Below, piece by piece: positions 1 to 64,000 of a stretch of 64,000 bases of DNA. Both the position numbers and the translations under genes were made by a program. The notes beneath the pieces were generated by a model. That model was not told the origin of the DNA. It ran no database searches and saw only the letters and a list, made by a program, of their open reading frames with translations. Every line of letters begins with the position of its first letter. Positions within the stretch are counted from its first letter, which is position 1. Location of the stretch: assembly GCA_004298905.1 (NCBI GenBank), contig SCTK01000009.1, positions 1 through 64,000 of the forward strand. Reading direction: 5' to 3'. The stretch comes from Burkholderiaceae bacterium (GTDB lineage Bacteria > Pseudomonadota > Gammaproteobacteria > Burkholderiales > Burkholderiaceae_D).

Positions 1-26
1 TCAATACCAATTCGCTTAACATTCAT
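1..26 (-). CDS. IS110-family transposase, N-terminal start only (runs off left edge)
   Basis: Only the first eight complete codons are inside the window. They read MNVKRIGI and the next codon begins GA, which fits the MNVKRIGID opening typical of IS110-family DEDD transposases. A clear ribosome binding site (GGAGGAG) precedes the ATG at 26. The position is telling: the upstream sequence abuts a broken integron attC site, and the IS1111 branch of IS110 is known to target attC sites. With so few residues visible, the family call rests on the N-terminal motif and this context. Confidence 0.55.
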
Positions 27-121
27 TTGGACTCCTCCTCTGTGAACTGTCGGTTTAACCCATCTTCAGTTTGGCACGCCTGATGCCGTAGGGGGAGGAG
101 TCCATTCCATTGCCCTACGCG
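27..121 (-). mobile_element. Non-coding left end of the putative IS110/IS1111-type element
   Basis: This stretch lies between the transposase start and the point where the adjacent attC stops matching its expected fold (about position 121). It contains an inverted repeat, GGACTCCTCC at 29-38 against GGAGGAGTCC at 94-103, which overlaps the ribosome binding site. IS110-family elements carry structured non-coding ends, and some encode a guide (bridge) RNA. Whether this end does so cannot be told from about 95 bases. The exact element boundary is inferred from the loss of attC symmetry. Confidence 0.4.
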
Positions 122-169
122 AGCAAGCGAAGCTTGCTTGTGGACGTCCCCTCGATGGAAGGGTTAGGT
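121..169 (-). repeat. Truncated integron attC site (half-site interrupted by the IS end)
   Basis: The right half matches the complete attC at 601-678: the segment 148-168 repeats 657-677 almost base for base and ends in the core GTTAGGT. The hairpin tip AGCAAGC-gaa-GCTTGCT (122-138) is present. The arm that should pair with 139-160 is missing and replaced by unrelated sequence, so the site appears cut near its tip by an insertion. The stop codon of the cassette gene at 164-583 lies inside the core site, as is usual for gene cassettes. Confidence 0.6.
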
Positions 170-583
170 GTCATCGCCCGCGAGCCCCAAAAAGTGCGCG
201 TTCTGTTTGCTGAACTGGCGAAGGAGGACAAGCAGGCCTGCCGCTTCTTCTCGCAGCGGAGTCCACGACTTGTGGCGCATGGCCAGTAAGTTCGCCTCTC
301 TTCCAGAGGCTGAGCCGAGTATTGAGTGTGGGACCGCTTGCACAGCGTTCGCCAACGCGAGAATCGCTTCTTCGTCCTTGGCAGCAAGAAGACCTCTTCC
401 AACAAGATACCGTCCGGCTGCGACATCGTCTTTCAGTTCCCACGCAACGTTGTAGTCACCCATGTCGGCGCACTGCGCATCCGGCGGCTCTGCGAGGATG
501 ACAAGCGCGTTGATGAAGGCGCGATACGCGTTGTGAAAAAACTCTTCCGGCGTCGGTTCTTCCGTACTTGCGGTGGTTGCCAT
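164..583 (-). CDS. Integron cassette gene, hypothetical protein (139 aa)
   Basis: I recognise no family. The protein starts at the ATG at 583, shortly after the upstream attC core (601-607), with an A/G-rich stretch in front, and it stops within the next attC. It looks soluble and mostly helical: an acidic N-terminus (STEEPTPEEFF), then alternating short helices, with no signal peptide or membrane span. Longer readings upstream would run through the attC hairpin and are unlikely. It is probably the second cassette of the array, transcribed from a promoter upstream of the first. Function is unknown. Confidence 0.6.
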   Translation of the reverse strand: MATTASTEEPTPEEFFHNAYRAFINALVILAEPPDAQCADMGDYNVAWELKDDVAAGRYLVGRGLLAAKDEEAILALANAVQAVPHSILGSASGREANLLAMRHKSWTPLREEAAGLLVLLRQFSKQNAHFLGLAGDDT

Positions 584-600
584 GCCGGTTCTCTTCTGAC

Positions 601-678
601 GCCTAACGTTTGACATGAGGGGCATGCAACAGCAGGCGAAGCCTGATGTTGCATGCCCCCTCGATGGAAGGGTTAGGC
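601..678 (-). repeat. Integron attC recombination site (78 bp, complete)
   Basis: The site is bounded by the core sequences GCCTAAC (601-607) and GTTAGGC (672-678). Between them are imperfectly paired L boxes (TGACATGAGGGG against CCCCTCGATGGAAGG) and a stem around CATGCAACA/TGTTGCATG with a small loop. Unpaired bases on one side of the L boxes are the usual polarity signal of attC sites. Read on the minus strand, the stop codon TAA of the gene at 673-1125 lies within the first core site and the next cassette gene follows the second. Confidence 0.8.
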
Positions 679-1125
679 ACCAGCATTTGCTTGACCAGTA
701 GACCAGCGCAGGTAACGCACGGCTTGAATGAGGAGTGCCAGAACCGACGCGATGCCAAGAAGACAGATTGCAATGCGCAAGCCGCTTAGCAGACTCCACC
801 TTTCATATGAGATAAGAAGGATCAAGTGGAGCGACGCGACGAACGCGAAGAGCAGCAAGACTGGGTAAGGTAGCTTCAGCTTGGCTCGGTACTTGGGCAC
901 GACGAGTGCGGCAAGTGATTGGATAAGCCATGCCGCCAAGGCTGGAAGTGAGACCAAGACCACAAGAACGAGAGGCGGCATGGTGTGAACGATGGAGAAG
1001 AACAGCATTTGTGCGCCGCCCAACGTAAGAACGTACATCTCGAAGGCAGCCCACAACGTTCCGGGCAGCGCCAAATACGCTGAAATTCGATAGAACGGTA
1101 TTGCCGATGACGCGCGCTCGAACAT
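673..1125 (-). CDS. Integron cassette gene, small multi-pass membrane protein (150 aa)
   Basis: The start ATG (1125) lies directly behind a GTTAGGC core at 1129-1135, the standard spacing for a cassette gene. The protein has about four hydrophobic segments: around residues 11-35, 40-68, 85-105 and 112-135. It has short charged loops (PKYRAKLKLP, SYERW), so an inner-membrane location is likely. I cannot assign it to a named family. It would be the first cassette of the array as read from the 1129 boundary. A longer reading to 1281 would run through the promoter and hairpin region and is rejected. Confidence 0.6.
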   Translation of the reverse strand: MFERASSAIPFYRISAYLALPGTLWAAFEMYVLTLGGAQMLFFSIVHTMPPLVLVVLVSLPALAAWLIQSLAALVVPKYRAKLKLPYPVLLLFAFVASLHLILLISYERWSLLSGLRIAICLLGIASVLALLIQAVRYLRWSTGQANAGA

Positions 1126-1128
1126 GGT

Positions 1129-1207
1129 GCCTAACGTGATGTATACGACATCATTTGTCCAATAATCCGGTAGCGATGTCGTATAACGCCGGCGGGAAGT
1201 CTGTAAA
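1129..1207 (-). promoter_or_regulatory. Cassette-array boundary (attI-like or degenerate attC) with candidate promoter
   Basis: On the minus strand this reads -35-like TTTACA (1207-1202), 16 bases, -10-like TATACG (1185-1180), then a hairpin made of GTATACGACATC (1141-1152) and GATGTCGTATAAC (1175-1187), and finally the recombination core GTTAGGC (1135-1129) just before the first cassette gene. No integrase gene is next to it, since the flank is the holC locus. It is either the attachment site of a lost integron platform or the attC of a former cassette. The promoter is a sequence match only. Confidence 0.4.
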
Positions 1208-1373
1208 CAATTGAATTCATTGGGGTGCGGATTTTTATCGCGACATAATGAAATGGAAAAAACGACATGTTCTGGCTGCACGCATTGTGCGCAAGCTTAA
1301 CGGCGCCAGGGTTGCTGGGCAAGTTTTTTCTGTGGCTGGCGGCTGGCGCTGGGCTGGTCCGATCCACGATTTT

Positions 1374-1742
1374 CTACTTGCGCGTGCGCACTCTGCCCAT
1401 CTCTTCCGACACCGCGCGTTGCACGATGTCGGCGAGGCTGTCTTTGACCGATTGCTTGAGTTCTTCGCTGAGGGTGTGGATGGTTTGGCCGACGAGTTCC
1501 TGCACGATTTCTTCGATGCGGAGTTGCAGCATGACGTCGACGCGGTTGCTCAGTCCGGCCATGATCTGCTCGCGCACGGTGTGTTCGAATTGTTCCAGCT
1601 CGGCGGCGGTGAGCGTGGGAGCCGGGGGGGTTGCGAGGGGCGCGGGTGTCGGGGCTGCGGCTGTTGCCCGCTTGGCTGGGGCCGGTGTGTCGAGCACGTC
1701 GCTCAGGATCGGGAAATCGTCGTCGTCGGTGGCGGCGTTCAT
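1374..1742 (-). CDS. Hypothetical protein encoded with holC (122 aa)
   Basis: A low-complexity N-terminal half rich in Ala, Pro and Thr (about residues 18-45) precedes a helical C-terminal half with many Glu, Gln, Ile and Val residues that could form a coiled coil. Its ATG overlaps the holC stop (ATGA), so the two are translationally coupled. Small Ala/Pro-rich proteins of this type sit beside holC in other betaproteobacteria, but I know of no demonstrated function. No signal peptide or membrane span is present. Confidence 0.6.
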   Translation of the reverse strand: MNAATDDDDFPILSDVLDTPAPAKRATAAAPTPAPLATPPAPTLTAAELEQFEHTVREQIMAGLSNRVDVMLQLRIEEIVQELVGQTIHTLSEELKQSVKDSLADIVQRAVSEEMGRVRTRK

Positions 1743-2161
1743 GCGGTGCTCTGGTCGAAGTTGTTGAGGGCGTAGCCGCGGTCGCGGTAGAACTTGTAGC
1801 GGTCGCGGCCCTTGCTGCGCTCGGCATCGTCGCTGCCGACAATTTCAATCAGACGTTCGAATTCGCTGAAGAAGGGCGGGCGTTCGTCGTCGAGGTTGAT
1901 CAACACGTGATGGCTGGGCGGGCGGTCGGCGCTGCTGGTGAGCAGGATCGGTGTGTTGGCGGCGAGCGGGTCGTGCGCGTAGCAATGCGGCAGAAAATCG
2001 AGCGGCGAGAAGGTCCAGAGCGCTTGATCGAAGTTGTGCAGACGCGCGGTGTCGCTGCAATACACGACGACAGGCTGACCGGCGGCATGCGCTTTGCGCA
2101 CGATGCGGCATGCGTAGTTGAGCTTGTCGGGGGTGTTGAAGTGGAAGTCGATTCTCGTCAT
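1739..2161 (-). CDS. holC: DNA polymerase III subunit chi
   Basis: Chi is the clamp-loader accessory subunit that links the polymerase III holoenzyme to single-stranded DNA-binding protein. The 140-residue protein shows the family pattern: an N-terminal TRIDFHFN strand, a basic helix (ACRIVRKAHAAGQPVVVYC), the WTFSPLDFLPHC segment, and a C-terminal RDRYKFYRDRGYAL tail. Length is normal. It lies 25 bases downstream of pepA on the same strand, a common proteobacterial order, and overlaps the next gene by 4 bases. Confidence 0.92.
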   Translation of the reverse strand: MTRIDFHFNTPDKLNYACRIVRKAHAAGQPVVVYCSDTARLHNFDQALWTFSPLDFLPHCYAHDPLAANTPILLTSSADRPPSHHVLINLDDERPPFFSEFERLIEIVGSDDAERSKGRDRYKFYRDRGYALNNFDQSTA

Positions 2162-2186
2162 TTCTCAGTCGGCGGTCGGCAGAGAG

Positions 2187-3683
2187 TCAGGGTTTGTACG
2201 ATTTCAGAAATTCGACCAGCAGTGGCACGGGGCGGCCGGTGGCGCCTTTGGCGGCGCCGCTTTTCCAGGCGGTGCCGGCAATGTCCAGGTGCGCCCAGGT
2301 GTAGGCCTTGGTGAAGCGCGACAGGAAGCAGGCGGCGGTGACGCTGCCGCCGGGGCGGCCGCCGATGTTGGCCATGTCGGCGAAATTGGATTTCAATTGT
2401 TCCTGATAGTCGTCGTCCAGCGGCATTTGCCAGACGGTGTCGTTGGCGGCCTTGCCCGCTTTCAGCAGAGCGGCGGCGAGCGCATCGTCCTTGCTGTACA
2501 AGCCGGAGTGCACGTGGCCGAGGGCGATGATGCAGGCGCCGGTGAGCGTGGCGATATCGATCACGGCGGCGGGTTTGAAGCGCTCCACATAGGTCAGCGC
2601 ATCGCACAGGATCAGGCGGCCTTCGGCATCGGTGTTGAGAATCTCGATGGTCTGGCCGGACATGCTGGTGACGATGTCGCCCGGTTTGCTGGCATTGCCG
2701 TTGGGCATGTTTTCGCAGGTAGGGATGACGCCGATGACGTTGAGCGGCAATTGCATTTCGGCCACGGCGCGCAGGGTGCCGAGCACGGTGGCGGCGCCGC
2801 ACATATCGTATTTCATTTCATCCATGCCTTCGCCCGGCTTGAGCGAGATGCCGCCGGAATCGAAGGTGATGCCCTTGCCGACCAGCACCACCGGCGCTTG
2901 TTTGGCAGTGCGACCGTTCGCAGTTCCACCGTTATATGCGAGCACAATGAATTTGGGCGGTTGCACCGAACCCTTGGCGACTGACAGTAGCGAAAACATT
3001 TTCAATGCTTCCATCTGCTTTTTCTCCAGCACCTGCACCTTGAGCTTGAATTGTTTGGCCAGCTCTTTGGCGGTGGCGGCGAGATGCGTGGGCGTGCACA
3101 AATTGCTCGGCAGGTTGCCCAGATCGCGCGTGAGCGCAACGCCGTGCGCTTCGGCCAAAGCCTGCTGCAATGCGGTTTGTGCGGCTTTGAGCTGGAGCTT
3201 GTCCACCACCAGCGCGAGCGATTTGAGTTTTTCCGGTTCGGCGTCGCTGCTGCTTTTCAAGTGATCGAAACGATATTGCGCCTCTTCGATGTTCACGGCG
3301 GTGCTGCGCACTTTCCACGCCAGATCGCGGCCGCTGACCGGCACTTCATGCAGGCACCAGAGCGCGTCGGCAGCGCCGGTCGCGCTGAGCGCTTTCCAGC
3401 CGGCGCGTACGGCATCGAGATAGGTTTTGTCGCTGAGTGTTTTGTCCTTGCCCAGGCCCACCAGCAGCACGCGCGCGGTTTGCGCGTTGAGCCCATGCAG
3501 CAACAGGGCACTGCCTTTCTTGCCGGACAGGTCGCCATTCTTGAGCGCTTGCCGTAATGCGCCGCCGCTGGCCTGATCGAGCGCCTTGGCGGCATGGGTG
3601 AGGGTGTGATCCTGATAGACGCCAGCGATCACGCAGGCGGTCTTGGCGGTCGCCGGGCTGACGGCTTTTATGCTAAATTGCAT
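2187..3683 (-). CDS. pepA: Leucyl aminopeptidase (M17 family)
   Basis: Cytosolic hexameric metallopeptidase that removes N-terminal residues. The 498-residue length is typical. The C-terminal catalytic domain carries the signature NTDAEGRL, with metal ligands also in [11 protein letters not shown] and KYDMCGAA, and the [17 protein letters not shown] end. The N-terminal macro-like domain covers roughly the first 170 residues. Some homologues also bind DNA in plasmid resolution, which cannot be judged here. It is the first gene of a minus-strand unit with holC, divergent from lptF across an 88-base gap that must hold both promoters. Confidence 0.95.
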
Positions 3684-3771
3684 CGCGCTTCTTCCTTATT
3701 GACTAAGACTAATTCGGTGCCGAGGTGGTACCGCCACAGCCGCGAATTATAGTCCCCGAAATCGTTCCCGC

Positions 3772-4935
3772 ATGATATTTCGCCGCACCCTGACGACCGA
3801 ATTGACCAACGCCGCTGGCGGGGTGTTTGTCGCGCTGTTCACAATTTTTCTGACAATGACGCTGATCAAGATGCTGGGGCAGGCGGCCAATGGCCGTATT
3901 GCTTCGGAAGCGGTGTTCGCCTTGATTGCGTTTGCCAGCCTGAATGCCTTGCCGCTGTTGTTGCCGCCGACCTTTTTTATTGCGGTGCTGCTGGTGCTGA
4001 CGCGCTGGTACCGCGATCATGAAATGGTGATCTGGCTGTCTTCCGGTCTGAGTCTGAAAGGTTTCGTACGGCCGGTGTTGCGCGTGGCGTTACCATTGGC
4101 TTTGATCGTGGCACTGTGCGCCTTCGTGATTTCACCCTGGGCCAATCGCCAGACCACGGAGATGAAGCAGCGTTTCGAGCGGCGTTCGGATACCTCGCGG
4201 GTGGCGCCGGGTGAGTTCAGCGAATCCGGCGGTGCGCAGCGCGTATTTTTCATCGAATCCATAAGCGAAAACGGCCGGGACGTGCACAACGTTTTTATCA
4301 GCCAGCAACGACCCGCCGAGCACGGCATGGAACAGAGCGTACTGTTTGCCAACAGCGGCAAGGTGGGTGAGGTCGTCAATGGCGAGAATTTTCTGGTATT
4401 GGAAAACGGCCGCCGCTATGACGGCAATCCGGGGCTGGGCCCCTTCGATGTCGTGATGTTTGAGCGCTATGGCGTGCTGCTCGATGCCAAACCCGATTTA
4501 AGCCCGATCAGTTTTACCACCAATGCCGTTTCAACCGGCCAGTTGCTGCGTGCGCTCAACAAACCCGATGGTGCCCCGGCGCGCGCCGAGGTTGCCCGTC
4601 GGATCGGCTGGCCACTGATGGTGCTGACGCTGGCCTTGCTGGCCATTCCACTCAGCTATGCCGCGCTGCGCGCGGGACGTTCAATGAATGTGTTGCTCGC
4701 CTTGCTGTTGTTCGCCATTTACAACAACCTCTCCTATCTGGTGCAGGCGCGGGTGTTTCAGGAAAGACTCAGTTTTGGTGTGGGGTGGTGGCTGACCCAC
4801 GGTTGTGTTCTGCTGACAGCGCTGTGGCTGATGTTCTGGCGCGAAAACGGGCGGCATCGTGTCGGCATGGTGCTGGGCCGCTGGCGTGCACGGGTGGTGG
4901 CGCGCCGAGCCATGAATGCATTGAGGGATGTCTGA
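3772..4935 (+). CDS. lptF: LPS export permease LptF
   Basis: Inner-membrane half of the LptB2FG ABC transporter that extracts lipopolysaccharide and passes it to the LptC/LptA bridge. The 387-residue protein has the YjgP/YjgQ layout: N-terminal membrane spans (about residues 15-120), a large periplasmic beta-jellyroll (about 130-270), and three C-terminal spans. It begins MIFRRTLTTELTNAAGG. Its stop overlaps the lptG start by one base (TGATG), so LptF and LptG are made together. Confidence 0.93.
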   Translation: MIFRRTLTTELTNAAGGVFVALFTIFLTMTLIKMLGQAANGRIASEAVFALIAFASLNALPLLLPPTFFIAVLLVLTRWYRDHEMVIWLSSGLSLKGFVRPVLRVALPLALIVALCAFVISPWANRQTTEMKQRFERRSDTSRVAPGEFSESGGAQRVFFIESISENGRDVHNVFISQQRPAEHGMEQSVLFANSGKVGEVVNGENFLVLENGRRYDGNPGLGPFDVVMFERYGVLLDAKPDLSPISFTTNAVSTGQLLRALNKPDGAPARAEVARRIGWPLMVLTLALLAIPLSYAALRAGRSMNVLLALLLFAIYNNLSYLVQARVFQERLSFGVGWWLTHGCVLLTALWLMFWRENGRHRVGMVLGRWRARVVARRAMNALRDV

Positions 4936-6050
4936 TGATTGTGCGCCGTTATCTCGCCCGTGAAATTATCGTTGCCGCAGTTTTTGTGCTGCTGGCGTTT
5001 CTGGTCTTGTTCGCTTTTCTCGAAGTGGTGGGCGAACTGGAAAACATCAACAACCGCGGTTATCAGTTGCAGCAGGTGATGTATTACGTGCTGCTCAATC
5101 AACCCCAGCATGTCTACGAACTGTTGCCGATTGCGACGCTGATCGGTGCGGTCTATACCCTGGCACAAATGGCGGCGCGTTCCGAATTCACCATCCTGCG
5201 CATGTCCGGGCTGGATACGCGTCTGTTGATCAGCCTGCTGCTCCAAGTCGGTATTCCGTTTGCCGTGTTGACCTTTGTGGTGGGCGAGTGGGTGGCGCCG
5301 GAGATGTCACGTTACGCCGAGCAATACCGCATGCAGGCGCGCGAGCAGATGGTCGCGCAGGATTTCCGCACCGGTCTGTGGATACGTGATGCGCAAGCGA
5401 CCGCGCAGGGGCGTGTGACCAGCTTCATCAATTTCGGTCAGGTGCATCCCGACAATTCGATTGACCGTATTCGCATCTACAATTTCGATGAGCAATTCCA
5501 TCTGCAAACCTATCTGGAAGCGGAGCACGGAGAGTATCTGCCGCCCAACCAGTGGCGCCTGCTCAATGCGACCCGCACCGATTTTGACAACCGCGATCCG
5601 ACGCAACCGGTCAGCGGCATGAAGACCGTCAAGATCCCGGAACAAGTGTGGCAATCGCGGCTGCACCCGGACATTCTCAGCGTGCTGCTGGTGTCACCGG
5701 AAAAAATGTCGGCGCTGTCACTGGTCAATTACATTCGGCACCTGCGCAGCAATCTGCAAAAATCCAATCGCTATGAGATAGCCTTCTGGAACAAGCTGGC
5801 CTACCCGCTGGCGCTGTTCGTGATGATTACCCTGGCGTTGCCATTTGCCTATCTGCAAGTGCGTTCCGGCAGCGTCAGCCTGAAAATTTTTACCGGCATC
5901 ATGATCGGTGTGTTTTTCCATCTGCTCAACAGCCTGTTCTGGCATGTTGGTGTGCTCAACACCTGGCCGCCTTTCCTGACGGCCATCCTGCCGGGTGTGT
6001 TGATGTTGATGTTGACGCTGGTGGCGTTACGTTGGGTGGAGCGGCGTTAG
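4935..6050 (+). CDS. lptG: LPS export permease LptG
   Basis: Partner permease of LptF. The 371-residue protein begins MIVRRYLAREI, typical of LptG. It has spans near residues 15-35, 60-80 and 95-115, a periplasmic jellyroll in the middle, and C-terminal spans (LAYPLALFVMITLALPFAYLQ and later). The ATG at 4935 is preferred over upstream in-frame starts because it couples to the lptF stop and gives the family's normal N-terminus. Confidence 0.93.
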   Translation: MIVRRYLAREIIVAAVFVLLAFLVLFAFLEVVGELENINNRGYQLQQVMYYVLLNQPQHVYELLPIATLIGAVYTLAQMAARSEFTILRMSGLDTRLLISLLLQVGIPFAVLTFVVGEWVAPEMSRYAEQYRMQAREQMVAQDFRTGLWIRDAQATAQGRVTSFINFGQVHPDNSIDRIRIYNFDEQFHLQTYLEAEHGEYLPPNQWRLLNATRTDFDNRDPTQPVSGMKTVKIPEQVWQSRLHPDILSVLLVSPEKMSALSLVNYIRHLRSNLQKSNRYEIAFWNKLAYPLALFVMITLALPFAYLQVRSGSVSLKIFTGIMIGVFFHLLNSLFWHVGVLNTWPPFLTAILPGVLMLMLTLVALRWVERR

Positions 6051-6052
6051 GG

Positions 6053-6418
6053 ATGAAACCCGCGCTGATTTTATTTGCCCACGGTGCCCGCGATCCACGT
6101 TGGGCCGAACCGTTTCAACGCTTGCAAACGAAACTGCAACAGCAGCACACGGGTGCGGTTGAACTGGCTTTTCTCGAATTGATGACGCCGGATTTGCCGC
6201 AAGCAGTTACGCAACTGGTGCGAGCCGGTTATCAAAAAATTCTGGTACTGCCGATTTTCTTCGGGCGCGGCGGTCATGTCCGCGAAGATTTGCCGAAACT
6301 GATCGCGGCAATTCAAGCGCAGCATCCGGCCTTGCAACTGCGTTGCGCCGATGCGGCCGGGGAAGATGACGCCGTACTCAATGCGCTGGTGCAATACTGC
6401 TTGCAGCAAAGCGCCTGA
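6053..6418 (+). CDS. CbiX/SirB-type chelatase-like protein
   Basis: A 121-residue single-domain protein of the CbiX family, which inserts cobalt or iron into tetrapyrroles. It shows the N-terminal LILFAHGARDPRW motif with the metal-binding His, the VELAFLELMTPDLPQAV segment, and LPIFFGRGGHVREDLP with the second conserved His. Its size matches the short chelatases. It lies 2 bases after the lptG stop and is probably co-transcribed. Whether the product is siroheme, which the nearby cysI reductase would need, or a cobalt corrinoid cannot be decided. Confidence 0.8.
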   Translation: MKPALILFAHGARDPRWAEPFQRLQTKLQQQHTGAVELAFLELMTPDLPQAVTQLVRAGYQKILVLPIFFGRGGHVREDLPKLIAAIQAQHPALQLRCADAAGEDDAVLNALVQYCLQQSA

Positions 6419-7177
6419 TTATTTTTTGGGTGGGGCGTCCGGTGCAATCCGTTCGTGCAGATCGACCGGTGCAACAGCTTTTTTGCGCAGCTTGATATTC
6501 AGCATTTCCACACCCACCGAGAACGCCAGCGCGAAATAGACATAGCCTTTCGGCACACTGTGGCCAAAGCCGTCGGCGATCAGCAGCGCGCCAATCAAAA
6601 GCAGAAACGATAACGCCAGCATCTTGATGGTGGGATGGTCGCTGATGAAACGGCCGATCACGCCGGCAAACAACATCATCAATCCCACCGATGCCACCAC
6701 CGCCGCGATCATGATTTGGATGTGGCTGGCCATGCCGACGGCGGTGATGATGGAATCGAGCGAGAACACCAGATCGATGATCATGATCTGCAGCACGATG
6801 GCGGTGAAGCTGGCGCGTACCTTGACGTTGTCGCTGCCTTCCTCGCCTTCGAGCAGTTGATGAACTTCCTGCGTGCTTTTCCAGAGCAGGAACAGACCAC
6901 CCAGAATCAGAACCACATCGCGTCCTGAAAAACCGTGCGACAACATCGTAAACAGCGGTTCTTCCAAACCAACGATCCAGGACAGCACCGACAACAGCGC
7001 AATACGCATGAACATCGCCAGAAACAGGCCGATGCGCCGGGTGAAGTCCTGACGTGCGCGCGGCAGCTTGTCGACCAGGATCGAAATGAAAATGATGTTG
7101 TCGATCCCCAGCACCAGTTCCAGCGCGGTGAGCGTCAGGAGCGCGATCCAGGTTTCCGGTTGCAGCAACAGTTCCAT
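6419..7177 (-). CDS. TerC-family integral membrane protein
   Basis: A 252-residue, roughly seven-span protein of the TerC family, whose members are linked to tellurite resistance and metal (Mn) export. The conserved intramembrane acidic motifs are visible: ALELVLGIDNIIFI near the N-terminus and IDLVFSLDSIITAVG in the middle. It converges with and abuts the cbiX-like gene, and is followed on the same strand by nothing related. Substrate cannot be told. Confidence 0.85.
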   Translation of the reverse strand: MELLLQPETWIALLTLTALELVLGIDNIIFISILVDKLPRARQDFTRRIGLFLAMFMRIALLSVLSWIVGLEEPLFTMLSHGFSGRDVVLILGGLFLLWKSTQEVHQLLEGEEGSDNVKVRASFTAIVLQIMIIDLVFSLDSIITAVGMASHIQIMIAAVVASVGLMMLFAGVIGRFISDHPTIKMLALSFLLLIGALLIADGFGHSVPKGYVYFALAFSVGVEMLNIKLRKKAVAPVDLHERIAPDAPPKK

Positions 7178-7199
7178 GGTCGGTGGTGAAGCCTTTTAG

Positions 7200-8543
7200 T
7201 TAACTCGCACTCACAATCATTCCCGCCGCCGCAGTCTGATGCGTGGTGCTGTCGATCAGAATGAAGCTGCCGGTGCCGGGGATATCAGTGTAGGCATCGC
7301 AGGCGATCGGCTGCTGCAGTGTGACTTGTATCCGTGCGATGTCGTTCATCTGCAGCGTGGCGGCTGCATCGATCGTGTCGGTCAGGCTGTGCATTTCGCG
7401 TTTGAACTGGATTGCTGTCACTTTGGCCTGCGTGACTTTGCTGGTGTGCTTGAGCCAGTATTTGCGGCGCACATCGAGCGTTTCGGTGTCGAGCCAGCAC
7501 ACGTCGGCGACCACTTGACGGCTGACGGTGGGCTGTTCGGCGGTGCCGGTGAGCATGTCGCCGCGCGACAGGTCGACGTTTTCCTTCAGTAGTACCGTGA
7601 CCGATTGACCGGCGATGGCTTCGTCGAGCGGTGTTTCGAACACGCGTACTTCGTGCACCGTGGCAGTAACGCCGGAAGGTTGAATCGTCACGGTGTCGCC
7701 GGGACGGATGCGGCCGGATTCGATCATGCCTTGATAGCCGCGAAAGCCAAACACTTCGGTTCCGGCGGCGTTGTCCTTGCCTTCGGGATAAGTGCGCAAC
7801 ACGTATTGAACCGGCAGGCGCAGCGCGGCATTGCATTCGTCGGTGCGCGTGCTCAGGGTTTCCAGCAATTCCAGCAGTGTTGGGCCATCGTACCAGGGCA
7901 TCTTGTCACTGCCGTGCACGACGTTGTCGCCTTCGAGCGCGGACAGGGGAATGAAGTGCACATCGCGCAAGCCGATTTTTTCGGCCAGCTGCAGATAGGC
8001 GCGGCGAATCGCTTCGAAGACGTTCTGATCGTAATCGACCAGATCCATCTTGTTCACGGCGACGATGATGTGCGGCAGGCCGAGCAGCTTGGCAATCATC
8101 GAATGGCGCTTGGTTTGCGCCAGCAAGCCGTGGTGTTCCAGTGCCGTGGTGTTGACACGGGTCGGGTCGATCAGAATGATGGCGGCGTCGGCCGTGCTGG
8201 CGCCGGTCACCATATTGCGCGTGTATTGCTCGTGCCCCGGGGTGTCGGCAATGATGTATTTGCGCGTCGGCGTGGCGAAGTAGCGGTAGGCGACATCGAT
8301 TGTGATGCCTTGCTCGCGCTCGGCTTCCAGGCCATCGGTCAGCAGCGACAGGTCGATGCGATCACCTTGCGTGCGCTTGTGCTTGGCGCGCGAAAGCGAA
8401 GCCAGCTGGTCGATAAAGATGCCCTTGCTGTCATACAGCAGGCGGCCGATCAATGTGCTCTTGCCGTCATCGACACTGCCGGCGGTGATGAAGCGCAGCA
8501 CGCCGCGATCTTCGTGGGTGGTTTGTTCGTTCATTGCATTCAC
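7200..8543 (-). CDS. cysN: Sulfate adenylyltransferase subunit 1 (GTPase)
   Basis: GTPase subunit of the CysDN ATP sulfurylase that activates sulfate to APS. The EF-Tu-like G domain shows GSVDDGKSTL (P loop), DTPGHEQY (G3) and NKMDLVD (G4), followed by two beta-barrel domains. It has 447 residues and no fused APS kinase domain. The start is either the GTG at 8543, directly after the cysD stop and about 10 bases from an AAGG, or the ATG at 8534. It is the last gene of the cys operon as read on the minus strand. Confidence 0.94.
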   Translation of the reverse strand: MNAMNEQTTHEDRGVLRFITAGSVDDGKSTLIGRLLYDSKGIFIDQLASLSRAKHKRTQGDRIDLSLLTDGLEAEREQGITIDVAYRYFATPTRKYIIADTPGHEQYTRNMVTGASTADAAIILIDPTRVNTTALEHHGLLAQTKRHSMIAKLLGLPHIIVAVNKMDLVDYDQNVFEAIRRAYLQLAEKIGLRDVHFIPLSALEGDNVVHGSDKMPWYDGPTLLELLETLSTRTDECNAALRLPVQYVLRTYPEGKDNAAGTEVFGFRGYQGMIESGRIRPGDTVTIQPSGVTATVHEVRVFETPLDEAIAGQSVTVLLKENVDLSRGDMLTGTAEQPTVSRQVVADVCWLDTETLDVRRKYWLKHTSKVTQAKVTAIQFKREMHSLTDTIDAAATLQMNDIARIQVTLQQPIACDAYTDIPGTGSFILIDSTTHQTAAAGMIVSAS

Positions 8544-9458
8544 TTAGAAATAACCTTCTTTTTTCCGTTTTTCCATCGACGCTTCCGACGTTTGGTCGTC
8601 CATGCGCGTGGCGCCGCGCTCGGTGATTTCCGTCACCGAAGTTTCGGCGATGATGTCGGCCACGGTCGTGGCTTCGGAGGCGACCGGGCAGGTGCAGGAA
8701 ATATCGCCGACCGTGCGGAAGCGCACGGTGCGGGTTTCCACCGTTTCACCTTCCTGTGGCGGGGTGATCGGCGTGACCGGCACCAGCAGGCCGTTGCGCG
8801 GGATCACCTGGCGTTGATGCGCGTAATAAATTTGCGGCAGCGGAATCTGTTCGCGCTCGATGTATTGCCACACGTCCAGTTCGGTCCAGTTGGAAATCGG
8901 GAACACGCGCATGTTTTCGCCCGGATGCAGGCGGGTGTTGTACAGGCTCCAGAGTTCGGGGCGCTGATTCTTGGGGTCCCACTGACCGAATTCGTCGCGG
9001 AAGGAAAACACGCGTTCCTTGGCGCGGGCTTTTTCTTCATCGCGGCGCGCGCCGCCGATCAGACAATCGAATTTGAATTCCTCGATGGCTTCCAGCAGCG
9101 TCACCGCTTGCGCGGCGTTGCGCGAATCGGTTTCCTTGCGCAGGCGCACCGTGCCACGCTTGATCGAATCTTCCACCGAGCGCACCACCAGCCGTTCGCC
9201 CAGCTCGGCAATGCGCTGATCGCGGAATTCAATTACTTCCGGAAAGTTGTGGCCGGTGTCGATGTGCATCAGCGGGAACGGCAGCTTGCCGGGACGGAAG
9301 GCTTTCTCCGCCAGCCGCAACACGACGCAGGAATCCTTGCCGCTGGAAAACAGCAGCGCCGGATTGGAAAATTCCGCTGCGACTTCACGCAGAATAAAAA
9401 TCGACTCGGCTTCCAGCCAGTCGAGATGGTCGAGTTTTTTGGATGTTGCGGTTGTCAT
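8544..9458 (-). CDS. cysD: Sulfate adenylyltransferase subunit 2
   Basis: Catalytic PP-loop subunit of ATP sulfurylase. It carries the LLFSSGKDS motif near residue 40, LMHIDTGHNFPEVIEFRD, and the C-terminal KRKKEGYF tail typical of CysD. The ATG at 9458 gives the normal MTTATSKKLDHLDWLE opening of a 304-residue protein, so the three extra upstream residues are unlikely. It abuts cysN and is separated from cysH by 160 bases that hold an inverted repeat. Confidence 0.95.
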   Translation of the reverse strand: MTTATSKKLDHLDWLEAESIFILREVAAEFSNPALLFSSGKDSCVVLRLAEKAFRPGKLPFPLMHIDTGHNFPEVIEFRDQRIAELGERLVVRSVEDSIKRGTVRLRKETDSRNAAQAVTLLEAIEEFKFDCLIGGARRDEEKARAKERVFSFRDEFGQWDPKNQRPELWSLYNTRLHPGENMRVFPISNWTELDVWQYIEREQIPLPQIYYAHQRQVIPRNGLLVPVTPITPPQEGETVETRTVRFRTVGDISCTCPVASEATTVADIIAETSVTEITERGATRMDDQTSEASMEKRKKEGYF

Positions 9459-9515
9459 AAAAAACAATCAATAAAAGCAGTTAACCAAGCAAGGGCAACG
9501 AGTGAAGGGTGAAAC

Positions 9516-9559
9516 GTGAAATGTGATGGAAACGTTGTGCTGCGAAGATCACATTTCAC
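9516..9559. repeat. Intergenic inverted repeat (TTTCAC type) between cysH and cysD
   Basis: GTGAAATGTGAT (9516-9527) pairs perfectly with ATCACATTTCAC (9548-9559), and additional GTGAA/TTCAC words flank it (9501-9515, 9591-9598). The motif resembles the repeat at 38615-38663. It may modulate transcription or mRNA stability inside the cys operon, or simply be an interspersed repeat. No U-run follows the stem in the direction of the operon. Confidence 0.6.
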
Positions 9560-9618
9560 TTGAGGCGCAAAGCGCCGAGTCACTTTTCACGGGTTCACAG
9601 TGCAGTGGTAAAAATTTT

Positions 9619-10341
9619 TCAGGGTTTCCTGAATTCCACCGGCTGCACATGCAGTCCGCATTCCTTGTTATCCGCGTTTTCCCACCACCAGCGGCCCGCG
9701 CGAATGTCTTCGCCGGGTTTGATGGCGCGGGTGCAGGGATCGCAGCCGATCGAGGGATAGCCGCGATCGTGCAAGGCGTTGTAGGGCACACTGAAGGTTT
9801 GGATGTAGTCCCAGACATCGCCTTCCAGCCAGCCCGCCAGCGGGTTGAATTTTTCCAGTGCATGCGCGGAATCGTATTCCTGCACGTCCAGCTCGCCACG
9901 TGTCACGGATTGCTCGCGCCGCATGCCGGTGATCCAGGCGCGTTTGCCGGTCAGCGCGCGCTTGAGCGGCTCGACCTTGCGAATGCCGCAGCAGGTCTTG
10001 CGCAGATCGACGCTTTCATAGAAAGCGTTCAGGCCGTGGTTCTTCACGTATTCATCGACTGCCGCGGGGTCGGGGCGATACGTCTCGATCTCGACGCCAT
10101 AGTGCTGTTTGATCTTGTCCAGCATCTCCAGCGATTCCTTCGGCAGGCGGCCGGTTTCCAGCGTGAAAATGTTGATCGGCAGGCCGGTGCGCAGGATCAT
10201 GTCGGTCAGCACCATGTCTTCCGCCGCCAGGCTGGAGGCCAGCGTGGCGGGCGAAAATCTTTTGGCGACATCGGCGAGCAGCAACTGCGCGTCGCTGATA
10301 CGTTGCGTCAGGGGCGTGGAAAGCGGTTGAGCAGCTTGCAT
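9619..10341 (-). CDS. cysH: Assimilatory APS reductase (CysH, iron-sulfur type)
   Basis: Reduces adenylyl sulfate to sulfite using thioredoxin. The 240-residue protein has the PP-loop fold without the SGGKDS loop (SSLAAEDMVL instead, as is usual). The paired cysteines KTCCGIRK and GCDPCTR bind a [4Fe-4S] cluster and mark APS rather than PAPS specificity, and the catalytic Cys is in the KECGLH tail. Absence of an APS kinase domain in CysN agrees with the APS route. The ATG at 10341 gives the usual start; the longer reading overlaps the preceding gene. Confidence 0.93.
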   Translation of the reverse strand: MQAAQPLSTPLTQRISDAQLLLADVAKRFSPATLASSLAAEDMVLTDMILRTGLPINIFTLETGRLPKESLEMLDKIKQHYGVEIETYRPDPAAVDEYVKNHGLNAFYESVDLRKTCCGIRKVEPLKRALTGKRAWITGMRREQSVTRGELDVQEYDSAHALEKFNPLAGWLEGDVWDYIQTFSVPYNALHDRGYPSIGCDPCTRAIKPGEDIRAGRWWWENADNKECGLHVQPVEFRKP

Positions 10342-10360
10342 GAAAACAGATACCAGTGAA

Positions 10361-10852
10361 CTAGGCCGCGTGGCGGCGAAAGTGGGGTTGCGATTGATCG
10401 GCCGAGCCTTGATAGACATCGGTAAAGTCGTTCAGGCTTTTGAGCGCATCTTCAATGCTGCGATCGGCGCGCACGGCAAAGGCATTGAAGCCGACGCGCT
10501 GCATGTAGAACATTTGATCGCGCAGCACATCGCCGACTGCACGCAACTCGCCGCTGTAGCCATAACGCGTGCGCAGCAGATAGGCGCTGGAAAAACCGCG
10601 GCCATCGGCAAAGGCCGGGAAGTCGATGGCGATCAGTGCGAAGTGCGTCAGATCGTTGGCGATTTCCGCCACGTCGTCGTCCGGCTTGACCCACACACCG
10701 AGCTTGCCTGCGCGCGACAGCAGCGTATCGCGGTGTGCGTGCCAGAACGCGAGAGTGACGATGACATCGCCCTGCGCAGGCAGTTCGCTGCTGTCGTGAA
10801 TGACGAGCCAGTGGTCGTCGACAATGGCGCGATCCTTGATGATCTTAGGCAT
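10361..10852 (-). CDS. DUF934 protein of the sulfite reductase operon
   Basis: A 163-residue DUF934 protein. The family is found almost only beside cysI/cysH in proteobacteria and is thought to assist sulfate or sulfite assimilation; a biochemical role is not established as far as I know. Family features visible are LAFWHAHRD, the FPAFADGRGFSSAYLLR motif and the MFYMQRVGFNAFAVR segment. It overlaps the cysI stop by 8 bases, so the two are coupled. Confidence 0.88.
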   Translation of the reverse strand: MPKIIKDRAIVDDHWLVIHDSSELPAQGDVIVTLAFWHAHRDTLLSRAGKLGVWVKPDDDVAEIANDLTHFALIAIDFPAFADGRGFSSAYLLRTRYGYSGELRAVGDVLRDQMFYMQRVGFNAFAVRADRSIEDALKSLNDFTDVYQGSADQSQPHFRRHAA

Positions 10853-12548
10853 GGGTCGCCTCGCTTTCCTTGCTGGCCTTGTTGCCGTAGACCGCTTCCT
10901 TGAACGGCTCAATGCCGACGCGCTGCGCGGTGTCGATAAACAACTCATCTTCGTGACGCAGGGCAGTATAGGTTTTGATCAATGCTTCGATCACGTCCGG
11001 TACGTCTTGCGCGTAGAACGACGGGCCGATCACCTTGCCGATGGCGGGCGCGTGATTCTTGCCGACCGCGCTGCCGGACTGACCGCCGATGGTGATCTGG
11101 TACCACTCCTCGCCGTTTTTATCGACACCGAGAATGCCGATGTTGCCAACGTGGTGGTGGCCGCAAGAGTTGATACAACCGGAAATGTTGAGCGTGATGT
11201 TGCCGATGTCGAACAGATAGTCGAGGTTGTCGAAGCGTTCCTGAATCGCGTTGGCAATCGGAATCGACTTTGCATTGGCGAGCGAGCAGAAATCACCGCC
11301 GGGGCAGGCGATCATGTCGGTGAGCAGGCCAACATTGGGCGTGGCGAAGCCGAGTTTTTTGGCCGACTCCCAGACCGCGAACAGATCGCTTTGCTTGACG
11401 TCAGCGAGGATCAGGTTTTGTTCGTGCGATACGCGAATCTCGCCGAAGCTGTACCGATCGGCCAGATCAGCCACCGCGTCCATTTGCGCATCGGTGGCAT
11501 CGCCGGGCGCGACGCCGTTGGGCTTGAGTGAAAGCGTGACGCTGGCGTAACCGGGACGCTTGTGCGCGTGCACGGCGCGTTTGACCCAGGTGGCAAAGCC
11601 CTTGTGTTGTTCCAGCTGCACTTGAAACTCCGCATCCTGCGCGGGCAGGGTTTCATACACAGGATCGACGAAATGCGCGGCGACGCGATCCAGTTCGGCT
11701 TGCGTGAGCGTGGCCGGGCCATCCTTCAGGTGCGCCCATTCGGCATCGACCTGACGGGCAAATTCTTCCGCACCCAAAGCCTTGACGAGAATCTTGATGC
11801 GCGCCTTGTACTTGTTGTCGCGACGACCAAAGCGGTTGTACACACGCAGGATGGCTTCGCAATAACTCATGCAATGCTGCCAGGGCAGGTTGTCGCGGAT
11901 CACGGTACCGATCACCGGCGTGCGGCCCATGCCGCCACCGGCGAGCACGCGCACCACCACTTCGCCCTGCGGGTTTTTGTAGAGGTACAGGCCGATGTCG
12001 TGGAATGCGACGGCGGCGCGGTCTTCGCGCGTGCCGCTGACGGCGATCTTGAATTTACGCGGCAGATAGGCGAATTCCGGATGGAAGGTTGACCAGTGGC
12101 GCAGCACTTCGCAGTACGGGCGCGGATCGACGATTTCGTCTTGCGCGACACCGGCGAATTGATCCGAGGTGATGTTGCGGATGCAATTGCCCGAGGTTTG
12201 AATCGCGTGCATTTCCACGCTGGCGAGATCGGCCAGAATGTCGGGGCTTTTTTCCAGCGGCGGCCAGTTGTATTGAATGTTCTGGCGCGTGCTGAAGTGC
12301 GCGTAATTGCGGTCGTATTTGCGTGCGATGTGCGCCAGCATGCGCAATTGCTTGCTCGACAGCAGGCCGTAGGGAATCGCCACGCGCAACATCGGCGCAT
12401 GGCGTTGGATATACAGGCCGTTCTGCAGACGCAGCGGGCGGAATTCATCCTCGGTCAGTTCACCCGCGAGAAAGCGGCGCGTCTGATCGCGATACTGCGC
12501 CACGCGCTGATCGACGATCTGCTGGTCCAATGCGGTGTAGCGATACAT
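10845..12548 (-). CDS. cysI: Sulfite reductase (hemoprotein, CysI-type)
   Basis: Siroheme / [4Fe-4S] enzyme that reduces sulfite to sulfide. The 567-residue protein holds two ferredoxin-like half-repeats with the arginine-rich STRQNIQYNW segment. The four cluster cysteines lie in ACPGGDFCSLA and SGCINSCGHHH, near residues 425 and 468. No flavoprotein subunit (cysJ) lies nearby, so a ferredoxin or other electron donor is likely. The start at 12548 (MYRYTALDQQ) is preferred over the GTG three codons upstream. Confidence 0.92.
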   Translation of the reverse strand: MYRYTALDQQIVDQRVAQYRDQTRRFLAGELTEDEFRPLRLQNGLYIQRHAPMLRVAIPYGLLSSKQLRMLAHIARKYDRNYAHFSTRQNIQYNWPPLEKSPDILADLASVEMHAIQTSGNCIRNITSDQFAGVAQDEIVDPRPYCEVLRHWSTFHPEFAYLPRKFKIAVSGTREDRAAVAFHDIGLYLYKNPQGEVVVRVLAGGGMGRTPVIGTVIRDNLPWQHCMSYCEAILRVYNRFGRRDNKYKARIKILVKALGAEEFARQVDAEWAHLKDGPATLTQAELDRVAAHFVDPVYETLPAQDAEFQVQLEQHKGFATWVKRAVHAHKRPGYASVTLSLKPNGVAPGDATDAQMDAVADLADRYSFGEIRVSHEQNLILADVKQSDLFAVWESAKKLGFATPNVGLLTDMIACPGGDFCSLANAKSIPIANAIQERFDNLDYLFDIGNITLNISGCINSCGHHHVGNIGILGVDKNGEEWYQITIGGQSGSAVGKNHAPAIGKVIGPSFYAQDVPDVIEALIKTYTALRHEDELFIDTAQRVGIEPFKEAVYGNKASKESEATHA

Positions 12549-12563
12549 GCTTGACAATCCTTT

Positions 12564-13337
12564 TTACAAAATCAGCTTGCCCGCCACCAGCGTCAATGTG
12601 GTGGCCAGGACGCCACGCAAAATCACATCGGGGACGGCGCGGCTGGCAAAGCTGCCTATTGTAATACCTGGAATGGATCCGATCAGCAGCGCCCCCAGCA
12701 AATCCCAGTGAATCGTGCCAAGCCAGGCGTGACCGGTGGCGGCCAGCGCGGTCAAAGGCACGGCATAGGCGATGTCGGTGCCCGCGACTTCCGAGGTTTT
12801 CATGCGCGGATAGAGGAAGGTGATGATGGTCGCGCCGACTGCTCCGGCGCCAATCGATGAAATCGTGACCAGCGTGCCCAGCAGTACGCCAGCGCCTATG
12901 GTGGCCGCTTTCAATTGCGTACCCACCAGCCATTTTTCCGGATGGCGGTTGAGCCAGCCCACCAGCTTGTGTTTGAACAACAGTGCCAATACGGTGAGCA
13001 TCACCGATATGGCAATCGACCAGCGCAGAAAGAAGGCAAAGTTCGGATTGACCGCGCCGAACTGATGCAAGCCCCAGATCGCCACCAGCGCCGCTGGCAG
13101 GCTGCCGGCACAGAGCAGAATCACCACATCCCAATGCACCGTGCGGCGCATACGATGAACCAGCGTGCCGCTGGCTTTGGTGATCGAGGCAAAGGCCAAG
13201 TCAGTACCCACTGCCACGCTGGGCGCGACGCCGAAGAAAGCGGTGAGCAGAGGGGTCATCAACGAGCCGCCGCCAACCCCGGTAAGGCCGACCAGCAAAC
13301 CGACTGAAAAACCGCTGATGATGTAATGGATGTCCAT
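12564..13337 (-). CDS. TauE/SafE-family sulfite exporter-like permease
   Basis: A 257-residue TauE/SafE protein with two glycine-rich signature repeats (LLVGLTGVGGGSLMTPLL at the N-terminus and VTISSIGAGAVG after the middle loop) and about seven to eight membrane spans. Its place at the head of the cys cluster, 15 bases before cysI, suggests export of excess sulfite or uptake of a sulfur compound. The direction and substrate cannot be read from sequence. A second, distinct paralogue lies at 52687-53430. Confidence 0.85.
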   Translation of the reverse strand: MDIHYIISGFSVGLLVGLTGVGGGSLMTPLLTAFFGVAPSVAVGTDLAFASITKASGTLVHRMRRTVHWDVVILLCAGSLPAALVAIWGLHQFGAVNPNFAFFLRWSIAISVMLTVLALLFKHKLVGWLNRHPEKWLVGTQLKAATIGAGVLLGTLVTISSIGAGAVGATIITFLYPRMKTSEVAGTDIAYAVPLTALAATGHAWLGTIHWDLLGALLIGSIPGITIGSFASRAVPDVILRGVLATTLTLVAGKLIL

Positions 13338-13419
13338 AAATAATCCGGGAGAATTTTGATCGAGGGTGCAATCCTAACGGGGCTTGCATATAATCCAAAC
13401 GAATCTATCGTTATGTGGT

Positions 13420-13436
13420 TATTACGGTCCGTAATA
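13420..13436. promoter_or_regulatory. Perfect palindrome overlapping the cysB start (candidate operator)
   Basis: TATTACGG-T-CCGTAATA is an 8-bp perfect inverted repeat with a 1-base centre whose last base is the first base of the cysB ATG. A TATAAT hexamer at 13389-13394 could be the -10 of the same gene. LysR-type regulators often bind dyads near their own divergent promoter, so autoregulation or control of the divergent tauE-cys operon is plausible. This is inference from position and symmetry. Confidence 0.5.
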
Positions 13437-14374
13437 TGAATCTTCACCAGCTCCGTTTCCTGCGCGAAGCCGTGCGCCAGAATTTCAGCCTGACCGAGGC
13501 GGCGCGGGCCTTGCACACGTCTCAGCCGGGGGTGTCCAAGGCGATCATCGAGCTGGAAGAAGAACTCGGCATCGAGATCTTCATCAGGCATGGCAAACGG
13601 ATCAAGAACCTGACCGAGCCGGGGCGCGCGGTGTTCAAGGCGGCCGAACGCATCATGCAGGAAATCGAGAACCTGAAACGGGTCGGGCAGGAATTCGCCA
13701 CCCGCGATTCCGGCACACTGATTATCGCGGCCACCCATACTCAGGCACGCTATGCACTGCCGCCTGCTGTCGCGGCCTTCAAGCAGAAATACCCCGGTGT
13801 GCGGCTGTCGCTGTTGCAAGGCACGCCATCGCAGATTGCCGATCTGGTGCTCAAGGATCAAGCTGACATTGCGATTGCCACTGAAGCGATTGCGCAATAC
13901 AAGGAATTGGTCGCCTTGCCTTGCTACCAGTGGCAACACGTTGCGATCGTGCCCGAAGGCCATGTGCTGACGCAAAAACCGTTGACGCTGGAAGCGCTGG
14001 CCAAATACCCGCTAATTACCTACCACAGCGAATTCGCCGGGCGCAGCAAGATCAACCAGTCATTTGAAAAGCGCGGTCTGACGCCGGACATTGTGCTCGA
14101 AGCCATCGATGCCGACGTCATCAAGACTTACGTCAACCTTGGTCTGGGCGTGGGCATCATCGCCGACGTCGCCTACGATGCCGAGCGCGATCGCGGCTTG
14201 ACGGCGATTCCCGCAGGCGATCTATTCGGCATCAACATCACCAAGCTCGCGCTCAAGCAGGGCGCATTCATGCGCGCGTACGCCTACACTTTCATCGAGT
14301 TGTTCGCGCCCATGCTGACCAAGGCACTGGTCGACAAAGCGCTTGCCGGACAGCCCGACAACTACGATTTGTAG
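13436..14374 (+). CDS. cysB: LysR-type regulator of sulfur assimilation (CysB/Cbl-like)
   Basis: A 312-residue LysR regulator. The N-terminal winged helix-turn-helix (MNLHQLRFLREAVRQ, HTSQPGVSKAI) is followed by a periplasmic-binding-like effector domain. Residues such as GTLIIAATHTQARYALP and LQGTPSQIADLVL match the CysB group, which senses O-acetylserine or N-acetylserine and sulfur status. It is divergent from the cys operon it probably activates. The ATG at 13436 gives the canonical start and sits on a palindrome. Confidence 0.92.
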   Translation: MNLHQLRFLREAVRQNFSLTEAARALHTSQPGVSKAIIELEEELGIEIFIRHGKRIKNLTEPGRAVFKAAERIMQEIENLKRVGQEFATRDSGTLIIAATHTQARYALPPAVAAFKQKYPGVRLSLLQGTPSQIADLVLKDQADIAIATEAIAQYKELVALPCYQWQHVAIVPEGHVLTQKPLTLEALAKYPLITYHSEFAGRSKINQSFEKRGLTPDIVLEAIDADVIKTYVNLGLGVGIIADVAYDAERDRGLTAIPAGDLFGINITKLALKQGAFMRAYAYTFIELFAPMLTKALVDKALAGQPDNYDL

Positions 14375-14437
14375 ATTCGGCTTTACCGGCAGTGCTGGAT
14401 TTTTTACAATGCACAGGCCGCAACAAGTACGGCACAA

Positions 14438-14513
<76 letters not shown>

Positions 14514-14521
14514 CATACCAA

Positions 14522-14547
14522 AGCCCGGATGCCCTCCGGGTTTTTTC
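14522..14547 (+). terminator. Rho-independent terminator after tRNA-Ala
   Basis: CCCGGA-tgccc-TCCGGG stem followed by six T residues, beginning about 10 bases after the tRNA 3' end. It is well placed to end tRNA transcription. Confidence 0.85.
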
Positions 14548-14594
14548 TTGATCGCGAAATATCGAGCGGGGGCACGAGAGAGACAGAGGCTTGA

Positions 14595-14840
14595 GAAAAC
14601 AAGCCGACTCCGGTACCTTTCGCTACTGGGGTGTTGCAGGCACCCGAGCCACCGGCGCTATTAAGCCAGTTTGCAGCCGACGGCATTGAGTTGGACCTGG
14701 GTTTTTGGATCGACGACCCGGCCGAAGGCGCCACCAATGTACGATCCGATCTGAACCGCGAAATCCTCAAAATGTTTCGCACAACCGGGATTGAAATCCC
14801 CGTTCCGCAGCGGGCAGTGCGTATTTTGAAGGCTGAATGA
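14595..14840 (+). pseudogene. Orphan C-terminal tail of an MscS-type mechanosensitive channel gene
   Basis: The open frame encodes about 80 residues that match the last part of MscS-family channels: APEPPALLSQF, GIELDLGFWIDDP, NVRSDLNREIL, and GIEIPVPQRAVRIL. This cytosolic-domain end cannot work alone. In-frame sequence upstream reaches a stop at 14592-14594 and then tRNA-flanking DNA, so the front of the gene is gone. I read it as the remnant of a gene cut by integration or deletion beside the tRNA. An intact copy may exist elsewhere. Confidence 0.75.
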
Positions 14841-15075
14841 ACTATATAAATTAACGTTTAATTTCTGTTTTATGAAAATAAAACGTGATGAGTATGTGAC
14901 TGATCCGGATGCGTGGAATTACGGGGATCAGAGAACCCTGGACTCGGACCCGAAAATCGATCAGAGCATCGGCTGGTGACGCGTGCATTGTGGCGCGTCG
15001 GGGAAGGTGTTTTGTGTGGAGTGAAATATCCGCGAAATCGGGGTGGCGGGGTGGTGTGAGTGGGCGTAGATTTTG

Positions 15076-15183
15076 CCGAAACCGAAACCGAAACCGAAAC
15101 CGAAACCGAAACCGAAACCGAAACCGAAACCGAAACCGAAACCGAAACCGAAACCGAAACCGAAACCGAAACCGAAACCGAAG
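15076..15183 (+). repeat. Hexanucleotide tandem array CCGAAA x17 plus one variant copy
   Basis: Seventeen perfect CCGAAA units (15076-15177) and a final CCGAAG. The array ends about 36 bases before the likely start of the TIR gene. In one frame, from a TTG at 15073, it would encode alternating Pro-Lys and fuse to the TIR gene. I favour the GTG at 15220 as the start, because it has an excellent ribosome binding site (AGGGGG, 6 bases away) and gives a normal TIR N-terminus. The rest of the gap 14841-15075 shows no gene I can support. Confidence 0.9.
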
Positions 15184-15219
15184 GCGGATGGCGTGAAACG
15201 ACGCTTCAGGGGGATCGAC

Positions 15220-16878
15220 GTGAACACGAATACCAACGAATCAAAGCACGACGCGGTGAACAATGGGACGGAGACGTACCGCTTCGACGCTTTTATCTCA
15301 TATCGCCGTTCTGACGGACGCAAAGTAGCGAACTGGCTACGTCGCGAACTGCAGTCGTTTCGTCCGCCGCATAAGCTGGCGAACCTAGCGGGCAGACGGC
15401 TGCGAGTCTATCTCGACATCGCCTACGAGCGCGGCACCACGGATTTCTACGAAAACACCATACGTCCAGCGTTGCTTGCGTCACGTTATCTCATCGTGTT
15501 GGCCACACCAGATGCTGTGCAGCGACGCGAGGGGCAAGCTGACTGGATTCAGCGCGAAGTGATTGACTTTTCCGCTTCCCCCCAGGGCGCGAACATATTG
15601 ATCTCGCGCGGTGCGGGCGAATTATTGGACCCGCTACCCGCCGACCTGGAACAGCGATTTCAGAATCCCGAGATCGTGGATCTTCGGGGCGCTGGCCGGT
15701 TCTGGTTCTTCAATCCCAGCAAGATGTCCCGCCTGGCAGAAGAGAAGCTCAAGTTACTTGCGCCGATACTCGACATTCCCCACGACGACATGCCGCTCCT
15801 TCGGCTGGAGGAGGAGAAACGCCAGCAGACGCGCCTTGGTGCGATTTTTGGCACGTCGTTCGCTGTCCTGGCTATGGTCACCGGCCTGTCGGTGTTCGCA
15901 CTCAAGAGCGCGTGGAGGGCGCAGGATGCACTCGGCTCCAGCATGTTTTCGACTGAGCGCATTATAGGTTCCCTTTCCGATACTCTTCCGCAGGAAGGTG
16001 AAGCCGGCGATATCCGAAGCAAGCTGATCTACGAGGCGTGTGACCTGCTCGCCAAACTCGCCCAGGAGGCAGCGCGGCCACCGTCGGTGCGCGAGCGTGT
16101 GTTGTGTGCAATCGAACGCGCACGCGGGCATGAAGCGCAGAAAGAATATCCTCAGTCCGAGGCTGCACTCTCCGCTGCGGTGGACATGGCGCGTGTCGAG
16201 TCAGAGCGCAAATTTTCGTTTGATGTCGCCAGAGCATGGGTTCAAGCGCAGACCGAGCTGATCGATTTCCTCCAGCGTCGCAATGAATCTGTTCGGGCAA
16301 GGGTCGCGGTAGAGGCTTTTCTGCCCGTGTTAAGCCGCCTGGCGAAAGAGAATGCTTCGGAGACTAACTTTGCGACTTACTTTGCGATTACGGAAGCGGA
16401 ACTTCACGGGGTTCGTGCAACGTTGCTCGATGCCAGAACGCAGCTCAGGGAGCGTCTGGATGCCCTCGACAATGCGGCCAGGCGAATGGATGAAGCAATC
16501 CACCTTTCGAGCGCCTCCGATGACAACCTGCCTCGATTGCTGACGGCGCAATCGGACTGGCTGGTACAGGCCGCAATGCTGCACGCGGACGGGAGCGAGT
16601 TCGAACAAGCGGCTGCCCGGTTGCGGCGCGCGATCGATATCCGTGCCGCAATCCTCTGGAGTGGAGACGAAACGGCGGCCCGTGCGGCGGATAACAAGGC
16701 GGACCGGGCCGAGCTCTACGTGTGGCTCGCGGTGCTCCAGACGCAAATGAATCGTGCCGCGGAAGCAAGGAAAGCAAAAGTAGCCGCCGCGGCGTTGCTT
16801 TCAGAATTGGCGGCACACCCGGAACTGACTGCCGAACTTGCAAAGCGTATTCGGGAAATCAGGGGCAGGCTCAATTGA
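15220..16878 (+). CDS. Membrane-anchored TIR-domain protein with helical repeat region (552 aa)
   Basis: Residues about 20-150 form a TIR domain: YRFDAFISYRRSDGRKVANWLRREL segment, VYLDIAYERG, LLASRYLIVLATP, and WIQREVIDF, with the Glu position expected for NAD hydrolysis or cyclisation. A single membrane span follows near residues 208-230 (GTSFAVLAMVTGLSVFALK). The remainder (about 240-552) is Ala/Arg/Glu-rich helix with TPR-like periodicity. Such TIR-TM-repeat proteins are common in bacterial conflict systems; the role here is unknown. The GTG start is chosen by its Shine-Dalgarno sequence. A TTG start at 15073 would add a Pro-Lys tail. It may form a unit with the next gene, 17 bases downstream. 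Confidence 0.75.
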   Translation: MNTNTNESKHDAVNNGTETYRFDAFISYRRSDGRKVANWLRRELQSFRPPHKLANLAGRRLRVYLDIAYERGTTDFYENTIRPALLASRYLIVLATPDAVQRREGQADWIQREVIDFSASPQGANILISRGAGELLDPLPADLEQRFQNPEIVDLRGAGRFWFFNPSKMSRLAEEKLKLLAPILDIPHDDMPLLRLEEEKRQQTRLGAIFGTSFAVLAMVTGLSVFALKSAWRAQDALGSSMFSTERIIGSLSDTLPQEGEAGDIRSKLIYEACDLLAKLAQEAARPPSVRERVLCAIERARGHEAQKEYPQSEAALSAAVDMARVESERKFSFDVARAWVQAQTELIDFLQRRNESVRARVAVEAFLPVLSRLAKENASETNFATYFAITEAELHGVRATLLDARTQLRERLDALDNAARRMDEAIHLSSASDDNLPRLLTAQSDWLVQAAMLHADGSEFEQAAARLRRAIDIRAAILWSGDETAARAADNKADRAELYVWLAVLQTQMNRAAEARKAKVAAAALLSELAAHPELTAELAKRIREIRGRLN

Positions 16879-16895
16879 TTGAGGGGCGATCCGGC

Positions 16896-17447
16896 GTGAA
16901 TAAGCAATTCTGGTTCTCGTTCCTGACAGCGGCTGTTCTCACAGCAGCGATGCTGAGCGCGGCTGGCTCTCTGGTGGCCTGGTATGCCGCACCGCCGCCG
17001 CCGGAACGTTTCATCTCTTCAGTCTTCGAGTTTGATCTCCCGAAGGACTGGACCTGCATAAGGGAGGGTACCGAAACGATTTGCCGGTCTGATAGTTCGC
17101 CGAAATCGGCGGTATGCATTCTGACAATGAAATATCGCGGTCCGAACGATACGCCGGAGGCCTACACGAAACACCTATCTACGCCCAAAGAAAGTAAGAG
17201 TCGCGACGGCAGTCTGGTTAAATCGGAAGTTGTGCGCGTCGGGAATCGCCAGATCAAGGGCTATACCTGGATTACCGGGCTGCATTTTCAGTCGGAAGTA
17301 ACCAACTACTTCACCGAGTACCTTGCAGTCGTGACATCGCACGTCGCAGTTTTGATAACGTTCTCGGCGCATAAGGATTCTGTGGAGAAACACCGTATGG
17401 AATTCGAAACGATGATTTCCACTTTGCGGGTGCACCAGCAACTATGA
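16896..17447 (+). CDS. Membrane-anchored extracytoplasmic protein, unknown (183 aa)
   Basis: An N-terminal signal-anchor (about residues 6-30, AAVLTAAMLSAAGSLVAWYA) precedes a compact domain opening FEFDLPKDWTCIREGTE, with alternating strands and a final FETMISTLRV helix. This pattern resembles PsbP-like or DUF1795-like lipid-facing folds, but I cannot confirm either. Three Cys residues (CIREG, ICRS, VCIL) could form a disulfide. The GTG at 16896 is chosen for the GAGGGG 9 bases upstream. It follows the TIR-TM protein closely and may act with it across the membrane. Confidence 0.6.
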   Translation: MNKQFWFSFLTAAVLTAAMLSAAGSLVAWYAAPPPPERFISSVFEFDLPKDWTCIREGTETICRSDSSPKSAVCILTMKYRGPNDTPEAYTKHLSTPKESKSRDGSLVKSEVVRVGNRQIKGYTWITGLHFQSEVTNYFTEYLAVVTSHVAVLITFSAHKDSVEKHRMEFETMISTLRVHQQL

Positions 17448-17546
17448 AGGCGGTGCTCGTACTGATTCTTCGGCGTTGCAACGGAATTCGCAATTCCAGC
17501 GGAAGTATCCGGGAGCGGGTGTTTGCATGACCACAGGGAGAACCAG

Positions 17547-18038
17547 GTGAATCACAAGATCGTCACACCCAGCGAACCACCCGTTCCCGCATTTGCCAGC
17601 GCACACCCAGCCTGGTTTCGTTTGGAAAATCAGGCGAACTGGTACGACGACAAGAGCCAGCATAGCCAGCGCTGGTACAAGCGGCTGAAAATTGCGCAGG
17701 TCAGCCTGGCTGTGCTGATTCCGGCAACGAGCCTACTGCCCGCAGATTGTGCCAAGTGGGCGGCATCCATCGCCGGCATCCTGATTGCCGTGCTTGAAGC
17801 CGTCCAGCAGATGAATCAGTACTCGACGTTATGGGTCACCTACCGCGCCACTGCCGAACGGCTGAAGCATGAGAAATATCTCTTTCTTTCCGCCGCTGGC
17901 CCCTACAAGAACTTGTCAGAGCCTGATCGCTTGATTGCACTGGCCGAGCGTGTCGAGGAGCATGTATCTACAGAGCACGCCAATTGGTTCAATGAGACGC
18001 GACGTGCAGCGACGCCCGCCAAGCCGGAGGGCAAGTGA
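17547..18038 (+). CDS. SLATT-domain membrane protein (DUF4231-like), putative effector
   Basis: A 163-residue protein with two adjacent membrane spans (about 48-65 and 70-87), a preceding amphipathic segment (WYDDKSQHSQRWYKRLK), and the downstream helix WVTYRATAERLKHEKYLF. These fit the SLATT family, predicted pore-forming effectors in nucleotide-signalling immune systems. The GTG start at 17547 has AGGGAG 7 bases upstream; a TTG at 17523 is less likely. Its stop overlaps the next start by one base (TGATG), tying it to the deazaguanine-related genes. In this operon it is the best candidate for the killing component. Confidence 0.8.
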   Translation: MNHKIVTPSEPPVPAFASAHPAWFRLENQANWYDDKSQHSQRWYKRLKIAQVSLAVLIPATSLLPADCAKWAASIAGILIAVLEAVQQMNQYSTLWVTYRATAERLKHEKYLFLSAAGPYKNLSEPDRLIALAERVEEHVSTEHANWFNETRRAATPAKPEGK

Positions 18039-19012
18039 TGGAGGTAATACGACCCTCTTCACTTCTGATTGGTCAGTGCGAATTACCTTTGCCCGCCTAT
18101 TTTCCGTCGATATCTTCGGTGAAAACGGCGTTGCGGCCAGAGGACTATCTGCAGGTCTTGTCCTCACTTGTGGGGCTGAATGGCCAGTTCCTGGTTTCGG
18201 CTTTTGATCTTGCCGCCATTGGCGATCAAGATATGGTCACGGAAATGTTTCGGTCGGCCCGGGAGGCCGGTGCAGTAACGCTGATGGACTCGGGCAATTA
18301 CGAGAGTTTCTGGAAGGATGCACAGTCTGGGTGGACACAAGCTGTGTTTCACAAGGTTTTGGGAACATATGCTTTCGACCTTGCGTTTGGTTTTGATGAA
18401 CAGCATCCACCGACCGATTTTTCGGAACACATTGCGCTGGTTGTCGCTCGATGGCGCGAAGATCAGGCAGCAGCGGGCGATTGTTTGATCGTGCCAATCG
18501 TTCATGGAACCGCCGATGCGTTGCCGACACTTTGTGCCGCAGTTGTTACAGAGACCGGCGTACCGATGATTGCCGTTCCTGAGCGTCGACTGGGCGACGG
18601 CGTCGTATCGCGCGCCCACGCGGTTGATGCAATTCGTCGAGAGCTTAACCAGCAAGGGCGCTACGTTGCACTACATCTACTTGGAACTGGCAACCCAATC
18701 TCGATTGCGCTCTACTCTGCAATGGGGGCAGATAGCTTCGACGGCTTAGAGTGGTGCCAGACCGTTGTTGATCACGACACAGCACTGCTGTTTCACCTGT
18801 CACAGGCAGACTTCTTTGCCGCGCAGACTCGGTGGTCCGATGCAGGGCTGTCATTCCATGCTCGAACGCTGGCGCATAACCTTGAATTTTACTCAGTCTG
18901 GATGCAGGGCTTGCGTACGGCTATGTTGAATGGAACCGCGTCTAATTTTTGTCGCCACAATTTTCCGGATCGTATTTTCAGGCAATGCGCGACAGCTTTC
19001 GGATGGCAGTGA
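18038..19012 (+). CDS. TGT-like protein (queuine/archaeosine tRNA-ribosyltransferase fold), Cap10-like
   Basis: The 324-residue protein has the TIM-barrel landmarks of tRNA-guanine transglycosylases: LMDSGNYES (residues 82-90), with the catalytic Asp at 84 where TGT has DSGGFQ; VPIVHGTAD; and HLLGTGNPISIALYSAMGADSFD (213-235), where TGT has its second Asp. The C-terminal CxCxxC-type zinc site of tRNA-acting TGTs is not seen; only isolated Cys residues remain. It is thus a divergent paralogue, like those in type IV CBASS and the Dpd DNA-modification systems, not the housekeeping Tgt. The ATG at 18038 has GGAGG 7 bases upstream. Confidence 0.8.
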   Translation: MEVIRPSSLLIGQCELPLPAYFPSISSVKTALRPEDYLQVLSSLVGLNGQFLVSAFDLAAIGDQDMVTEMFRSAREAGAVTLMDSGNYESFWKDAQSGWTQAVFHKVLGTYAFDLAFGFDEQHPPTDFSEHIALVVARWREDQAAAGDCLIVPIVHGTADALPTLCAAVVTETGVPMIAVPERRLGDGVVSRAHAVDAIRRELNQQGRYVALHLLGTGNPISIALYSAMGADSFDGLEWCQTVVDHDTALLFHLSQADFFAAQTRWSDAGLSFHARTLAHNLEFYSVWMQGLRTAMLNGTASNFCRHNFPDRIFRQCATAFGWQ

Positions 19013-19014
19013 CT

Positions 19015-19731
19015 ATGAATGTTCACATCATCAACCGGACAATTCGCGCCATGTGCATTGAGGTAAAAGCACAAGGTGGTTCTCTTCATGATTGGAGGTT
19101 GCTCACAGAAGGGGAGCTGCTATATGAAGCGGCGGTGTGCATGTTTGGCAGTCAGATGGTGTTTGAGCTCGCAGTGGCAACCGCCGACCGGTTGCGTTCG
19201 GAAGGATTTCTCCGGCCACAGAAACGTGGGTTCGACCTAGTTAACTACGAAGCCAAGGTCATCGCGGCGCTTTCTGAGCCTTTGCCAATCAGTGCCAAAG
19301 ATGGCACCACCCGCTGGGTGCGTCCGCGTTTCAAAAATCGATTGGCATCGCTGCTGACAACAACAGTCGCCGAAATGTACGGGAATGCACGATCCATTCG
19401 CAATTTACTTTTCTCTGCAAAAACGGCCAAGGAAGCCCGAGAATCGTTGATGCAGAATGTATGGGGATTTGGTCCAAAACAGTCCAGCCTCTTCTTGCGC
19501 CGGGTTGGATACTGCGCTGACCTTGCTGTTCTGGATGTTCATGTATTGGATTACCTTCGCTTGGCTCGTGGAGTTACGCTTTCGCCAAGTAGGCTTGGAT
19601 GCCTGCCGCTATACGAAAAAATTGAAGATACGTTTCGTGAGGTTGCAGCCGAGTTTGGCTATTCCCTCGGTTGTGTCGACCTGGCCACTTGGCTCACGAT
19701 GCGAGTTGCTAAGCGAGAGGCATATTTGTGA
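19015..19731 (+). CDS. OGG-like HhH-GPD DNA glycosylase/lyase family protein
   Basis: The 238-residue protein has the helix-hairpin-helix core VWGFGPKQSSLFLRRVGY followed by LAVLDVHVLDYL. Lys155 in GFGPK and Asp174 in LDVH match the catalytic Lys/Asp pair of 8-oxoguanine glycosylases. A domain of this type accompanies QueC-like and TGT-like genes in type IV CBASS. Whether it acts on DNA, or on a glycosidic bond of a modified nucleoside, is open. The start is ambiguous (ATG 19015, 19003 or 18985); I chose 19015, 2 bases after the TGT-like stop. Confidence 0.72.
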   Translation: MNVHIINRTIRAMCIEVKAQGGSLHDWRLLTEGELLYEAAVCMFGSQMVFELAVATADRLRSEGFLRPQKRGFDLVNYEAKVIAALSEPLPISAKDGTTRWVRPRFKNRLASLLTTTVAEMYGNARSIRNLLFSAKTAKEARESLMQNVWGFGPKQSSLFLRRVGYCADLAVLDVHVLDYLRLARGVTLSPSRLGCLPLYEKIEDTFREVAAEFGYSLGCVDLATWLTMRVAKREAYL

Positions 19732-20321
19732 GTTTCGTCAATCTGGTTTCCGGTGGGCTCGACTCGACCCTGATAGGTGTGATGGCGAAAGCGGACGGAA
19801 TCGAGCACTTTCCGCTGTTCATCGACTATGGGCAACGGGTAGCCAGCAAGGAGTGGGTAACCTGCCTGGCAGTCCATAAACAACTCGAACTTCCCGATCC
19901 GACGCGGATGGACTTATCTGGCTTCGGACGCGTCATTGTCTCTGGTTTGACGAATCCCGATCTCGATGTAAAAAACGACGCATTCACCCCTGGGCGCAAT
20001 CTGATGTTCCTGTTGATGGGCAGTGCCTACGCATATCAGCTTGGTGCTTCTTCTGTAGCAATTGGCTTACTGTCAGAACAGTTCAGCTTGTTCCCGGACC
20101 AGCGCCCACAATTCATCGCCCAGGCCGAATCTGCTATTGAGACGGCAATGGGGCGAAGAGTGAAGGTGCTGACCCCACTTTTTGATTTTGGCAAAGCGGA
20201 TGTCGTCAAGCTGGCTCAGGAAAAAGGCGTGAGCGGAACGTACTCGTGCCACACCGGCGAAACTCAGCCTTGTGGGCATTGCATCTCGTGTTTGGAATTT
20301 CAATTCGATAAGGGGGGATGA
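19728..20321 (+). CDS. QueC-like PP-loop enzyme (Cap9/QatC-like)
   Basis: A 197-residue QueC relative. It has the PP-loop SGGLDST (residues 8-14), FIDYGQR, the GRNLMFL motif, and a C-terminal zinc site of four cysteines (174, 182, 185, 188, in SCHTGETQPCGHCISC). QueC makes preQ0 from 7-carboxy-7-deazaguanine with ATP and ammonia. QueC-like enzymes in defence loci are a separate branch; from memory, some attach the activated deazaguanine to a partner protein's N-terminal glycine. The GTG start overlaps the previous stop (GTGA). No queD, queE or folE is adjacent, so precursor must come from elsewhere. Confidence 0.85.
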   Translation: MSFVNLVSGGLDSTLIGVMAKADGIEHFPLFIDYGQRVASKEWVTCLAVHKQLELPDPTRMDLSGFGRVIVSGLTNPDLDVKNDAFTPGRNLMFLLMGSAYAYQLGASSVAIGLLSEQFSLFPDQRPQFIAQAESAIETAMGRRVKVLTPLFDFGKADVVKLAQEKGVSGTYSCHTGETQPCGHCISCLEFQFDKGG

Positions 20322-20322
20322 C

Positions 20323-20823
20323 ATGGGCGGTGGCTCCGGCGGCGGTTTGTACGGTTCAGACATCAAGGGGCTCGAGGACAAGGTGAGACAGCGCCTCGCC
20401 GAAGCCAAGGAAGATGTGAGTAGGCACGTGTTCATCAGCTTTGATCACGAAGATATGGACGAAGTGAATTTGCTCCGAGGCCAGGCAAAAAACGACAAAG
20501 TCGACCTTCAATTTGACGACCATTCCGTCAAGGAACCATACGACAGCGACAATGCGGACTACATTAAACGAAATACCCGCGAAAAGATTGACCGCTGCTC
20601 CGTCACGGTGGTTTACCTCAGCGACAAAACTGCATCGAGCAAATGGGTGAATTGGGAAATCGAAGAGAGCCTCAAGCGCGGCAAAGTGGTAATTGGTGTC
20701 CATAAAGGCGACACGCCGCCGACGAAAACACCGCCAGCATTCCATCAAAATGGGTGCAAGGCGGTGAAATGGGAGCATGCCGCGCTGATGAAGGCTATAG
20801 AGGATGCGAACGCCAAACGCTGA
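20323..20823 (+). CDS. ThsB-like TIR protein (DUF1863/MTH538 type) with glycine-rich N-terminus
   Basis: A 166-residue single-domain TIR-like protein. The core runs HVFISFDHED (residues 35-43), SDNADYIKRNTREKI, CSVTVVYLSDKT and WVNWEIEES (108-115, with Glu112/114 at the expected catalytic position), then VVIGVHKGD. This is the Thoeris ThsB group, whose members make cyclic ADP-ribose-type signals from NAD. The N-terminus is MGGGSGGGLYG, so Met removal would expose Gly2. The ATG at 20323 lies one base after the QueC-like stop, with AGGGGGG at 20311-20317 as ribosome binding site; an ATG 17 codons upstream lies inside the previous gene. A terminator follows. Confidence 0.85.
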   Translation: MGGGSGGGLYGSDIKGLEDKVRQRLAEAKEDVSRHVFISFDHEDMDEVNLLRGQAKNDKVDLQFDDHSVKEPYDSDNADYIKRNTREKIDRCSVTVVYLSDKTASSKWVNWEIEESLKRGKVVIGVHKGDTPPTKTPPAFHQNGCKAVKWEHAALMKAIEDANAKR

Positions 20824-20902
20824 TCGGACAAACACCTGCAGCAATACTCATTGGTCCTAATAGCGAGTCGTTCGGTAGTAAACTGAGCACCACCATCAAG
20901 CC

Positions 20903-20932
20903 AGCCGCCAGATTTTTCGGCGGCTTTTTCTT
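20903..20932 (+). terminator. Rho-independent terminator closing the TIR/QueC-like operon
   Basis: AGCCGCC (20903-20909) pairs with GGCGGCT (20919-20925) and is followed by TTTTTCTTT. It lies 80 bases after the TIR stop and before the convergent CbiB-like gene. Confidence 0.9.
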
Positions 20933-21906
20933 TAGCGGATCCAGGAACCGGCCGAGACCAGGACGAGGACGATTAGCCAGAGTATTACCGAGCGCCAGAC
21001 CAGGCCGACTGCGGTGCGCAGGGTCGATAGTTGAGGGACGCCGGGTTCCCAATCGGTTTCTGGTTCGGAGATCTGGTCGGCGGTACCGTCCGGAATGGGG
21101 TTTTCCTTTATGGTTGCTGTCAGCGGGCGCAGCCGGACGCCGAGGGCGCCTTCGCCACTGGCCAGGAGGATACCGGGTTCGTTGCCGGGCCAATGCTGTG
21201 CGCGGGTGCGCCAGCAGTAAATGGCGTCTTCAAAATTGCCGACGACGGCGAAGCCCAGGGCGGTCAGACGTACCGGAATCCAGTCCAGCCATGTGAATGC
21301 ACTGCGCGCAAAGGCGCCGAAATCGCTTTCGGGTTGATTATCTGCAGTGGGAAGATTCCAGCGGCGGTTCAGATAGTCGGCCAGGCGATACAGCAGCGCG
21401 CCGTAGGTACCGGGCAATACGGCGGCCCAGAACAGTACGCCAAACACGTGGCGATGTGAGGCGATCAAGGCGAGGCGTACCGTGTGGCGGACGATTTCGG
21501 AAGCATCCAGATCAGCGGCGCTGAAGTTGCGGTCGCTTTCCTGGGCCCAGCGCGTGAGCACAGTGCGCGCTTCGGATAAATCGCCGGCGTTGAGCGCCAG
21601 TTGAATATCGGTGAAGTAATGGCTGAACTGACGGAAGCCGAGGGTGAAGTAGAGCAGCAATACATTCCATCCAAAGGCGAGCAGGGGATGCAATTGCGCC
21701 AAGCCCAGTCCGATGAGGTAGGCCAGCACGACCAGCGGCACCACCAGCAAGAGCCAGGCGATGCGGCCATGCACCCTCTCACCGGCATTGAGGGCTTCTG
21801 CCAGCCATTGTGCAAGGGCAGAAACAATTTTGAATGCGGGATTGTTGACCGAAAGCGGACGCAACTGTTCGATCAGAAAAGCGATTACGAGAGTAAGTAG
21901 AGTCAT
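20932..21906 (-). CDS. CobD/CbiB-family membrane protein
   Basis: A 324-residue protein of the CbiB/CobD (AmpE-related) family, which in cobalamin synthesis attaches aminopropanol to adenosylcobyric acid. Visible features are LIEQLRPL near the N-terminus, membrane spans around residues 48-70 and 75-95, and FGVLFWAAVLPGTYGALLYRLADYL. Many betaproteobacteria carry this CobD-like paralogue as a stand-alone gene without a cob operon, and none is seen here, so the in vivo role is uncertain. Confidence 0.8.
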   Translation of the reverse strand: MTLLTLVIAFLIEQLRPLSVNNPAFKIVSALAQWLAEALNAGERVHGRIAWLLLVVPLVVLAYLIGLGLAQLHPLLAFGWNVLLLYFTLGFRQFSHYFTDIQLALNAGDLSEARTVLTRWAQESDRNFSAADLDASEIVRHTVRLALIASHRHVFGVLFWAAVLPGTYGALLYRLADYLNRRWNLPTADNQPESDFGAFARSAFTWLDWIPVRLTALGFAVVGNFEDAIYCWRTRAQHWPGNEPGILLASGEGALGVRLRPLTATIKENPIPDGTADQISEPETDWEPGVPQLSTLRTAVGLVWRSVILWLIVLVLVSAGSWIR

Positions 21907-21930
21907 GGCTGCAATTGATTTCGCAGCATT

Positions 21931-22611
21931 TTACGCCAGGAGAAAGAAATACAGATTGCGCAGCATGCCGGCTGTTGCGCCCCAGATGAAATATTCGCGT
22001 TGTTGCAACGGATCGGTGTAGGGCATGGCGTGAAACACGCGCCGTCCCAGCGGTGGGAAGTCGATTTCGCGTTGTTGATGGAACTGTGGATCGGTCAGAA
22101 AGTGCAGCGGTACTTCAAAAGCGGCGGCGACTTCCGCATGATCCAGTTGCAGATTCAGCGGCGGTGTGACTAAACCAACCACCGGGGTGACGCTATAACC
22201 GGTCCCGGTGCGGTAATCCGGTAGCGTACCGAGCACTTCGATTTGCTGCCCGTGCAAGCCGATTTCCTCGGCAGTTTCGCGCAACGCTGTGTGCTGCGGA
22301 CTACCGTCATTTGCCTCAACACGGCCCCCGGGAAAGCTGATTTGTCCGGCATGATCCGGCAAATCTGCGGCACGCTCGGTCAGCAGAACCGTCATGGCAT
22401 TTTCATGAAGTACCAGTGGAATCAGCACGGCGGCGGGAATCAATGTGCCATGGCTGCCGGGCAAGGCCGCTTCGATCTGTGTTTCCGGTTGCCAGATCGG
22501 CGGGTGCGCGAAGCGTTGCCGCAACCAATGTGCTTGCAAACGTTCGGGGGGCACGGCGGGCAGATCGCTCGTCGCTGTAAGAATCGGAAGGAGGCGCGGG
22601 TCAAAGGGCAT
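21931..22611 (-). CDS. Nudix hydrolase, probable CoA pyrophosphatase
   Basis: A 226-residue NUDIX protein of the NudL/CoAse group. The nudix box reads GGRVEANDGSPQHTALRETAEEIG, with the Glu residues that bind metal. The preceding LTERAADLPDHAGQISFPGG segment is the extended CoA-pyrophosphatase motif. It probably cleaves CoA or its oxidised forms. It lies beyond the terminator of the rpsP operon and starts its own minus-strand unit. Confidence 0.88.
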   Translation of the reverse strand: MPFDPRLLPILTATSDLPAVPPERLQAHWLRQRFAHPPIWQPETQIEAALPGSHGTLIPAAVLIPLVLHENAMTVLLTERAADLPDHAGQISFPGGRVEANDGSPQHTALRETAEEIGLHGQQIEVLGTLPDYRTGTGYSVTPVVGLVTPPLNLQLDHAEVAAAFEVPLHFLTDPQFHQQREIDFPPLGRRVFHAMPYTDPLQQREYFIWGATAGMLRNLYFFLLA

Positions 22612-22620
22612 GGTTCAAAA

Positions 22621-22660
22621 ACAAAAAAGGCGCATCCGGAGAGATGCGCCTTTTTTTAGG
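22621..22660 (-). terminator. Terminator of the rpsP-rimM-trmD-rplS operon (bidirectional)
   Basis: AAAAAAGGCGCATC pairs with GATGCGCCTTTTTTT around a short loop, giving a GC stem with a T-run on either strand. It lies about 25 bases after the rplS stop in the direction of the operon. Confidence 0.92.
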
Positions 22661-22684
22661 TTCACAGAAATACTCAGGGAAGAC

Positions 22685-23074
22685 TTATTCCGTCGTGGTC
22701 GCTTGCGCGTCCTTGTTTCTGAGCACCAGTTTTTCCTTGATACGGGCCGATTTACCGGAGCGGTCGCGCAGGTAGTACAGCTTGGCGCGGCGTACATCGC
22801 CACGACGTTTCACTTCGATCGAAGCGATCAGCGGCGAATACAGTTGGAAGGTACGTTCCACACCTTCGCCGGAAGAAATCTTGCGCACGATGAAGGAAGA
22901 ATTCAGGCCGCGATTGCGCTTGGCAATGACGACGCCTTCATAAGCCTGGGCGCGCTTGCGGGTGCCTTCGACCACGTTGACGTTGACCACCACCGTATCG
23001 CCGGGGGCAAATGCGGGAATCGTTTTACCTAGGCGGGCAATCTCTTCCTGTTCCAGTTGTTGAATCAGATCCAT
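22685..23074 (-). CDS. rplS: 50S ribosomal protein L19
   Basis: L19 lies at the 30S-50S interface. The 129-residue sequence [33 protein letters not shown] and [29 protein letters not shown] is characteristic. The ATG at 23074 follows an AAGGAGTG ribosome binding site. It is the last gene of the classic rpsP operon. Confidence 0.97.
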
Positions 23075-23182
23075 CTTTACACTCCTTAAAGCCATCGTGC
23101 GCCGAACATCGTCAATGTTATTTCGGGCAGAGGATGGAAACACGAACGATCCATGTATGGCTCGTTCACCTCAGCGGCGCAA

Positions 23183-23956
23183 CTACTTGAGTTGTGCCAA
23201 AAACTTTTCATCTTGCGCGCTCAGCTTGCCGGCCGCGCGCGCTGTTTCAATCAAATCCGGGCGCTTGCGCCAGGTATTCAGCAGGGCTTGTTCGCGGCGC
23301 CACACGGCAATCTGGGCGTGATGACCGCTCATCAAGACTGCCGGAACCGCTTCGCCCTGCAATACTTCAGGGCGGGTGTAGTGCGGGCAATCCAGCAAAC
23401 CACCACCGGCCACATCGGCAAACGAATCCTGCTGTGCCGACTGATCGTCATTCAACACGCCCGGCAATTGCCGGATCAGCGCATCAAGCAGCAACATCGC
23501 CGGGAGTTCGCCACCGGAAGCGACAAAATCACCGATGCTGATTTCTTCATCGACACAGCGTTGCAGCAAACGCTCATCGACCGCTTCATAACGCCCGCAG
23601 AGCAACACCAATCCGGTATTTGCGCTGCTTTGTTCCAATTCACATACCTTGGCATGGGTCAGCGGCGCGCCTTGCGGGGAAAGGTAAATCACCCGTGTGG
23701 CTGCCATACCCGCCTGCTGTTGGCGCTGCCGGGCGGCGTTGATCGCCTGCTCCAGCGGTTCTGCCAGCATCACCATGCCGGGGCCGCCCCCATAGGGCCG
23801 GTCATCGACAGTGCGGTAGTTGTCGGTAGTGAAATCACGCGGATTCCACAACTGCAACTGGTAAAACTTTTGCTCCAGCGCACGCCGCGTAATGCCTGCT
23901 TGCGTCAGCGCAGTAAACATTTCCGGGAACAGCGTGATCACGTCAAACTGCCGCAT
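23183..23956 (-). CDS. trmD: tRNA (guanine37-N1)-methyltransferase
   Basis: SPOUT-class methyltransferase making m1G37, which prevents frameshifting. The 257-residue protein begins [14 protein letters not shown] and has the trefoil-knot motifs [22 protein letters not shown] and [14 protein letters not shown]. The ATG at 23956 is the family's normal start, shortly after the rimM stop. Confidence 0.97.
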
Positions 23957-23972
23957 CACTTCAGCCCTCTCT

Positions 23973-24551
23973 TCACCACTCCCAATCGACCACAATTTTC
24001 TTCGCGGCCAGATTCACATCCAGCACATGCCGGGCCACGAAGGGGATCAATTCCTGCTGTGGCTTGGCACGCTTGCCTCGGTTCGATACTGTGCCATCGG
24101 TTTCCAACGGCGCTACAAAGGGCAATTCCACTTGCAAAATCGAGTGGGCGCCGTTGTCGAGCAAACCGGTCACCTTGCCCAGCATCACGCCTTGCGTGTT
24201 TTCCACGGTCAGGCCAATCAGATCGACCCAGTAATACTCATCTTCGCTGGCGGCCGGGAAGTCCGCGCGGGCAACGCCGATCCTGGTGTTGCGCAGCGCT
24301 TGCGCCTGCTCGCGTGTTTCAATCTGCGTCAGCTTGACGACGATGCCAGCACCGTGGGCCTTGATGTCTTCGACATCCACGCTGCGCCACTGCGCTTCAT
24401 CCTCGGTCAGCCACCACTGCGCACTGCCAAGCAGGGCATCGGCCGCTGCCGAGAAGGGGTGAATATGCACCCATCCCTTGATCCCATAGGGCTGGCCGAT
24501 TTGCCCCACAACGACCAGATCCGCTGGCATGCCAGCGTCCGCTCGCTGCAT
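23973..24551 (-). CDS. rimM: Ribosome maturation factor RimM
   Basis: 16S rRNA processing factor with an N-terminal beta barrel ([18 protein letters not shown]) and a C-terminal PRC barrel ([21 protein letters not shown]). The ATG at 24551 lies 7 bases after the rpsP stop; an ATG seven codons further in (24530) is the alternative. Length (192 aa) is normal. Confidence 0.94.
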
Positions 24552-24558
24552 CACTGAA

Positions 24559-24807
24559 TCAAGCGGCTTTTTGCGCAAATTCTTTGACGAGGCGGGCCAC
24601 GGTCGGCGAGACTTGCGCGCCGTTCTGTTGCCAGTAGCTCACGCGGTCGGTAGCGATGCGCAGGCCTTCAGCGCCTTCGGCGGCCGGGTTGTAAAAACCC
24701 ACACGCTCGATAAAGCGGCCGTCGCGACGGTTGCGCGAATCGGTGGCAACGATGTTGAAGAATGGACGCTTTTTGCCGCCCCCACGAGACAAACGAATCA
24801 CAACCAT
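24559..24807 (-). CDS. rpsP: 30S ribosomal protein S16
   Basis: An 82-residue protein starting [20 protein letters not shown], with [12 protein letters not shown] and the C-terminal VKEFAQKAA. The ATG at 24807 has GAAGGAAA upstream, which settles the start over longer readings. First gene of the operon. Confidence 0.97.
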
Positions 24808-25002
24808 AATGTTTCCTTCAAGAATCTTGTAAATTCCTGCGCGATACGATGACCCTGCGGCAGGAAAGAAATGAGCCGGACACCCGATGTACGGGTGCCG
24901 AAAAGCCCGCCATTCTACTCCGCACCAGCCACATGGGCAAGCCCGGCGGCAAAGTCGAGCCGCTGGGCTAAGATGGCATTTTTTCACGGGATCGGCTTTG
25001 CC

Positions 25003-25344
25003 ATGAAATATCGTTCAAAAACGTTGGCTGCCTGGCTGGCCTTGTTGTTGGGCGGGGTGGGGGCACACTGGTTTTATCTGGGTGGGGTTCGCAAACTGCG
25101 CCCGTGGATTTACCTAGTCTTGTTTCCATTGTCTTGTGTGGTGGGCTGTGCCGACGCGATTCGCTTTGGTTTGATGCCAGATGCCCGCTGGCATGCGCGC
25201 TATAACCCCGGCCAGGAACACCTGCCCAGTGCAGGCGGGCTGGCAGTGACAGCGGCGATATTGGGTTTGGGGTTGGGAGCCGCCAGCGTCGTGGCTTTGC
25301 TGGCGATTCTGATTCAGTGGTTACTCACCGGAGCGGTGGCATAG
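25003..25344 (+). CDS. TM2-domain-like small membrane protein
   Basis: A 113-residue protein that opens [28 protein letters not shown], the pattern of TM2-domain proteins (a hydrophobic hairpin with G-x-HxFYLG). A second pair of spans follows near residues 35-50 and 85-108. Function is unknown. The ATG at 25003 gives the expected lysine/arginine before the first span. It overlaps the end of the convergent gene by about 30 bases. Confidence 0.7.
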
Positions 25345-26249
25345 CTGATGATATTGAGGCACTGCAAAGCGGTGCGTGCAATGGCACTACTGCTGGCGCA
25401 GGGCTGAGCAGCGTTTTCCAGCAGGTGCCGGGGCATCTTGAGCGGTGTGGTGTCCAGACGGTAGACCGTATAGGCTGGCGCGGACGCCAACCTTTCCAGT
25501 GCTGCTTGTGCACGTTGATCGTCTTGTGCAGGGATGACCTTCAAGTTCGGCAAGCCGACGGCGGGCGTCTGGGATAGGGGTGTATCGGGTTGCCCTGGCT
25601 CAGTACGCAGGTTGGCTGTGCCTGAGCGGGATTTCGCCGGGTCGCGCAAGGAATTGTCCAGCAGCCGGACACGGCCGTGTTTATACGTGCTGTCCCATTT
25701 ATGGGTGTACTTTCTGAGCAAATCTTGTACCGAGAGCAGCGGCCGATCGAGCGCCGGGTTCTGCGCCTGACTTTCGAGAATGATACGCAAGGCGTCGTCC
25801 TTGGATTCGAGGCTTTGCGGCACCTCGACATAAGGCACCGGTTCCAGAATGATTTTGAAGGCAATCGACAAGCCAACCATCAGCAAGCCGATCAGGGTGA
25901 TAATGAAACCGGCAGCGCGGAGCGGATGCATGCGGTTGAGCAAGCGGAGGCGGCGTTTGATCCAACTGCGAGAGGACAGTCCGGGCGTGCAACTGAGCAC
26001 GAGATACTGGCTGCACCAGATGACGCAGGCGACAATGAAGGACAGTGTCAGAGCCAGCGGCCGCAGCAGCCAAACGCTGATTGCCGACTGTGGTTGTGCA
26101 GCTTGTGATAGGTAGCGAAGTGAATTCAGCACAAAAGCAGTCATGAGCACTCTCCCCTGCTTGCAGGATATGACGCTTTCACTGTTGCACAAGGGTAAAA
26201 GTTCCTCTTTGAACAGTGTCTTGACTTGCAATTTGGTGGCGTAACTCAT
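25314..26249 (-). CDS. Hypothetical membrane protein (311 aa)
   Basis: I recognise no family. Two hydrophobic segments lie near residues 62-88 (LLRPLALTLSFIVACVIWCSQY) and 110-135 (AAGFIITLIGLLMVGLSIAFKI). A mostly polar C-terminal half holds a Pro/Thr/Gln-rich stretch. Several Cys residues occur near the N-terminus. It is a single gene between the TM2 gene and etfA. The far C-terminal overlap with the convergent TM2 gene could mean one of the two stops is misread. Confidence 0.5.
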   Translation of the reverse strand: MSYATKLQVKTLFKEELLPLCNSESVISCKQGRVLMTAFVLNSLRYLSQAAQPQSAISVWLLRPLALTLSFIVACVIWCSQYLVLSCTPGLSSRSWIKRRLRLLNRMHPLRAAGFIITLIGLLMVGLSIAFKIILEPVPYVEVPQSLESKDDALRIILESQAQNPALDRPLLSVQDLLRKYTHKWDSTYKHGRVRLLDNSLRDPAKSRSGTANLRTEPGQPDTPLSQTPAVGLPNLKVIPAQDDQRAQAALERLASAPAYTVYRLDTTPLKMPRHLLENAAQPCASSSAIARTALQCLNIISYATAPVSNH

Positions 26250-26330
26250 GGACGTCTCCGCAGTAAGCGTACCGCGGCAGACGCAGAGAGGCGGACTAGA
26301 ACACCGGTTCCAGTCCGAGGGAGATTGTCT

Positions 26331-27260
26331 TTACCCTAGCTCTGCGATGAGCTGCGGCACGATTTCAAACAGGTCGGCGACAATCCCGTAATCGGCCACG
26401 CCAAAAATCGGCGCATCCGGATCCTTGTTGATTGCCACAATAACCTTGGAATCCTTCATACCGGCCAGGTGCTGTACGGCGCCGGAAATGCCGACCGCAA
26501 TATAAAGTTGCGGCGCAACGATCTTGCCGGTCTGACCGACCTGCCAGTCGTTGGGAGCGTACCCCGCATCGACCGCCGCCCGTGATGCACCCATGGCTGC
26601 ACCTAGTTTATCGGCCAAAGGGTTCAATAACTTGAAATTTTCTGCGGAGCCCAGGCCGCGTCCGCCGGAAATCACCACCTTGGCGGCGGTCAGTTCGGGC
26701 CGATCCAGCTTGGCGATATCGCGGCTGACAAAGGCGGTCAGACCGGTATCGGCCACCGCGGGGACGTTTTCCACTGGGGCGTTGCCGCCGGAACCGGCGG
26801 CATCGAAGGTAGTGGTGCGCACCGTCATCACCTTGACCGCATCTTGCGACTGCACGGTGGCGATGACGTTTCCAGCGTAAATCGGCCGGGTGAACGTGTC
26901 GGGCGATTCAACGTGCAGGATGTCGGAAATCTGCGCCACATCGAGCCTGGCGGCCACGCGCGGCAGGACATTCTTGCCAAAGCCCGTGCCCGGTGCGGCA
27001 ATGTGGGAAAACCCGGCCGCCACGGCCAGTACTTGCTCGGCGACGTTTTCCGCTAGTTGCTCGGCCAGTTGCGGCGCATCGGCGACCAGCACCTTGACGA
27101 CACCCGCGATCTGCGCAGCGGCTTGCGCCACGGCGGCGCAGTTGTGTCCGGCGACTAGTACCGTGACGTCGCCGCCGGCTTGTTTCGCTGCAGTAATCGT
27201 ATTCAGGGTGCTCGGCTTGAGCGAGTGATTATCGTGTTCGGCGAGAACCAGAGCTGCCAT
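26331..27260 (-). CDS. etfA: Electron transfer flavoprotein alpha subunit
   Basis: FAD-binding subunit of ETF, which passes electrons from acyl-CoA and other dehydrogenases to ETF-ubiquinone oxidoreductase. The 309-residue protein has the C-terminal FAD domain motifs [38 protein letters not shown] and [15 protein letters not shown]. It lies 12 bases after etfB. Confidence 0.96.
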
Positions 27261-27272
27261 GATGTGTTCTCC

Positions 27273-28028
27273 TTAAAGTACTTTGGCTTCGTTGCGTAGT
27301 TTTTCCACCAGCGTTTTCACGTCCGGCACCTTGATCCCCGCTTTACGTTGTGGCGGGTCGTTGGCTTTGAGCAGCTTCAATCGCGGGCCGACGTCCACGC
27401 CCAGGTCTTCCGGCTTGATAATGTCGAGCGGTTTTTTCTTCGCCTTCATGATGTTGGGCAACGTGGCGTAGCGCGGCTCGTTCAGGCGCAGGTCAGTGGT
27501 GATGACCGCGGGCAATTTCACTGCCAGTGTTTCCATGCCGCCATCGATTTCGCGCATTACCGTGGCTTTGCCATCGGCAATTTTCACCTGCGAGGCAAAG
27601 GTCGCTTGTGGCAGATTGGCCAGCGCCGCCAGCATCTGGCCGGTCTGATTGGCATCGTCATCGATCGCCTGCTTGCCGCAGATCACCAGTTGCGGTTGTT
27701 CCTTGTCGAACAGCGCCTTGAGCAGTTTGGCCACGGCCAGCGGTTGCAGATCAAGCTCGGCGGCGGTCTCCACCAGAATGCCGCGATCCGCGCCCAGCGC
27801 CATCGCCGTGCGCAGTGTTTCCTGACATTGCGTCATGCCGCACGACACCGCCACGATTTCCGTCACGATCCCGGCCTCTTTTAGACGCACCGCCTCTTCC
27901 ACCGCAATTTCATCAAAGGGATTCATCGACATCTTGACGTTGGCCAGCTCAACGCCGCTGTTGTCACTCTTGACGCGCACCTTGACGTTGAAATCAACCA
28001 CGCGCTTGACGGGAACGAGCACTTTCAT
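27273..28028 (-). CDS. etfB: Electron transfer flavoprotein beta subunit
   Basis: AMP-binding subunit of ETF. The 251-residue protein begins [19 protein letters not shown] and contains the family signature near [21 protein letters not shown]. First gene of the etfBA operon; the 220 bases upstream carry no recognisable gene and must hold its promoter. Confidence 0.96.
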
Positions 28029-28251
28029 GCTTTATCCTTTCTGAACAGGGATGGGGTAAATACTGAAAAAAAGCGAGTTTTGTCGCGAGCAGCCAAAGGC
28101 GTGCGAGCGCACGTGTTGTGAATCAAATGGTTAAGTCGCATATTCCTGCTCAGATATATCCAGTTTTTATTTATTCAGTGCTTCCATGGGGAATGTCGCG
28201 ATTATACGTTCACAATAGTTCACACCCTGCGGGCGTGAGAGTGTGCCGCAC

Positions 28252-28884
28252 TCACAGGCTGCTGCGGTAATGCCGGTAATAATCCAGCACCAGATCGACG
28301 TAGTTGCGCGTTTCTTCGTAGGGGGGAATGCCGCGATAGCGGTTCACTGCATTGGGCCCGGCATTGTAAGCGGCCAGCGCGAGGGACAGGTCGTTGTTGA
28401 ATTGGGCCAGCAGATCACACAGATAGCGTGTGCCGCCACGCAGGTTCTGCTGCGGGTCGCGCCGGTTGGCGACGCCGTATTGCCGGGCCGTTTCGGGCAT
28501 CAGTTGCATCAACCCGACCGCGCCCTTGGGCGAGACGGCGGCGGCTTGATAGCCCGATTCCACGGTGACGACGGCATGCACCAGCTCTGGCTTGATTGCG
28601 CAGGCGCTGGCGGCGGCTTCGATGAAGGCGGCAAATTCCCGGCGCTTGGCCGCATCGACAAAATACTGTGCCGTGCTGCGATAGCTGCGCGTGAAGTCGT
28701 CGCGGCGTAGCGGTTTCAAACGCGGATCGTTGCCGGGCATGTTGGTGTAGACCGTGACGCCGTTGCTGTCGCGATAGGAATAGATTTCTGCGCTCGCGGG
28801 CACAGAAAGCAAACCGCACAGCAGCACAAGCCCCCCTCGCAAGAGCGGACGGACAGGGGCTAATCGGGCACAAAATACAGACAT
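28252..28884 (-). CDS. Lytic transglycosylase with DUF4124 N-terminal region
   Basis: A signal peptide (LLRGGLVLLCGLLSVPASA) leads to a DUF4124 segment (EIYSYRDSNGVTVYTNMP). This is followed by an SLT (MltC/E-like) domain with the catalytic Glu in AVVTVESGY, GAVGLMQLMPETARQYGV, and the ALAAYNAGPNAV motif. It probably cleaves peptidoglycan in the periplasm. The ATG at 28884 places the signal peptide correctly. Confidence 0.88.
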   Translation of the reverse strand: MSVFCARLAPVRPLLRGGLVLLCGLLSVPASAEIYSYRDSNGVTVYTNMPGNDPRLKPLRRDDFTRSYRSTAQYFVDAAKRREFAAFIEAAASACAIKPELVHAVVTVESGYQAAAVSPKGAVGLMQLMPETARQYGVANRRDPQQNLRGGTRYLCDLLAQFNNDLSLALAAYNAGPNAVNRYRGIPPYEETRNYVDLVLDYYRHYRSSL

Positions 28885-28935
28885 GGGATGCGTGGCAATG
28901 AATGGAGACGGAAGTATTACAGAAAACAGCATCAG

Positions 28936-29049
28936 TTAAAGCTTGAAGTAGTACTGATCCATCGACTTTTTTGAGCGATTCTTGAGGTTTTGACGCTGGC
29001 CGGGAGTGTAATGGCGATGGCCGGGCGCGTCAGGATGGTGCACTGCCAT
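28936..29049 (-). CDS. Possible small basic protein (37 aa)
   Basis: This short frame, just upstream of the transglycosylase, encodes a His/Arg/Lys-rich peptide (HHPDAPGHRHYTPGQRQ... MDQYYFKL). It has no good ribosome binding site at the ATG (29049). It may be a real small gene or chance coding in the carA upstream region. The rest of 28885-29159 shows no other gene. Confidence 0.25.
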   Translation of the reverse strand: MAVHHPDAPGHRHYTPGQRQNLKNRSKKSMDQYYFKL

Positions 29050-29159
29050 GTTACAATTGCGCGGTTTAACTATTGCCCTGCCGTGCGCTTTGCGCAGCCT
29101 TGCGCGCCCTTTGCGGTGTCCTGCGTCGCGGCTCATTTTTGTCTTCAGGAGCCTCTATT

Positions 29160-30311
29160 TTGCTGCCGTTTTCTGCTCACAAGCCGGTTCCTGCCCTGCT
29201 TGCGCTGGCCGATGGCACGGTATTTCGCGGGCGCTCGATTGGCGCGACCGGTCACAGCATCGGTGAAGTGGTGTTCAATACCGCGCTGACCGGCTATCAG
29301 GAAATCCTGACCGACCCCAGCTACAGCCGCCAGATTGTCACGCTGACTTATCCGCATATCGGGAATGTCGGCGTCAACCACGAAGATATCGAGTCGACGA
29401 AAATCCATGCTGCGGGTCTGGTGATCCGCGATCTGCCGTTGCTCGCCTCCAATTTCCGTCAACAGCAAACGCTGTCCGAGTATTTGCAGGCCGAAGGCGT
29501 GGTCGGCATCGCCGACATCGACACCCGTAAACTGACGCGCATTCTGCGCGAAAAGGGCGCACAAAACGGTTGTCTACTGGCGGGCGAGGATGACGAAGCG
29601 CGCGCGATTCAATTGGCGCGCAGTTTCCCCGGTCTGGCCGGGATGGATCTGGCGAAAGTGGTAAGCGTCACCGAACCGTATGTCTGGACGGAAACGGAAT
29701 GGGCGCTGGGTGCAGGCTACGGCCAGCAAACCGCACCGAAATTCCACGTGGTGGCCTTCGACTATGGCGTCAAGCGCAACATCCTGCGTATGCTCGCGCA
29801 GCGCGGTTGCAAGGTGACCGTGCTGCCCGCGCAAGCCACCGCCGAACAGGCGCTGGCGCTGAAACCGGATGGTGTGTTCCTGTCCAACGGCCCCGGCGAT
29901 CCCGAGCCTTGCGATTACGCGATTGCGGCGATCAAGACGATTCTCGACACCACGCAGATTCCGGTGTTCGGTATTTGCCTCGGTCATCAATTGATGGCGC
30001 TGGCCTCAGGCGCAAAAACATTGAAAATGAAATTTGGTCACCACGGTGCCAACCATCCGGTGCAAGACCTCGATAGCAAACAGGTGGCGATCACCAGCCA
30101 GAACCACGGCTTCGCGGTGAACCCCGATACGCTGCCCGCCAATCTGCGCGTCACGCATGTGTCGCTGTTCGACAATTCGATTCAGGGTCTGGCGCGCACC
30201 GATCGCCCGGCATTCTGCTTCCAGGGCCACCCGGAAGCCAGCCCTGGCCCGCACGATATCGCGTATCTGTTTGACCGCTTCGTGACCATGATGGAGAACA
30301 AGAATGCCTAA
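29160..30311 (+). CDS. carA: Carbamoyl phosphate synthase small subunit
   Basis: Glutaminase subunit supplying ammonia to CarB for arginine and pyrimidine synthesis. It has the class I amidotransferase triad: Cys in VFGICLGHQ, and His/Glu in [13 protein letters not shown]. The N-terminal domain includes [21 protein letters not shown]. The TTG at 29160 is chosen because CAGGAG lies 8 bases upstream and it gives the expected short N-terminus (383 aa). Confidence 0.94.
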
Positions 30312-33300
30312 GCGGACAGACATACAAAGCATTCTGATTATTGGCGCCGGTCCGATCATCATCGGTCAGGCGTGCGAATTCGATTATTCCGGCGCGCAGG
30401 CTTGCAAGGCGCTGAAGCAGGAGGGCTACAAGGTCATTCTGGTCAACAGCAATCCGGCGACGATCATGACCGATCCGGAGATGGCCGATGTGACCTATAT
30501 CGAGCCGATCACCTGGCAGATGGTCGAGAAGATCATCGCCAAGGAAAAACCGGATGCGATCCTGCCGACGATGGGGGGACAGACCGCGCTCAATTGCGCG
30601 CTCGATCTGCATCGTCATGGCGTGCTGGAAAAGTACAAGGTCGAGCTGATCGGCGCGTCGCCGGAAGCGATCGACAAGGCGGAAGACCGCAGCAAGTTCA
30701 AGGATGCGATGACCAAGATTGGTCTTGGTTCGGCGCGTTCCGGTATTGCGCATACGATGGAAGAAGCGCAGGCGGTGCAGAAGGACATTGGTTTTCCGGC
30801 CATCATCCGCCCCAGTTTCACCATGGGCGGCACTGGCGGCGGTATCGCCTACAACCAGGAAGAATTCATCGAGATCTGCAAGCGCGGTCTCGATCTGTCG
30901 CCGACCAACGAGTTGCTGATCGAAGAATCGCTGCTCGGCTGGAAAGAGTTCGAGATGGAAGTGGTGCGCGACCGCAAGGACAACTGCATCATCGTCTGCT
31001 CGATCGAGAACCTGGACCCGATGGGTGTGCACACCGGTGATTCGATTACCGTCGCACCCGCGCAAACGCTGACTGACAAGGAATACCAGATCATGCGTAA
31101 CGCCTCGATCGCGGTGTTGCGCGAGATCGGTGTGGATACTGGCGGTTCCAATGTCCAATTCTCGGTCAACCCGGAAGATGGGCGCATGATTGTGATCGAG
31201 ATGAACCCGCGCGTGTCGCGTTCGTCGGCACTGGCCTCGAAAGCGACCGGTTTCCCGATTGCCAAGATCGCCGCCAAGCTTGCAGTCGGTTACACGCTCG
31301 ATGAATTGCGTAACGACATTACTGGCGGTGCCACTCCGGCCTCGTTCGAACCGTCGATCGATTACGTCGTCACCAAGATTCCCCGTTTCGCGTTTGAGAA
31401 ATTTCCCTCCGCCAACAACCGCCTGACCACGCAAATGAAATCGGTCGGCGAAGTGATGGCGATCGGCCGCACCTTCCAGGAAAGCTTTCAGAAAGCGCTG
31501 CGCGGGCTGGAAGTCGGCGTTGATGGCATGAATGAAAAAACGCAGGATCGCCAAGTGCTCCAAAAGGAACTGGGCGAACCGGGACCGGAACGCATCTGGT
31601 ATGTCGGTGATGCTTTCGCGCAAGGCATGTCGCTGGACGAAGTGCACCAGTTGACCAAGATCGACCCGTGGTTCCTGGTGCAGATCGAAGAGATCGTCAA
31701 GATTGAACTGGCGCTGGAAAAAACCACGCTGGATGCGCTGGACAAGGACACGCTGTTCACGCTTAAGCGCAAGGGTTTTTCGGATCGGCGCATGGCCAAG
31801 CTGCTGAAAGTGACCGAAGCCGAAATGCGTGGCAAGCGCCACGCGCTCAACGTGCGCCCGGTCTACAAGCGCGTCGATACCTGCGCGGCGGAATTCGCCA
31901 CTAACACCGCCTACATGTACTCGACCTATGAAGAAGAGTGCGAAGCGCAGCCGAGCAACAAGAAAAAAATCATGGTGCTGGGCGGCGGGCCGAACCGTAT
32001 CGGTCAGGGCATCGAGTTTGATTATTGCTGTGTACATGCGGCGCTGGCGTTGCGCGACGATGGTTTTGAAACCATCATGGTCAACTGCAACCCAGAAACC
32101 GTGTCCACCGATTACGACACTTCGGATCGTTTGTATTTCGAACCGGTGACACTGGAAGATGTGCTGGAAATCGTCGCCAAGGAACAGCCTTTCGGCGTCA
32201 TCGTTCAGTATGGCGGCCAGACCCCGCTGAAACTGGCGAAGGCGCTGGAAGCCAACGGCGTGCCCATCATCGGCACCTCGCCCGAATCGATCGACATCGC
32301 TGAAGACCGCGAACGTTTCCAGCAACTGTTGCAGGAATTGAAACTGCTGCAACCGCCCAATCGCACCGCGCGCAACGAAGCCGACGCCCTGCGGCTGGCC
32401 GAGGAAATCGGCTATCCGCTGGTGGTGCGTCCGAGCTATGTGCTGGGCGGCCGCGCAATGGAAATCGTGCACGAACAAGCCGACCTCGAACGCTACATGC
32501 GCGAGGCGGTCAAGGTGTCGCACGAATCGCCGGTGCTGCTTGATCGCTTCCTCAACGATGCGATCGAAGTCGATATCGACGCCCTGTGCGATGGCGAACG
32601 CGTCTTCATCGGCGGCGTGATGGAACACATCGAGCAGGCGGGCGTGCATTCCGGCGATTCGGCCTGTTCGTTGCCGCCGTATTCGCTGTCGCAAGCGACG
32701 CAGGACGAGATTCGCCGCCAGACCGCGCTGATGGCCAAGGCCTTGAATGTGTGCGGCCTGATGAACGTGCAATTCGCGATTCAACAGCGCGATGGTGTCG
32801 ATACGATTTATGTGCTGGAAGTGAACCCGCGTGCTTCGCGCACCGTGCCGTTTGTCTCCAAGGCCACCGGCCTGCCGCTGGCAAAAATCGCCGCGCGTTG
32901 CATGGTGGGGCAGAGCCTCGACAAGCAAGGCATCAAGGGCGAAGTGGTGCCGCCGTATTACTCGGTCAAGGAAGCCGTGTTCCCGTTCAACAAATTCCCC
33001 GGTGTGGATACGATTCTCGGTCCCGAGATGAAATCGACCGGCGAAGTGATGGGCGTGGGCAAGACGTTTGGCGAAGCCTTCGTCAAATCGCAACTCGCGG
33101 CCAGCACACGGCTGCCCAGCAGCGGCAAGGTGTTTGTCAGCGTCAAGGACGGCGATAAAACCGGCGCGGTCGAAGTCGCCAAGGGATTGCACGCCATGGG
33201 TTTCAGCCTGCTTGCCACGCGTGGCACGGCCCGTGCCATCGAAGCGGCGGGCTTGCCGGTGATCAAGGTGAACAAGGTCACCGAGGGCCGTCCGCACATC

Positions 33301-33519
33301 GTCGACATGATCAAGAACGAGGAAATCGCGCTGGTCGTCAACACCGTGCAGGAAAAACGTAATGCGATCGCCGATTCGCGCTCGATCCGAACCACCTCGC
33401 TGGCGGCCAAGGTGCCTGTGTTCACCACGATTGCCGGCGCACGTGCAGCAGTCGTCGGCATGCGCCACCTGAACGAGATGGACGTGTACGACGTGCAGGG
33501 TTTGCATCGCCTGCTGTAA
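30304..33519 (+). CDS. carB: Carbamoyl phosphate synthase large subunit
   Basis: A 1071-residue enzyme with two ATP-grasp halves: [18 protein letters not shown]... and the second near [19 protein letters not shown], around residue 555. A C-terminal MGS-like allosteric domain follows ([19 protein letters not shown]). It overlaps carA by 8 bases, which ties expression of the two subunits. Confidence 0.97.
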
Positions 33520-33541
33520 TCGCTACAATGCAGTGACGCTT

Positions 33542-33577
33542 CGCCCTGAATCGGATTGATTCGGGGCGTTGCTTTTG
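33542..33577 (+). terminator. Probable terminator after carB
   Basis: CGCCCTGAATC (33542-33552) pairs with GATTCGGGGCG (33558-33568) and is followed by TTGCTTTTG. The stem is strong and the T-run broken, so it may only partly separate carAB from greA. Confidence 0.6.
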
Positions 33578-33621
33578 TAGGCCCAGAAAAACAGCCCGTT
33601 TCATTTTTTACGGTATTGGAT

Positions 33622-34098
33622 ATGAGCACGATTCCCTTGACGGCGCGTGGCGCCGAATTGCTGAAAGCCGAATTGCAACGCATGAAATCGGTCGACCGAC
33701 CGGCGGTGATCAATGCGATTTCCGAAGCGCGTGCGCAGGGCGACCTGTCGGAGAACGCCGAATACGATGCCGCCAAGGAGCGCCAGGGCTTCATCGAAGG
33801 CCGCATCATGGAGTTGGAAGCCAAGCTTTCCAACGCGCAAATCATCGATCCAAAAACGCTGGATGCCGATGGCCGTGTGGTGTTTGCCGCCACCGTCGAT
33901 CTGGAAGACCTGGAATCGGGCGACAAGAAAACCTATCAAGTGGTCGGCGACGACGAAGCCGATATCAAGTTCGGCAAGGTCTCGGTCAATTCGCCGATTG
34001 CACGCGCGCTGATCGGCAAATCGGCGGGGGATGTGGTCGAAGTGCAAGCCCCCGGCGGCGCGCGCGAAGTGGAAATTCTCGACGTGCGTTACGTGTGA
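33622..34098 (+). CDS. greA: Transcription elongation factor GreA
   Basis: Rescues backtracked RNA polymerase by stimulating transcript cleavage. The 158-residue protein begins [27 protein letters not shown], with the acidic tip residues in [25 protein letters not shown] and a FKBP-like C-terminal domain ([23 protein letters not shown]). Confidence 0.96.
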
Positions 34099-34508
34099 AG
34101 ACCCAGCACCTGATCACCGAAGAATTGTTGCTGGTGGTCTGGCTGGGCAGCTTGTGGACGATTGGTCTGCTGGTCGCGCCGTTGCTATTTCAATTACTGC
34201 CGCACGCTGAAGCCGGCTTGGTGGCCGGAGTTTTGTTTCAGATCGGCCAGGCCATGGCGGCTGCGTGCATCGCGGGTCTGCTGATGCTGTGCTGGCAACG
34301 CCAGGGTTTGCGTTGGCTGCTCTTGGTCTTGCTGGGGTTGACGTTGGTGAACCTGTTGGCTGTGATGCCGCAGGTTTCGGCCTTGCGCAGCGCGGGTGTA
34401 CAAGCCTCGTTTGCTCTGTGGCACGGCGTTGCCAGCAGCTTGTATCTGGGGCAGTGTCTGGGTGGCTTGGCCGTGCTGTGGTTGCGGCACGCGGTTCGCG
34501 CGTTATGA
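34095..34508 (+). CDS. DUF4149 membrane protein
   Basis: A 137-residue protein with four predicted spans (about residues 10-32, 42-68, 72-92, 110-132) and the [25 protein letters not shown] opening of DUF4149. Its GTG start overlaps the greA stop (GTGA). The family usually lies between greA and yhbY in betaproteobacteria, as here. Function is unknown. Confidence 0.8.
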
Positions 34509-34916
34509 GCCCCGGGTTTTCTTCGACGCAGGTTTTTTCGGCGTCGCCTTGGTGATGCGTTTGGCGACTTTGTCGGCGGCCTTCTTTTTGGGCACGTGTG
34601 GGGCATTGCGCGGCGCGCTGCGCTTGGTGGCGGCGGGCTTGTTGGACGGCCGCCAGATCACCAGCAGCTTGCCGATTTTCTGGATCGGCGCCGCACCCAG
34701 TTGATCGCAGATAGCGTCCATCCAAGCGTTGCGAGCGTCGCGGTCATCGCCCAGTACGCGGATCTTGATCAATTCGTGCGCGGTCAGCGATTGGTCGATT
34801 TCCTTGAGCACGCTGGCGGACAGACCCGCATCGCCGATCATGACCACGGGTTTGAGTGCGTGGGCCTGGGCGCGCAGGGCGCTGCGTTCAAAGGAAGTCA
34901 GTTCGAGTTGTGCCAT
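34503..34916 (-). CDS. yhbY: YhbY-family RNA-binding protein with basic tail
   Basis: A CRM-domain protein involved in large-subunit ribosome assembly. The domain spans about residues 5-95 (ERSALRAQAHALKPVVMIGDAGLS, LIKIRVLGDDRDARNAWMDAI, GKLLVIWRP). The C-terminal 40 residues form a Lys/Ala/Pro-rich tail not needed for the fold. The ATG at 34916 is the usual start; one 11 codons upstream is possible. It is divergent from rlmE, which also modifies the large subunit. Confidence 0.88.
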   Translation of the reverse strand: MAQLELTSFERSALRAQAHALKPVVMIGDAGLSASVLKEIDQSLTAHELIKIRVLGDDRDARNAWMDAICDQLGAAPIQKIGKLLVIWRPSNKPAATKRSAPRNAPHVPKKKAADKVAKRITKATPKKPASKKTRGS

Positions 34917-34975
34917 GGTGTGATCCCAGTCAAATAAATTTTTCGGCATTATCCTCTCTTTACAGCAGTTAGCTG

Positions 34976-35623
34976 ATGGCCAAGAACAAATTCAACAAAG
35001 CGTGGGTCATGGCCCATGTCAACGATCCCTACGTCAAGCTGGCGCAACAGCAGGGTTATCGCGCGCGCGCCGCCTTCAAGCTGAAGGAGATCGACGAACA
35101 GGAAAAACTGATCAAGCCGGGCATGACCATCGTCGATCTGGGTTCGACACCCGGCAGTTGGTCACAGGTGGCGCGCGAAAAACTGGTCAGCCGGGGCAAG
35201 ATCAACGGCCACATTGTGGCGCTGGACTTGCTGGAAATGGAGCCCATCGAAGGCGTGCACTTCATTCTGGGTGATTTCCGTGAAGATGCCGTGCTGGAAC
35301 AGTTGGAGCAGACCTTGCAGACACTGGGTGTGGAAAAGGTCGATCTTGTTTTATCCGACATGGCCCCCAACTTGTCTGGCGTGGAGTCGGCTGATATGGC
35401 GCGCATTGCGCATGTGTGTGAAATCGCGCTGGAGTTTTCCCGTCAATGGCTGAAACCCGAAGGTGCTTTGCTGGTAAAGACCTTTCATGGCAGCGGGTTT
35501 TCCCAGATCGTTGAATCGTTCAAGCAGGTGTTTGTGCAGGTGGTTGTCAGGAAACCCAAGGCTTCGCGCGACAAATCAGCGGAAACCTATTTGCTGGGCA
35601 AGCGTCTTAAAGTCGTGAAATAA
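34976..35623 (+). CDS. rlmE: 23S rRNA (uridine2552-2'-O)-methyltransferase
   Basis: FtsJ/RrmJ methyltransferase acting on the ribosomal A-loop. The 215-residue protein has [31 protein letters not shown], the SAM-binding [16 protein letters not shown], and the catalytic K-D-K-E set, with Asp in [10 protein letters not shown] and Lys in LLVKTFHG. It precedes ftsH, the conserved order. Confidence 0.96.
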
Positions 35624-35804
35624 GCGGTGTTTCAGCGGCCGGGGCCTCAATACTTGCCTCTTCCGGCCGTAGTTTGTATTTACACGGAACTCCGGCGCAT
35701 GCGGATTTTCACGATTAGAATGGCAAGTGTTGCAGCCGAGTGTGTTTTGAGTGAAGTGGAAGGCAAGCCTGCTGCGTGCCCCCACTGGATATCAGGAGTC
35801 GACC

Positions 35805-37709
35805 TTGAACAATATGTTTTCCAAAGCCGCCATCTGGATGGTGATTGCGCTGGTGCTGTTTGCCGTCTTCAAGCAGATGGAAGGCCATCAGCGTGCCACC
35901 GAGCCGGTGAGCTATTCGCAATTCAAGGAAGATTCGCGCGCTGGAAAAATTGCCAGCGCCGAAATTCAGGGCCGCACCATTCAAGCGACCACGCGCGACG
36001 GCAGCAAATACAGCGTGTCCAGCCCCGGCACGCTGGGCGATATCTGGATGATCGACGATTTGATCAAGGATGGCGTGCAGGTCAACGTCAAGCCGGAAGA
36101 GGAACCGTCGATCGTCATGAATTTCCTCTATTCCTTCGGTCCGGTGATTTTGCTGATCGGTGTCTGGATTTTCTTCATGCGTCAGATGCAGGGCGGCGGC
36201 AAGGGCGGCGCATTTTCCTTCGGCAAATCGCGCGCGCGCATGCTGGATGAAAACAATAACTCCGTGACCTTTGCCGATGTCGCCGGCTGCGATGAAGCCA
36301 AGGAAGAAGTGACGGAACTGGTCGACTTTCTGCGCGACCCCTCCAAATTTCAGAAACTCGGCGGCCGCATTCCGCGCGGCGTGCTGATGGTCGGTTCGCC
36401 CGGCACCGGTAAAACGCTGCTGGCGCGCGCGATTGCCGGTGAAGCCAAAGTACCGTTCTTCTCGATTTCCGGTTCGGACTTCGTTGAAATGTTTGTTGGC
36501 GTCGGCGCGGCCCGCGTGCGCGACATGTTCGAGAATGCCAAGAAACATGCGCCGTGCATCATCTTCATCGACGAGATCGATGCCGTTGGCCGTCAGCGCG
36601 GCGCGGGTCTGGGCGGTGGTAATGACGAACGCGAACAAACGCTCAACCAGATGCTGGTCGAGATGGATGGTTTTGAAACCGGTGTCGGCGTGATCGTGAT
36701 CGCCGCCACTAACCGCCCCGACGTGCTCGATCCCGCCTTGTTGCGTCCGGGCCGTTTCGACCGTCAGGTGGTGGTGTCACTGCCCGATATTCGCGGCCGT
36801 GAACAGATTCTCAAAGTGCACATGCGCAAAGTGCCGGTGGCGCCCGATGTCGAACCGGCAATTATCGCGCGCGGCACGCCCGGTTTTTCCGGTGCCGACC
36901 TGGCCAATCTGGTCAATGAAGCGGCGTTGTTCGCCGCCCGCCGCAGCGGCCGTCTGGTGGAAATGGGCGACTTTGAAAAAGCCAAGGACAAGATCATGAT
37001 GGGCGCCGAGCGCCGCAGCATGGTGATGGACGACGAAGAGAAAAAGAACACCGCGTATCACGAGTCCGGCCACGCGCTGATCGGCAAGCTGTTGCCCAAG
37101 TGTGATCCGGTGCACAAGGTCACGATCATCCCGCGCGGCCGTGCGCTGGGCGTGACCATGTCGTTGCCGGAAAAAGACCGGTATTCATATGACCGCGAAT
37201 ACATGCTGAACCAGATCGCGATGCTGTTCGGCGGCCGCATCGCCGAAGAAATTTTCATGAACCAGATGACCACCGGCGCATCGAATGACTTCGAACGCGC
37301 CACCCATCTGGCGCGCGATATGGTGACGCGCTACGGCATGAGCGATGCACTGGGCCCGATGGTGTATGCCGACAACGAAGGTGAAGTATTCCTCGGCCGC
37401 TCCATCACCAAGACCACCAATGTGTCGGAATCGACGATGCAGAAAGTGGATGGCGAGATTCGCCGCATCATCGACGAGCAATACAAACTTGCGCGCAGCC
37501 TGATCGAAGCCAACGCCGACAAGATGCACGCCATGGCTCACGCGCTGCTCGAATGGGAAACCATCGACAGCGATCAATTGGACGACATCATGGCGGGCCG
37601 CCCCCCGCGCCCACCGAAAGACTGGACGCCCAAAACTGCTGCATCGGACGACAAGGGCAATCCGCCCGATGTCGCACCGACCGCCACCACCCGGCCAGAC
37701 CCAGTTTGA
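35805..37709 (+). CDS. ftsH: ATP-dependent zinc metalloprotease FtsH
   Basis: Membrane-bound AAA+ protease for quality control and for turnover of regulators such as sigma-32 and LpxC. Two N-terminal spans flank a periplasmic loop. The AAA domain has [17 protein letters not shown] and the SRH region; the protease domain has HESGHA with zinc ligands. The TTG at 35805 (reading [11 protein letters not shown]) has CAGGAG 6 bases upstream and gives the typical start, so longer readings are rejected. Confidence 0.96.
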
Positions 37710-37742
37710 TTGCGGTCTGACCGTGGCCGATGGCCTAAAATA

Positions 37743-37771
37743 CGCCAAGCCTTGTGCTTGGCGTTTTTTTT
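37743..37771 (+). terminator. Rho-independent terminator after ftsH
   Basis: CGCCAAGC (37743-37750) pairs with GCTTGGCG (37756-37763), followed by eight T residues. It separates ftsH from folP. Confidence 0.92.
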
Positions 37772-37791
37772 GATGCTTCGTACTTCCTTCT

Positions 37792-38625
37792 ATGTTCCGC
37801 TGCGGAAAATACACTTTCGATTTGCACCGCCCCCTGATCATGGGGGTGGTCAACGTGACGCCGGACTCGTTCTCGGACGGCGGACAATTTTTCTCCGCGA
37901 CGGCGGCGATCGAGCATGCCTTGCAATTGGTGGAAGAGGGCGCCGACATCCTCGACATCGGCGGCGAATCGAGTCGCCCCGGCGCTGCGCCGGTGTCACT
38001 GGCGGAGGAGTTGCAGCGGATATTGCCGGTTATCGAGGGTTTGAATCAAATACGGGTACCGCTTTCCATCGACACCTATAAACCCGAAGTGATGCGTGCC
38101 GCGCTGGATGCTGGCGCGTCGATGGTCAACGATATCTGGGCGCTGCGTCAGCCAGGCGCACTGGAGGCGGTGGCCGAGCGCGATTGCGGGCTGTGCCTGA
38201 TGCACATGCAGCGCGACCCGCAGCAAATGCAACAGGCGCCGCACTATGCCGATGTGGTGCGCGAAGTGCACGAGTTCCTGCGAATGCGGGTGCAAGTCTT
38301 GCGCGATCATGGCGTGGCGGCCGAGCGGCTGGTGATTGATCCCGGTTTTGGCTTCGGCAAAACGCTGGAACATAATCTCGCCTTGCTGCGGCAACTGGAG
38401 CTCTTCAGCGATCTGGGCGTGCCGGTGCTCGCGGGGCTGTCGCGCAAATCGATGATCGCCCAATTGACCGGCCGCGAGCGGGCGGAACAGCGCCTGGCCG
38501 GGAGTCTTTCCGCTACACTGACGGCCGTCGCGCGTGGCGCTAAAATCGTCCGTGTTCACGATGTCGCCGCGACGCGGGATGCGCTGGCGGTGTGGCAGGC
38601 GATTGAGGTGAAAAGTGAAAGGTGA
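37792..38625 (+). CDS. folP: Dihydropteroate synthase
   Basis: Condenses hydroxymethyl-dihydropterin pyrophosphate with p-aminobenzoate in folate synthesis; the sulfonamide target. The 277-residue TIM barrel shows PLIMGVVNVTPDSFSDGG, ADILDIGGESSRPGA, and the LVIDPGFGFGKTLEHN and LAGLSRKSMIAQLTGR motifs. Its stop lies inside a TTTCAC inverted repeat. Confidence 0.96.
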   Translation: MFRCGKYTFDLHRPLIMGVVNVTPDSFSDGGQFFSATAAIEHALQLVEEGADILDIGGESSRPGAAPVSLAEELQRILPVIEGLNQIRVPLSIDTYKPEVMRAALDAGASMVNDIWALRQPGALEAVAERDCGLCLMHMQRDPQQMQQAPHYADVVREVHEFLRMRVQVLRDHGVAAERLVIDPGFGFGKTLEHNLALLRQLELFSDLGVPVLAGLSRKSMIAQLTGRERAEQRLAGSLSATLTAVARGAKIVRVHDVAATRDALAVWQAIEVKSER

Positions 38626-38663
38626 AAAGTGAATGGCAGGTGCCATCACGTTTCACCTTTCAC
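38615..38663. repeat. Inverted repeat (TTTCAC type) between folP and glmM
   Basis: GTGAAAGGTGAAA (38615-38627) pairs perfectly with TTTCACCTTTCAC (38651-38663), and further GTGAAAAGTG / CACTTTTCAC words extend the arms. It overlaps the folP stop. It shares its words with the repeat at 9516-9559. Confidence 0.75.
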
Positions 38664-38686
38664 GTTTCACTTTTCACAGAAAAGAC

Positions 38687-40018
38687 ATGAGCAGAAAATA
38701 TTTTGGTACCGATGGGGTGCGTGGCCGCGTCGGTGAATTTCCGATCACGCCGGATTTCGCCATGCGTCTCGGCTATGCCGCAGGCAAGGTACTGGTCGAG
38801 CGCACCGGCAGCGAACACCCGGCGGTTTTGATCGGCAAGGACACGCGCGTTTCCGGCTATATGCTGGAAGCGGCGCTGGAAGCCGGTTTTGCCGCCGCTG
38901 GCGTGGATGTGATGCTGGCCGGGCCAATGCCCACACCCGCCGTCGCGTATCTGACGCGCGCGTTGCGCCTCGCGGCAGGAGTGGTGATCAGCGCGTCGCA
39001 CAACCCGTTTGAAGATAACGGTATCAAGTTTTTTTCCGCCACCGGTTTCAAACTGCCGGACGAAATCGAATTGCAGATCGAAGCCCAGCTCGAATTACCG
39101 ATGGGGTGCGAGCCTTCCGAGCGTCTGGGCAAGGCGCGCCGCATCGACGATGCGGCCGGGCGTTACATCGAATTTTGCAAAAGCACTTTCCCCGGTGATC
39201 TCGACCTGCGTGGTTTGAAAATCGTCGTCGATAGCGCGCATGGCGCGGCCTATCACATTGCCGGCCATGTTTTTCACGAACTCGGCGCCGATGTCATCAA
39301 TATCGGCAACCGGCCCAACGGTTTCAACATCAACGAACAATGCGGCGCGACGCATCCGGCCACATTGGAACAAGCGGTGCTCGAGCATGGCGCCGATCTG
39401 GGGATCGCGCTCGATGGCGATGCCGACCGCCTGTTGATGGTCGGTGCCAATGGCGTCAGCTACAACGGCGATCAGTTGCTCTATGTGATGGCGTGCGAAC
39501 GCATGCTGCGCAATCATCTGGCCGGCGTAGCGGGAACGCTGATGACCAATCTGGCACTGGAGAATTTTCTCAAGGCCAATGGCGTCGCGTTTGCCCGCGC
39601 CAAGGTCGGTGACCGCTATGTGATGGAATTGCTGCAGGAAAAAGGCTGGGTGCTGGGCGGCGAAGGTTCCGGCCACATCATCTGTCTCGATCGGCATACG
39701 ACCGGCGATGGGCTGGTGAGCGCCTTGCAGATTTTGATTGCGATGCGTCGCACGGAAAAATCGCTGGCCGAACTGACAGCGGGGCTGACGCTCTATCCGC
39801 AAAAACTGATCAATGTGCGCATGACCAATGGCTTCGACTGGAAAAACCACACGCCGCTGCAACAGGCGCAGAATGATGCGCAGGCGCAGCTCGGTCAGCG
39901 TGGCCGTATTCTGATTCGCGCCAGCGGGACCGAGCCGCTGTTGCGCGTGATGGTGGAAGCTGAAGATGGCGTTCAGGCTGAAACGCTGGCGCAGAAAATC
40001 GCCGCGACCATCGCTTAG
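38687..40018 (+). CDS. glmM: Phosphoglucosamine mutase
   Basis: Converts glucosamine-6-phosphate to the 1-phosphate for UDP-GlcNAc. The 443-residue protein begins [20 protein letters not shown]. It has the phosphoserine loop [15 protein letters not shown], the metal loop ALDGDADRL, the sugar-binding GEGSGHI, and the phosphate-binding [15 protein letters not shown]. The ATG at 38687 gives the normal start. Confidence 0.97.
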
Positions 40019-40045
40019 AGGTTGCCGCAAGACCGGCTGTCAGCT

Positions 40046-40170
40046 CCCTTCTCCCGCAGGCGGGAGAAGGGTTGGGGATGAGGGCGGCGAATATGGGTAC
40101 CTGTTCTTTGTAGCACGAAGATGGATGCGCCCTCACCCCTGCCCCTCTCCCGCCTGCGGGCGAGGGGAGG
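40046..40170. repeat. Pair of GC-rich palindromes (CCCTCTCCCGC family) between glmM and fumC
   Basis: CCCTTCTCCCGC/GCGGGAGAAGGG forms a hairpin at 40046-40071, and CCCCTCTCCCGC/GCGGGCGAGGGG another at 40142-40168. The outer words GATGAGGGCG and CGCCCTCACCCC also pair, so the whole region is a nested inverted repeat. The same family flanks the DUF559 insertion in metG. The convergent gene ends make a terminator-like role possible. Confidence 0.8.
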
Positions 40171-40194
40171 CCGCACAATATTTTCAATAGCCGC

Positions 40195-41610
40195 TTAAGA
40201 TGAGGCCGGCCCTACCATCTGTTCCGGCCGTACCCATTGGTCGAACTGTTCGGCGCTGACATAGCCGAGCGCCAGCGCCGCCTCGCGCAGGCTGGTGTGT
40301 TCGTGGTGCGCTTTCTTCGCAATCGCGGCCGCCTTGTCGTAACCGATGTGCGGGCTGAGTGCGGTCACCAGCATCAAGGAGCGCTGCACCAGTTCGGCAA
40401 TCCGTTCCTCATTCGCCTCAATGCCCATCACACAGTGTTGCGTGAAGCTGCGCATGCCATCGCTCAAGAGGCGGAGGCTTTGCAACAGATTATGCGCAAT
40501 CAGCGGGCGATAAACGTTCAACTCGAAATTGCCCCCGGCGGCGCCGTGCGCGATGGCCACATCGTTGCCGAACACTTGGCAGCAAATCATGGTGAGTGCT
40601 TCGCACTGCGTCGGGTTGACTTTGCCCGGCATGATCGAGGAGCCGGGTTCGTTTTCCGGCAAACGCAATTCGCCAATGCCGCTGCGCGGGCCACTGGCCA
40701 GCCAGCGGATGTCGTTGGCGATTTTCATCAGGCTGGTCGCCAGCGTTTTCAGCGCGGCATGGGCGTGCACCAGCGCATCGACTCCGGCCATGACGGCAAA
40801 CTTGTTGGGCGCGCTCACCAGCGGCAGGCCGGTGATGTGGGCCAGCGCAGCGGCGGTCTTCTCGGCAAAGCCCGCCGGGGCATTCAAGCCGGTGCCGACC
40901 GCGGTACCGCCCAGCGCCAGCGCGCAGAGACCGTGCACTGTGGCCGTGACATGATGCTGCGCCTGATCGAGTTGCGCCGCATAGCCGGAAAATTCCTGCC
41001 CCAGTGTGAGCGGGGTCGCGTCTTGCAAATGGGTGCGGCCGATTTTCACGATGTCTGCGAAGGCCTGCGATTTTTCCGCCAGCGCCGCGCGCAATTGCAC
41101 CAGTGCGGGCAGCAGTTGATGCGTGATTTCCTGCGCAGCGGCAATATGCATCGCCGTGGGAAAGACATCGTTGGAAGATTGACTCAGATTGACATCGTCG
41201 TTGGGGTGGATGCGGGTTGACTCAGCGCCACTCTGCAGCAATTGGCTGGCGCGATGGGCCAGCACTTCATTGACGTTCATATTGCTTTGCGTGCCGGAAC
41301 CGGTTTGCCATACCACCAGCGGAAATTCGTCCCTGTGCTGTCCCGGCAGAACTTCGTCGGCCGCAGCGATAATAGCCGCGGCCTTTTCCGGTGCCAGCAA
41401 GCCAAGTTCATGATTGACGCTGGCGCAGACGCGCTTGATTAATATCAGTGCCTGCAGCAAGGCCCACGGCATGCGTTCCTGCGAAATGGCGAAATGTTCG
41501 AGCGAGCGTTGCGTCTGCGCCCCCCACCAATGTTCGGCGGGCACTTCGATGGTGCCCATGCTGTCGCGTTCAATCCGCGTTTGCCGACTGTTTCCCTTCG
41601 CTGCTTCCAT
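40195..41610 (-). CDS. fumC: Fumarate hydratase class II
   Basis: Fe-independent tetrameric fumarase of the TCA cycle. The 471-residue protein has [51 protein letters not shown], and the superfamily signature [16 protein letters not shown] few extra residues at the N-terminus ([10 protein letters not shown]) may mean the true start is slightly inside. Confidence 0.95.
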
Positions 41611-41667
41611 TCGACGACACCGAGAGTTGAGTGCTCTCAGTGTAGTCGAATCAAGGCGCCCGCCGGA

Positions 41668-41958
41668 TTATTTTCGTTTGGCGGCATCCTCTTGCATTTT
41701 TGTGCCCGCCTTTTCCAGCGCTTCACCGGTTTTTTTCTCGGCTGTAATCGCCGAATCTTCTACCTTGTCGGCGCCGCGCTCTATCGCGTTGCCCGCAGAA
41801 GTGGCGGCCTGGTCAATCTGTTTACCTGCCTGTTCAGCCGCGCCTTCCGCTTTGCTTTGCGGCGTAGGCGGTGATTCCTGTTTCTGACAGGCGCCGAGTG
41901 AACCCAGCACACTGACGGCCAGCGTCAAAAATAAAATTCGCAGTTCACGAGTGTTCAT
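41668..41958 (-). CDS. Small lipoprotein with amphipathic Ala/Glu/Lys-rich helix
   Basis: A signal peptide ending SLGACQKQ (lipobox around residue 24) is followed by a 70-residue Ala-, Glu-, Lys- and Asp-rich region with heptad-like spacing (GKQIDQAATSAGNAIERGADKVED). It resembles YtxH/Lea-like stress lipoproteins. Function is unknown. It stands alone downstream of fumC's promoter region. Confidence 0.7.
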   Translation of the reverse strand: MNTRELRILFLTLAVSVLGSLGACQKQESPPTPQSKAEGAAEQAGKQIDQAATSAGNAIERGADKVEDSAITAEKKTGEALEKAGTKMQEDAAKRK

Positions 41959-42095
41959 GATTTCCTCCTGAAGGGGGTGGACGATGCGTACTCCGAGTCT
42001 AGTGAATGGAGCCGTGCCCGCAAGGAGCAGGTCGATAAATCAGACAGGGGACCACGGGCCGGTCGAGTTGTCTGACAGGCTTTGTGGGAATTTTC

Positions 42096-42332
42096 CTATC
42101 TGCTGTCAGTACTTGTGCCGGCATGCACCGTGATACGCATGTCATGGCAGACCACCACTTGCCCGGCGCGAATCTTTGCCGCCTTGCGGCTCTCGGGTGC
42201 GCCATCGACAGTCACCAATCCTTCGGCCACCCAATGTTTCGCCTGCCCGCCGCTCTGCGCGAGTCCGACCAGCTTGAGCAGATCGCACAACGCGACGTAT
42301 TCGCCGCGCAATTCAAAATCAACGGTTTGCAT
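42096..42332 (-). CDS. S4-domain RNA-binding protein (YbcJ-like)
   Basis: A 78-residue S4 protein: FELRGEYVALCDLLKLVGLAQSGGQAKHWVAEGLVTVDG followed by ESRKAAKIRAGQVV matches the alpha-L RNA-binding motif with its basic patch. The ATG at 42332 gives the normal family start. It is divergent from yaeQ. Confidence 0.88.
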   Translation of the reverse strand: MQTVDFELRGEYVALCDLLKLVGLAQSGGQAKHWVAEGLVTVDGAPESRKAAKIRAGQVVVCHDMRITVHAGTSTDSR

Positions 42333-42411
42333 TTGCTTGCTCCAAAACCCGGAGTGTAAATCAGGGCAAGGTACACTGCGCCTTTTCCAGAATTCCCACA
42401 TCTACACACCC

Positions 42412-42954
42412 ATGGCGCTCAAGTCCACTATCTACAAAGCCGAGCTGGCCATCAGCGACATGGATCGCGGTTATTACCAGACGCACAGCCTGACCCTCGC
42501 CCAGCATCCATCCGAAACACTGGAGCGCATGATGTTGCGCGTTGCCGTGTTTGCCCGCCATGCGCATGAAGCGCTGGTGTTCACCAAGGGCATCAGCAGT
42601 ACTGATGAACCTGATCTGTGGCAAAAATCATTGAGCGATGAAATTGAACTGTGGATCGATCTCGGTCAACCGGATGAAAAGCGCATTCGCAAAGCCTGCG
42701 GCCGCGCGCGCGAAGTCTGGATCTACTGCTATGGCCGCGCTGCGCCGGTCTGGTGGCAGCAGGAGGGCAAGACCTTGAAGCGATTTGCCAATCTGAATGT
42801 GGCGTATGTCGGTGCCGAGAGCATGGAGCAACTGGGCGCTTGCGCGCAGCGCACGATGGATTTGCAATGCACGATTCAGGATGGTGAGCTGTGCCTGATT
42901 GCGGGAGACACGACGGTGACGCTGCAACTGGATGTATGGCAATCGGTGGGCTGA
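42412..42954 (+). CDS. yaeQ: YaeQ family protein
   Basis: A 180-residue YaeQ protein (PD-(D/E)xK-like fold). It begins MALKSTIYKAELAISDMDRGYY and has HPSETLERMMLRVAVFA, DEPDLWQKSLSDEIELWIDLGQPDEKRIRKAC. YaeQ was linked to suppression of RfaH defects in E. coli, and its activity is unsettled. Confidence 0.92.
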   Translation: MALKSTIYKAELAISDMDRGYYQTHSLTLAQHPSETLERMMLRVAVFARHAHEALVFTKGISSTDEPDLWQKSLSDEIELWIDLGQPDEKRIRKACGRAREVWIYCYGRAAPVWWQQEGKTLKRFANLNVAYVGAESMEQLGACAQRTMDLQCTIQDGELCLIAGDTTVTLQLDVWQSVG

Positions 42955-42998
42955 ACTACGGCGCCACTCAAATTCTTTACACGTCCACCGGATCGTCC

Positions 42999-43153
42999 GG
43001 CACCGTTCGCCCTGAGCCTGTCGAAGGGCAGGATAAAACGTGGTGTATGCATAATATGGCGCATCCTTGCGGACAGCGCGGGCACTGCAAGATCCCTCGT
43101 AATAACGTTGCCGCAACATCCTGCCCTTCGACAGGCTCAGGGCGAACGGTGCC
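42999..43153. repeat. Perfect 36-bp inverted repeat element between yaeQ and rlmJ
   Basis: The arms 42999-43034 and 43118-43153 are exact reverse complements over all 36 bases; the core word is TTCGCCCTGAGCCTGTCGAA. They enclose 83 bases without a gene. The core matches a palindromic repeat common in many proteobacterial genomes. Perfect arms suggest recent arrival or active conversion. Confidence 0.9.
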
Positions 43154-43172
43154 AGTGTAATCGTCTTTATCG

Positions 43173-44030
43173 TCAACCGGCCAATTGTTCCAGATCGAAG
43201 CGCGCCACTTCATCCTGCCCCAGTGCTTTCACCAGCAGCGGCATCACGCCTTGCAAGGTGGCATGCAGGGTGTACGGCGGATTCAGAACGAACACGCCGC
43301 TACCAAACATGCCAAAGCCATCCAGCGGTGGCGCGCTCACCTGCAGGTTGACATGCAGCCAGCTTTTGACCGACACGCCGCGCAGCTTGCGTTCCAGTTC
43401 GCGCGGTTCGGAACGGTGCAAGAGTGGATACCACACCGCAATCATGGCGGCGGGGAAGCGTTGCAGCGCTTCCTTGACCGTTGTCAGGGTGCGCGCATAG
43501 TCGGCCTTGTCTTCGTAAGAGGGATCGATGAGCAGGCAGGCGCGCCGCGTGGGCGGTGGCAACAGCGCCTTGATGCCAGTGAAGCCATCTTCGGCAAACA
43601 CCTTGGCAGCGGCTTTGCCGCGCGCGGGGCCGTCGGGAAAATTTTCCTGCAACAAGGCGCTGTCACTGGAATGCAATTCAAACAGGCGCAATTTGTCTTC
43701 GCTGCGCAGCAGTTGCTGCGCAATCATCGGCGAACCGGGATAAAAACGCAGCGCCTTGGTTTCATTCACCGCGTGCACCTGCGCCACATAATCGGCAATC
43801 GGCGCCGGCCAATCCTTGCGTTCCCACAGCCGCGCAATGCCCTCGCCGAATTCTCTTTTCTGCAAGGCATAGCCCTGATCGAGCCGGTACAGGCCTGCGC
43901 CCGCATGGGTGTCGATATACCAGTAGGGTTTGTCCTTCTGATTCATGTACTGCAGCAATTGCACCAGCACCAGATGCTTGAGGACATCGGCGTGATTGCC
44001 GGCATGAAAGGCGTGGCGGTAGGCGAACAT
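43173..44030 (-). CDS. rlmJ: 23S rRNA (adenine2030-N6)-methyltransferase
   Basis: The 285-residue protein opens MFAYRHAFHAGNHADVLKHLVLVQLL, unmistakable for RlmJ. It has THAGAGLY in place of a standard SAM motif, the catalytic LIDPSYEDKADY (DPPY-like), and a C-terminal VLNPPYTL. Confidence 0.95.
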   Translation of the reverse strand: MFAYRHAFHAGNHADVLKHLVLVQLLQYMNQKDKPYWYIDTHAGAGLYRLDQGYALQKREFGEGIARLWERKDWPAPIADYVAQVHAVNETKALRFYPGSPMIAQQLLRSEDKLRLFELHSSDSALLQENFPDGPARGKAAAKVFAEDGFTGIKALLPPPTRRACLLIDPSYEDKADYARTLTTVKEALQRFPAAMIAVWYPLLHRSEPRELERKLRGVSVKSWLHVNLQVSAPPLDGFGMFGSGVFVLNPPYTLHATLQGVMPLLVKALGQDEVARFDLEQLAG

Positions 44031-44042
44031 GGAATCTGCGTG

Positions 44043-44213
44043 TCAGGAACTGCGTGCGGCAGGTGCGCGCGGATCGGCAAGCGGCGCTTCTTGAAACATG
44101 CGCGTGAAGCGCACCATCTCATCCAGCCAGCGCAAACGTTCGATCTCGGGAATCTTCGCGTATTCGCGCAACTGTTCCTCAGTCACGGTGTAACTGCAAT
44201 CGACCTGTCTCAT
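44043..44213 (-). CDS. Small protein paired with the nucleotidyltransferase (56 aa)
   Basis: This short gene encodes MRQVDCSYTVTEEQLREYAKIPEIERLRWLDEM and a Pro/Ala-rich tail. Its ATG overlaps the stop of the nucleotidyltransferase gene (ATGA), so the two are translated together. The ExLRWLDEM-type helix is a recurring partner of small nucleotidyltransferases, often proposed as toxin-antitoxin-like modules. The role is inference from pairing. Confidence 0.65.
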   Translation of the reverse strand: MRQVDCSYTVTEEQLREYAKIPEIERLRWLDEMVRFTRMFQEAPLADPRAPAARSS

Positions 44214-44710
44214 GACGATGACCCTTGCATATGCTTAAGAGATTCCAGAGCTTCAATATCCGACAAGTCAATTTTGCGTTGTGCGGCACGTTTCATGGCG
44301 ATCAGGTCGTCAATGCTGGCAACTGAAACCGCTGTGCCGCCAATGTTCTTGACAACCCGGTTGGCGTAGAGCTGGTCGAATGGCAGTGGCGATTTGATCA
44401 GCAGATCGAGGGTTGGGTCATACCCTTGCGGTTTGCGCAGACTCAAGGCAATCAGGTTTTTTTCATCTCCCCAGCGTTCCAGCTGGCCGGGTTGCAAGAC
44501 CTCATCCCAAGAGACCGGGATTGCTGGCTCCAGGCCGAGGCTGCGCAGTGCAGCCACGGCGCGCGAGAAATTGTCCTCATCCAGGGCGACGACCAGATCG
44601 ATATCCATCGTCGCACGTATGACCCCATGCAAATTGAGCGCGAGTCCGCCAACCAGTACATATTTCACCTGGGCGGATTCGAGCGTTTTGAGAAGGGTGA
44701 GCGAGAACAA
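44210..44710 (-). CDS. Nucleotidyltransferase-fold protein (DUF6036/AbiEii-like)
   Basis: A 166-residue protein with the minimal nucleotidyltransferase core: VKYVLVGGLALNLHG (the G-G loop), TMDIDLVVALDEDN (the D-x-D metal pair), and a third acidic strand in DPTLDLLI. The C-terminal SIDDLIAMKRAAQRKIDLSDIEAL helix is typical of this group. The start is a TTG at 44710 with a weak upstream site. It could adenylylate or otherwise modify a target, with the downstream small protein as partner. Confidence 0.75.
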   Translation of the reverse strand: MFSLTLLKTLESAQVKYVLVGGLALNLHGVIRATMDIDLVVALDEDNFSRAVAALRSLGLEPAIPVSWDEVLQPGQLERWGDEKNLIALSLRKPQGYDPTLDLLIKSPLPFDQLYANRVVKNIGGTAVSVASIDDLIAMKRAAQRKIDLSDIEALESLKHMQGSSS

Positions 44711-44815
44711 GCGGATTCCGGATCAAGCGATGATGCGAACAGACGTACTTTACCTGAGTATAAGAAGCTGAGCGGCGTGCCCCAAAAAACAACCAGCCCA
44801 GCTTAGAATAGCGCC

Positions 44816-45835
44816 ATGCTTGATCATCGCGCGCAAACCCTGCTTAAAGTTCTGGTGGAACGGTATATTGCCGAAGGGCAGCCGGTTGGCTCGCGGGCGC
44901 TATCGAAATTTTCCGGGCTGGAATTGAGCCCGGCGACCATCCGCAATGTGATGGCCGATCTGGAAGAGCTGGGGCTGGTGGCCAGCCCGCATACCTCGGC
45001 CGGTCGGGTGCCGACGCCGCGCGGTTATCGTTTGTTCGTCGATACCATGCTGACGGTACAGCCGCTGCAGGAAGTGGAGGCCAGCGCGATGCAGGGCAAG
45101 CTGCGGCTGGCGCAACCGCAAAAAGCATTTTCGGCGGCAGCGCAAATTCTCTCCAGCTTGTCGCATTTCGCGGGCGTGGTGGTATCGCCGCGTCGCTCTG
45201 CCGTGTTCAAGCAGGTTGAATTCATGCGCTTGTCAGACAAGCGCATCCTGTTGATCATCGTCACGCCCGAAGGCGATGTGCAAAACCGCATTCTGCTCAC
45301 CGGTCAGGACTACACGCCATCGCAATTGATCGAGGCCGCCAATTTTCTCAATCAGCACTATGCCGGTTTGAGTTTCGATGCCGTGCGGTTGCGTTTGCGC
45401 GGCGAATTGGCGCAGTTGCGCGACGACATGACGCGCTTGATGCAGGCCGCAGTGGAAGCCGGCAGCGAAGCGATGGCCGAGCCGGAAGAGCCGATGGTGA
45501 TCTCTGGCGAGCGCAACCTGCTGGGCGTGGCCGATCTGTCGTCCAGCATGGACAACCTGCGCAAACTGTTCGATCTGTTCGATCAAAAAACCCAGTTGAT
45601 GCAATTGCTCGATGTCAGCAGCCGCGCCGACGGCGTGCAGATTTTCATCGGCGGCGAATCGAAGCTGGTGCCGCTGGACGAACTGAGTGTGGTGACCGCG
45701 CCGTATGAGGTTGACGGCAAAGTGGTCGGCACCGTCGGCGTGATCGGCCCGACGCGGATGGCGTATGAGCGCGTGATTCCCATCGTCGATATCACTGCCA
45801 AACTGTTGTCGAGTGCATTGACGAGAAATGAGTGA
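44816..45835 (+). CDS. hrcA: Heat-inducible transcription repressor HrcA
   Basis: A 339-residue repressor of CIRCE-controlled heat-shock genes. The N-terminal winged helix ([46 protein letters not shown]) precedes the GAF-like dimer domain with its inserted dimerising segment, ending in [16 protein letters not shown]. No CIRCE element is visible next to grpE or dnaK in this window, so its targets (probably groESL) lie elsewhere. Confidence 0.95.
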
Positions 45836-45846
45836 ATGAGCGAGTG

Positions 45847-45891
45847 AGTGATCAAGTGATCAAGTGATCGAGTGATCGAGTGATCGAGTGA
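45847..45891. repeat. Tandem 8-bp repeat AGTGATCR x5 between hrcA and hemH
   Basis: Five consecutive units (AGTGATCA twice, AGTGATCG three times) plus a partial AGTGA, starting 12 bases after the hrcA stop. Each unit contains GATC. The related words GAGTGA and GAATGAG just upstream suggest an array that has decayed on one side. Confidence 0.85.
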
Positions 45892-45903
45892 GGTCAAAAG
45901 AAC

Positions 45904-47016
45904 ATGAAATTCAAACCTGAACCCGACTACAAACATGGCAGCGAAACGCGTACCGCGATTCTGCTCGTCAATCTAGGCACACCGGAAGCGGCCACCGCCA
46001 ATGCCGTGCGGCGCTATCTGGCCGAATTCCTGTCCGATCCGCGGGTGGTCGAGATTCCTCAAGCGTTGTGGAAAATCATTCTGCATGGCTGGGTGTTGCG
46101 CACGCGCCCGTCACGCAGCGCGGCCAAATACGCCAGCATCTGGATGCCGGAGGGTTCGCCGCTGAAGACGCACACGATGAATCAAGCCAAGTTGCTGCGC
46201 GGCTATCTGTCCGACCGCGATGTCAGCGTCGACGTGGCCTATGCCATGCGCTACGGTAGCCCCGGCATCGCCGATGTGCTGGATGCGCTCAAGGCGCGCG
46301 GCGTCGATCGCATCTTGCTGCTGCCCCTGTATCCGCAGTATTCCGGCACCACCACCGCAGCGGTGATGGATGAAGTGTCGCGCTGGATGCTGTCCACCCG
46401 CAATCAGCCCGAGCTGCGCACTGTCAAACATTTCCACGATGATGTCGGCTACATCGAAGCGCTCGCCACCGCCGTGCATGACTATTGGCAGAAACACGGC
46501 TGGCCGGAAAAACTGGTGATGAGTTTTCACGGCGTACCCGAGCGCACGCTGTTGCGCGGCGACCCCTACCACTGCGAATGCCGCAAGACCGCACGCCTGC
46601 TGGCCGAGCAACTGAAGCTGGAACCGGAGCAATATGTCGTCACCTTCCAGTCACGCTTCGGCCGCGCCAAATGGCTGCGCCCCTATACCGTCAGCATGCT
46701 AGGCAAACTCGCGCGCCACGGCAGCAAGCGCGTCGATGTGATCTGCCCCGGGTTTGTATCCGATTGCCTGGAAACGCTGGAAGAAATCGGCATCGAAGGC
46801 AAGCAACAATTCCTCAAATTCGGCGGCAGCGAATTCCACCTCATCCCCTGCCTGAACACTCAGGACGCCTGGATTCACGCGCTCGCCGACATCGCCCAGC
46901 AACACCTGCAGGGCTGGGGCGTGCAACGCCTGCACGATGCCGGTCTGCGCAACTCCGAACGTGCTGCGCGCGAACAGAGCCGCAAACTGGCGCAGGAATG
47001 CGGCGCGGTGGATTAG
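45904..47016 (+). CDS. hemH: Ferrochelatase
   Basis: Inserts Fe(II) into protoporphyrin IX, last step of heme synthesis. The 370-residue protein has AILLVNLGTPEAAT, LLPLYPQYSGTTTAAV, MSFHGVPERTLLRGDPY (conserved catalytic His), and VTFQSRFGRAKWLRPYT followed by VICPGFVSDCLETLEEI. The start at 45904 follows closely on the tandem repeat. Confidence 0.96.
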   Translation: MKFKPEPDYKHGSETRTAILLVNLGTPEAATANAVRRYLAEFLSDPRVVEIPQALWKIILHGWVLRTRPSRSAAKYASIWMPEGSPLKTHTMNQAKLLRGYLSDRDVSVDVAYAMRYGSPGIADVLDALKARGVDRILLLPLYPQYSGTTTAAVMDEVSRWMLSTRNQPELRTVKHFHDDVGYIEALATAVHDYWQKHGWPEKLVMSFHGVPERTLLRGDPYHCECRKTARLLAEQLKLEPEQYVVTFQSRFGRAKWLRPYTVSMLGKLARHGSKRVDVICPGFVSDCLETLEEIGIEGKQQFLKFGGSEFHLIPCLNTQDAWIHALADIAQQHLQGWGVQRLHDAGLRNSERAAREQSRKLAQECGAVD

Positions 47017-47122
47017 GAGCACATTGCGCGCCTGATTGCGAAGACTGAATTGCACCAAAACATGAATGCGTGCAATCAATTGAACCCGAACCTGTCGATT
47101 TCCAATTCAACCTCTCCGTAGA

Positions 47123-47824
47123 ATGCTTGACATGCTTCCCCCATCACATACCAATAAAAGTCCCGAGGAGATAATTGGACAGAACTCGCAGTTCAATTCT
47201 GTAGGGTACTTGTATCGTGCTGTGTCATGGTTGGACTACTTTGAAAGAATGGATCAATTCCCGGCACTGCTATATGCGTGTATTGAAGGCCGTTTTGGCA
47301 TTGAGTATCTATTGTTTGAAGAACTCGTTATTGGTACTGGCGCAAATCTATCTCGTCAAGATTATGAAAAATGCCTAGAGGAGAGGACAAAGCTAAAGAA
47401 GGCGATTGACCGTCTAATCCCTGATTACGAAAAACTTCAGCAGTTCACCTCAGCACTTATCGCGGTTGAGCCACAAGCGCCAAAGCTGATCTATTGGAAA
47501 CCAAAAGATTTAATGAAGTCTTGGGGAAAGCTGTCTGAATATCTCCACTGGCTTGGTGTGAGGGGCGAAACAACGGAAGTTGCTTCGTGGCGAACCACGG
47601 CGTATATCGATGTGAGACAGACGCTACTTCCTATCTGGGAAAAGATCACATCCGGGCAGAGCGGATTTATGCATCCAGACAATATGAATGCAGAAATACG
47701 TGAAGTATGGCTAGCCTTCAAAGGCGGGAAGACTGATCTTGAAGGTGCAAAGATTCGAATGAATATTTTGAAACCCCATTTAATCAAGAAGTATGAGAAG
47801 CAACATCACAAATCCGGCAGGTGA
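47123..47824 (+). CDS. Hypothetical protein in AT-rich segment (233 aa)
   Basis: No family is recognised. The protein is soluble and helical, with aromatic-rich patches (YLYRAVSWLDYFERMDQFPALLYACIEGRFGIEYLLFEEL) and a basic tail (KPHLIKKYEKQHHKSGR). The base composition and codon use (many AAA, GAA, ATT) differ from the flanking heme and heat-shock genes, which suggests acquisition by transfer. A second ATG three codons in (47132) is an equal start candidate. Confidence 0.55.
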   Translation: MLDMLPPSHTNKSPEEIIGQNSQFNSVGYLYRAVSWLDYFERMDQFPALLYACIEGRFGIEYLLFEELVIGTGANLSRQDYEKCLEERTKLKKAIDRLIPDYEKLQQFTSALIAVEPQAPKLIYWKPKDLMKSWGKLSEYLHWLGVRGETTEVASWRTTAYIDVRQTLLPIWEKITSGQSGFMHPDNMNAEIREVWLAFKGGKTDLEGAKIRMNILKPHLIKKYEKQHHKSGR

Positions 47825-47866
47825 TAATTCGATCAATAGAACCCCAATTTTTGATGGGAGAAAAAA

Positions 47867-48499
47867 ATGAAGTTTCTTGCAATGAGTATTTGTATTGTTT
47901 TTTCTGGGCAAGCAATCGCTGACATCCTCCCTCAAGGAGATTCGAATTACCAATGCCAAACTACCGGCGGGTTTTTCGATTTTTCTCCGAACCATGCTAT
48001 TGCCACCTGCCAGCGGGAAATTGATGAGTTCTGCAAAAGCAAGGGAGCGCCACCAATTATTGGAAAGATTACTGGTGTGCCTTCTGGTTATGCTCGATAC
48101 GCCAGAGCGGAAATTAGTTTCCAATGCATGACGGAAGCTGATATTGCTCAGAAGCAGCAAAAAACGATTGAAGCGGAGAATCAGCAAGTTAAAGCAGAAA
48201 TCGAGAATTCCAAGCGGTTATGCCAACAAGACTTTGGGTTTATTCCAAATACGCCTGAATTTGGCAATTGCCTACTGGAGTTGCAAAAGCAACATTTTGC
48301 GAATAGAAGAGCTGCACAAGAAGTCGCAGCGCAAAAGGAAATGACGGAAGCCGAGTTGGCTCAGAAACGGCAATCAGAGGCTGATCAGGCCACGATAAAC
48401 GCGATTCAATCGATCAACAAGGCCATTGCTCCATCTACCACTACAACCAATTGCAGCGCATATGGCTCAAATATCTCTTGTACCTCAACGAATCACTAG
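47867..48499 (+). CDS. Secreted hypothetical protein (210 aa)
   Basis: A signal peptide (MKFLAMSICIVFSGQAIA) leads to a Cys-containing region, a long Gln/Glu/Lys-rich coiled coil (about residues 85-165), and a Ser/Thr-rich end. The phrase CQQDFGFIPNTPEFGNCLLELQ resembles a short Cys-Gly-x-x-P-T-x-x-Y/F-x-x-C motif found in many small secreted proteins. Base composition matches the preceding gene, 42 bases upstream, so the two probably came together. Function is unknown. Confidence 0.6.
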   Translation: MKFLAMSICIVFSGQAIADILPQGDSNYQCQTTGGFFDFSPNHAIATCQREIDEFCKSKGAPPIIGKITGVPSGYARYARAEISFQCMTEADIAQKQQKTIEAENQQVKAEIENSKRLCQQDFGFIPNTPEFGNCLLELQKQHFANRRAAQEVAAQKEMTEAELAQKRQSEADQATINAIQSINKAIAPSTTTTNCSAYGSNISCTSTNH

Positions 48500-48634
48500 G
48501 GTCAGTTTGCGAATCAAAAGTACCGGAGTCGATTCAGTTTTTCAAAAGGGTATTGCCCTGTTCGCGATCTCAGGCTGAGATTCCCTGACGTGAAACTCTG
48601 CAGGGACGTGGTTTGGAGACGCGAGCCCCCGGGC

Positions 48635-48662
48635 CTTGAAATTCCGCTTTTGGCCACCACAT
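48635..48662 (+). promoter_or_regulatory. Candidate sigma-32 promoter of grpE
   Basis: CTTGAAA (48635-48641), 15 bases, then CCACAT (48657-48662): close to the heat-shock consensus CTTGAAA / CCCCAT. It lies 47 bases before the grpE start. Confidence 0.65.
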
Positions 48663-48708
48663 ACCCGCCTTGTTGTCATTTCCCAATCGATTTCCCAACC
48701 AGTTAGCC

Positions 48709-49275
48709 ATGAAAAAACACGCGCATCACACGCACGAGCACAAAGAGCACGACCGTGCGGAAACCAGTAGTTCAGTCAGCCCTGCCGAACCAAGCCCGCC
48801 GGAATCGGCCGTTGAGCCGAGTCTGGAACAGCAATTGGCTGCCGCGCAAGCCAAGGCGCAGGAAAATCATGATCAGTTTCTGCGCGCCCGTGCCGAGGCT
48901 GAAAACATTCGCCGCCGTGCTCAGGACGATGTGACCAAGGCCTACAAGTTCGCCATCGAATCGTTTGCCGAGGCGCTGGTGCCGGTGAAGGACAGCCTGG
49001 AAGCGGCGCTGGCCGACACGGTGAGCGATCCGGCCAAATTGAAAGAAGGCGTCGAGCTGACGTTGCGGCAACTAACTGCCGCCTTTGAAAAAGGCCGCGT
49101 GCAGGAAATCAACCCGGTCGGGCAGAAATTCGACCCGCACCAGCACCAGGCCGTGGCCATGGTGCCCGCGCCGGAAGGCATCGCCCCTAATCATGTGGTG
49201 ACCGTGATGCAAAAGGGCTACCTGATAGCCGACCGCGTGCTGCGCCCGGCGCTGGTGGCGGTGGCGCAAGGCTAG
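48709..49275 (+). CDS. grpE: Nucleotide exchange factor GrpE
   Basis: Releases ADP from DnaK. After a His-rich start ([15 protein letters not shown]) come a long coiled coil ([34 protein letters not shown]) and the beta-domain with the signature [19 protein letters not shown]. The ATG at 48709 is chosen since residues upstream do not fit the family. The His-rich head is unusual and might bind metal. Confidence 0.94.
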
Positions 49276-49279
49276 GGCT

Positions 49280-49306
49280 GTTGAAAGTTAAACCCGGCGC
49301 CCCCAT
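49280..49306 (+). promoter_or_regulatory. Candidate sigma-32 promoter of dnaK
   Basis: GTTGAAA (49280-49286), 14 bases, then CCCCAT (49301-49306) followed by CTA. This is a near-consensus heat-shock promoter, 45 bases before the dnaK start. Confidence 0.75.
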
Positions 49307-49350
49307 CTATTGAACAGCAATTTATTTGAAACAGATTCAGGAGAAACAAC

Positions 49351-51291
49351 ATGGCAAAAATGATCGGTATTGATCTGGGCACCACCAACTCGTGCGTGGC
49401 CATCCTTGAGGGCGGTCAGATCAAGGTGATTGAAAACTCGGAAGGCGCGCGTACCACGCCGTCGATCATCGCTTACATGGAAGACGGCGAGATTCTGGTC
49501 GGCGCGCCCGCCAAACGTCAGGCGGTGACCAACCCGAAAAACACGCTGTATGCGATCAAGCGTTTGATCGGCCGCAAGTTTGAAGAAAAAGAAGTACAGA
49601 AAGACATCAAGCTGATGCCCTATGAAATCAGCAAAGCCGACAACGGCGATGCCTGGGTGTCGGTGCGCGGCCAGAAACTGGCGCCGCCGCAAGTGTCGGC
49701 TGAAGTGCTGCGCAAGATGAAAAAAACTGCCGAGGATTATCTCGGCGAGCCGGTGACTGAAGCGGTGATTACCGTGCCGGCCTACTTCAACGACAGCCAG
49801 CGCCAGGCCACCAAGGATGCCGGCCGCATTGCCGGCCTGGATGTGAAGCGCATTATCAACGAACCGACTGCGGCTGCGCTCGCCTTTGGTCTGGACAAGA
49901 AGGAAAAAGGCGATTCCAAGATTGCTGTCTATGATCTGGGCGGCGGTACCTTCGATATCTCGATCATCGAGATCGCCGATGTCGATGGCGAAATGCAGTT
50001 TGAAGTGCTGTCCACAAATGGCGACACCTTCCTCGGCGGCGAAGACTTCGATCAGCGCATCATCGACTACATCATCGAAGAGTTCAAGAAAGTGAACGGT
50101 GTCGATCTTGCCAAGGATGCGATTGCCCTGCAACGCATCAAGGCCAGCGCCGAACGTGCCAAGATCGAACTGTCGTCGAGCCAGCAGACGGAATTGAACG
50201 AGCCCTACATCGCCATGGCCAACGGCGCGCCGCTGCATTTGAACATGAAGCTGACCCGCGCCAAGCTGGAACAGCTGGTGGAAGAATTGATCGCGCGCAC
50301 CATCGAGCCGTGCAAGATCGCCATCAAGGATGCGGGCGTGAAAGTCGGCGACATCGACGACGTGATTCTGGTCGGCGGCATGACGCGCATGCCCAAGGTG
50401 CAGGAAAAGGTGAAAGAGTTTTTCGGCAAGGAAGCGCGCAAGGATGTGAACCCCGATGAAGCCGTCGCTGTCGGCGCTGCGATTCAGGGCTCCGTGCTGT
50501 CGGGCGACCGCACTGATGTGCTGCTGCTGGATGTGACACCGCTGTCGCTGGGCATCGAAACCCTGGGCGGCGTGATGACCAAGATGATCAAGAAGAACAC
50601 AACGATCCCGACCAAGTTCGCGCAAGTGTTTTCCACGGCCGACGACAACCAGCCCGCCGTGACCATCAAGGTCTATCAGGGCGAACGTGAAATGGCCGTG
50701 CACAACAAGGGTCTGGGCGAATTCAACCTCGAAGGCATTCCCCCCGCGCCGCGCGGTATGCCGCAGATCGAAGTCGCGTTCGACATCGACGCCAACGGTA
50801 TCCTGCATGTGCATGCCAAGGACAAGGGTACCGGCAAGGAAAACAAGATCACCATCAAGGCCAATTCCGGCCTGAGCGAAGATGAAATTCAACGCATGGT
50901 GAAAGATGCTGAAGCCAACGCCGCCGAAGACAAGAAACAACTGGAACTGGTGCAAGCCCGCAATAGCGGCGAAGCACTGGTGCACGCTACCCGCAAATCG
51001 TTGACCGAATACGGCGACAAACTCGATGCGGGCGAGAAGGAAAAGATCGAAGCCGCGATCAAGGAATTGGAAGAAGTCTTGAAGACCGACGACAAGACCG
51101 CCATCGACGCCAAGGTCGAAGCCCTCGGCACCGTCAGCCAGAAACTCGGCGAGAAAATGTATGCCGACATGCAAGCGCAGCAAGCGGCCGCTGGTGCCGA
51201 AGCGGGTGAAGGCCCGAGCCCGCACACCGGCAACGGCAAGGCGGATGATGTGGTGGATGCCGACTTTAAAGAAGTTCGGGACAGCAAGTAA
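49351..51291 (+). CDS. dnaK: Chaperone DnaK (Hsp70)
   Basis: A 646-residue Hsp70: [45 protein letters not shown] in the ATPase domain, the linker [10 protein letters not shown], a substrate domain, and a helical lid ending in a GA-rich tail with [10 protein letters not shown]. Works with DnaJ and GrpE. Confidence 0.98.
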
Positions 51292-51298
51292 AACTGCC

Positions 51299-51371
51299 TA
51301 ACCGCAGAGACGCAGAGCGCGCAGAGAAATCTTCCTGATTCTTCTCTGCGTTCTCTGCGTCTCTGCGGTTT
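51299..51371. repeat. Inverted repeat (CGCAGAGACGCAGAG family) between dnaK and dnaJ
   Basis: The left arm 51299-51328 and right arm 51342-51371 pair almost fully; both are built of CGCAGAGA/TCTCTGCG words. It can form a large hairpin in the dnaK-dnaJ transcript and may lower dnaJ expression. A second member follows dnaJ at 52526-52680. Confidence 0.88.
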
Positions 51372-51389
51372 GGTTTTTGGAACTGATAT

Positions 51390-52517
51390 ATGGCAAAGCG
51401 TGATTTTTACGAAACCCTCGGTCTGGCGAAGAACGCTTCCGACGATGAAATCAAGAAGGCGTATCGCAAGCTGGCGATGAAATATCATCCGGATCGCAAT
51501 CCGGACAGCAAGGAAGCCGAGGAAAAATTCAAGGAGGCCAAGGAAGCCTACGAGATGCTTTCGGATGCCGAGAAGCGTGCTGCCTATGACCGCTTCGGTC
51601 ATGCGGGGGTGGATCCTTCCGCTGGCGGTGGTGCCGGGCCCGGTGGGTTCAGTGGTGGTTTTGGCGAAGCGTTCGGCGACATCTTCGGCGACATCTTCGG
51701 TGGTCAGCGCGGCCAGCGCGGCGGCCCGCAAGTCTATCGCGGTGCGGATTTGCGCTACAACCTGGAAATCACGCTGGAGCAAGCGGCCAATGGTTTCGAG
51801 ACGCAGATTCGCGTGCCGAGCTGGGACAATTGCGAAACCTGTCATGGCAGCGGCGCCAAGCCGGGCACCAAACCGCAAACCTGTTCCACCTGCGGCGGAC
51901 GCGGTGCGGTGCGCATGCAGCAGGGTTTCTTCTCAATTGAACAAAGCTGTCCGCGGTGCCACGGCAGCGGGCAGATGATCGCTGATCCGTGCAAGACCTG
52001 CGACGGTGTCGGCCGCATCAAGAAAACCAAAACGCTGGAAGTCAAAATTCCGGCGGGCATCGACGATGGCATGCGCATTCGTTCCGGCGGCAATGGTGAG
52101 CCCGGTGTCAACGGCGGCCCGTCTGGCGATCTGTATGTCGAGATTCACATCAAGCCGCACAACGTCTTTGAGCGCGACGGCGACGACCTGCATTGCCAGA
52201 TCCCGATTTCCTACAGCACCGCCGCCCTCGGGGGCGAGATCGATGTGCCCACGCTGCACGGCAAGGCATCCTTCGTCGTCCCCGAAGGCACCCAAAGCGG
52301 CAAGACGTTCCGCCTGCGCGGCAAGGGCATCAAGGGCGTGCGTTCAGCGTACCCCGGTGATCTCTATTGTCATGTGCAAATCGAAACCCCGGTCAAGCTC
52401 AGCGACAAGCAAAAAGAATTGCTGCGCGAATTCGACAAGCTGATGAAAGAAGGCGGCGATCGCCACAGCCCGCAAGCGAAGGGCTGGATGGATAAGGTGC
52501 GGTCGTTTTTTGAATAA
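51390..52517 (+). CDS. dnaJ: Chaperone DnaJ (Hsp40)
   Basis: A 375-residue class A J protein: J domain with the HPD motif (KYHPDRNPD), a G/F-rich linker ([23 protein letters not shown]), four CxxCxGxG zinc repeats beginning [12 protein letters not shown], and two beta-barrel substrate domains. Stimulates the DnaK ATPase. Confidence 0.97.
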
Positions 52518-52525
52518 AAGAACAT

Positions 52526-52680
52526 AACCGCAGAGACGCAGAGGGCGCAGAGAAAACCTGAATTGTCCTTCCTGCGCAGGCAGGAACCCAGCGACTGCAA
52601 ACACCAAGTCACTGGGTGCCAGCCTGCGCTGGCACGACGAAACTTCGATTTTCTCTGCGCCCTCTGCGTCTCTGCGGTTA
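52526..52680. repeat. Inverted repeat element (CGCAGAGACGCAGAG family) downstream of dnaJ
   Basis: The arms 52526-52557 and 52649-52680 are exact reverse complements. The inside holds a second, nested palindrome (CCTGCGCAGGCAGGAACCCAG against CTGGGTGCCAGCCTGCGC, imperfect). No gene is encoded. It belongs to the same family as 51299-51371, so the two flank dnaJ. Confidence 0.9.
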
Positions 52681-52686
52681 GCGCTT

Positions 52687-53430
52687 TTACTTCAACAACA
52701 TCTTCACCCCAGCCACCAGCAACACCAGTGCCAGCGCCTGTCGCAAACGATGCGGGCTGGAATGACGGCTGCCCCAGGTGGCGCCCAGCCAGCCGCCAAT
52801 CACCACACTGCCCAGCCACAACGGTAGTTGCGTGGGCAACTCCGGTTGTTTGCTGATGAGCCCGGCCAGGCCTGCCAGCGAGTTGACCAGGATGAAGGCC
52901 GCCACCGGCGCGGCCGAAGCGCGCACGCTGGCCCAACCGAACAGCACGATCAAGGGGCTGAGGAAAATTCCGCCGCCCACACCCACCAGTCCGGAGAGCA
53001 GGCCCAGTAGCGCACCGACAGCCAGTGCCACGGGCCAAGGCGGGGGCTGCAGCGCGGCTGTAGCGGCTTTGCGGCTGTCCACCAGCATGCGCCAGGCGGC
53101 GTAGATCAACACCGCACCAATCAGCCAGTCATACCAATGCCCGGGCAGCGTGATGCGCCCGCCGACATAGGCCAGCGGAATCGAGCCGAGCACAAAGGGA
53201 ACAAACAGGCGCCACTGAAATGGTTCGCGGGTGGAGAAGCGCCAGATCGCCAGACTGGCGACAACGACGTTCATCAGCAGTGCGCTGGGCCGCATGACGG
53301 CGGGGGGCACCGCAAACAATCCCATCATCGCCAGATAACCGGAAGCGCCACCGTGGCCGACAGAGGAATACAACGCTGCGGCAGCAAACAATGCGGCCGC
53401 CAGTGCCAGATCAATGAACTCGAAATGCAT
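52687..53430 (-). CDS. TauE/SafE-family permease (second paralogue)
   Basis: A 247-residue membrane protein with the TauE glycine motifs ALYSSVGHGGASGYLAMM and LLSGLVGVGGGIFLSPLIV and about eight spans. Its ATG overlaps the scpA stop (ATGA). It is distinct from the cys-linked copy at 12564-13337. Substrate unknown; sulfite, sulfoacetate or other anions are reported for the family. Confidence 0.82.
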   Translation of the reverse strand: MHFEFIDLALAAALFAAAALYSSVGHGGASGYLAMMGLFAVPPAVMRPSALLMNVVVASLAIWRFSTREPFQWRLFVPFVLGSIPLAYVGGRITLPGHWYDWLIGAVLIYAAWRMLVDSRKAATAALQPPPWPVALAVGALLGLLSGLVGVGGGIFLSPLIVLFGWASVRASAAPVAAFILVNSLAGLAGLISKQPELPTQLPLWLGSVVIGGWLGATWGSRHSSPHRLRQALALVLLVAGVKMLLK

Positions 53431-54275
53431 CAGGCGGGTTGATACGCGAGCCGAATATAGATGGGTGCGTAGGCGGCGGCTTGCGTGATTTCGATCAACG
53501 TTTCCTTGGCCAGTTCGAGCAGGGCGATGAAGTTGACCACCACGACGGGCACGCCGCGTCGCACTTCGAACAGGTCGGCGAATTCGACGAATTTGTTTTC
53601 CTGCAGGCGGCGCAGGATCATGCTCATGTGTTCGCGCACCGACAGTTCTTCGCGCTGGATGGTGTGATGTTTGTGCAGGCCGGCGCGCTTGACGACTTCC
53701 TGCCAGGCTTGCTGCAGATCGATCACATTCACATCCGGCAGGCGCGTTGCCAGCGTTTGCTCGATATGAATTTGTGCGCGCACAAAATCGCGTCCCGCCT
53801 GTGGCAGCGCGTCGATATTCTGTGCCGCCAGTTTCATTTGCTCGTATTCCAGCAGGCGGCGCACCAGCTCGGCGCGCGGGTCTTCGACTTCTTCGCCGGT
53901 ATCGGATTTTTTCACCGGCAGCAGCATGCGCGATTTGATTTCGATCAGCATCGCGGCCATCAGTAGATACTCGGCCGCCAGTTCCAGATTGCGGCCGCGA
54001 ATTTCTTCGACATAGGTGAGGTATTGCGCGGTGACTTGCGCCAGCGGGATGTCGAGGATGTTGAAGTTCTGTTTGCGGATCAGATACAGCAGCAGATCGA
54101 GCGGGCCCTCGAAGGCTTCCAGAAACACTTCCAGCGCATCGGGTGGAATGTAGAGATCTTGCGGCAGCGCGAACAGCGGCTCGCCATAGAGTTTGGCGAA
54201 GGCCAGACCATCGACCACATTCGGCGTGGTGTCTGGGCCGGTGGGGTTTTGCAGTTCGGCTTCGATCATGCTCAT
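53430..54275 (-). CDS. scpA: Segregation and condensation protein A
   Basis: Kleisin subunit of the SMC-ScpAB condensin. The 281-residue protein has the N-terminal SMC-binding part (FEGPLDLLLYLIRKQNFNILDIPLAQVTAQYL), AAEYLLMAAMLIEIKSRMLLP, and a C-terminal winged helix. No scpB is adjacent. The start is the ATG at 54275 or, two codons in, 54269. Confidence 0.92.
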   Translation of the reverse strand: MSMIEAELQNPTGPDTTPNVVDGLAFAKLYGEPLFALPQDLYIPPDALEVFLEAFEGPLDLLLYLIRKQNFNILDIPLAQVTAQYLTYVEEIRGRNLELAAEYLLMAAMLIEIKSRMLLPVKKSDTGEEVEDPRAELVRRLLEYEQMKLAAQNIDALPQAGRDFVRAQIHIEQTLATRLPDVNVIDLQQAWQEVVKRAGLHKHHTIQREELSVREHMSMILRRLQENKFVEFADLFEVRRGVPVVVVNFIALLELAKETLIEITQAAAYAPIYIRLAYQPA

Positions 54276-54282
54276 GGGGCAA

Positions 54283-54468
54283 TCAACCCTTGGTTTGATA
54301 AACGTAGGGTTGCTGCGGCACGCGCGATTCGTTCTGGCGGCGGCGCTCGTCCAGGTCGATCGGCGTCTTGTCCCACAGCAGTGCGCGGCCCTTGCGCTGC
54401 TCGGCTTCCAGATGCGGTTTTTGCTGCTTCAGGCTGCGGATGAATTGGGTGATGTCGGATTCGTACAT
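54283..54468 (-). CDS. DUF3460 family protein (61 aa)
   Basis: A very small conserved betaproteobacterial protein: MYESDITQFIRSLKQQKPHLEAEQRKGRALLWDK followed by RRRQNESRVPQQPYVY. It lies 7 bases before scpA, which is its usual place. Function unknown. Confidence 0.85.
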   Translation of the reverse strand: MYESDITQFIRSLKQQKPHLEAEQRKGRALLWDKTPIDLDERRRQNESRVPQQPYVYQTKG

Positions 54469-54504
54469 GACGGTCTCGGAGGCATGAATTTGAGGGGCTA
54501 TTCT

Positions 54505-54629
54505 ACCTTAGAGGCTGTTGAAAAATTGCTCTGGCGTTGTTGCGCGGTCGCTTGTGTATGCCTTATACACGGCGCGCCCGCGACGCCTAGCCAGAGGCGC
54601 TTCGCTCAATTTTGCAACAGCCTCTTAGG
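54505..54629. repeat. MITE-like inverted-repeat element
   Basis: The outer ends CCTTAGAGGCTGTTG (54505-54519) and CAACAGCCTCTTAGG (54615-54629) are near-perfect reverse complements, and the pairing continues inward through AAAATTG and the CTCTGGCG/CGCC region. The centre is a GTGTAT-gcctt-ATACAC hairpin. No gene fits. The SulP stop codon (54625-54627) lies inside the right end, so the element may have replaced the original gene end. Confidence 0.75.
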
Positions 54630-56277
54630 TTGTTGCCAGCAGCTGCCGCGCCCGCGCCAGCGCGTGCTCCAGGCTGTCGGTCAGGTTTTCCGGGCCCAGC
54701 GCGTCGAGGAAACCGGAACGGCGGATGATCGAGCGCGGCTGCTTATTCAAGTCACACAAGACCATCGCAGCACCATGCTTGCGCAAGTTCTTGCAGACGA
54801 CTTCCAGTGTCTCCAGGCCGGTGGTGTCGAGCGAGATCAACTGGTGCATCTGGAAAATCATCACCTTGGGCATGGGCCGTTTGGGGTCGAGCAGAACTTC
54901 CAGCTTGCTGACCGCGCCGAAGAACAACGAGCCGAAAATCCGGTAGCCCTCGATACCTGCGGGTGTGTCGGCGGGCAGATGCATTTTTTCCAGCCGGGTC
55001 AAATCGGAAATGCGGTAGATGAAGAACAGGCTGGCGAGCACCATGCCCACTTCGACGGCGACGGTGAGATCGAAAATCACTGTGAGCAGGAATGTCGACA
55101 CCAGCACGATGCGGTATTGCGGCGTGAATTGCCGCAAGCGCGGAAAGGCGCGCCATTCGCCCATGTTGTAGGCGATGAACATCAGAATCGCCGCCAGTGT
55201 CGCCAGCGGCACATAGGCCGCCAGTGGTGCGGCGATCAGCAGGATGAGCAGCAGCGTGGCCGAATGCACCATGCCCGCAATCGGCGAGGTGGCGCCGCTG
55301 CGAATGTTGGTGACGGTGCGGGCAATGGTGCCGGTGGCGGGGATGCCGCCAAAGAAGGGCGTCACAAAATTGGCTACTCCTTGCGCCATCAATTCCTGAT
55401 TCGGGTCGTGCCGCTCGTCGATCATGTTGTCGGCCACGCGCGCGCATAGCAGCGATTCGATCGCGCACAGCAAGGCGATCGTGATCGTCGGCGCAACCAG
55501 TTGCTTGGACAGACTCCAGGTGAACGTTGGCAGTTCGAACGCGGGCAAGCCTTGCGGGATGCCGCCGAAATGCGAGCCGATGGTGGCGACATGGAAATCG
55601 GTCAGCGCCACAAACACGGTGGCCAGCACCAGTGCGACGATGGTGCCGGGCACGCGCGAAGCGTAGTGTTTCCAGCGCTGCGCATTCTGCAGATAGGTCT
55701 TGGGCCAGAAGATGACGATGAGCAGCGACACGCTGGCGACCGATAGGGTTTGCCAATCCGCGCTGCCCAGATGGTCGTACAGCGCCGCCAGCATGCTGAA
55801 AAAATCGGCCGGCATTTTGTCGATGTCCAGGCCGAGAAAATCGCGCACCTGCGAGAATGCGATCAATATTGCGATGCCATTGGTGAAGCCCGTGACCACC
55901 GCGACGGGAATGAAACGGATCAGGTTGCCGATGCGAAACAAGCCCATGGAAAACAGCAGCACGCCGGCCAGCATGCCGGAGATGAGCAAATTGGCCAACC
56001 CGTATTTTTGCAGAATGCCGTAAAGCACGACGATGAAAGCGCCCGCCGGGCCGCCGATCTGCACGCGCGAACCGCCCAATGTGGCGATCAGAAAACCGGC
56101 AATGATGGCGGTGTAGATGCCCGCCTGCGGCGCCACGCCGGACGCAATGGCAAACGCCATCGCCAGCGGCAGCGCCACCACACCGACGGTGACGCCGGCC
56201 GAAACATCGTTGAAGAAACGCGCGCGCGAATAGTCAGTCAGCGCATCGAACAACCGGGGACGAAACGAGAAATTCAT
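54625..56277 (-). CDS. SulP-family anion transporter with STAS domain
   Basis: A 550-residue SLC26/SulP protein. The membrane part (about residues 15-410) includes DVSAGVTVGVVALPLAMAFAIASGV, GGSRVQIGGPAGAFIV, and FFGGIPATGTIARTVTNIRSGATSPIAGMVHS. The C-terminal STAS domain (about 430-545) contains QMHQLISLDTTGLETLEVVC. It may carry sulfate or bicarbonate; the sulfur genes here make sulfate attractive but are 40 kb away. The ATG at 56277 is preferred over 56298. Confidence 0.9.
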   Translation of the reverse strand: MNFSFRPRLFDALTDYSRARFFNDVSAGVTVGVVALPLAMAFAIASGVAPQAGIYTAIIAGFLIATLGGSRVQIGGPAGAFIVVLYGILQKYGLANLLISGMLAGVLLFSMGLFRIGNLIRFIPVAVVTGFTNGIAILIAFSQVRDFLGLDIDKMPADFFSMLAALYDHLGSADWQTLSVASVSLLIVIFWPKTYLQNAQRWKHYASRVPGTIVALVLATVFVALTDFHVATIGSHFGGIPQGLPAFELPTFTWSLSKQLVAPTITIALLCAIESLLCARVADNMIDERHDPNQELMAQGVANFVTPFFGGIPATGTIARTVTNIRSGATSPIAGMVHSATLLLILLIAAPLAAYVPLATLAAILMFIAYNMGEWRAFPRLRQFTPQYRIVLVSTFLLTVIFDLTVAVEVGMVLASLFFIYRISDLTRLEKMHLPADTPAGIEGYRIFGSLFFGAVSKLEVLLDPKRPMPKVMIFQMHQLISLDTTGLETLEVVCKNLRKHGAAMVLCDLNKQPRSIIRRSGFLDALGPENLTDSLEHALARARQLLATT

Positions 56278-56393
56278 GGCAGCACTCCAATCGATCAACA
56301 GGGCAAGGGGACACCGCAGCGCGCTCTCTTGGCGGCCCGCAGTGATGCTTGCGATTGTTGATGAGGCGTCGTTTCGTCAACATGAATGGAAGG

Positions 56394-59039
56394 TTATCGA
56401 ATGCGCATGCCCGGCTGCACCCCAGTATGAGGCTCCAGCAGATAAATGCCAGGATTGTTTTTCTCGTCCGCATGACTGGCCGCCAGCACCATGCCCTCGC
56501 TGATGCCGAACTTCATCTTGCGCGGCGCGAGGTTGGCGATCATCACCGTGAACTTGCCGACCAGATCTTCCGGCTTGTACGCCGACTTGATGCCGGAAAA
56601 TACATTGCGCGTCTTGCCCTCGCCGACATCCAGTGTCAGGCGCAACAGTTTGTCCGAACCTTCGACGTGCTCGGCATTGACGATTTTCGCAATGCGCAGA
56701 TCGACCTTGGCGAAATCGTCAATGGCGATCATCGAAGCGAGAGCTTCCCCACCCGGAAGAACACTCCCCTCTCCCGCCGCATCAGCGAGCGGGAGAGGGG
56801 CCGGGGGTGAGGGCCGCACTTTGCGCGGCTGCACCGCCCGCCAAACCGTTTCCATCACCGCCTCAGTTTCCTGCAACACTTCATGATTCCAAAAGCGCAA
56901 CACGCGCACGCCCTGCATCGCCAGCAAACGATCCCGCTCGCGGTCTTTCAATGCGTCGTCTGCATGCTGCCCGCCATCCAGCTCGACCGCCAGCGCATGC
57001 TCATCGCAAAAGAAATCCAGTACAAAGCGCGAGGACTCGATTTCGAGTGGATGCTGGCGGCGGAACTTCGCCCCCAGCGATTGATCGCGCAACAGGCTCC
57101 AGATAAGATTTTCTGCATCAGTTTGATTCTTGCGCAGCTCGCGTGCCAGCTTGATCAGTTGATCCGGGGGCGAGCGCCGCTTGCCCTCACCCCCAGCCCC
57201 TCTCCCGCCCGCTGATGCGGCGGGCGAGGGGAGCCCGGCCGTGCCGCTTTTAACTCCCTCTCCCGCATCAGCGGGAGAGGGCTGGGGTGAGGGCGCCGTT
57301 GGTTTTGAACTTTCAATATCAAATAACGTATCGAGTACCTTGGCATCGACACGGGTCATCAGGTGTTTGTATTGTCCAATTTGGTGGCCGGGAGCCAAAA
57401 CGTTGGTGATGTCGGAAAAATTTTGTGCGTTCGGCAAGCGAAGAAATATTTCTGCTTCTTCTGCTAGTTTGGGCAGAATGGGCTGCAAGTGTAATGTCAG
57501 CAAACGGAACCATTCAATAACTACTGAACATACCCGGTGCAGCCATTGTGGATCGCTTGGATGCAGAGGTTTCTCGAAGCTCTTGGATAGCTCCCAGGGT
57601 TTTGCCCTATCCCAAAACTCATTTACTTGATCCGCTAGTTTCATCGCTAGGCGAATTGTTGTCCCAAACTCTCGCTTGTTATAGCTTTCTATGATCTTCG
57701 GACTGGCTTGTCGAAACTCTTGTATGACTATGTCGTAATAAGGCTGAGCCGGGTTTGATCCTTGCCAATGTTGCCCGAGCGTCAAATCAGCAATACGACC
57801 ATCGAAATGTTTGTGCAAGAAGCCCGCAGCTCGGCTGGCAATATTCACATACTTCCCCACCAGATCGCTATTCACCCGCGCCATGAAATCATCCGGGTTG
57901 AAATCAACATCTTCCACTTTGGCATTCAGTTTGGCGGCAATGTAATAGCGCAGCCATTCCGGGTTCATGCCGATGCTCAGATATTTCAGCGGATCGATGC
58001 CGGTACCACGACTCTTGCTCATCTTTTCGCCGCTGACGGTGATGAAGCCGTGCACGTTGACTTGCGCCGGAGTCTTGCGTCCGGAGAATTTCAGCATCGC
58101 GGGCCAGAACAGGGTGTGGAAAGAGATGATGTCCTTGCCGATGAAGTGAATCTGTTCCACCGCGGGATCGTTGATGAATTCTTCGAAGCTTTGTGCGGTC
58201 TGCGCCTTGGCCTGACCCTTGTCGAAGTGGTTCTTCAGACTGGCGAGGTAACCGACCGGGGCATCGAGCCACACATAAAAATATTTATTCGGCGCATCGG
58301 GGATCGGGATGCCGAAGTAGGGCGCGTCGCGCGAGATTTCCCAGTCGCGCAGATCGCCGTCGCTCTCCAGCCATTCCTTGGCCTTGTTGGCGACCTCGGC
58401 TTGCAGGTGGCCGTCGTCCATCCACTGGCGCAGGAAGTCGGCGCATTTGGGGTCGGACAGCTTGAAGAAATAGCTCTCGGTTTCCTTCAGCACCGGCGTG
58501 GCGCCGGTCAATGTGGAGAACGGGTTCTTCAGATCGGTGGGTGAATACACCGCGCCGCAGACTTCGCAGTTGTCGCCGTATTGATCCTGAGCGCCGCATT
58601 TCGGACATTCGCCCTTGATGTAACGATCAGGCAGGAACATGTTCTTGACTGGATCGTAGAACTGTTCGACGGTCTTGGTGTAGATCAGCTTGGCGTCGTC
58701 GCGCAGGGTGCGGTAGATGGCTTGCGACAGCACGGTATTTTCTTCACTGTCGGTGGAATGCCAGTTGTCGAATTGAATGTGGAAGCCGTCGAGATACTGT
58801 TTGCGCCCGGCGGCGATGTCGGCGACGAATTGCTGTGGTGTCTTGCCGGCCTTCTCGGCGGCGATCATGATCGGCGCGCCGTGGGCATCGTCGGCGCCGA
58901 CGAAGTGCACTTCGTTGCCCTGCATGCGCTGGAAGCGCACCCAGATGTCGGCCTGGATGTATTCCATGATGTGACCGATATGGAATTTGCCGTTGGCGTA
59001 GGGCAGGGCGGTGGTGACGAAGAGGCGGCGCTTGGACAT
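56394..59039 (-). CDS. metG: Methionyl-tRNA synthetase with in-frame DUF559 domain insertion (881 aa)
   Basis: Class I synthetase for Met. It has HIGH at residues 20-23, zinc-binding cysteines at 145, 148, 158 and 161, KMSKS at 339-343, the anticodon-binding helical domain to about 570, and a C-terminal EMAPII/Trbp111-like tRNA-binding domain (about 762-881, [15 protein letters not shown]). Normal length is near 690. Residues about 580-760 are extra: two repeat-derived Pro/Ala/Gly-rich linkers around a DUF559 domain ([46 protein letters not shown]). The frame stays open throughout, so the enzyme may tolerate the insert. Confidence 0.93.
56750..57300 (-). mobile_element. Palindrome-flanked DUF559 cassette inserted within metG
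   Basis: The segment carries a DUF559 (Vsr-like, PD-(D/E)xK) coding region at about 56820-57180. It is bounded by copies of the CCCTCTCCCGC palindrome family at 56765-56816 on one side and at 57184-57233 and 57258-57298 on the other. DUF559 genes are often found next to such repeats. The boundaries are estimated from where MetG similarity resumes and the palindromes stop. Whether it is a mobile unit is inference. Confidence 0.65.
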
Positions 59040-59106
59040 TGAGGGAGTTTCTTGGCTGACAGGACGAAAGCCGCATTTTAGCAGTGCCGGTGGGCTTTTC
59101 CGCTAA

Positions 59107-59228
59107 ACGTAGTGGCATAAATCTACTGCGCGCCCCGAGACCGAGCCTGCGGTGCTCAACGTAGTATTCATACGTTTGCGCTCCTCAGCTCGGCCTCGGG
59201 GCGCTCGCTACGATTTCTGCCACTACGT
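59107..59228. repeat. Long imperfect inverted-repeat element between metG and mrp/apbC
   Basis: The left arm 59107-59147 (starting ACGTAGTGGCATAAATC) pairs with 59188-59228 (ending GATTTCTGCCACTACGT) over about 41 bases with few mismatches. The centre includes TAGTATTCATACG. It lies in the 220-base gap between two divergent gene starts, so it may carry or disturb their promoters. It resembles the element at 54505-54629 in build, not in sequence. Confidence 0.8.
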
Positions 59229-59259
59229 ATAAAATGCAGTCTTCAATGGAGAAGTGGCA

Positions 59260-60357
59260 ATGGCAACAGTAGAAGACGTGAAATCCTGTCTGGCACAGGT
59301 GATCGACCCCAATACCGGCAAGGATTTCGTGAGCAGCAAGACGGTGCGCGATGTGCGCGTGGTCGGCGGCGAAGTGTTGTTGCGCATCGAGCTGGGTTAC
59401 CCGGCCAAAACACAGCACACGGCATTGACTGCGCTGATCAGCGATGCCGTCGGCGCGTTGCCGGGGGTGACGAAAGTTGAAGTCGATCTGTCCAGCAAGA
59501 TCGTGGCGCATGCGGTACAGCGCGGCTTGAAGCCGTTGCGTAGTATCAAGAACATCATCGCCGTGGCCAGCGGCAAGGGCGGCGTGGGCAAAAGCACGAC
59601 GGCGATCAATCTGGCGCTGGCGCTGACGGCCGAGGGTGCGCGCGTGGGTATTCTCGATGCCGACATCTACGGCCCCTCGCTGCCGCTGATGCTCGGTATT
59701 GACATCGCCAAAACCGGCCGCCCGCAATCGGCCGATGGCCAGACCATCGAACCGATGCACGCGCATGGCCTGCAAGCCAGCTCGATCGGTTTCATGATCG
59801 ACCAGGATCAGCCGATGGTGTGGCGCGGGCCGATGGCGACGCAGGCGCTGCAGCAGTTGCTCGAACAAACCAATTGGGCCGAACTCGATTATCTGATCGT
59901 CGACATGCCGCCCGGCACCGGCGACATTCAATTGTCGCTGTCGCAGAAAGTGCCGCTCACCGGTGCGGTGATCGTTACCACGCCCCAGGACATTGCGCTG
60001 CTCGATGCGCGCAAGGGGCTGCGCATGTTCGAGAAAGTCGGCGTGCCGATTCTCGGCGTGGTGGAAAACATGGCGGTGCATGTGTGCTCGCAATGCGGCC
60101 ATGCCGAACACATCTTCGGCGCCGATGGCGGCAAGCAGATGGCGCAGCAATACAACGTCGATTATCTGGGCGCGCTGCCGCTGGATATCGCAATCCGCGA
60201 GCAAACCGACAGCGGCAAGCCCACGGTGGTGGCCGCGCCCGACAGCGCGATCGCCAAAACCTACTGCGCGATTGCGCGCAAGGTGGCGATCCACGTCGCG
60301 GAAAAAGCGAAAGACATGTCGCTCAAGTTCCCGACCATTGTGGTGCAGAACACTTGA
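59260..60357 (+). CDS. apbC: Iron-sulfur cluster carrier protein ApbC/Mrp
   Basis: A 365-residue P-loop ATPase that carries [4Fe-4S] clusters. An N-terminal DUF59/MIP18-like domain (about 1-90) precedes the deviant Walker A AVASGKGGVGKST, DADIYGPSLPLMLG, and the cluster-binding VCSQCGHAEHIFG (CxxC). The ATG at 59260 has GGAG 8 bases upstream; a GTG two codons earlier is possible. Confidence 0.94.
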   Translation: MATVEDVKSCLAQVIDPNTGKDFVSSKTVRDVRVVGGEVLLRIELGYPAKTQHTALTALISDAVGALPGVTKVEVDLSSKIVAHAVQRGLKPLRSIKNIIAVASGKGGVGKSTTAINLALALTAEGARVGILDADIYGPSLPLMLGIDIAKTGRPQSADGQTIEPMHAHGLQASSIGFMIDQDQPMVWRGPMATQALQQLLEQTNWAELDYLIVDMPPGTGDIQLSLSQKVPLTGAVIVTTPQDIALLDARKGLRMFEKVGVPILGVVENMAVHVCSQCGHAEHIFGADGGKQMAQQYNVDYLGALPLDIAIREQTDSGKPTVVAAPDSAIAKTYCAIARKVAIHVAEKAKDMSLKFPTIVVQNT

Positions 60358-60421
60358 ATCTTTAACTTGGATTTTCAACCCGGATTGTCAACTTGATCGG
60401 CAAAGCCGAAAGGGAGGCGTC

Positions 60422-60670
60422 ATGAAACCAGCCCTGTGGATGTGCATGCTGCTGTTGGTGACGGGCTGTGAAAAGAAAATAGTGGATGCGCCGCTACAAA
60501 AGCCAGCTGCCCCGACCGGCCGCGAAGAAACCAGGAGTCTGCAAAATATCCAGCCGATCTACGACACCACCGGGATTCGTTCCAAGGTAGATCAGGCGCT
60601 CGACCAGAACGACAAACGCACCGAGAATCTGGATCAGCAGCTAGATCACGCCAATAAGTCAAGCGAATAA
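60422..60670 (+). CDS. Small lipoprotein (82 aa)
   Basis: Begins MKPALWMCMLLLVTGCEKK, a lipoprotein signal with lipobox LVTGC (Cys16). The mature part is short and polar (GIRSKVDQALDQNDKRTENLDQQLDHANKSSE), likely a helix. GGGAGG lies 6 bases before the ATG. It sits between mrp and the MAPEG gene on the same strand. Function unknown. Confidence 0.75.
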   Translation: MKPALWMCMLLLVTGCEKKIVDAPLQKPAAPTGREETRSLQNIQPIYDTTGIRSKVDQALDQNDKRTENLDQQLDHANKSSE

Positions 60671-60696
60671 ATAAAACAAGGTAGAACAAGGCACAC

Positions 60697-61092
60697 ATGA
60701 ACAACTATCACATCGCGTATCTGTGCCTGCTGGTGGTTGCGTTGCTGCCGTATGTGGCGACGATGATCGCCAAATCCGACCGCAGTACCTTCGATAATCG
60801 CGATCCGCGCGGCTGGCTGGCGCAGCAGGAAGGCTACCGCAAGCGCGCCAACGCGGCGCAGCTGAATGCCTTTGAAGCGCAGGCGTCGTTTTATGCGGCG
60901 GTGCTGTTGAATGTGCTGGTCGGCAGCGCGCCCGCCAGTGTCAATGTGTGGGCGCTGGTGTTTGTCACCATGCGTGTGTTGCACATGGTGTTTTATCTGG
61001 CCGACAAAGACCGGGCACGTTCGCTGTCTTTCGGTGGCGCGCTGACCTGCGTGGTTGGACTTTTTGTCCTGGCCCTGATGAACGTGAAATAA
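60697..61092 (+). CDS. MAPEG-family membrane protein
   Basis: A 131-residue four-span protein with the MAPEG pattern: N-terminal span, the cytosolic QQEGYRKRANAAQLNAFEAQASFYAAVLLN segment with the conserved A-x-x-N-x-x-E, and VFVTMRVLHMVFYLADKDRARS. Relatives include glutathione transferases; many bacterial members are uncharacterised. Confidence 0.82.
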   Translation: MNNYHIAYLCLLVVALLPYVATMIAKSDRSTFDNRDPRGWLAQQEGYRKRANAAQLNAFEAQASFYAAVLLNVLVGSAPASVNVWALVFVTMRVLHMVFYLADKDRARSLSFGGALTCVVGLFVLALMNVK

Positions 61093-61137
61093 TGTGCGCC
61101 ATTGCCAACCTCTCACCCACTTTCAAGCAGATTTCTC

Positions 61138-61704
61138 ATGAGCATTAAATCGGACAAATGGATACGCCGCATGGCGCAGGAACACGGCATGATCGAGCCG
61201 TTCGAGCCGGGACAGGTGCGGCATAACGGCGACCACCGCATCGTGTCCTACGGTACCTCCAGCTACGGTTACGACATTCGCTGCGCCGCCGAATTCAAGG
61301 TGTTTACCAATATCAACAGCACCATCGTCGATCCGAAAAATTTCGACGAAAATTCTTTCGTCGATTTCAACAGCGATGTCTGCATCATCCCGCCCAATTC
61401 CTTTGCGCTGGCGCGCACGATGGAATACTTTCGCATCCCGCGCAATGTGCTGACCATCTGTCTGGGCAAGAGCACTTATGCGCGTTGCGGCATCATCGTC
61501 AACGTGACACCGTTCGAGCCGGAGTGGGAAGGCTACGTCACGCTGGAGTTTTCCAACACCACGCCGTTGCCGGCAAAAATCTATGCCGGCGAAGGCTGTG
61601 CGCAAGTGCTGTTCTTCGAATCCGACGAAGAGTGCGAAACCTCGTACAAGGATAGAGGCGGGAAGTATCAAGGGCAGCGCGGCGTCACTCTGCCTAAAAC
61701 CTGA
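61138..61704 (+). CDS. dcd: dCTP deaminase
   Basis: Deaminates dCTP to dUTP for thymidylate synthesis. The 188-residue length is exact for the family. Motifs visible are [65 protein letters not shown] (catalytic Glu), and the C-terminal [12 protein letters not shown]. The ATG at 61138 gives the standard [13 protein letters not shown] start. Confidence 0.97.
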
Positions 61705-62606
61705 TGCGCATTCCCCGTCTTCCGGCGGCCGGGTTGTTGCTGATTCCGCCGCTGATGTGGGCGGCCGGCACCGTGGTCGGCCGCGTCGCGGTGGGTACTT
61801 TCCCCCCGCTGGCTTTTTCCTTCTGGCGCTGGGTTGTGGCGCTGATCTTTGTGCTGCCTTTCACCGGGCGTGCGCTGTGGCAGCAACGCACCGTCATTGT
61901 CCAACACTGGCGCCCGCTGCTGGTGCTTGGGGCTTCCGGTGTCGGTGGCTACAACTCGTTTCAATACCTGGCGCTGACCACCAGTCCGGTGGTGAATGTC
62001 GTGCTGATCGGCGCGGCGTTTCCATTGATGATGCTGCCGGTCGCAATTATTTTTCTGCGTGAGCGAATCGGAGCGCTGGGTTTGCTCGGCATGGCGCTGG
62101 CACTGGCGGGTGTGTTACTGGTGCTGTCGCATGGCGATCTGCAACGTCTGCTGACGCTGGAATTTGCGCGCGGCGATTTGATCATGCTGGCGGCCAATGC
62201 TTCCTGGGCGGTGTACACGCTGGTACTGCGCAAATATCCGTTGCCGCTGCCGGGCTTGCAATCGTTGACATTGCAGATCGCCATCGGCATTCCCGTCATC
62301 CTGCCTTTTTATCTGTGGGAATACGCGGGCCAGGGCGGATTCTCTCCTCACGCTAGCGATATCGCGGCGCTGCTGTTCGTGGCCGTGTGCCCATCCTTGA
62401 TTGCCTATTATTTCTGGGACAAAGGCGTGCAAGCCATCGGCGCCGCCCGCGCCGGCGTGTTCGTCAATTTGATTCCCGTGTTTGCCGCGCTGATGGCGAT
62501 TCTTTTTCTCGACGAGCGCTTCAACTGGTATCACGGGGTCGCGCTGGCAGCCATGCTGGTGGGGGTGTGGCTGGTGAATCGGCCTGCGTCCGCTCTCAAA
62601 AAATAG
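61704..62606 (+). CDS. EamA/DMT-family transporter
   Basis: A 300-residue protein with ten predicted spans in two EamA repeats: PPLMWAAGTVVGRVAVGTFPPLAFSFWRW in the first, and LIMLAANASWAVYTLVLRKYP in the second, ending FLDERFNWYHGVALAAMLVGVWLVNR. Its ATG overlaps the dcd stop (TGATG). Substrate unknown, probably a metabolite exporter. Confidence 0.88.
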   Translation: MRIPRLPAAGLLLIPPLMWAAGTVVGRVAVGTFPPLAFSFWRWVVALIFVLPFTGRALWQQRTVIVQHWRPLLVLGASGVGGYNSFQYLALTTSPVVNVVLIGAAFPLMMLPVAIIFLRERIGALGLLGMALALAGVLLVLSHGDLQRLLTLEFARGDLIMLAANASWAVYTLVLRKYPLPLPGLQSLTLQIAIGIPVILPFYLWEYAGQGGFSPHASDIAALLFVAVCPSLIAYYFWDKGVQAIGAARAGVFVNLIPVFAALMAILFLDERFNWYHGVALAAMLVGVWLVNRPASALKK

Positions 62607-62664
62607 GTTAGTTAGGTCGAGTATTCGATATACTCATCAGCCGTAAATCTCTAGGGAGTAAGAC

Positions 62665-64000
62665 ATGATGAATCATGCGTTGCGGTATGTCCTTCTGTTT
62701 CTCTTGTGTACCTTTGCCTATGCAGAGGAGCGCACGCCAATCGAACCCCAATTCCGTTATGGGAAACTCCACACAACCTATGTGATTCATGAGGATGGAA
62801 CATCAACGGAATCTCATAGCTGGTCGATGACCATATTGAAAGAATCGGTTGTGTCTTGGGCGAAGCAGGCTTCAATCTCGTATAGCACCAGCGTACAGAC
62901 AGCAGAGGTGCTGGAGGCCTATACGCAGAAACCGGATGGTCGCCGTCTTGATGTGTCCAAGGAGAGTTATCAGATAGAGGTTAATGGCGGCATCGGCGAT
63001 GGCGCACCCGCATTTTCTGATCGAACCACCTTGTCCGCTGTTTTTCCTGACGTTGCGGTTGGTGACACGGTTGTTTTTTCTTACCGGATCCATCAGAAGG
63101 AAGCTATCTTTCCAGGACACTTCTCGATTTCTGGATTCTATGGACAGCAATACGCGTTTGACGATGTTCACGTTCGAATTGAATATCCTTCGGTACTCTG
63201 GGTTCAGTATGAGGCCAATGGGTTGAAGGAAAACTCCGGGTCAGCGGATGGGCGGAATTTTGTCGAGTGGTCTTATGCCAATGCCTCGCCAATGAAAAGT
63301 TCGCGCCGCGATTATTCAGTATTTGTTCCGGAGAAAGAGGCCGGCTATTCTTTCTCGACCTTTAAGAATTACGCCGATATAGCGGTGGCCTACGGTGAGC
63401 GTGCCACCCCCAAGGCTGCAGTAACGCCGCGTATTCAGCAGCTGGCCAATGAAATTTCGAAAGAGGCAACGCAGCCCAGAGAACAGGCGCGACTGCTTTA
63501 TGAATGGGTTGCGAAGAATATTACCTACGCTGGTAATTGTGTGGGCATTGGTGCTGTGGTGCCGCGCGATCTGGACTTTGTGCTGGATCACAAGATGGGG
63601 GACTGCAAGGACCATGCAACTCTGCTGCAGGCGCTCCTCGCAGCTCGTGGAATTCAGAGTTGGCAGGCATTGATTAATGCGGGTTCGATGTATCACCTGC
63701 CAAAGGTGCCTGTGGTGACGTCGGTGAATCACGTGATCAATTACTTGCCGACTCTTGATCTTTATCTTGACTCGACATCCTCAACAACACCATTTGGCAT
63801 GCTGCCCCCTGAAGTTCGGGGCAAGCCGGTTTTGTGGGTACAAAATTTCAATCGAGATAGCAGGACGCCGACAGCTGAAACGGCAACTTGGCAAAAAATT
63901 GTCAGCGACATTCGTATTGGCGATACGGGTTCGGTGGAGGGGGCGATAGAAATTTCGCAGAAAGGGGATGCTGCGATAGGGGGGCGGGCTATGTTCCGGG
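62665..64000 (+). CDS. DUF3857 / transglutaminase-like secreted protein (runs off right edge)
   Basis: The open frame continues to the window end (445 codons seen). It starts with a signal peptide (LRYVLLFLLCTFAYA), then a DUF3857 domain (about 40-210), then a transglutaminase-like core: KMGDCKDHATLLQALLAARGI with the catalytic Cys, SVNHVINYLP with the His, and LDLYLDSTS with the Asp. Such proteins are periplasmic; their activity is largely unknown. AGGGAG lies 6 bases before the first of two adjacent ATGs. Confidence 0.85.
   Translation, partial: MMNHALRYVLLFLLCTFAYAEERTPIEPQFRYGKLHTTYVIHEDGTSTESHSWSMTILKESVVSWAKQASISYSTSVQTAEVLEAYTQKPDGRRLDVSKESYQIEVNGGIGDGAPAFSDRTTLSAVFPDVAVGDTVVFSYRIHQKEAIFPGHFSISGFYGQQYAFDDVHVRIEYPSVLWVQYEANGLKENSGSADGRNFVEWSYANASPMKSSRRDYSVFVPEKEAGYSFSTFKNYADIAVAYGERATPKAAVTPRIQQLANEISKEATQPREQARLLYEWVAKNITYAGNCVGIGAVVPRDLDFVLDHKMGDCKDHATLLQALLAARGIQSWQALINAGSMYHLPKVPVVTSVNHVINYLPTLDLYLDSTSSTTPFGMLPPEVRGKPVLWVQNFNRDSRTPTAETATWQKIVSDIRIGDTGSVEGAIEISQKGDAAIGGRAMFR

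What the first reader, a model, noticed from the sequence alone, without database searches (positions are those of the whole stretch)
20323..20357. TIR protein starts MGGGSGGGLYG: a possible N-terminal deazaguanylation substrate
Seen: the ATG sits 1 base after the QueC-like stop, with a strong Shine-Dalgarno, so the start is well fixed and Gly2 follows Met1. The first 11 residues hold seven glycines, unlike the rest of the protein. Known, from memory and not verified here: QueC-like enzymes of type IV CBASS and possibly Qat attach a deazaguanine to the N-terminal glycine of a partner protein. Inference: the QueC-like enzyme of this operon modifies Gly2 of the TIR protein, and methionine aminopeptidase would expose it.
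Basis: partly seen in the sequence, partly recalled or inferred. Interest (0 to 1): 0.82.

Follow-up and report, generated by a model that had tools for sequence, protein, structure and literature searches.

The report
Deazaguanine-tagged TIR immune system (predicted)
A bacterial anti-virus operon carries the enzymes that are known elsewhere to attach a modified guanine base to the first glycine of an immune protein, but here the apparent target is a TIR protein that carries the same starting sequence, which suggests this rare protein tag is a reusable part shared by unrelated immune proteins.

Summary
The TIR gene starts at 20323, one base after the QueC-like stop, and encodes MGGGSGGGLYG. 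It is the last gene of a tight five-gene operon: SLATT membrane protein, Cap10-like TGT, OGG-like glycosylase, Cap9-like QueC, TIR. I found the same cassette in at least 13 phyla. The TIR beside the QueC starts MGG in 43 of 44 distinct cassettes. None of 30 stand-alone ThsB-type TIRs without this neighbourhood does, and they lack the roughly 30-residue tail altogether. Where a Rhizobiaceae operon has a second TIR, that one has no tail. The tail closely resembles the N-terminus of the known deazaguanylation substrate, the type IV CBASS cyclase CdnD, although the two folds are unrelated. The QueC-like enzyme keeps the aspartate that reads 7-carboxy-7-deazaguanine, which QatC has lost. The TGT-like protein matches solved Cap10, not tRNA enzymes, by sequence profile. 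The host should make the substrate and has no SMODS-type CD-NTase. Best reading: a type IV CBASS-like conjugation module with a TIR in place of the cyclase. The covalent modification, the TIR signal and the SLATT effector role are inferred.

The parts
17547..18038 (+). SLATT / DUF4231 two-transmembrane protein (GTG start), candidate membrane effector, first gene of the conserved cassette
   Evidence: Pfam DUF4231 6e-25 and SLATT_1 4e-10; NCBIfam SLATT_1 5e-33; conserved upstream of the TGT-like gene in most related loci
18038..19012 (+). Cap10-like protein: TGT fold without the zinc cysteines and the adjoining tRNA-contact stretch, expected to bind the deazaguanine-tagged N-terminus
   Evidence: PADLOC TGT 1e-19; profile of 34 relatives matches only Cap10 (9ntn) in the PDB, 2e-13; TGT-fold model pLDDT 92; base-recognition and catalytic Asp positions kept, CxCxxC stretch missing
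19015..19731 (+). OGG-like HhH N-glycosylase/DNA lyase, accessory protein of unknown role
   Evidence: Pfam Ogg-HhH 1.5e-17; GPKQ(A/S)S and the LDxH catalytic-type motif are present in all 42 relatives examined
19728..20321 (+). Cap9-like QueC enzyme (197 aa), predicted to ligate 7-carboxy-7-deazaguanine to the TIR N-terminus
   Evidence: Pfam QueC 6e-40, Cap9 9nto 2e-13; SGGxDS, RN and the Cys4 residues invariant, FPDQ at the CDG site; monophyletic clade apart from canonical QueC and CBASS Cap9
20310..20317 (+). purine-rich Shine-Dalgarno-like stretch of the TIR gene
   Evidence: sequence; AAGGAG-type sequence at the same place in relatives
20323..20823 (+). TIR protein (ThsB-type), predicted substrate and signal-producing enzyme
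   Evidence: PF08937 2e-23; model closest to ThsB-type TIR structures; W111, E112 and E115 invariant in 34 relatives
20323..20355 (+). N-terminal tag MGGGSGGGLYG, predicted deazaguanylation site at Gly2 after Met removal
   Evidence: MGG in 43/44 cassettes; residues 1-10 predicted disordered, pLDDT below 50; similar to the CdnD N-terminus
20356..20418 (+). helical linker (roughly residues 12-32) between tag and TIR fold
   Evidence: predicted helix 11-30; absent from stand-alone control TIRs

Best explanation
This is an anti-phage operon in which the type IV CBASS conjugation module has a TIR protein as its substrate instead of a CD-NTase. After methionine removal, the Cap9-like QueC enzyme uses ATP to join host-made 7-carboxy-7-deazaguanine to Gly2 of the TIR protein, giving an N-terminal deazaguanine (NDG) tag on a flexible tail. 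The Cap10-like TGT relative binds the tagged tail and so controls or primes the TIR. On infection the TIR consumes NAD+ and makes a signal or depletes NAD+, and the SLATT two-transmembrane protein acts as the membrane effector. Shown here: the operon, the tail, its conservation and restriction to this neighbourhood, its resemblance to the CdnD tail, the enzyme active-site residues, and the host pathway for the substrate. Inferred: the covalent modification, the order of events, TIR catalysis, the SLATT effector role, and the role of the OGG-like protein. The confidence given is for the modification of the TIR N-terminus with a deazaguanine, not for every later step.
For: The five-gene cassette is conserved in at least 13 phyla. 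The TIR tail starts MGG in 43/44 cassettes against 0/30 stand-alone TIR controls, and a second TIR in the same Rhizobiaceae operons has no tail. A position matrix built only from TIR tails ranks both available CdnD tails above all background N-termini, 24.9 and 15.9 bits against a best background of -1.0 among about 1350. The ranking holds with MGG removed. QueC: SGGxDS, RN and Cys4 invariant in 43/43, CDG-reading Asp kept in 43/43, aromatic F or Y in the stacking position. TGT-like protein: the profile hits only Cap10 in the PDB. Host QueD, canonical QueC, Tgt and a QueE-like gene beside QueD are present; every cassette genome examined has QueD or canonical QueC. Flanking genes are rich in type I restriction-modification genes. 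CD-NTase MGGS and QatB MGTS motifs, and loss of defence on G2D, from PMC13279940.
Against: No biochemical evidence exists for this family. The CDG-site motif is FPDQ rather than the YxDC of Cap9, so substrate detail could differ. One cassette starts MAGSGGGS (L038), which would need Ala as acceptor or another start. Two genomes (L014, L027) gave no PTPS (QueD) hit although they have canonical QueC. Only two CdnD tails were available for comparison, and the Met of the PDB one was assumed.
Confidence: 0.82

Rival explanations
1. The QueC-like enzyme modifies Gly2 of the TIR protein, but with a different small molecule than 7-carboxy-7-deazaguanine, as has been suggested for QatC.
For: The CDG-site motif is FPDQ instead of YPDC or YxDC, and the clade is separate from CBASS Cap9.
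Against: The aspartate that reads the base edge is kept in 43/43 and the stacking residue is aromatic, unlike the Thr/Thr of QatC (PMC13279940). The Cap10-like partner keeps the Asp at the TGT base-recognition position.
Confidence: 0.1
2. The glycine tail is only a flexible linker. The QueC and TGT relatives make and insert a deazaguanine into nucleic acid, and the OGG relative removes it.
For: QueC, TGT and OGG families are nucleobase enzymes, and the OGG catalytic-type motifs are conserved.
Against: The TGT-like protein lacks the zinc cysteines and adjoining tRNA-contact stretch and is closest in sequence to Cap10. A mere linker would not need a fixed MGG at the extreme N-terminus in 43/44 cassettes, nor resemble CdnD.
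Confidence: 0.05
3. Artefact: the start codon is wrong, or the glycine run is chance low-complexity sequence.
For: Glycine runs are low complexity and easily arise by slippage.
Against: The ATG sits 0-21 bases after the QueC stop with a Shine-Dalgarno-like sequence in nearly all relatives, and MGG is kept across phyla at 45-95% protein identity to the window.
Confidence: 0.01

Closest known systems
Type IV CBASS (Cap9, Cap10, CdnD; PDB 9nto, 9ntn)
   Same: QueC-family ligase and TGT-family binder encoded with a partner whose N-terminus is MGG-Ser/Gly rich; a SLATT-like membrane protein is also present in the Pseudanabaena type IV locus; tail sequence closely similar
   Different: No CD-NTase; the partner is a TIR. 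The QueC forms its own clade with FPDQ.
qatABCD
   Same: QueC-family enzyme plus a partner protein with an essential N-terminal glycine (MGTS in QatB)
   Different: QatC has large extensions and Thr/Thr at the base site; this enzyme is minimal (197 aa) and keeps the Asp. No sign of QatA, QatB or QatD in the operon.
Thoeris (ThsB)
   Same: TIR of the ThsB family (PF08937; closest folds include ThsB)
   Different: No ThsA in the operon; SLATT instead. The N-terminal tag and the Cap9/Cap10/OGG module are not part of Thoeris.
Canonical QueC / Tgt of queuosine synthesis
   Same: Folds and catalytic cores
   Different: The host has its own canonical copies; the operon copies form separate, remodelled families.

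Membership tests
Type IV CBASS | CD-NTase gene | tested here: not met
   None in the operon; no SMODS hit in the whole host genome
Type IV CBASS | Cap9-like QueC | tested here: met
   but its own clade
Type IV CBASS | Cap10-like TGT | tested here: met
Type IV CBASS | partner with N-terminal MGGS-type motif | tested here: met
N-terminal deazaguanylation substrate | flexible N-terminal tail with Gly2 | tested here: met
   Residues 1-10 pLDDT below 50; Gly2 nearly invariant and Gly3 invariant in A1
N-terminal deazaguanylation substrate | QueC partner keeps CDG recognition and host makes CDG | tested here: met
N-terminal deazaguanylation substrate | covalent NDG on the N-terminal glycine | not testable with these tools
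   needs mass spectrometry
qatABCD | QatC with extensions and Thr/Thr site, with QatB | tested here: not met
   197 aa enzyme with FPDQ; QatC model only 0.003-0.004; QatB not seen in the operon
Thoeris | ThsB-type TIR | tested here: met
Thoeris | ThsA effector beside it | tested here: not met
   No ThsA among the seven genes scanned; not searched genome-wide

The most novel reading that the evidence does not exclude
The MGG-SGGG-xxSDI tail is a transferable tag, and Cap9 with Cap10 is a general nucleobase-conjugation module, comparable in logic to ubiquitin-like tagging, that has been coupled to different immune signal enzymes: CD-NTase, TIR and possibly QatB.
Probability: 0.7. Interest if true: 0.88.

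Novelty: new variant of a known kind. Interest (0 to 1): 0.8.

Why it matters
Protein deazaguanylation is so far shown for one protein, the type IV CBASS cyclase, and suspected for QatB. A TIR substrate would extend it to a second class of immune signal enzyme and join two major families, CBASS and TIR-based immunity, through one protein modification. It also makes the purpose of the tag testable, because the same tag on two unrelated enzymes implies that its role lies in what binds it (Cap10), not in the enzyme it sits on. The held literature names QueC in defence only for qatABCD and type IV CBASS (PMC10952713, PMC13279940, PMC13329287). Two likely places of earlier mention (Burroughs and Aravind 2015 and 2020) and the full text of the deazaguanylation preprint were not available, so priority is not certain.

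Tried and rejected
Viral contigs: no relative of the TIR or of the Pseudanabaena CdnD was found. Phages: tblastn hits at 34% identity or less; those listed are annotated as QueC or queuosine biosynthesis or come from unannotated records. A Cap9 fragment found no type IV CBASS at E 1e-15 in 299 Pseudomonadota genomes, so more CdnD tails could not be collected. The idea that any TIR beside any QueC carries the tail was rejected: in L084 a ThsB-type TIR beside a QueC with only 64 bits to the window enzyme, next to housekeeping-looking genes, starts MTQRHKVFVSY. The upstream TIR gene (15073-16878) and the small gene after it were considered as operon members and set aside, because they had no homologues in the related loci.

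Full report
WHAT IS THERE. The window holds five genes on the + strand with almost no spacing: a SLATT/DUF4231 protein (17547-18038), a TGT-family protein (18038-19012), an OGG-type HhH glycosylase (19015-19731), a QueC-family protein (19728-20321) and a TIR protein (20323-20823). It is preceded by AAGGGGGG and encodes MGGGSGGGLYGSDIKG. There are seven glycines in the first 11 residues and six in the other 155.

THE CASSETTE IS OLD AND MOBILE. A scan of about 85,000 species genomes with the TGT-like protein gave 37 loci. Apart from two truncated contigs they carry TGT-like, QueC-like and TIR genes in that order. Nearly all also have the OGG-like gene and most a SLATT gene. Plasmids of Rhizobium, Agrobacterium and Neorhizobium hold a version in which the TGT-like protein is fused to a TIR domain, and four Pseudomonadota genomes hold what looks like the same fused form. 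In the plasmid collection the 13 records with a TIR over 50% identical are the same 13 that hold the TGT-like gene. Hosts span at least 13 phyla, among them Pseudomonadota, Acidobacteriota, Planctomycetota, Nitrospirota, Bacteroidota, Chlorobiota, Bacillota and Myxococcota. Of 40 relatives searched with the TIR protein, only the window's own genome carries a close copy, and of 116 genomes of its family only one other has a close copy of the QueC-like enzyme. Flanking genes are rich in type I restriction-modification families, as expected for defence islands.

THE N-TERMINUS. In 43 of 44 distinct cassettes the TIR beside the QueC starts MGG; the exception is MAGSGGGSG in L038. MGG is followed by a Gly/Ser-rich stretch and a helical linker of about 20 residues before the TIR fold. 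As controls, ThsB-family TIRs were taken from two genome samples. None of 30 stand-alone TIRs without the cassette has an MGG start, and most start only 4-9 residues before the TIR domain, so they lack the tail entirely. Among all 51 controls only two multi-domain TIRs have any candidate MGG start. Fisher tests give 7e-20 and 2e-23 but ignore shared ancestry, so they are descriptive. Two internal controls agree: the second TIR of the Rhizobiaceae operons starts MSSHTDP, and a TIR next to a QueC outside this clade in L084 starts MTQRHKV. For start choice, ATG codons near the QueC stop were considered and MGG was preferred when present. One search lists all candidates; in nearly all loci the MGG ATG is the obvious one.

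RESEMBLANCE TO A PROVEN SUBSTRATE. PMC13279940 reports that the type IV CBASS cyclase starts MGGS and is modified at Gly2 by Cap9, that QatB starts MGTS, and that G2D in QatB abolishes defence. A type IV CBASS on a Pseudanabaena plasmid has a cyclase starting MGGSGGGFFSNSDITK; it matches CdnD of PDB 9ntn and 9nto with E 2e-76, whose aligned N-terminus reads GGSFGSGFDPRDIS. The window TIR reads MGGGSGGGLYGSDIKG, and L018 reads MGGSYGGGLSNRDIQS. A position matrix from TIR tails alone scores the two CdnD tails 24.9 and 15.9, against a best of -1.0 among 1354 background N-termini. With positions 1-3 left out both still rank above all 1428 background N-termini. Beyond residue 16 the resemblance fades. 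The Met before the PDB sequence was assumed. Whether the shared tail is common descent or convergence on one binding site cannot be told.

THE ENZYMES. In 43 QueC-like relatives SGGxDS, RN and the four zinc cysteines are invariant. At the base-recognition site canonical QueC has YPDC, CBASS Cap9 YxDC and QatC Thr/Thr; the TIR systems have FPDQ in nearly all, with the Asp kept in all 43. In a maximum-likelihood tree the TIR-system enzymes form one clade (97/95) apart from CBASS Cap9 (100/97) and canonical QueC. The TGT-like protein folds confidently (pLDDT 92). Its profile matches only Cap10 in the PDB (2e-13), and by fold it is equally near Cap10 and tRNA enzymes. It keeps the Asp positions of the TGT pocket but lacks the CxCxxC zinc site and the adjoining stretch. 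OGG-type Lys and Asp motifs are conserved. The TIR model has a disordered residue 1-10 segment, a helix at 11-30, and a TIR fold closest to a Bacillus cereus TIR and ThsB.

SUBSTRATE SUPPLY AND MISSING CYCLASE. The host has QueD, canonical QueC, Tgt and a QueE-like gene beside QueD; the QueE call is below its curated cut-off. Each of 34 cassette genomes has QueD or canonical QueC. No SMODS domain was found in the host genome.

MECHANISM AND LIMITS. The best reading is that Cap9-like tags TIR Gly2 with deazaguanine and Cap10-like binds the tag, with TIR and SLATT as signal enzyme and effector. The first step is likely (0.82); the later steps are plausible and untested. All data are comparative.

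Noticed in passing
L014 and L027, with their genomes G619 and G631: The two otherwise intact cassettes that lack the OGG-like gene lie in the only two of 34 genomes without a PTPS (QueD) hit. It may be chance (n=2), but it hints that the OGG-like protein and the host queuosine pathway are linked.
   Followed up: partly
window 15076-15182: A perfect CCGAAA hexanucleotide array (17.8 copies) encodes a Pro-Lys repeat at the start of another TIR protein (15073-16878) just upstream of the cassette; copy-number change would keep the frame.
   Followed up: no
L003, L004, L005, L006, L080, L081, L082, L083: Versions of the system in which the Cap10-like protein appears fused to an N-terminal TIR-like domain (Pfam-confirmed in L003; similar length in the others); L003 and L004 also have a second tail-less TIR beside a double SLATT protein.
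   Followed up: partly
L040 4351-6984: An open frame runs from an HsdS-like protein through SLATT into the Cap10-like protein, just after an HsdM gene; a sequencing or assembly error or a real fusion inside a type I restriction locus.
   Followed up: no
window 14438-14513: tRNA-Ala (anticodon CGC) about 3 kb upstream of the cassette, a possible insertion site for the island.
   Followed up: no
L118 9433-10005: The Pseudanabaena type IV CBASS also ends with a weak SLATT-like membrane protein, so both system types may share an effector class.
   Followed up: no
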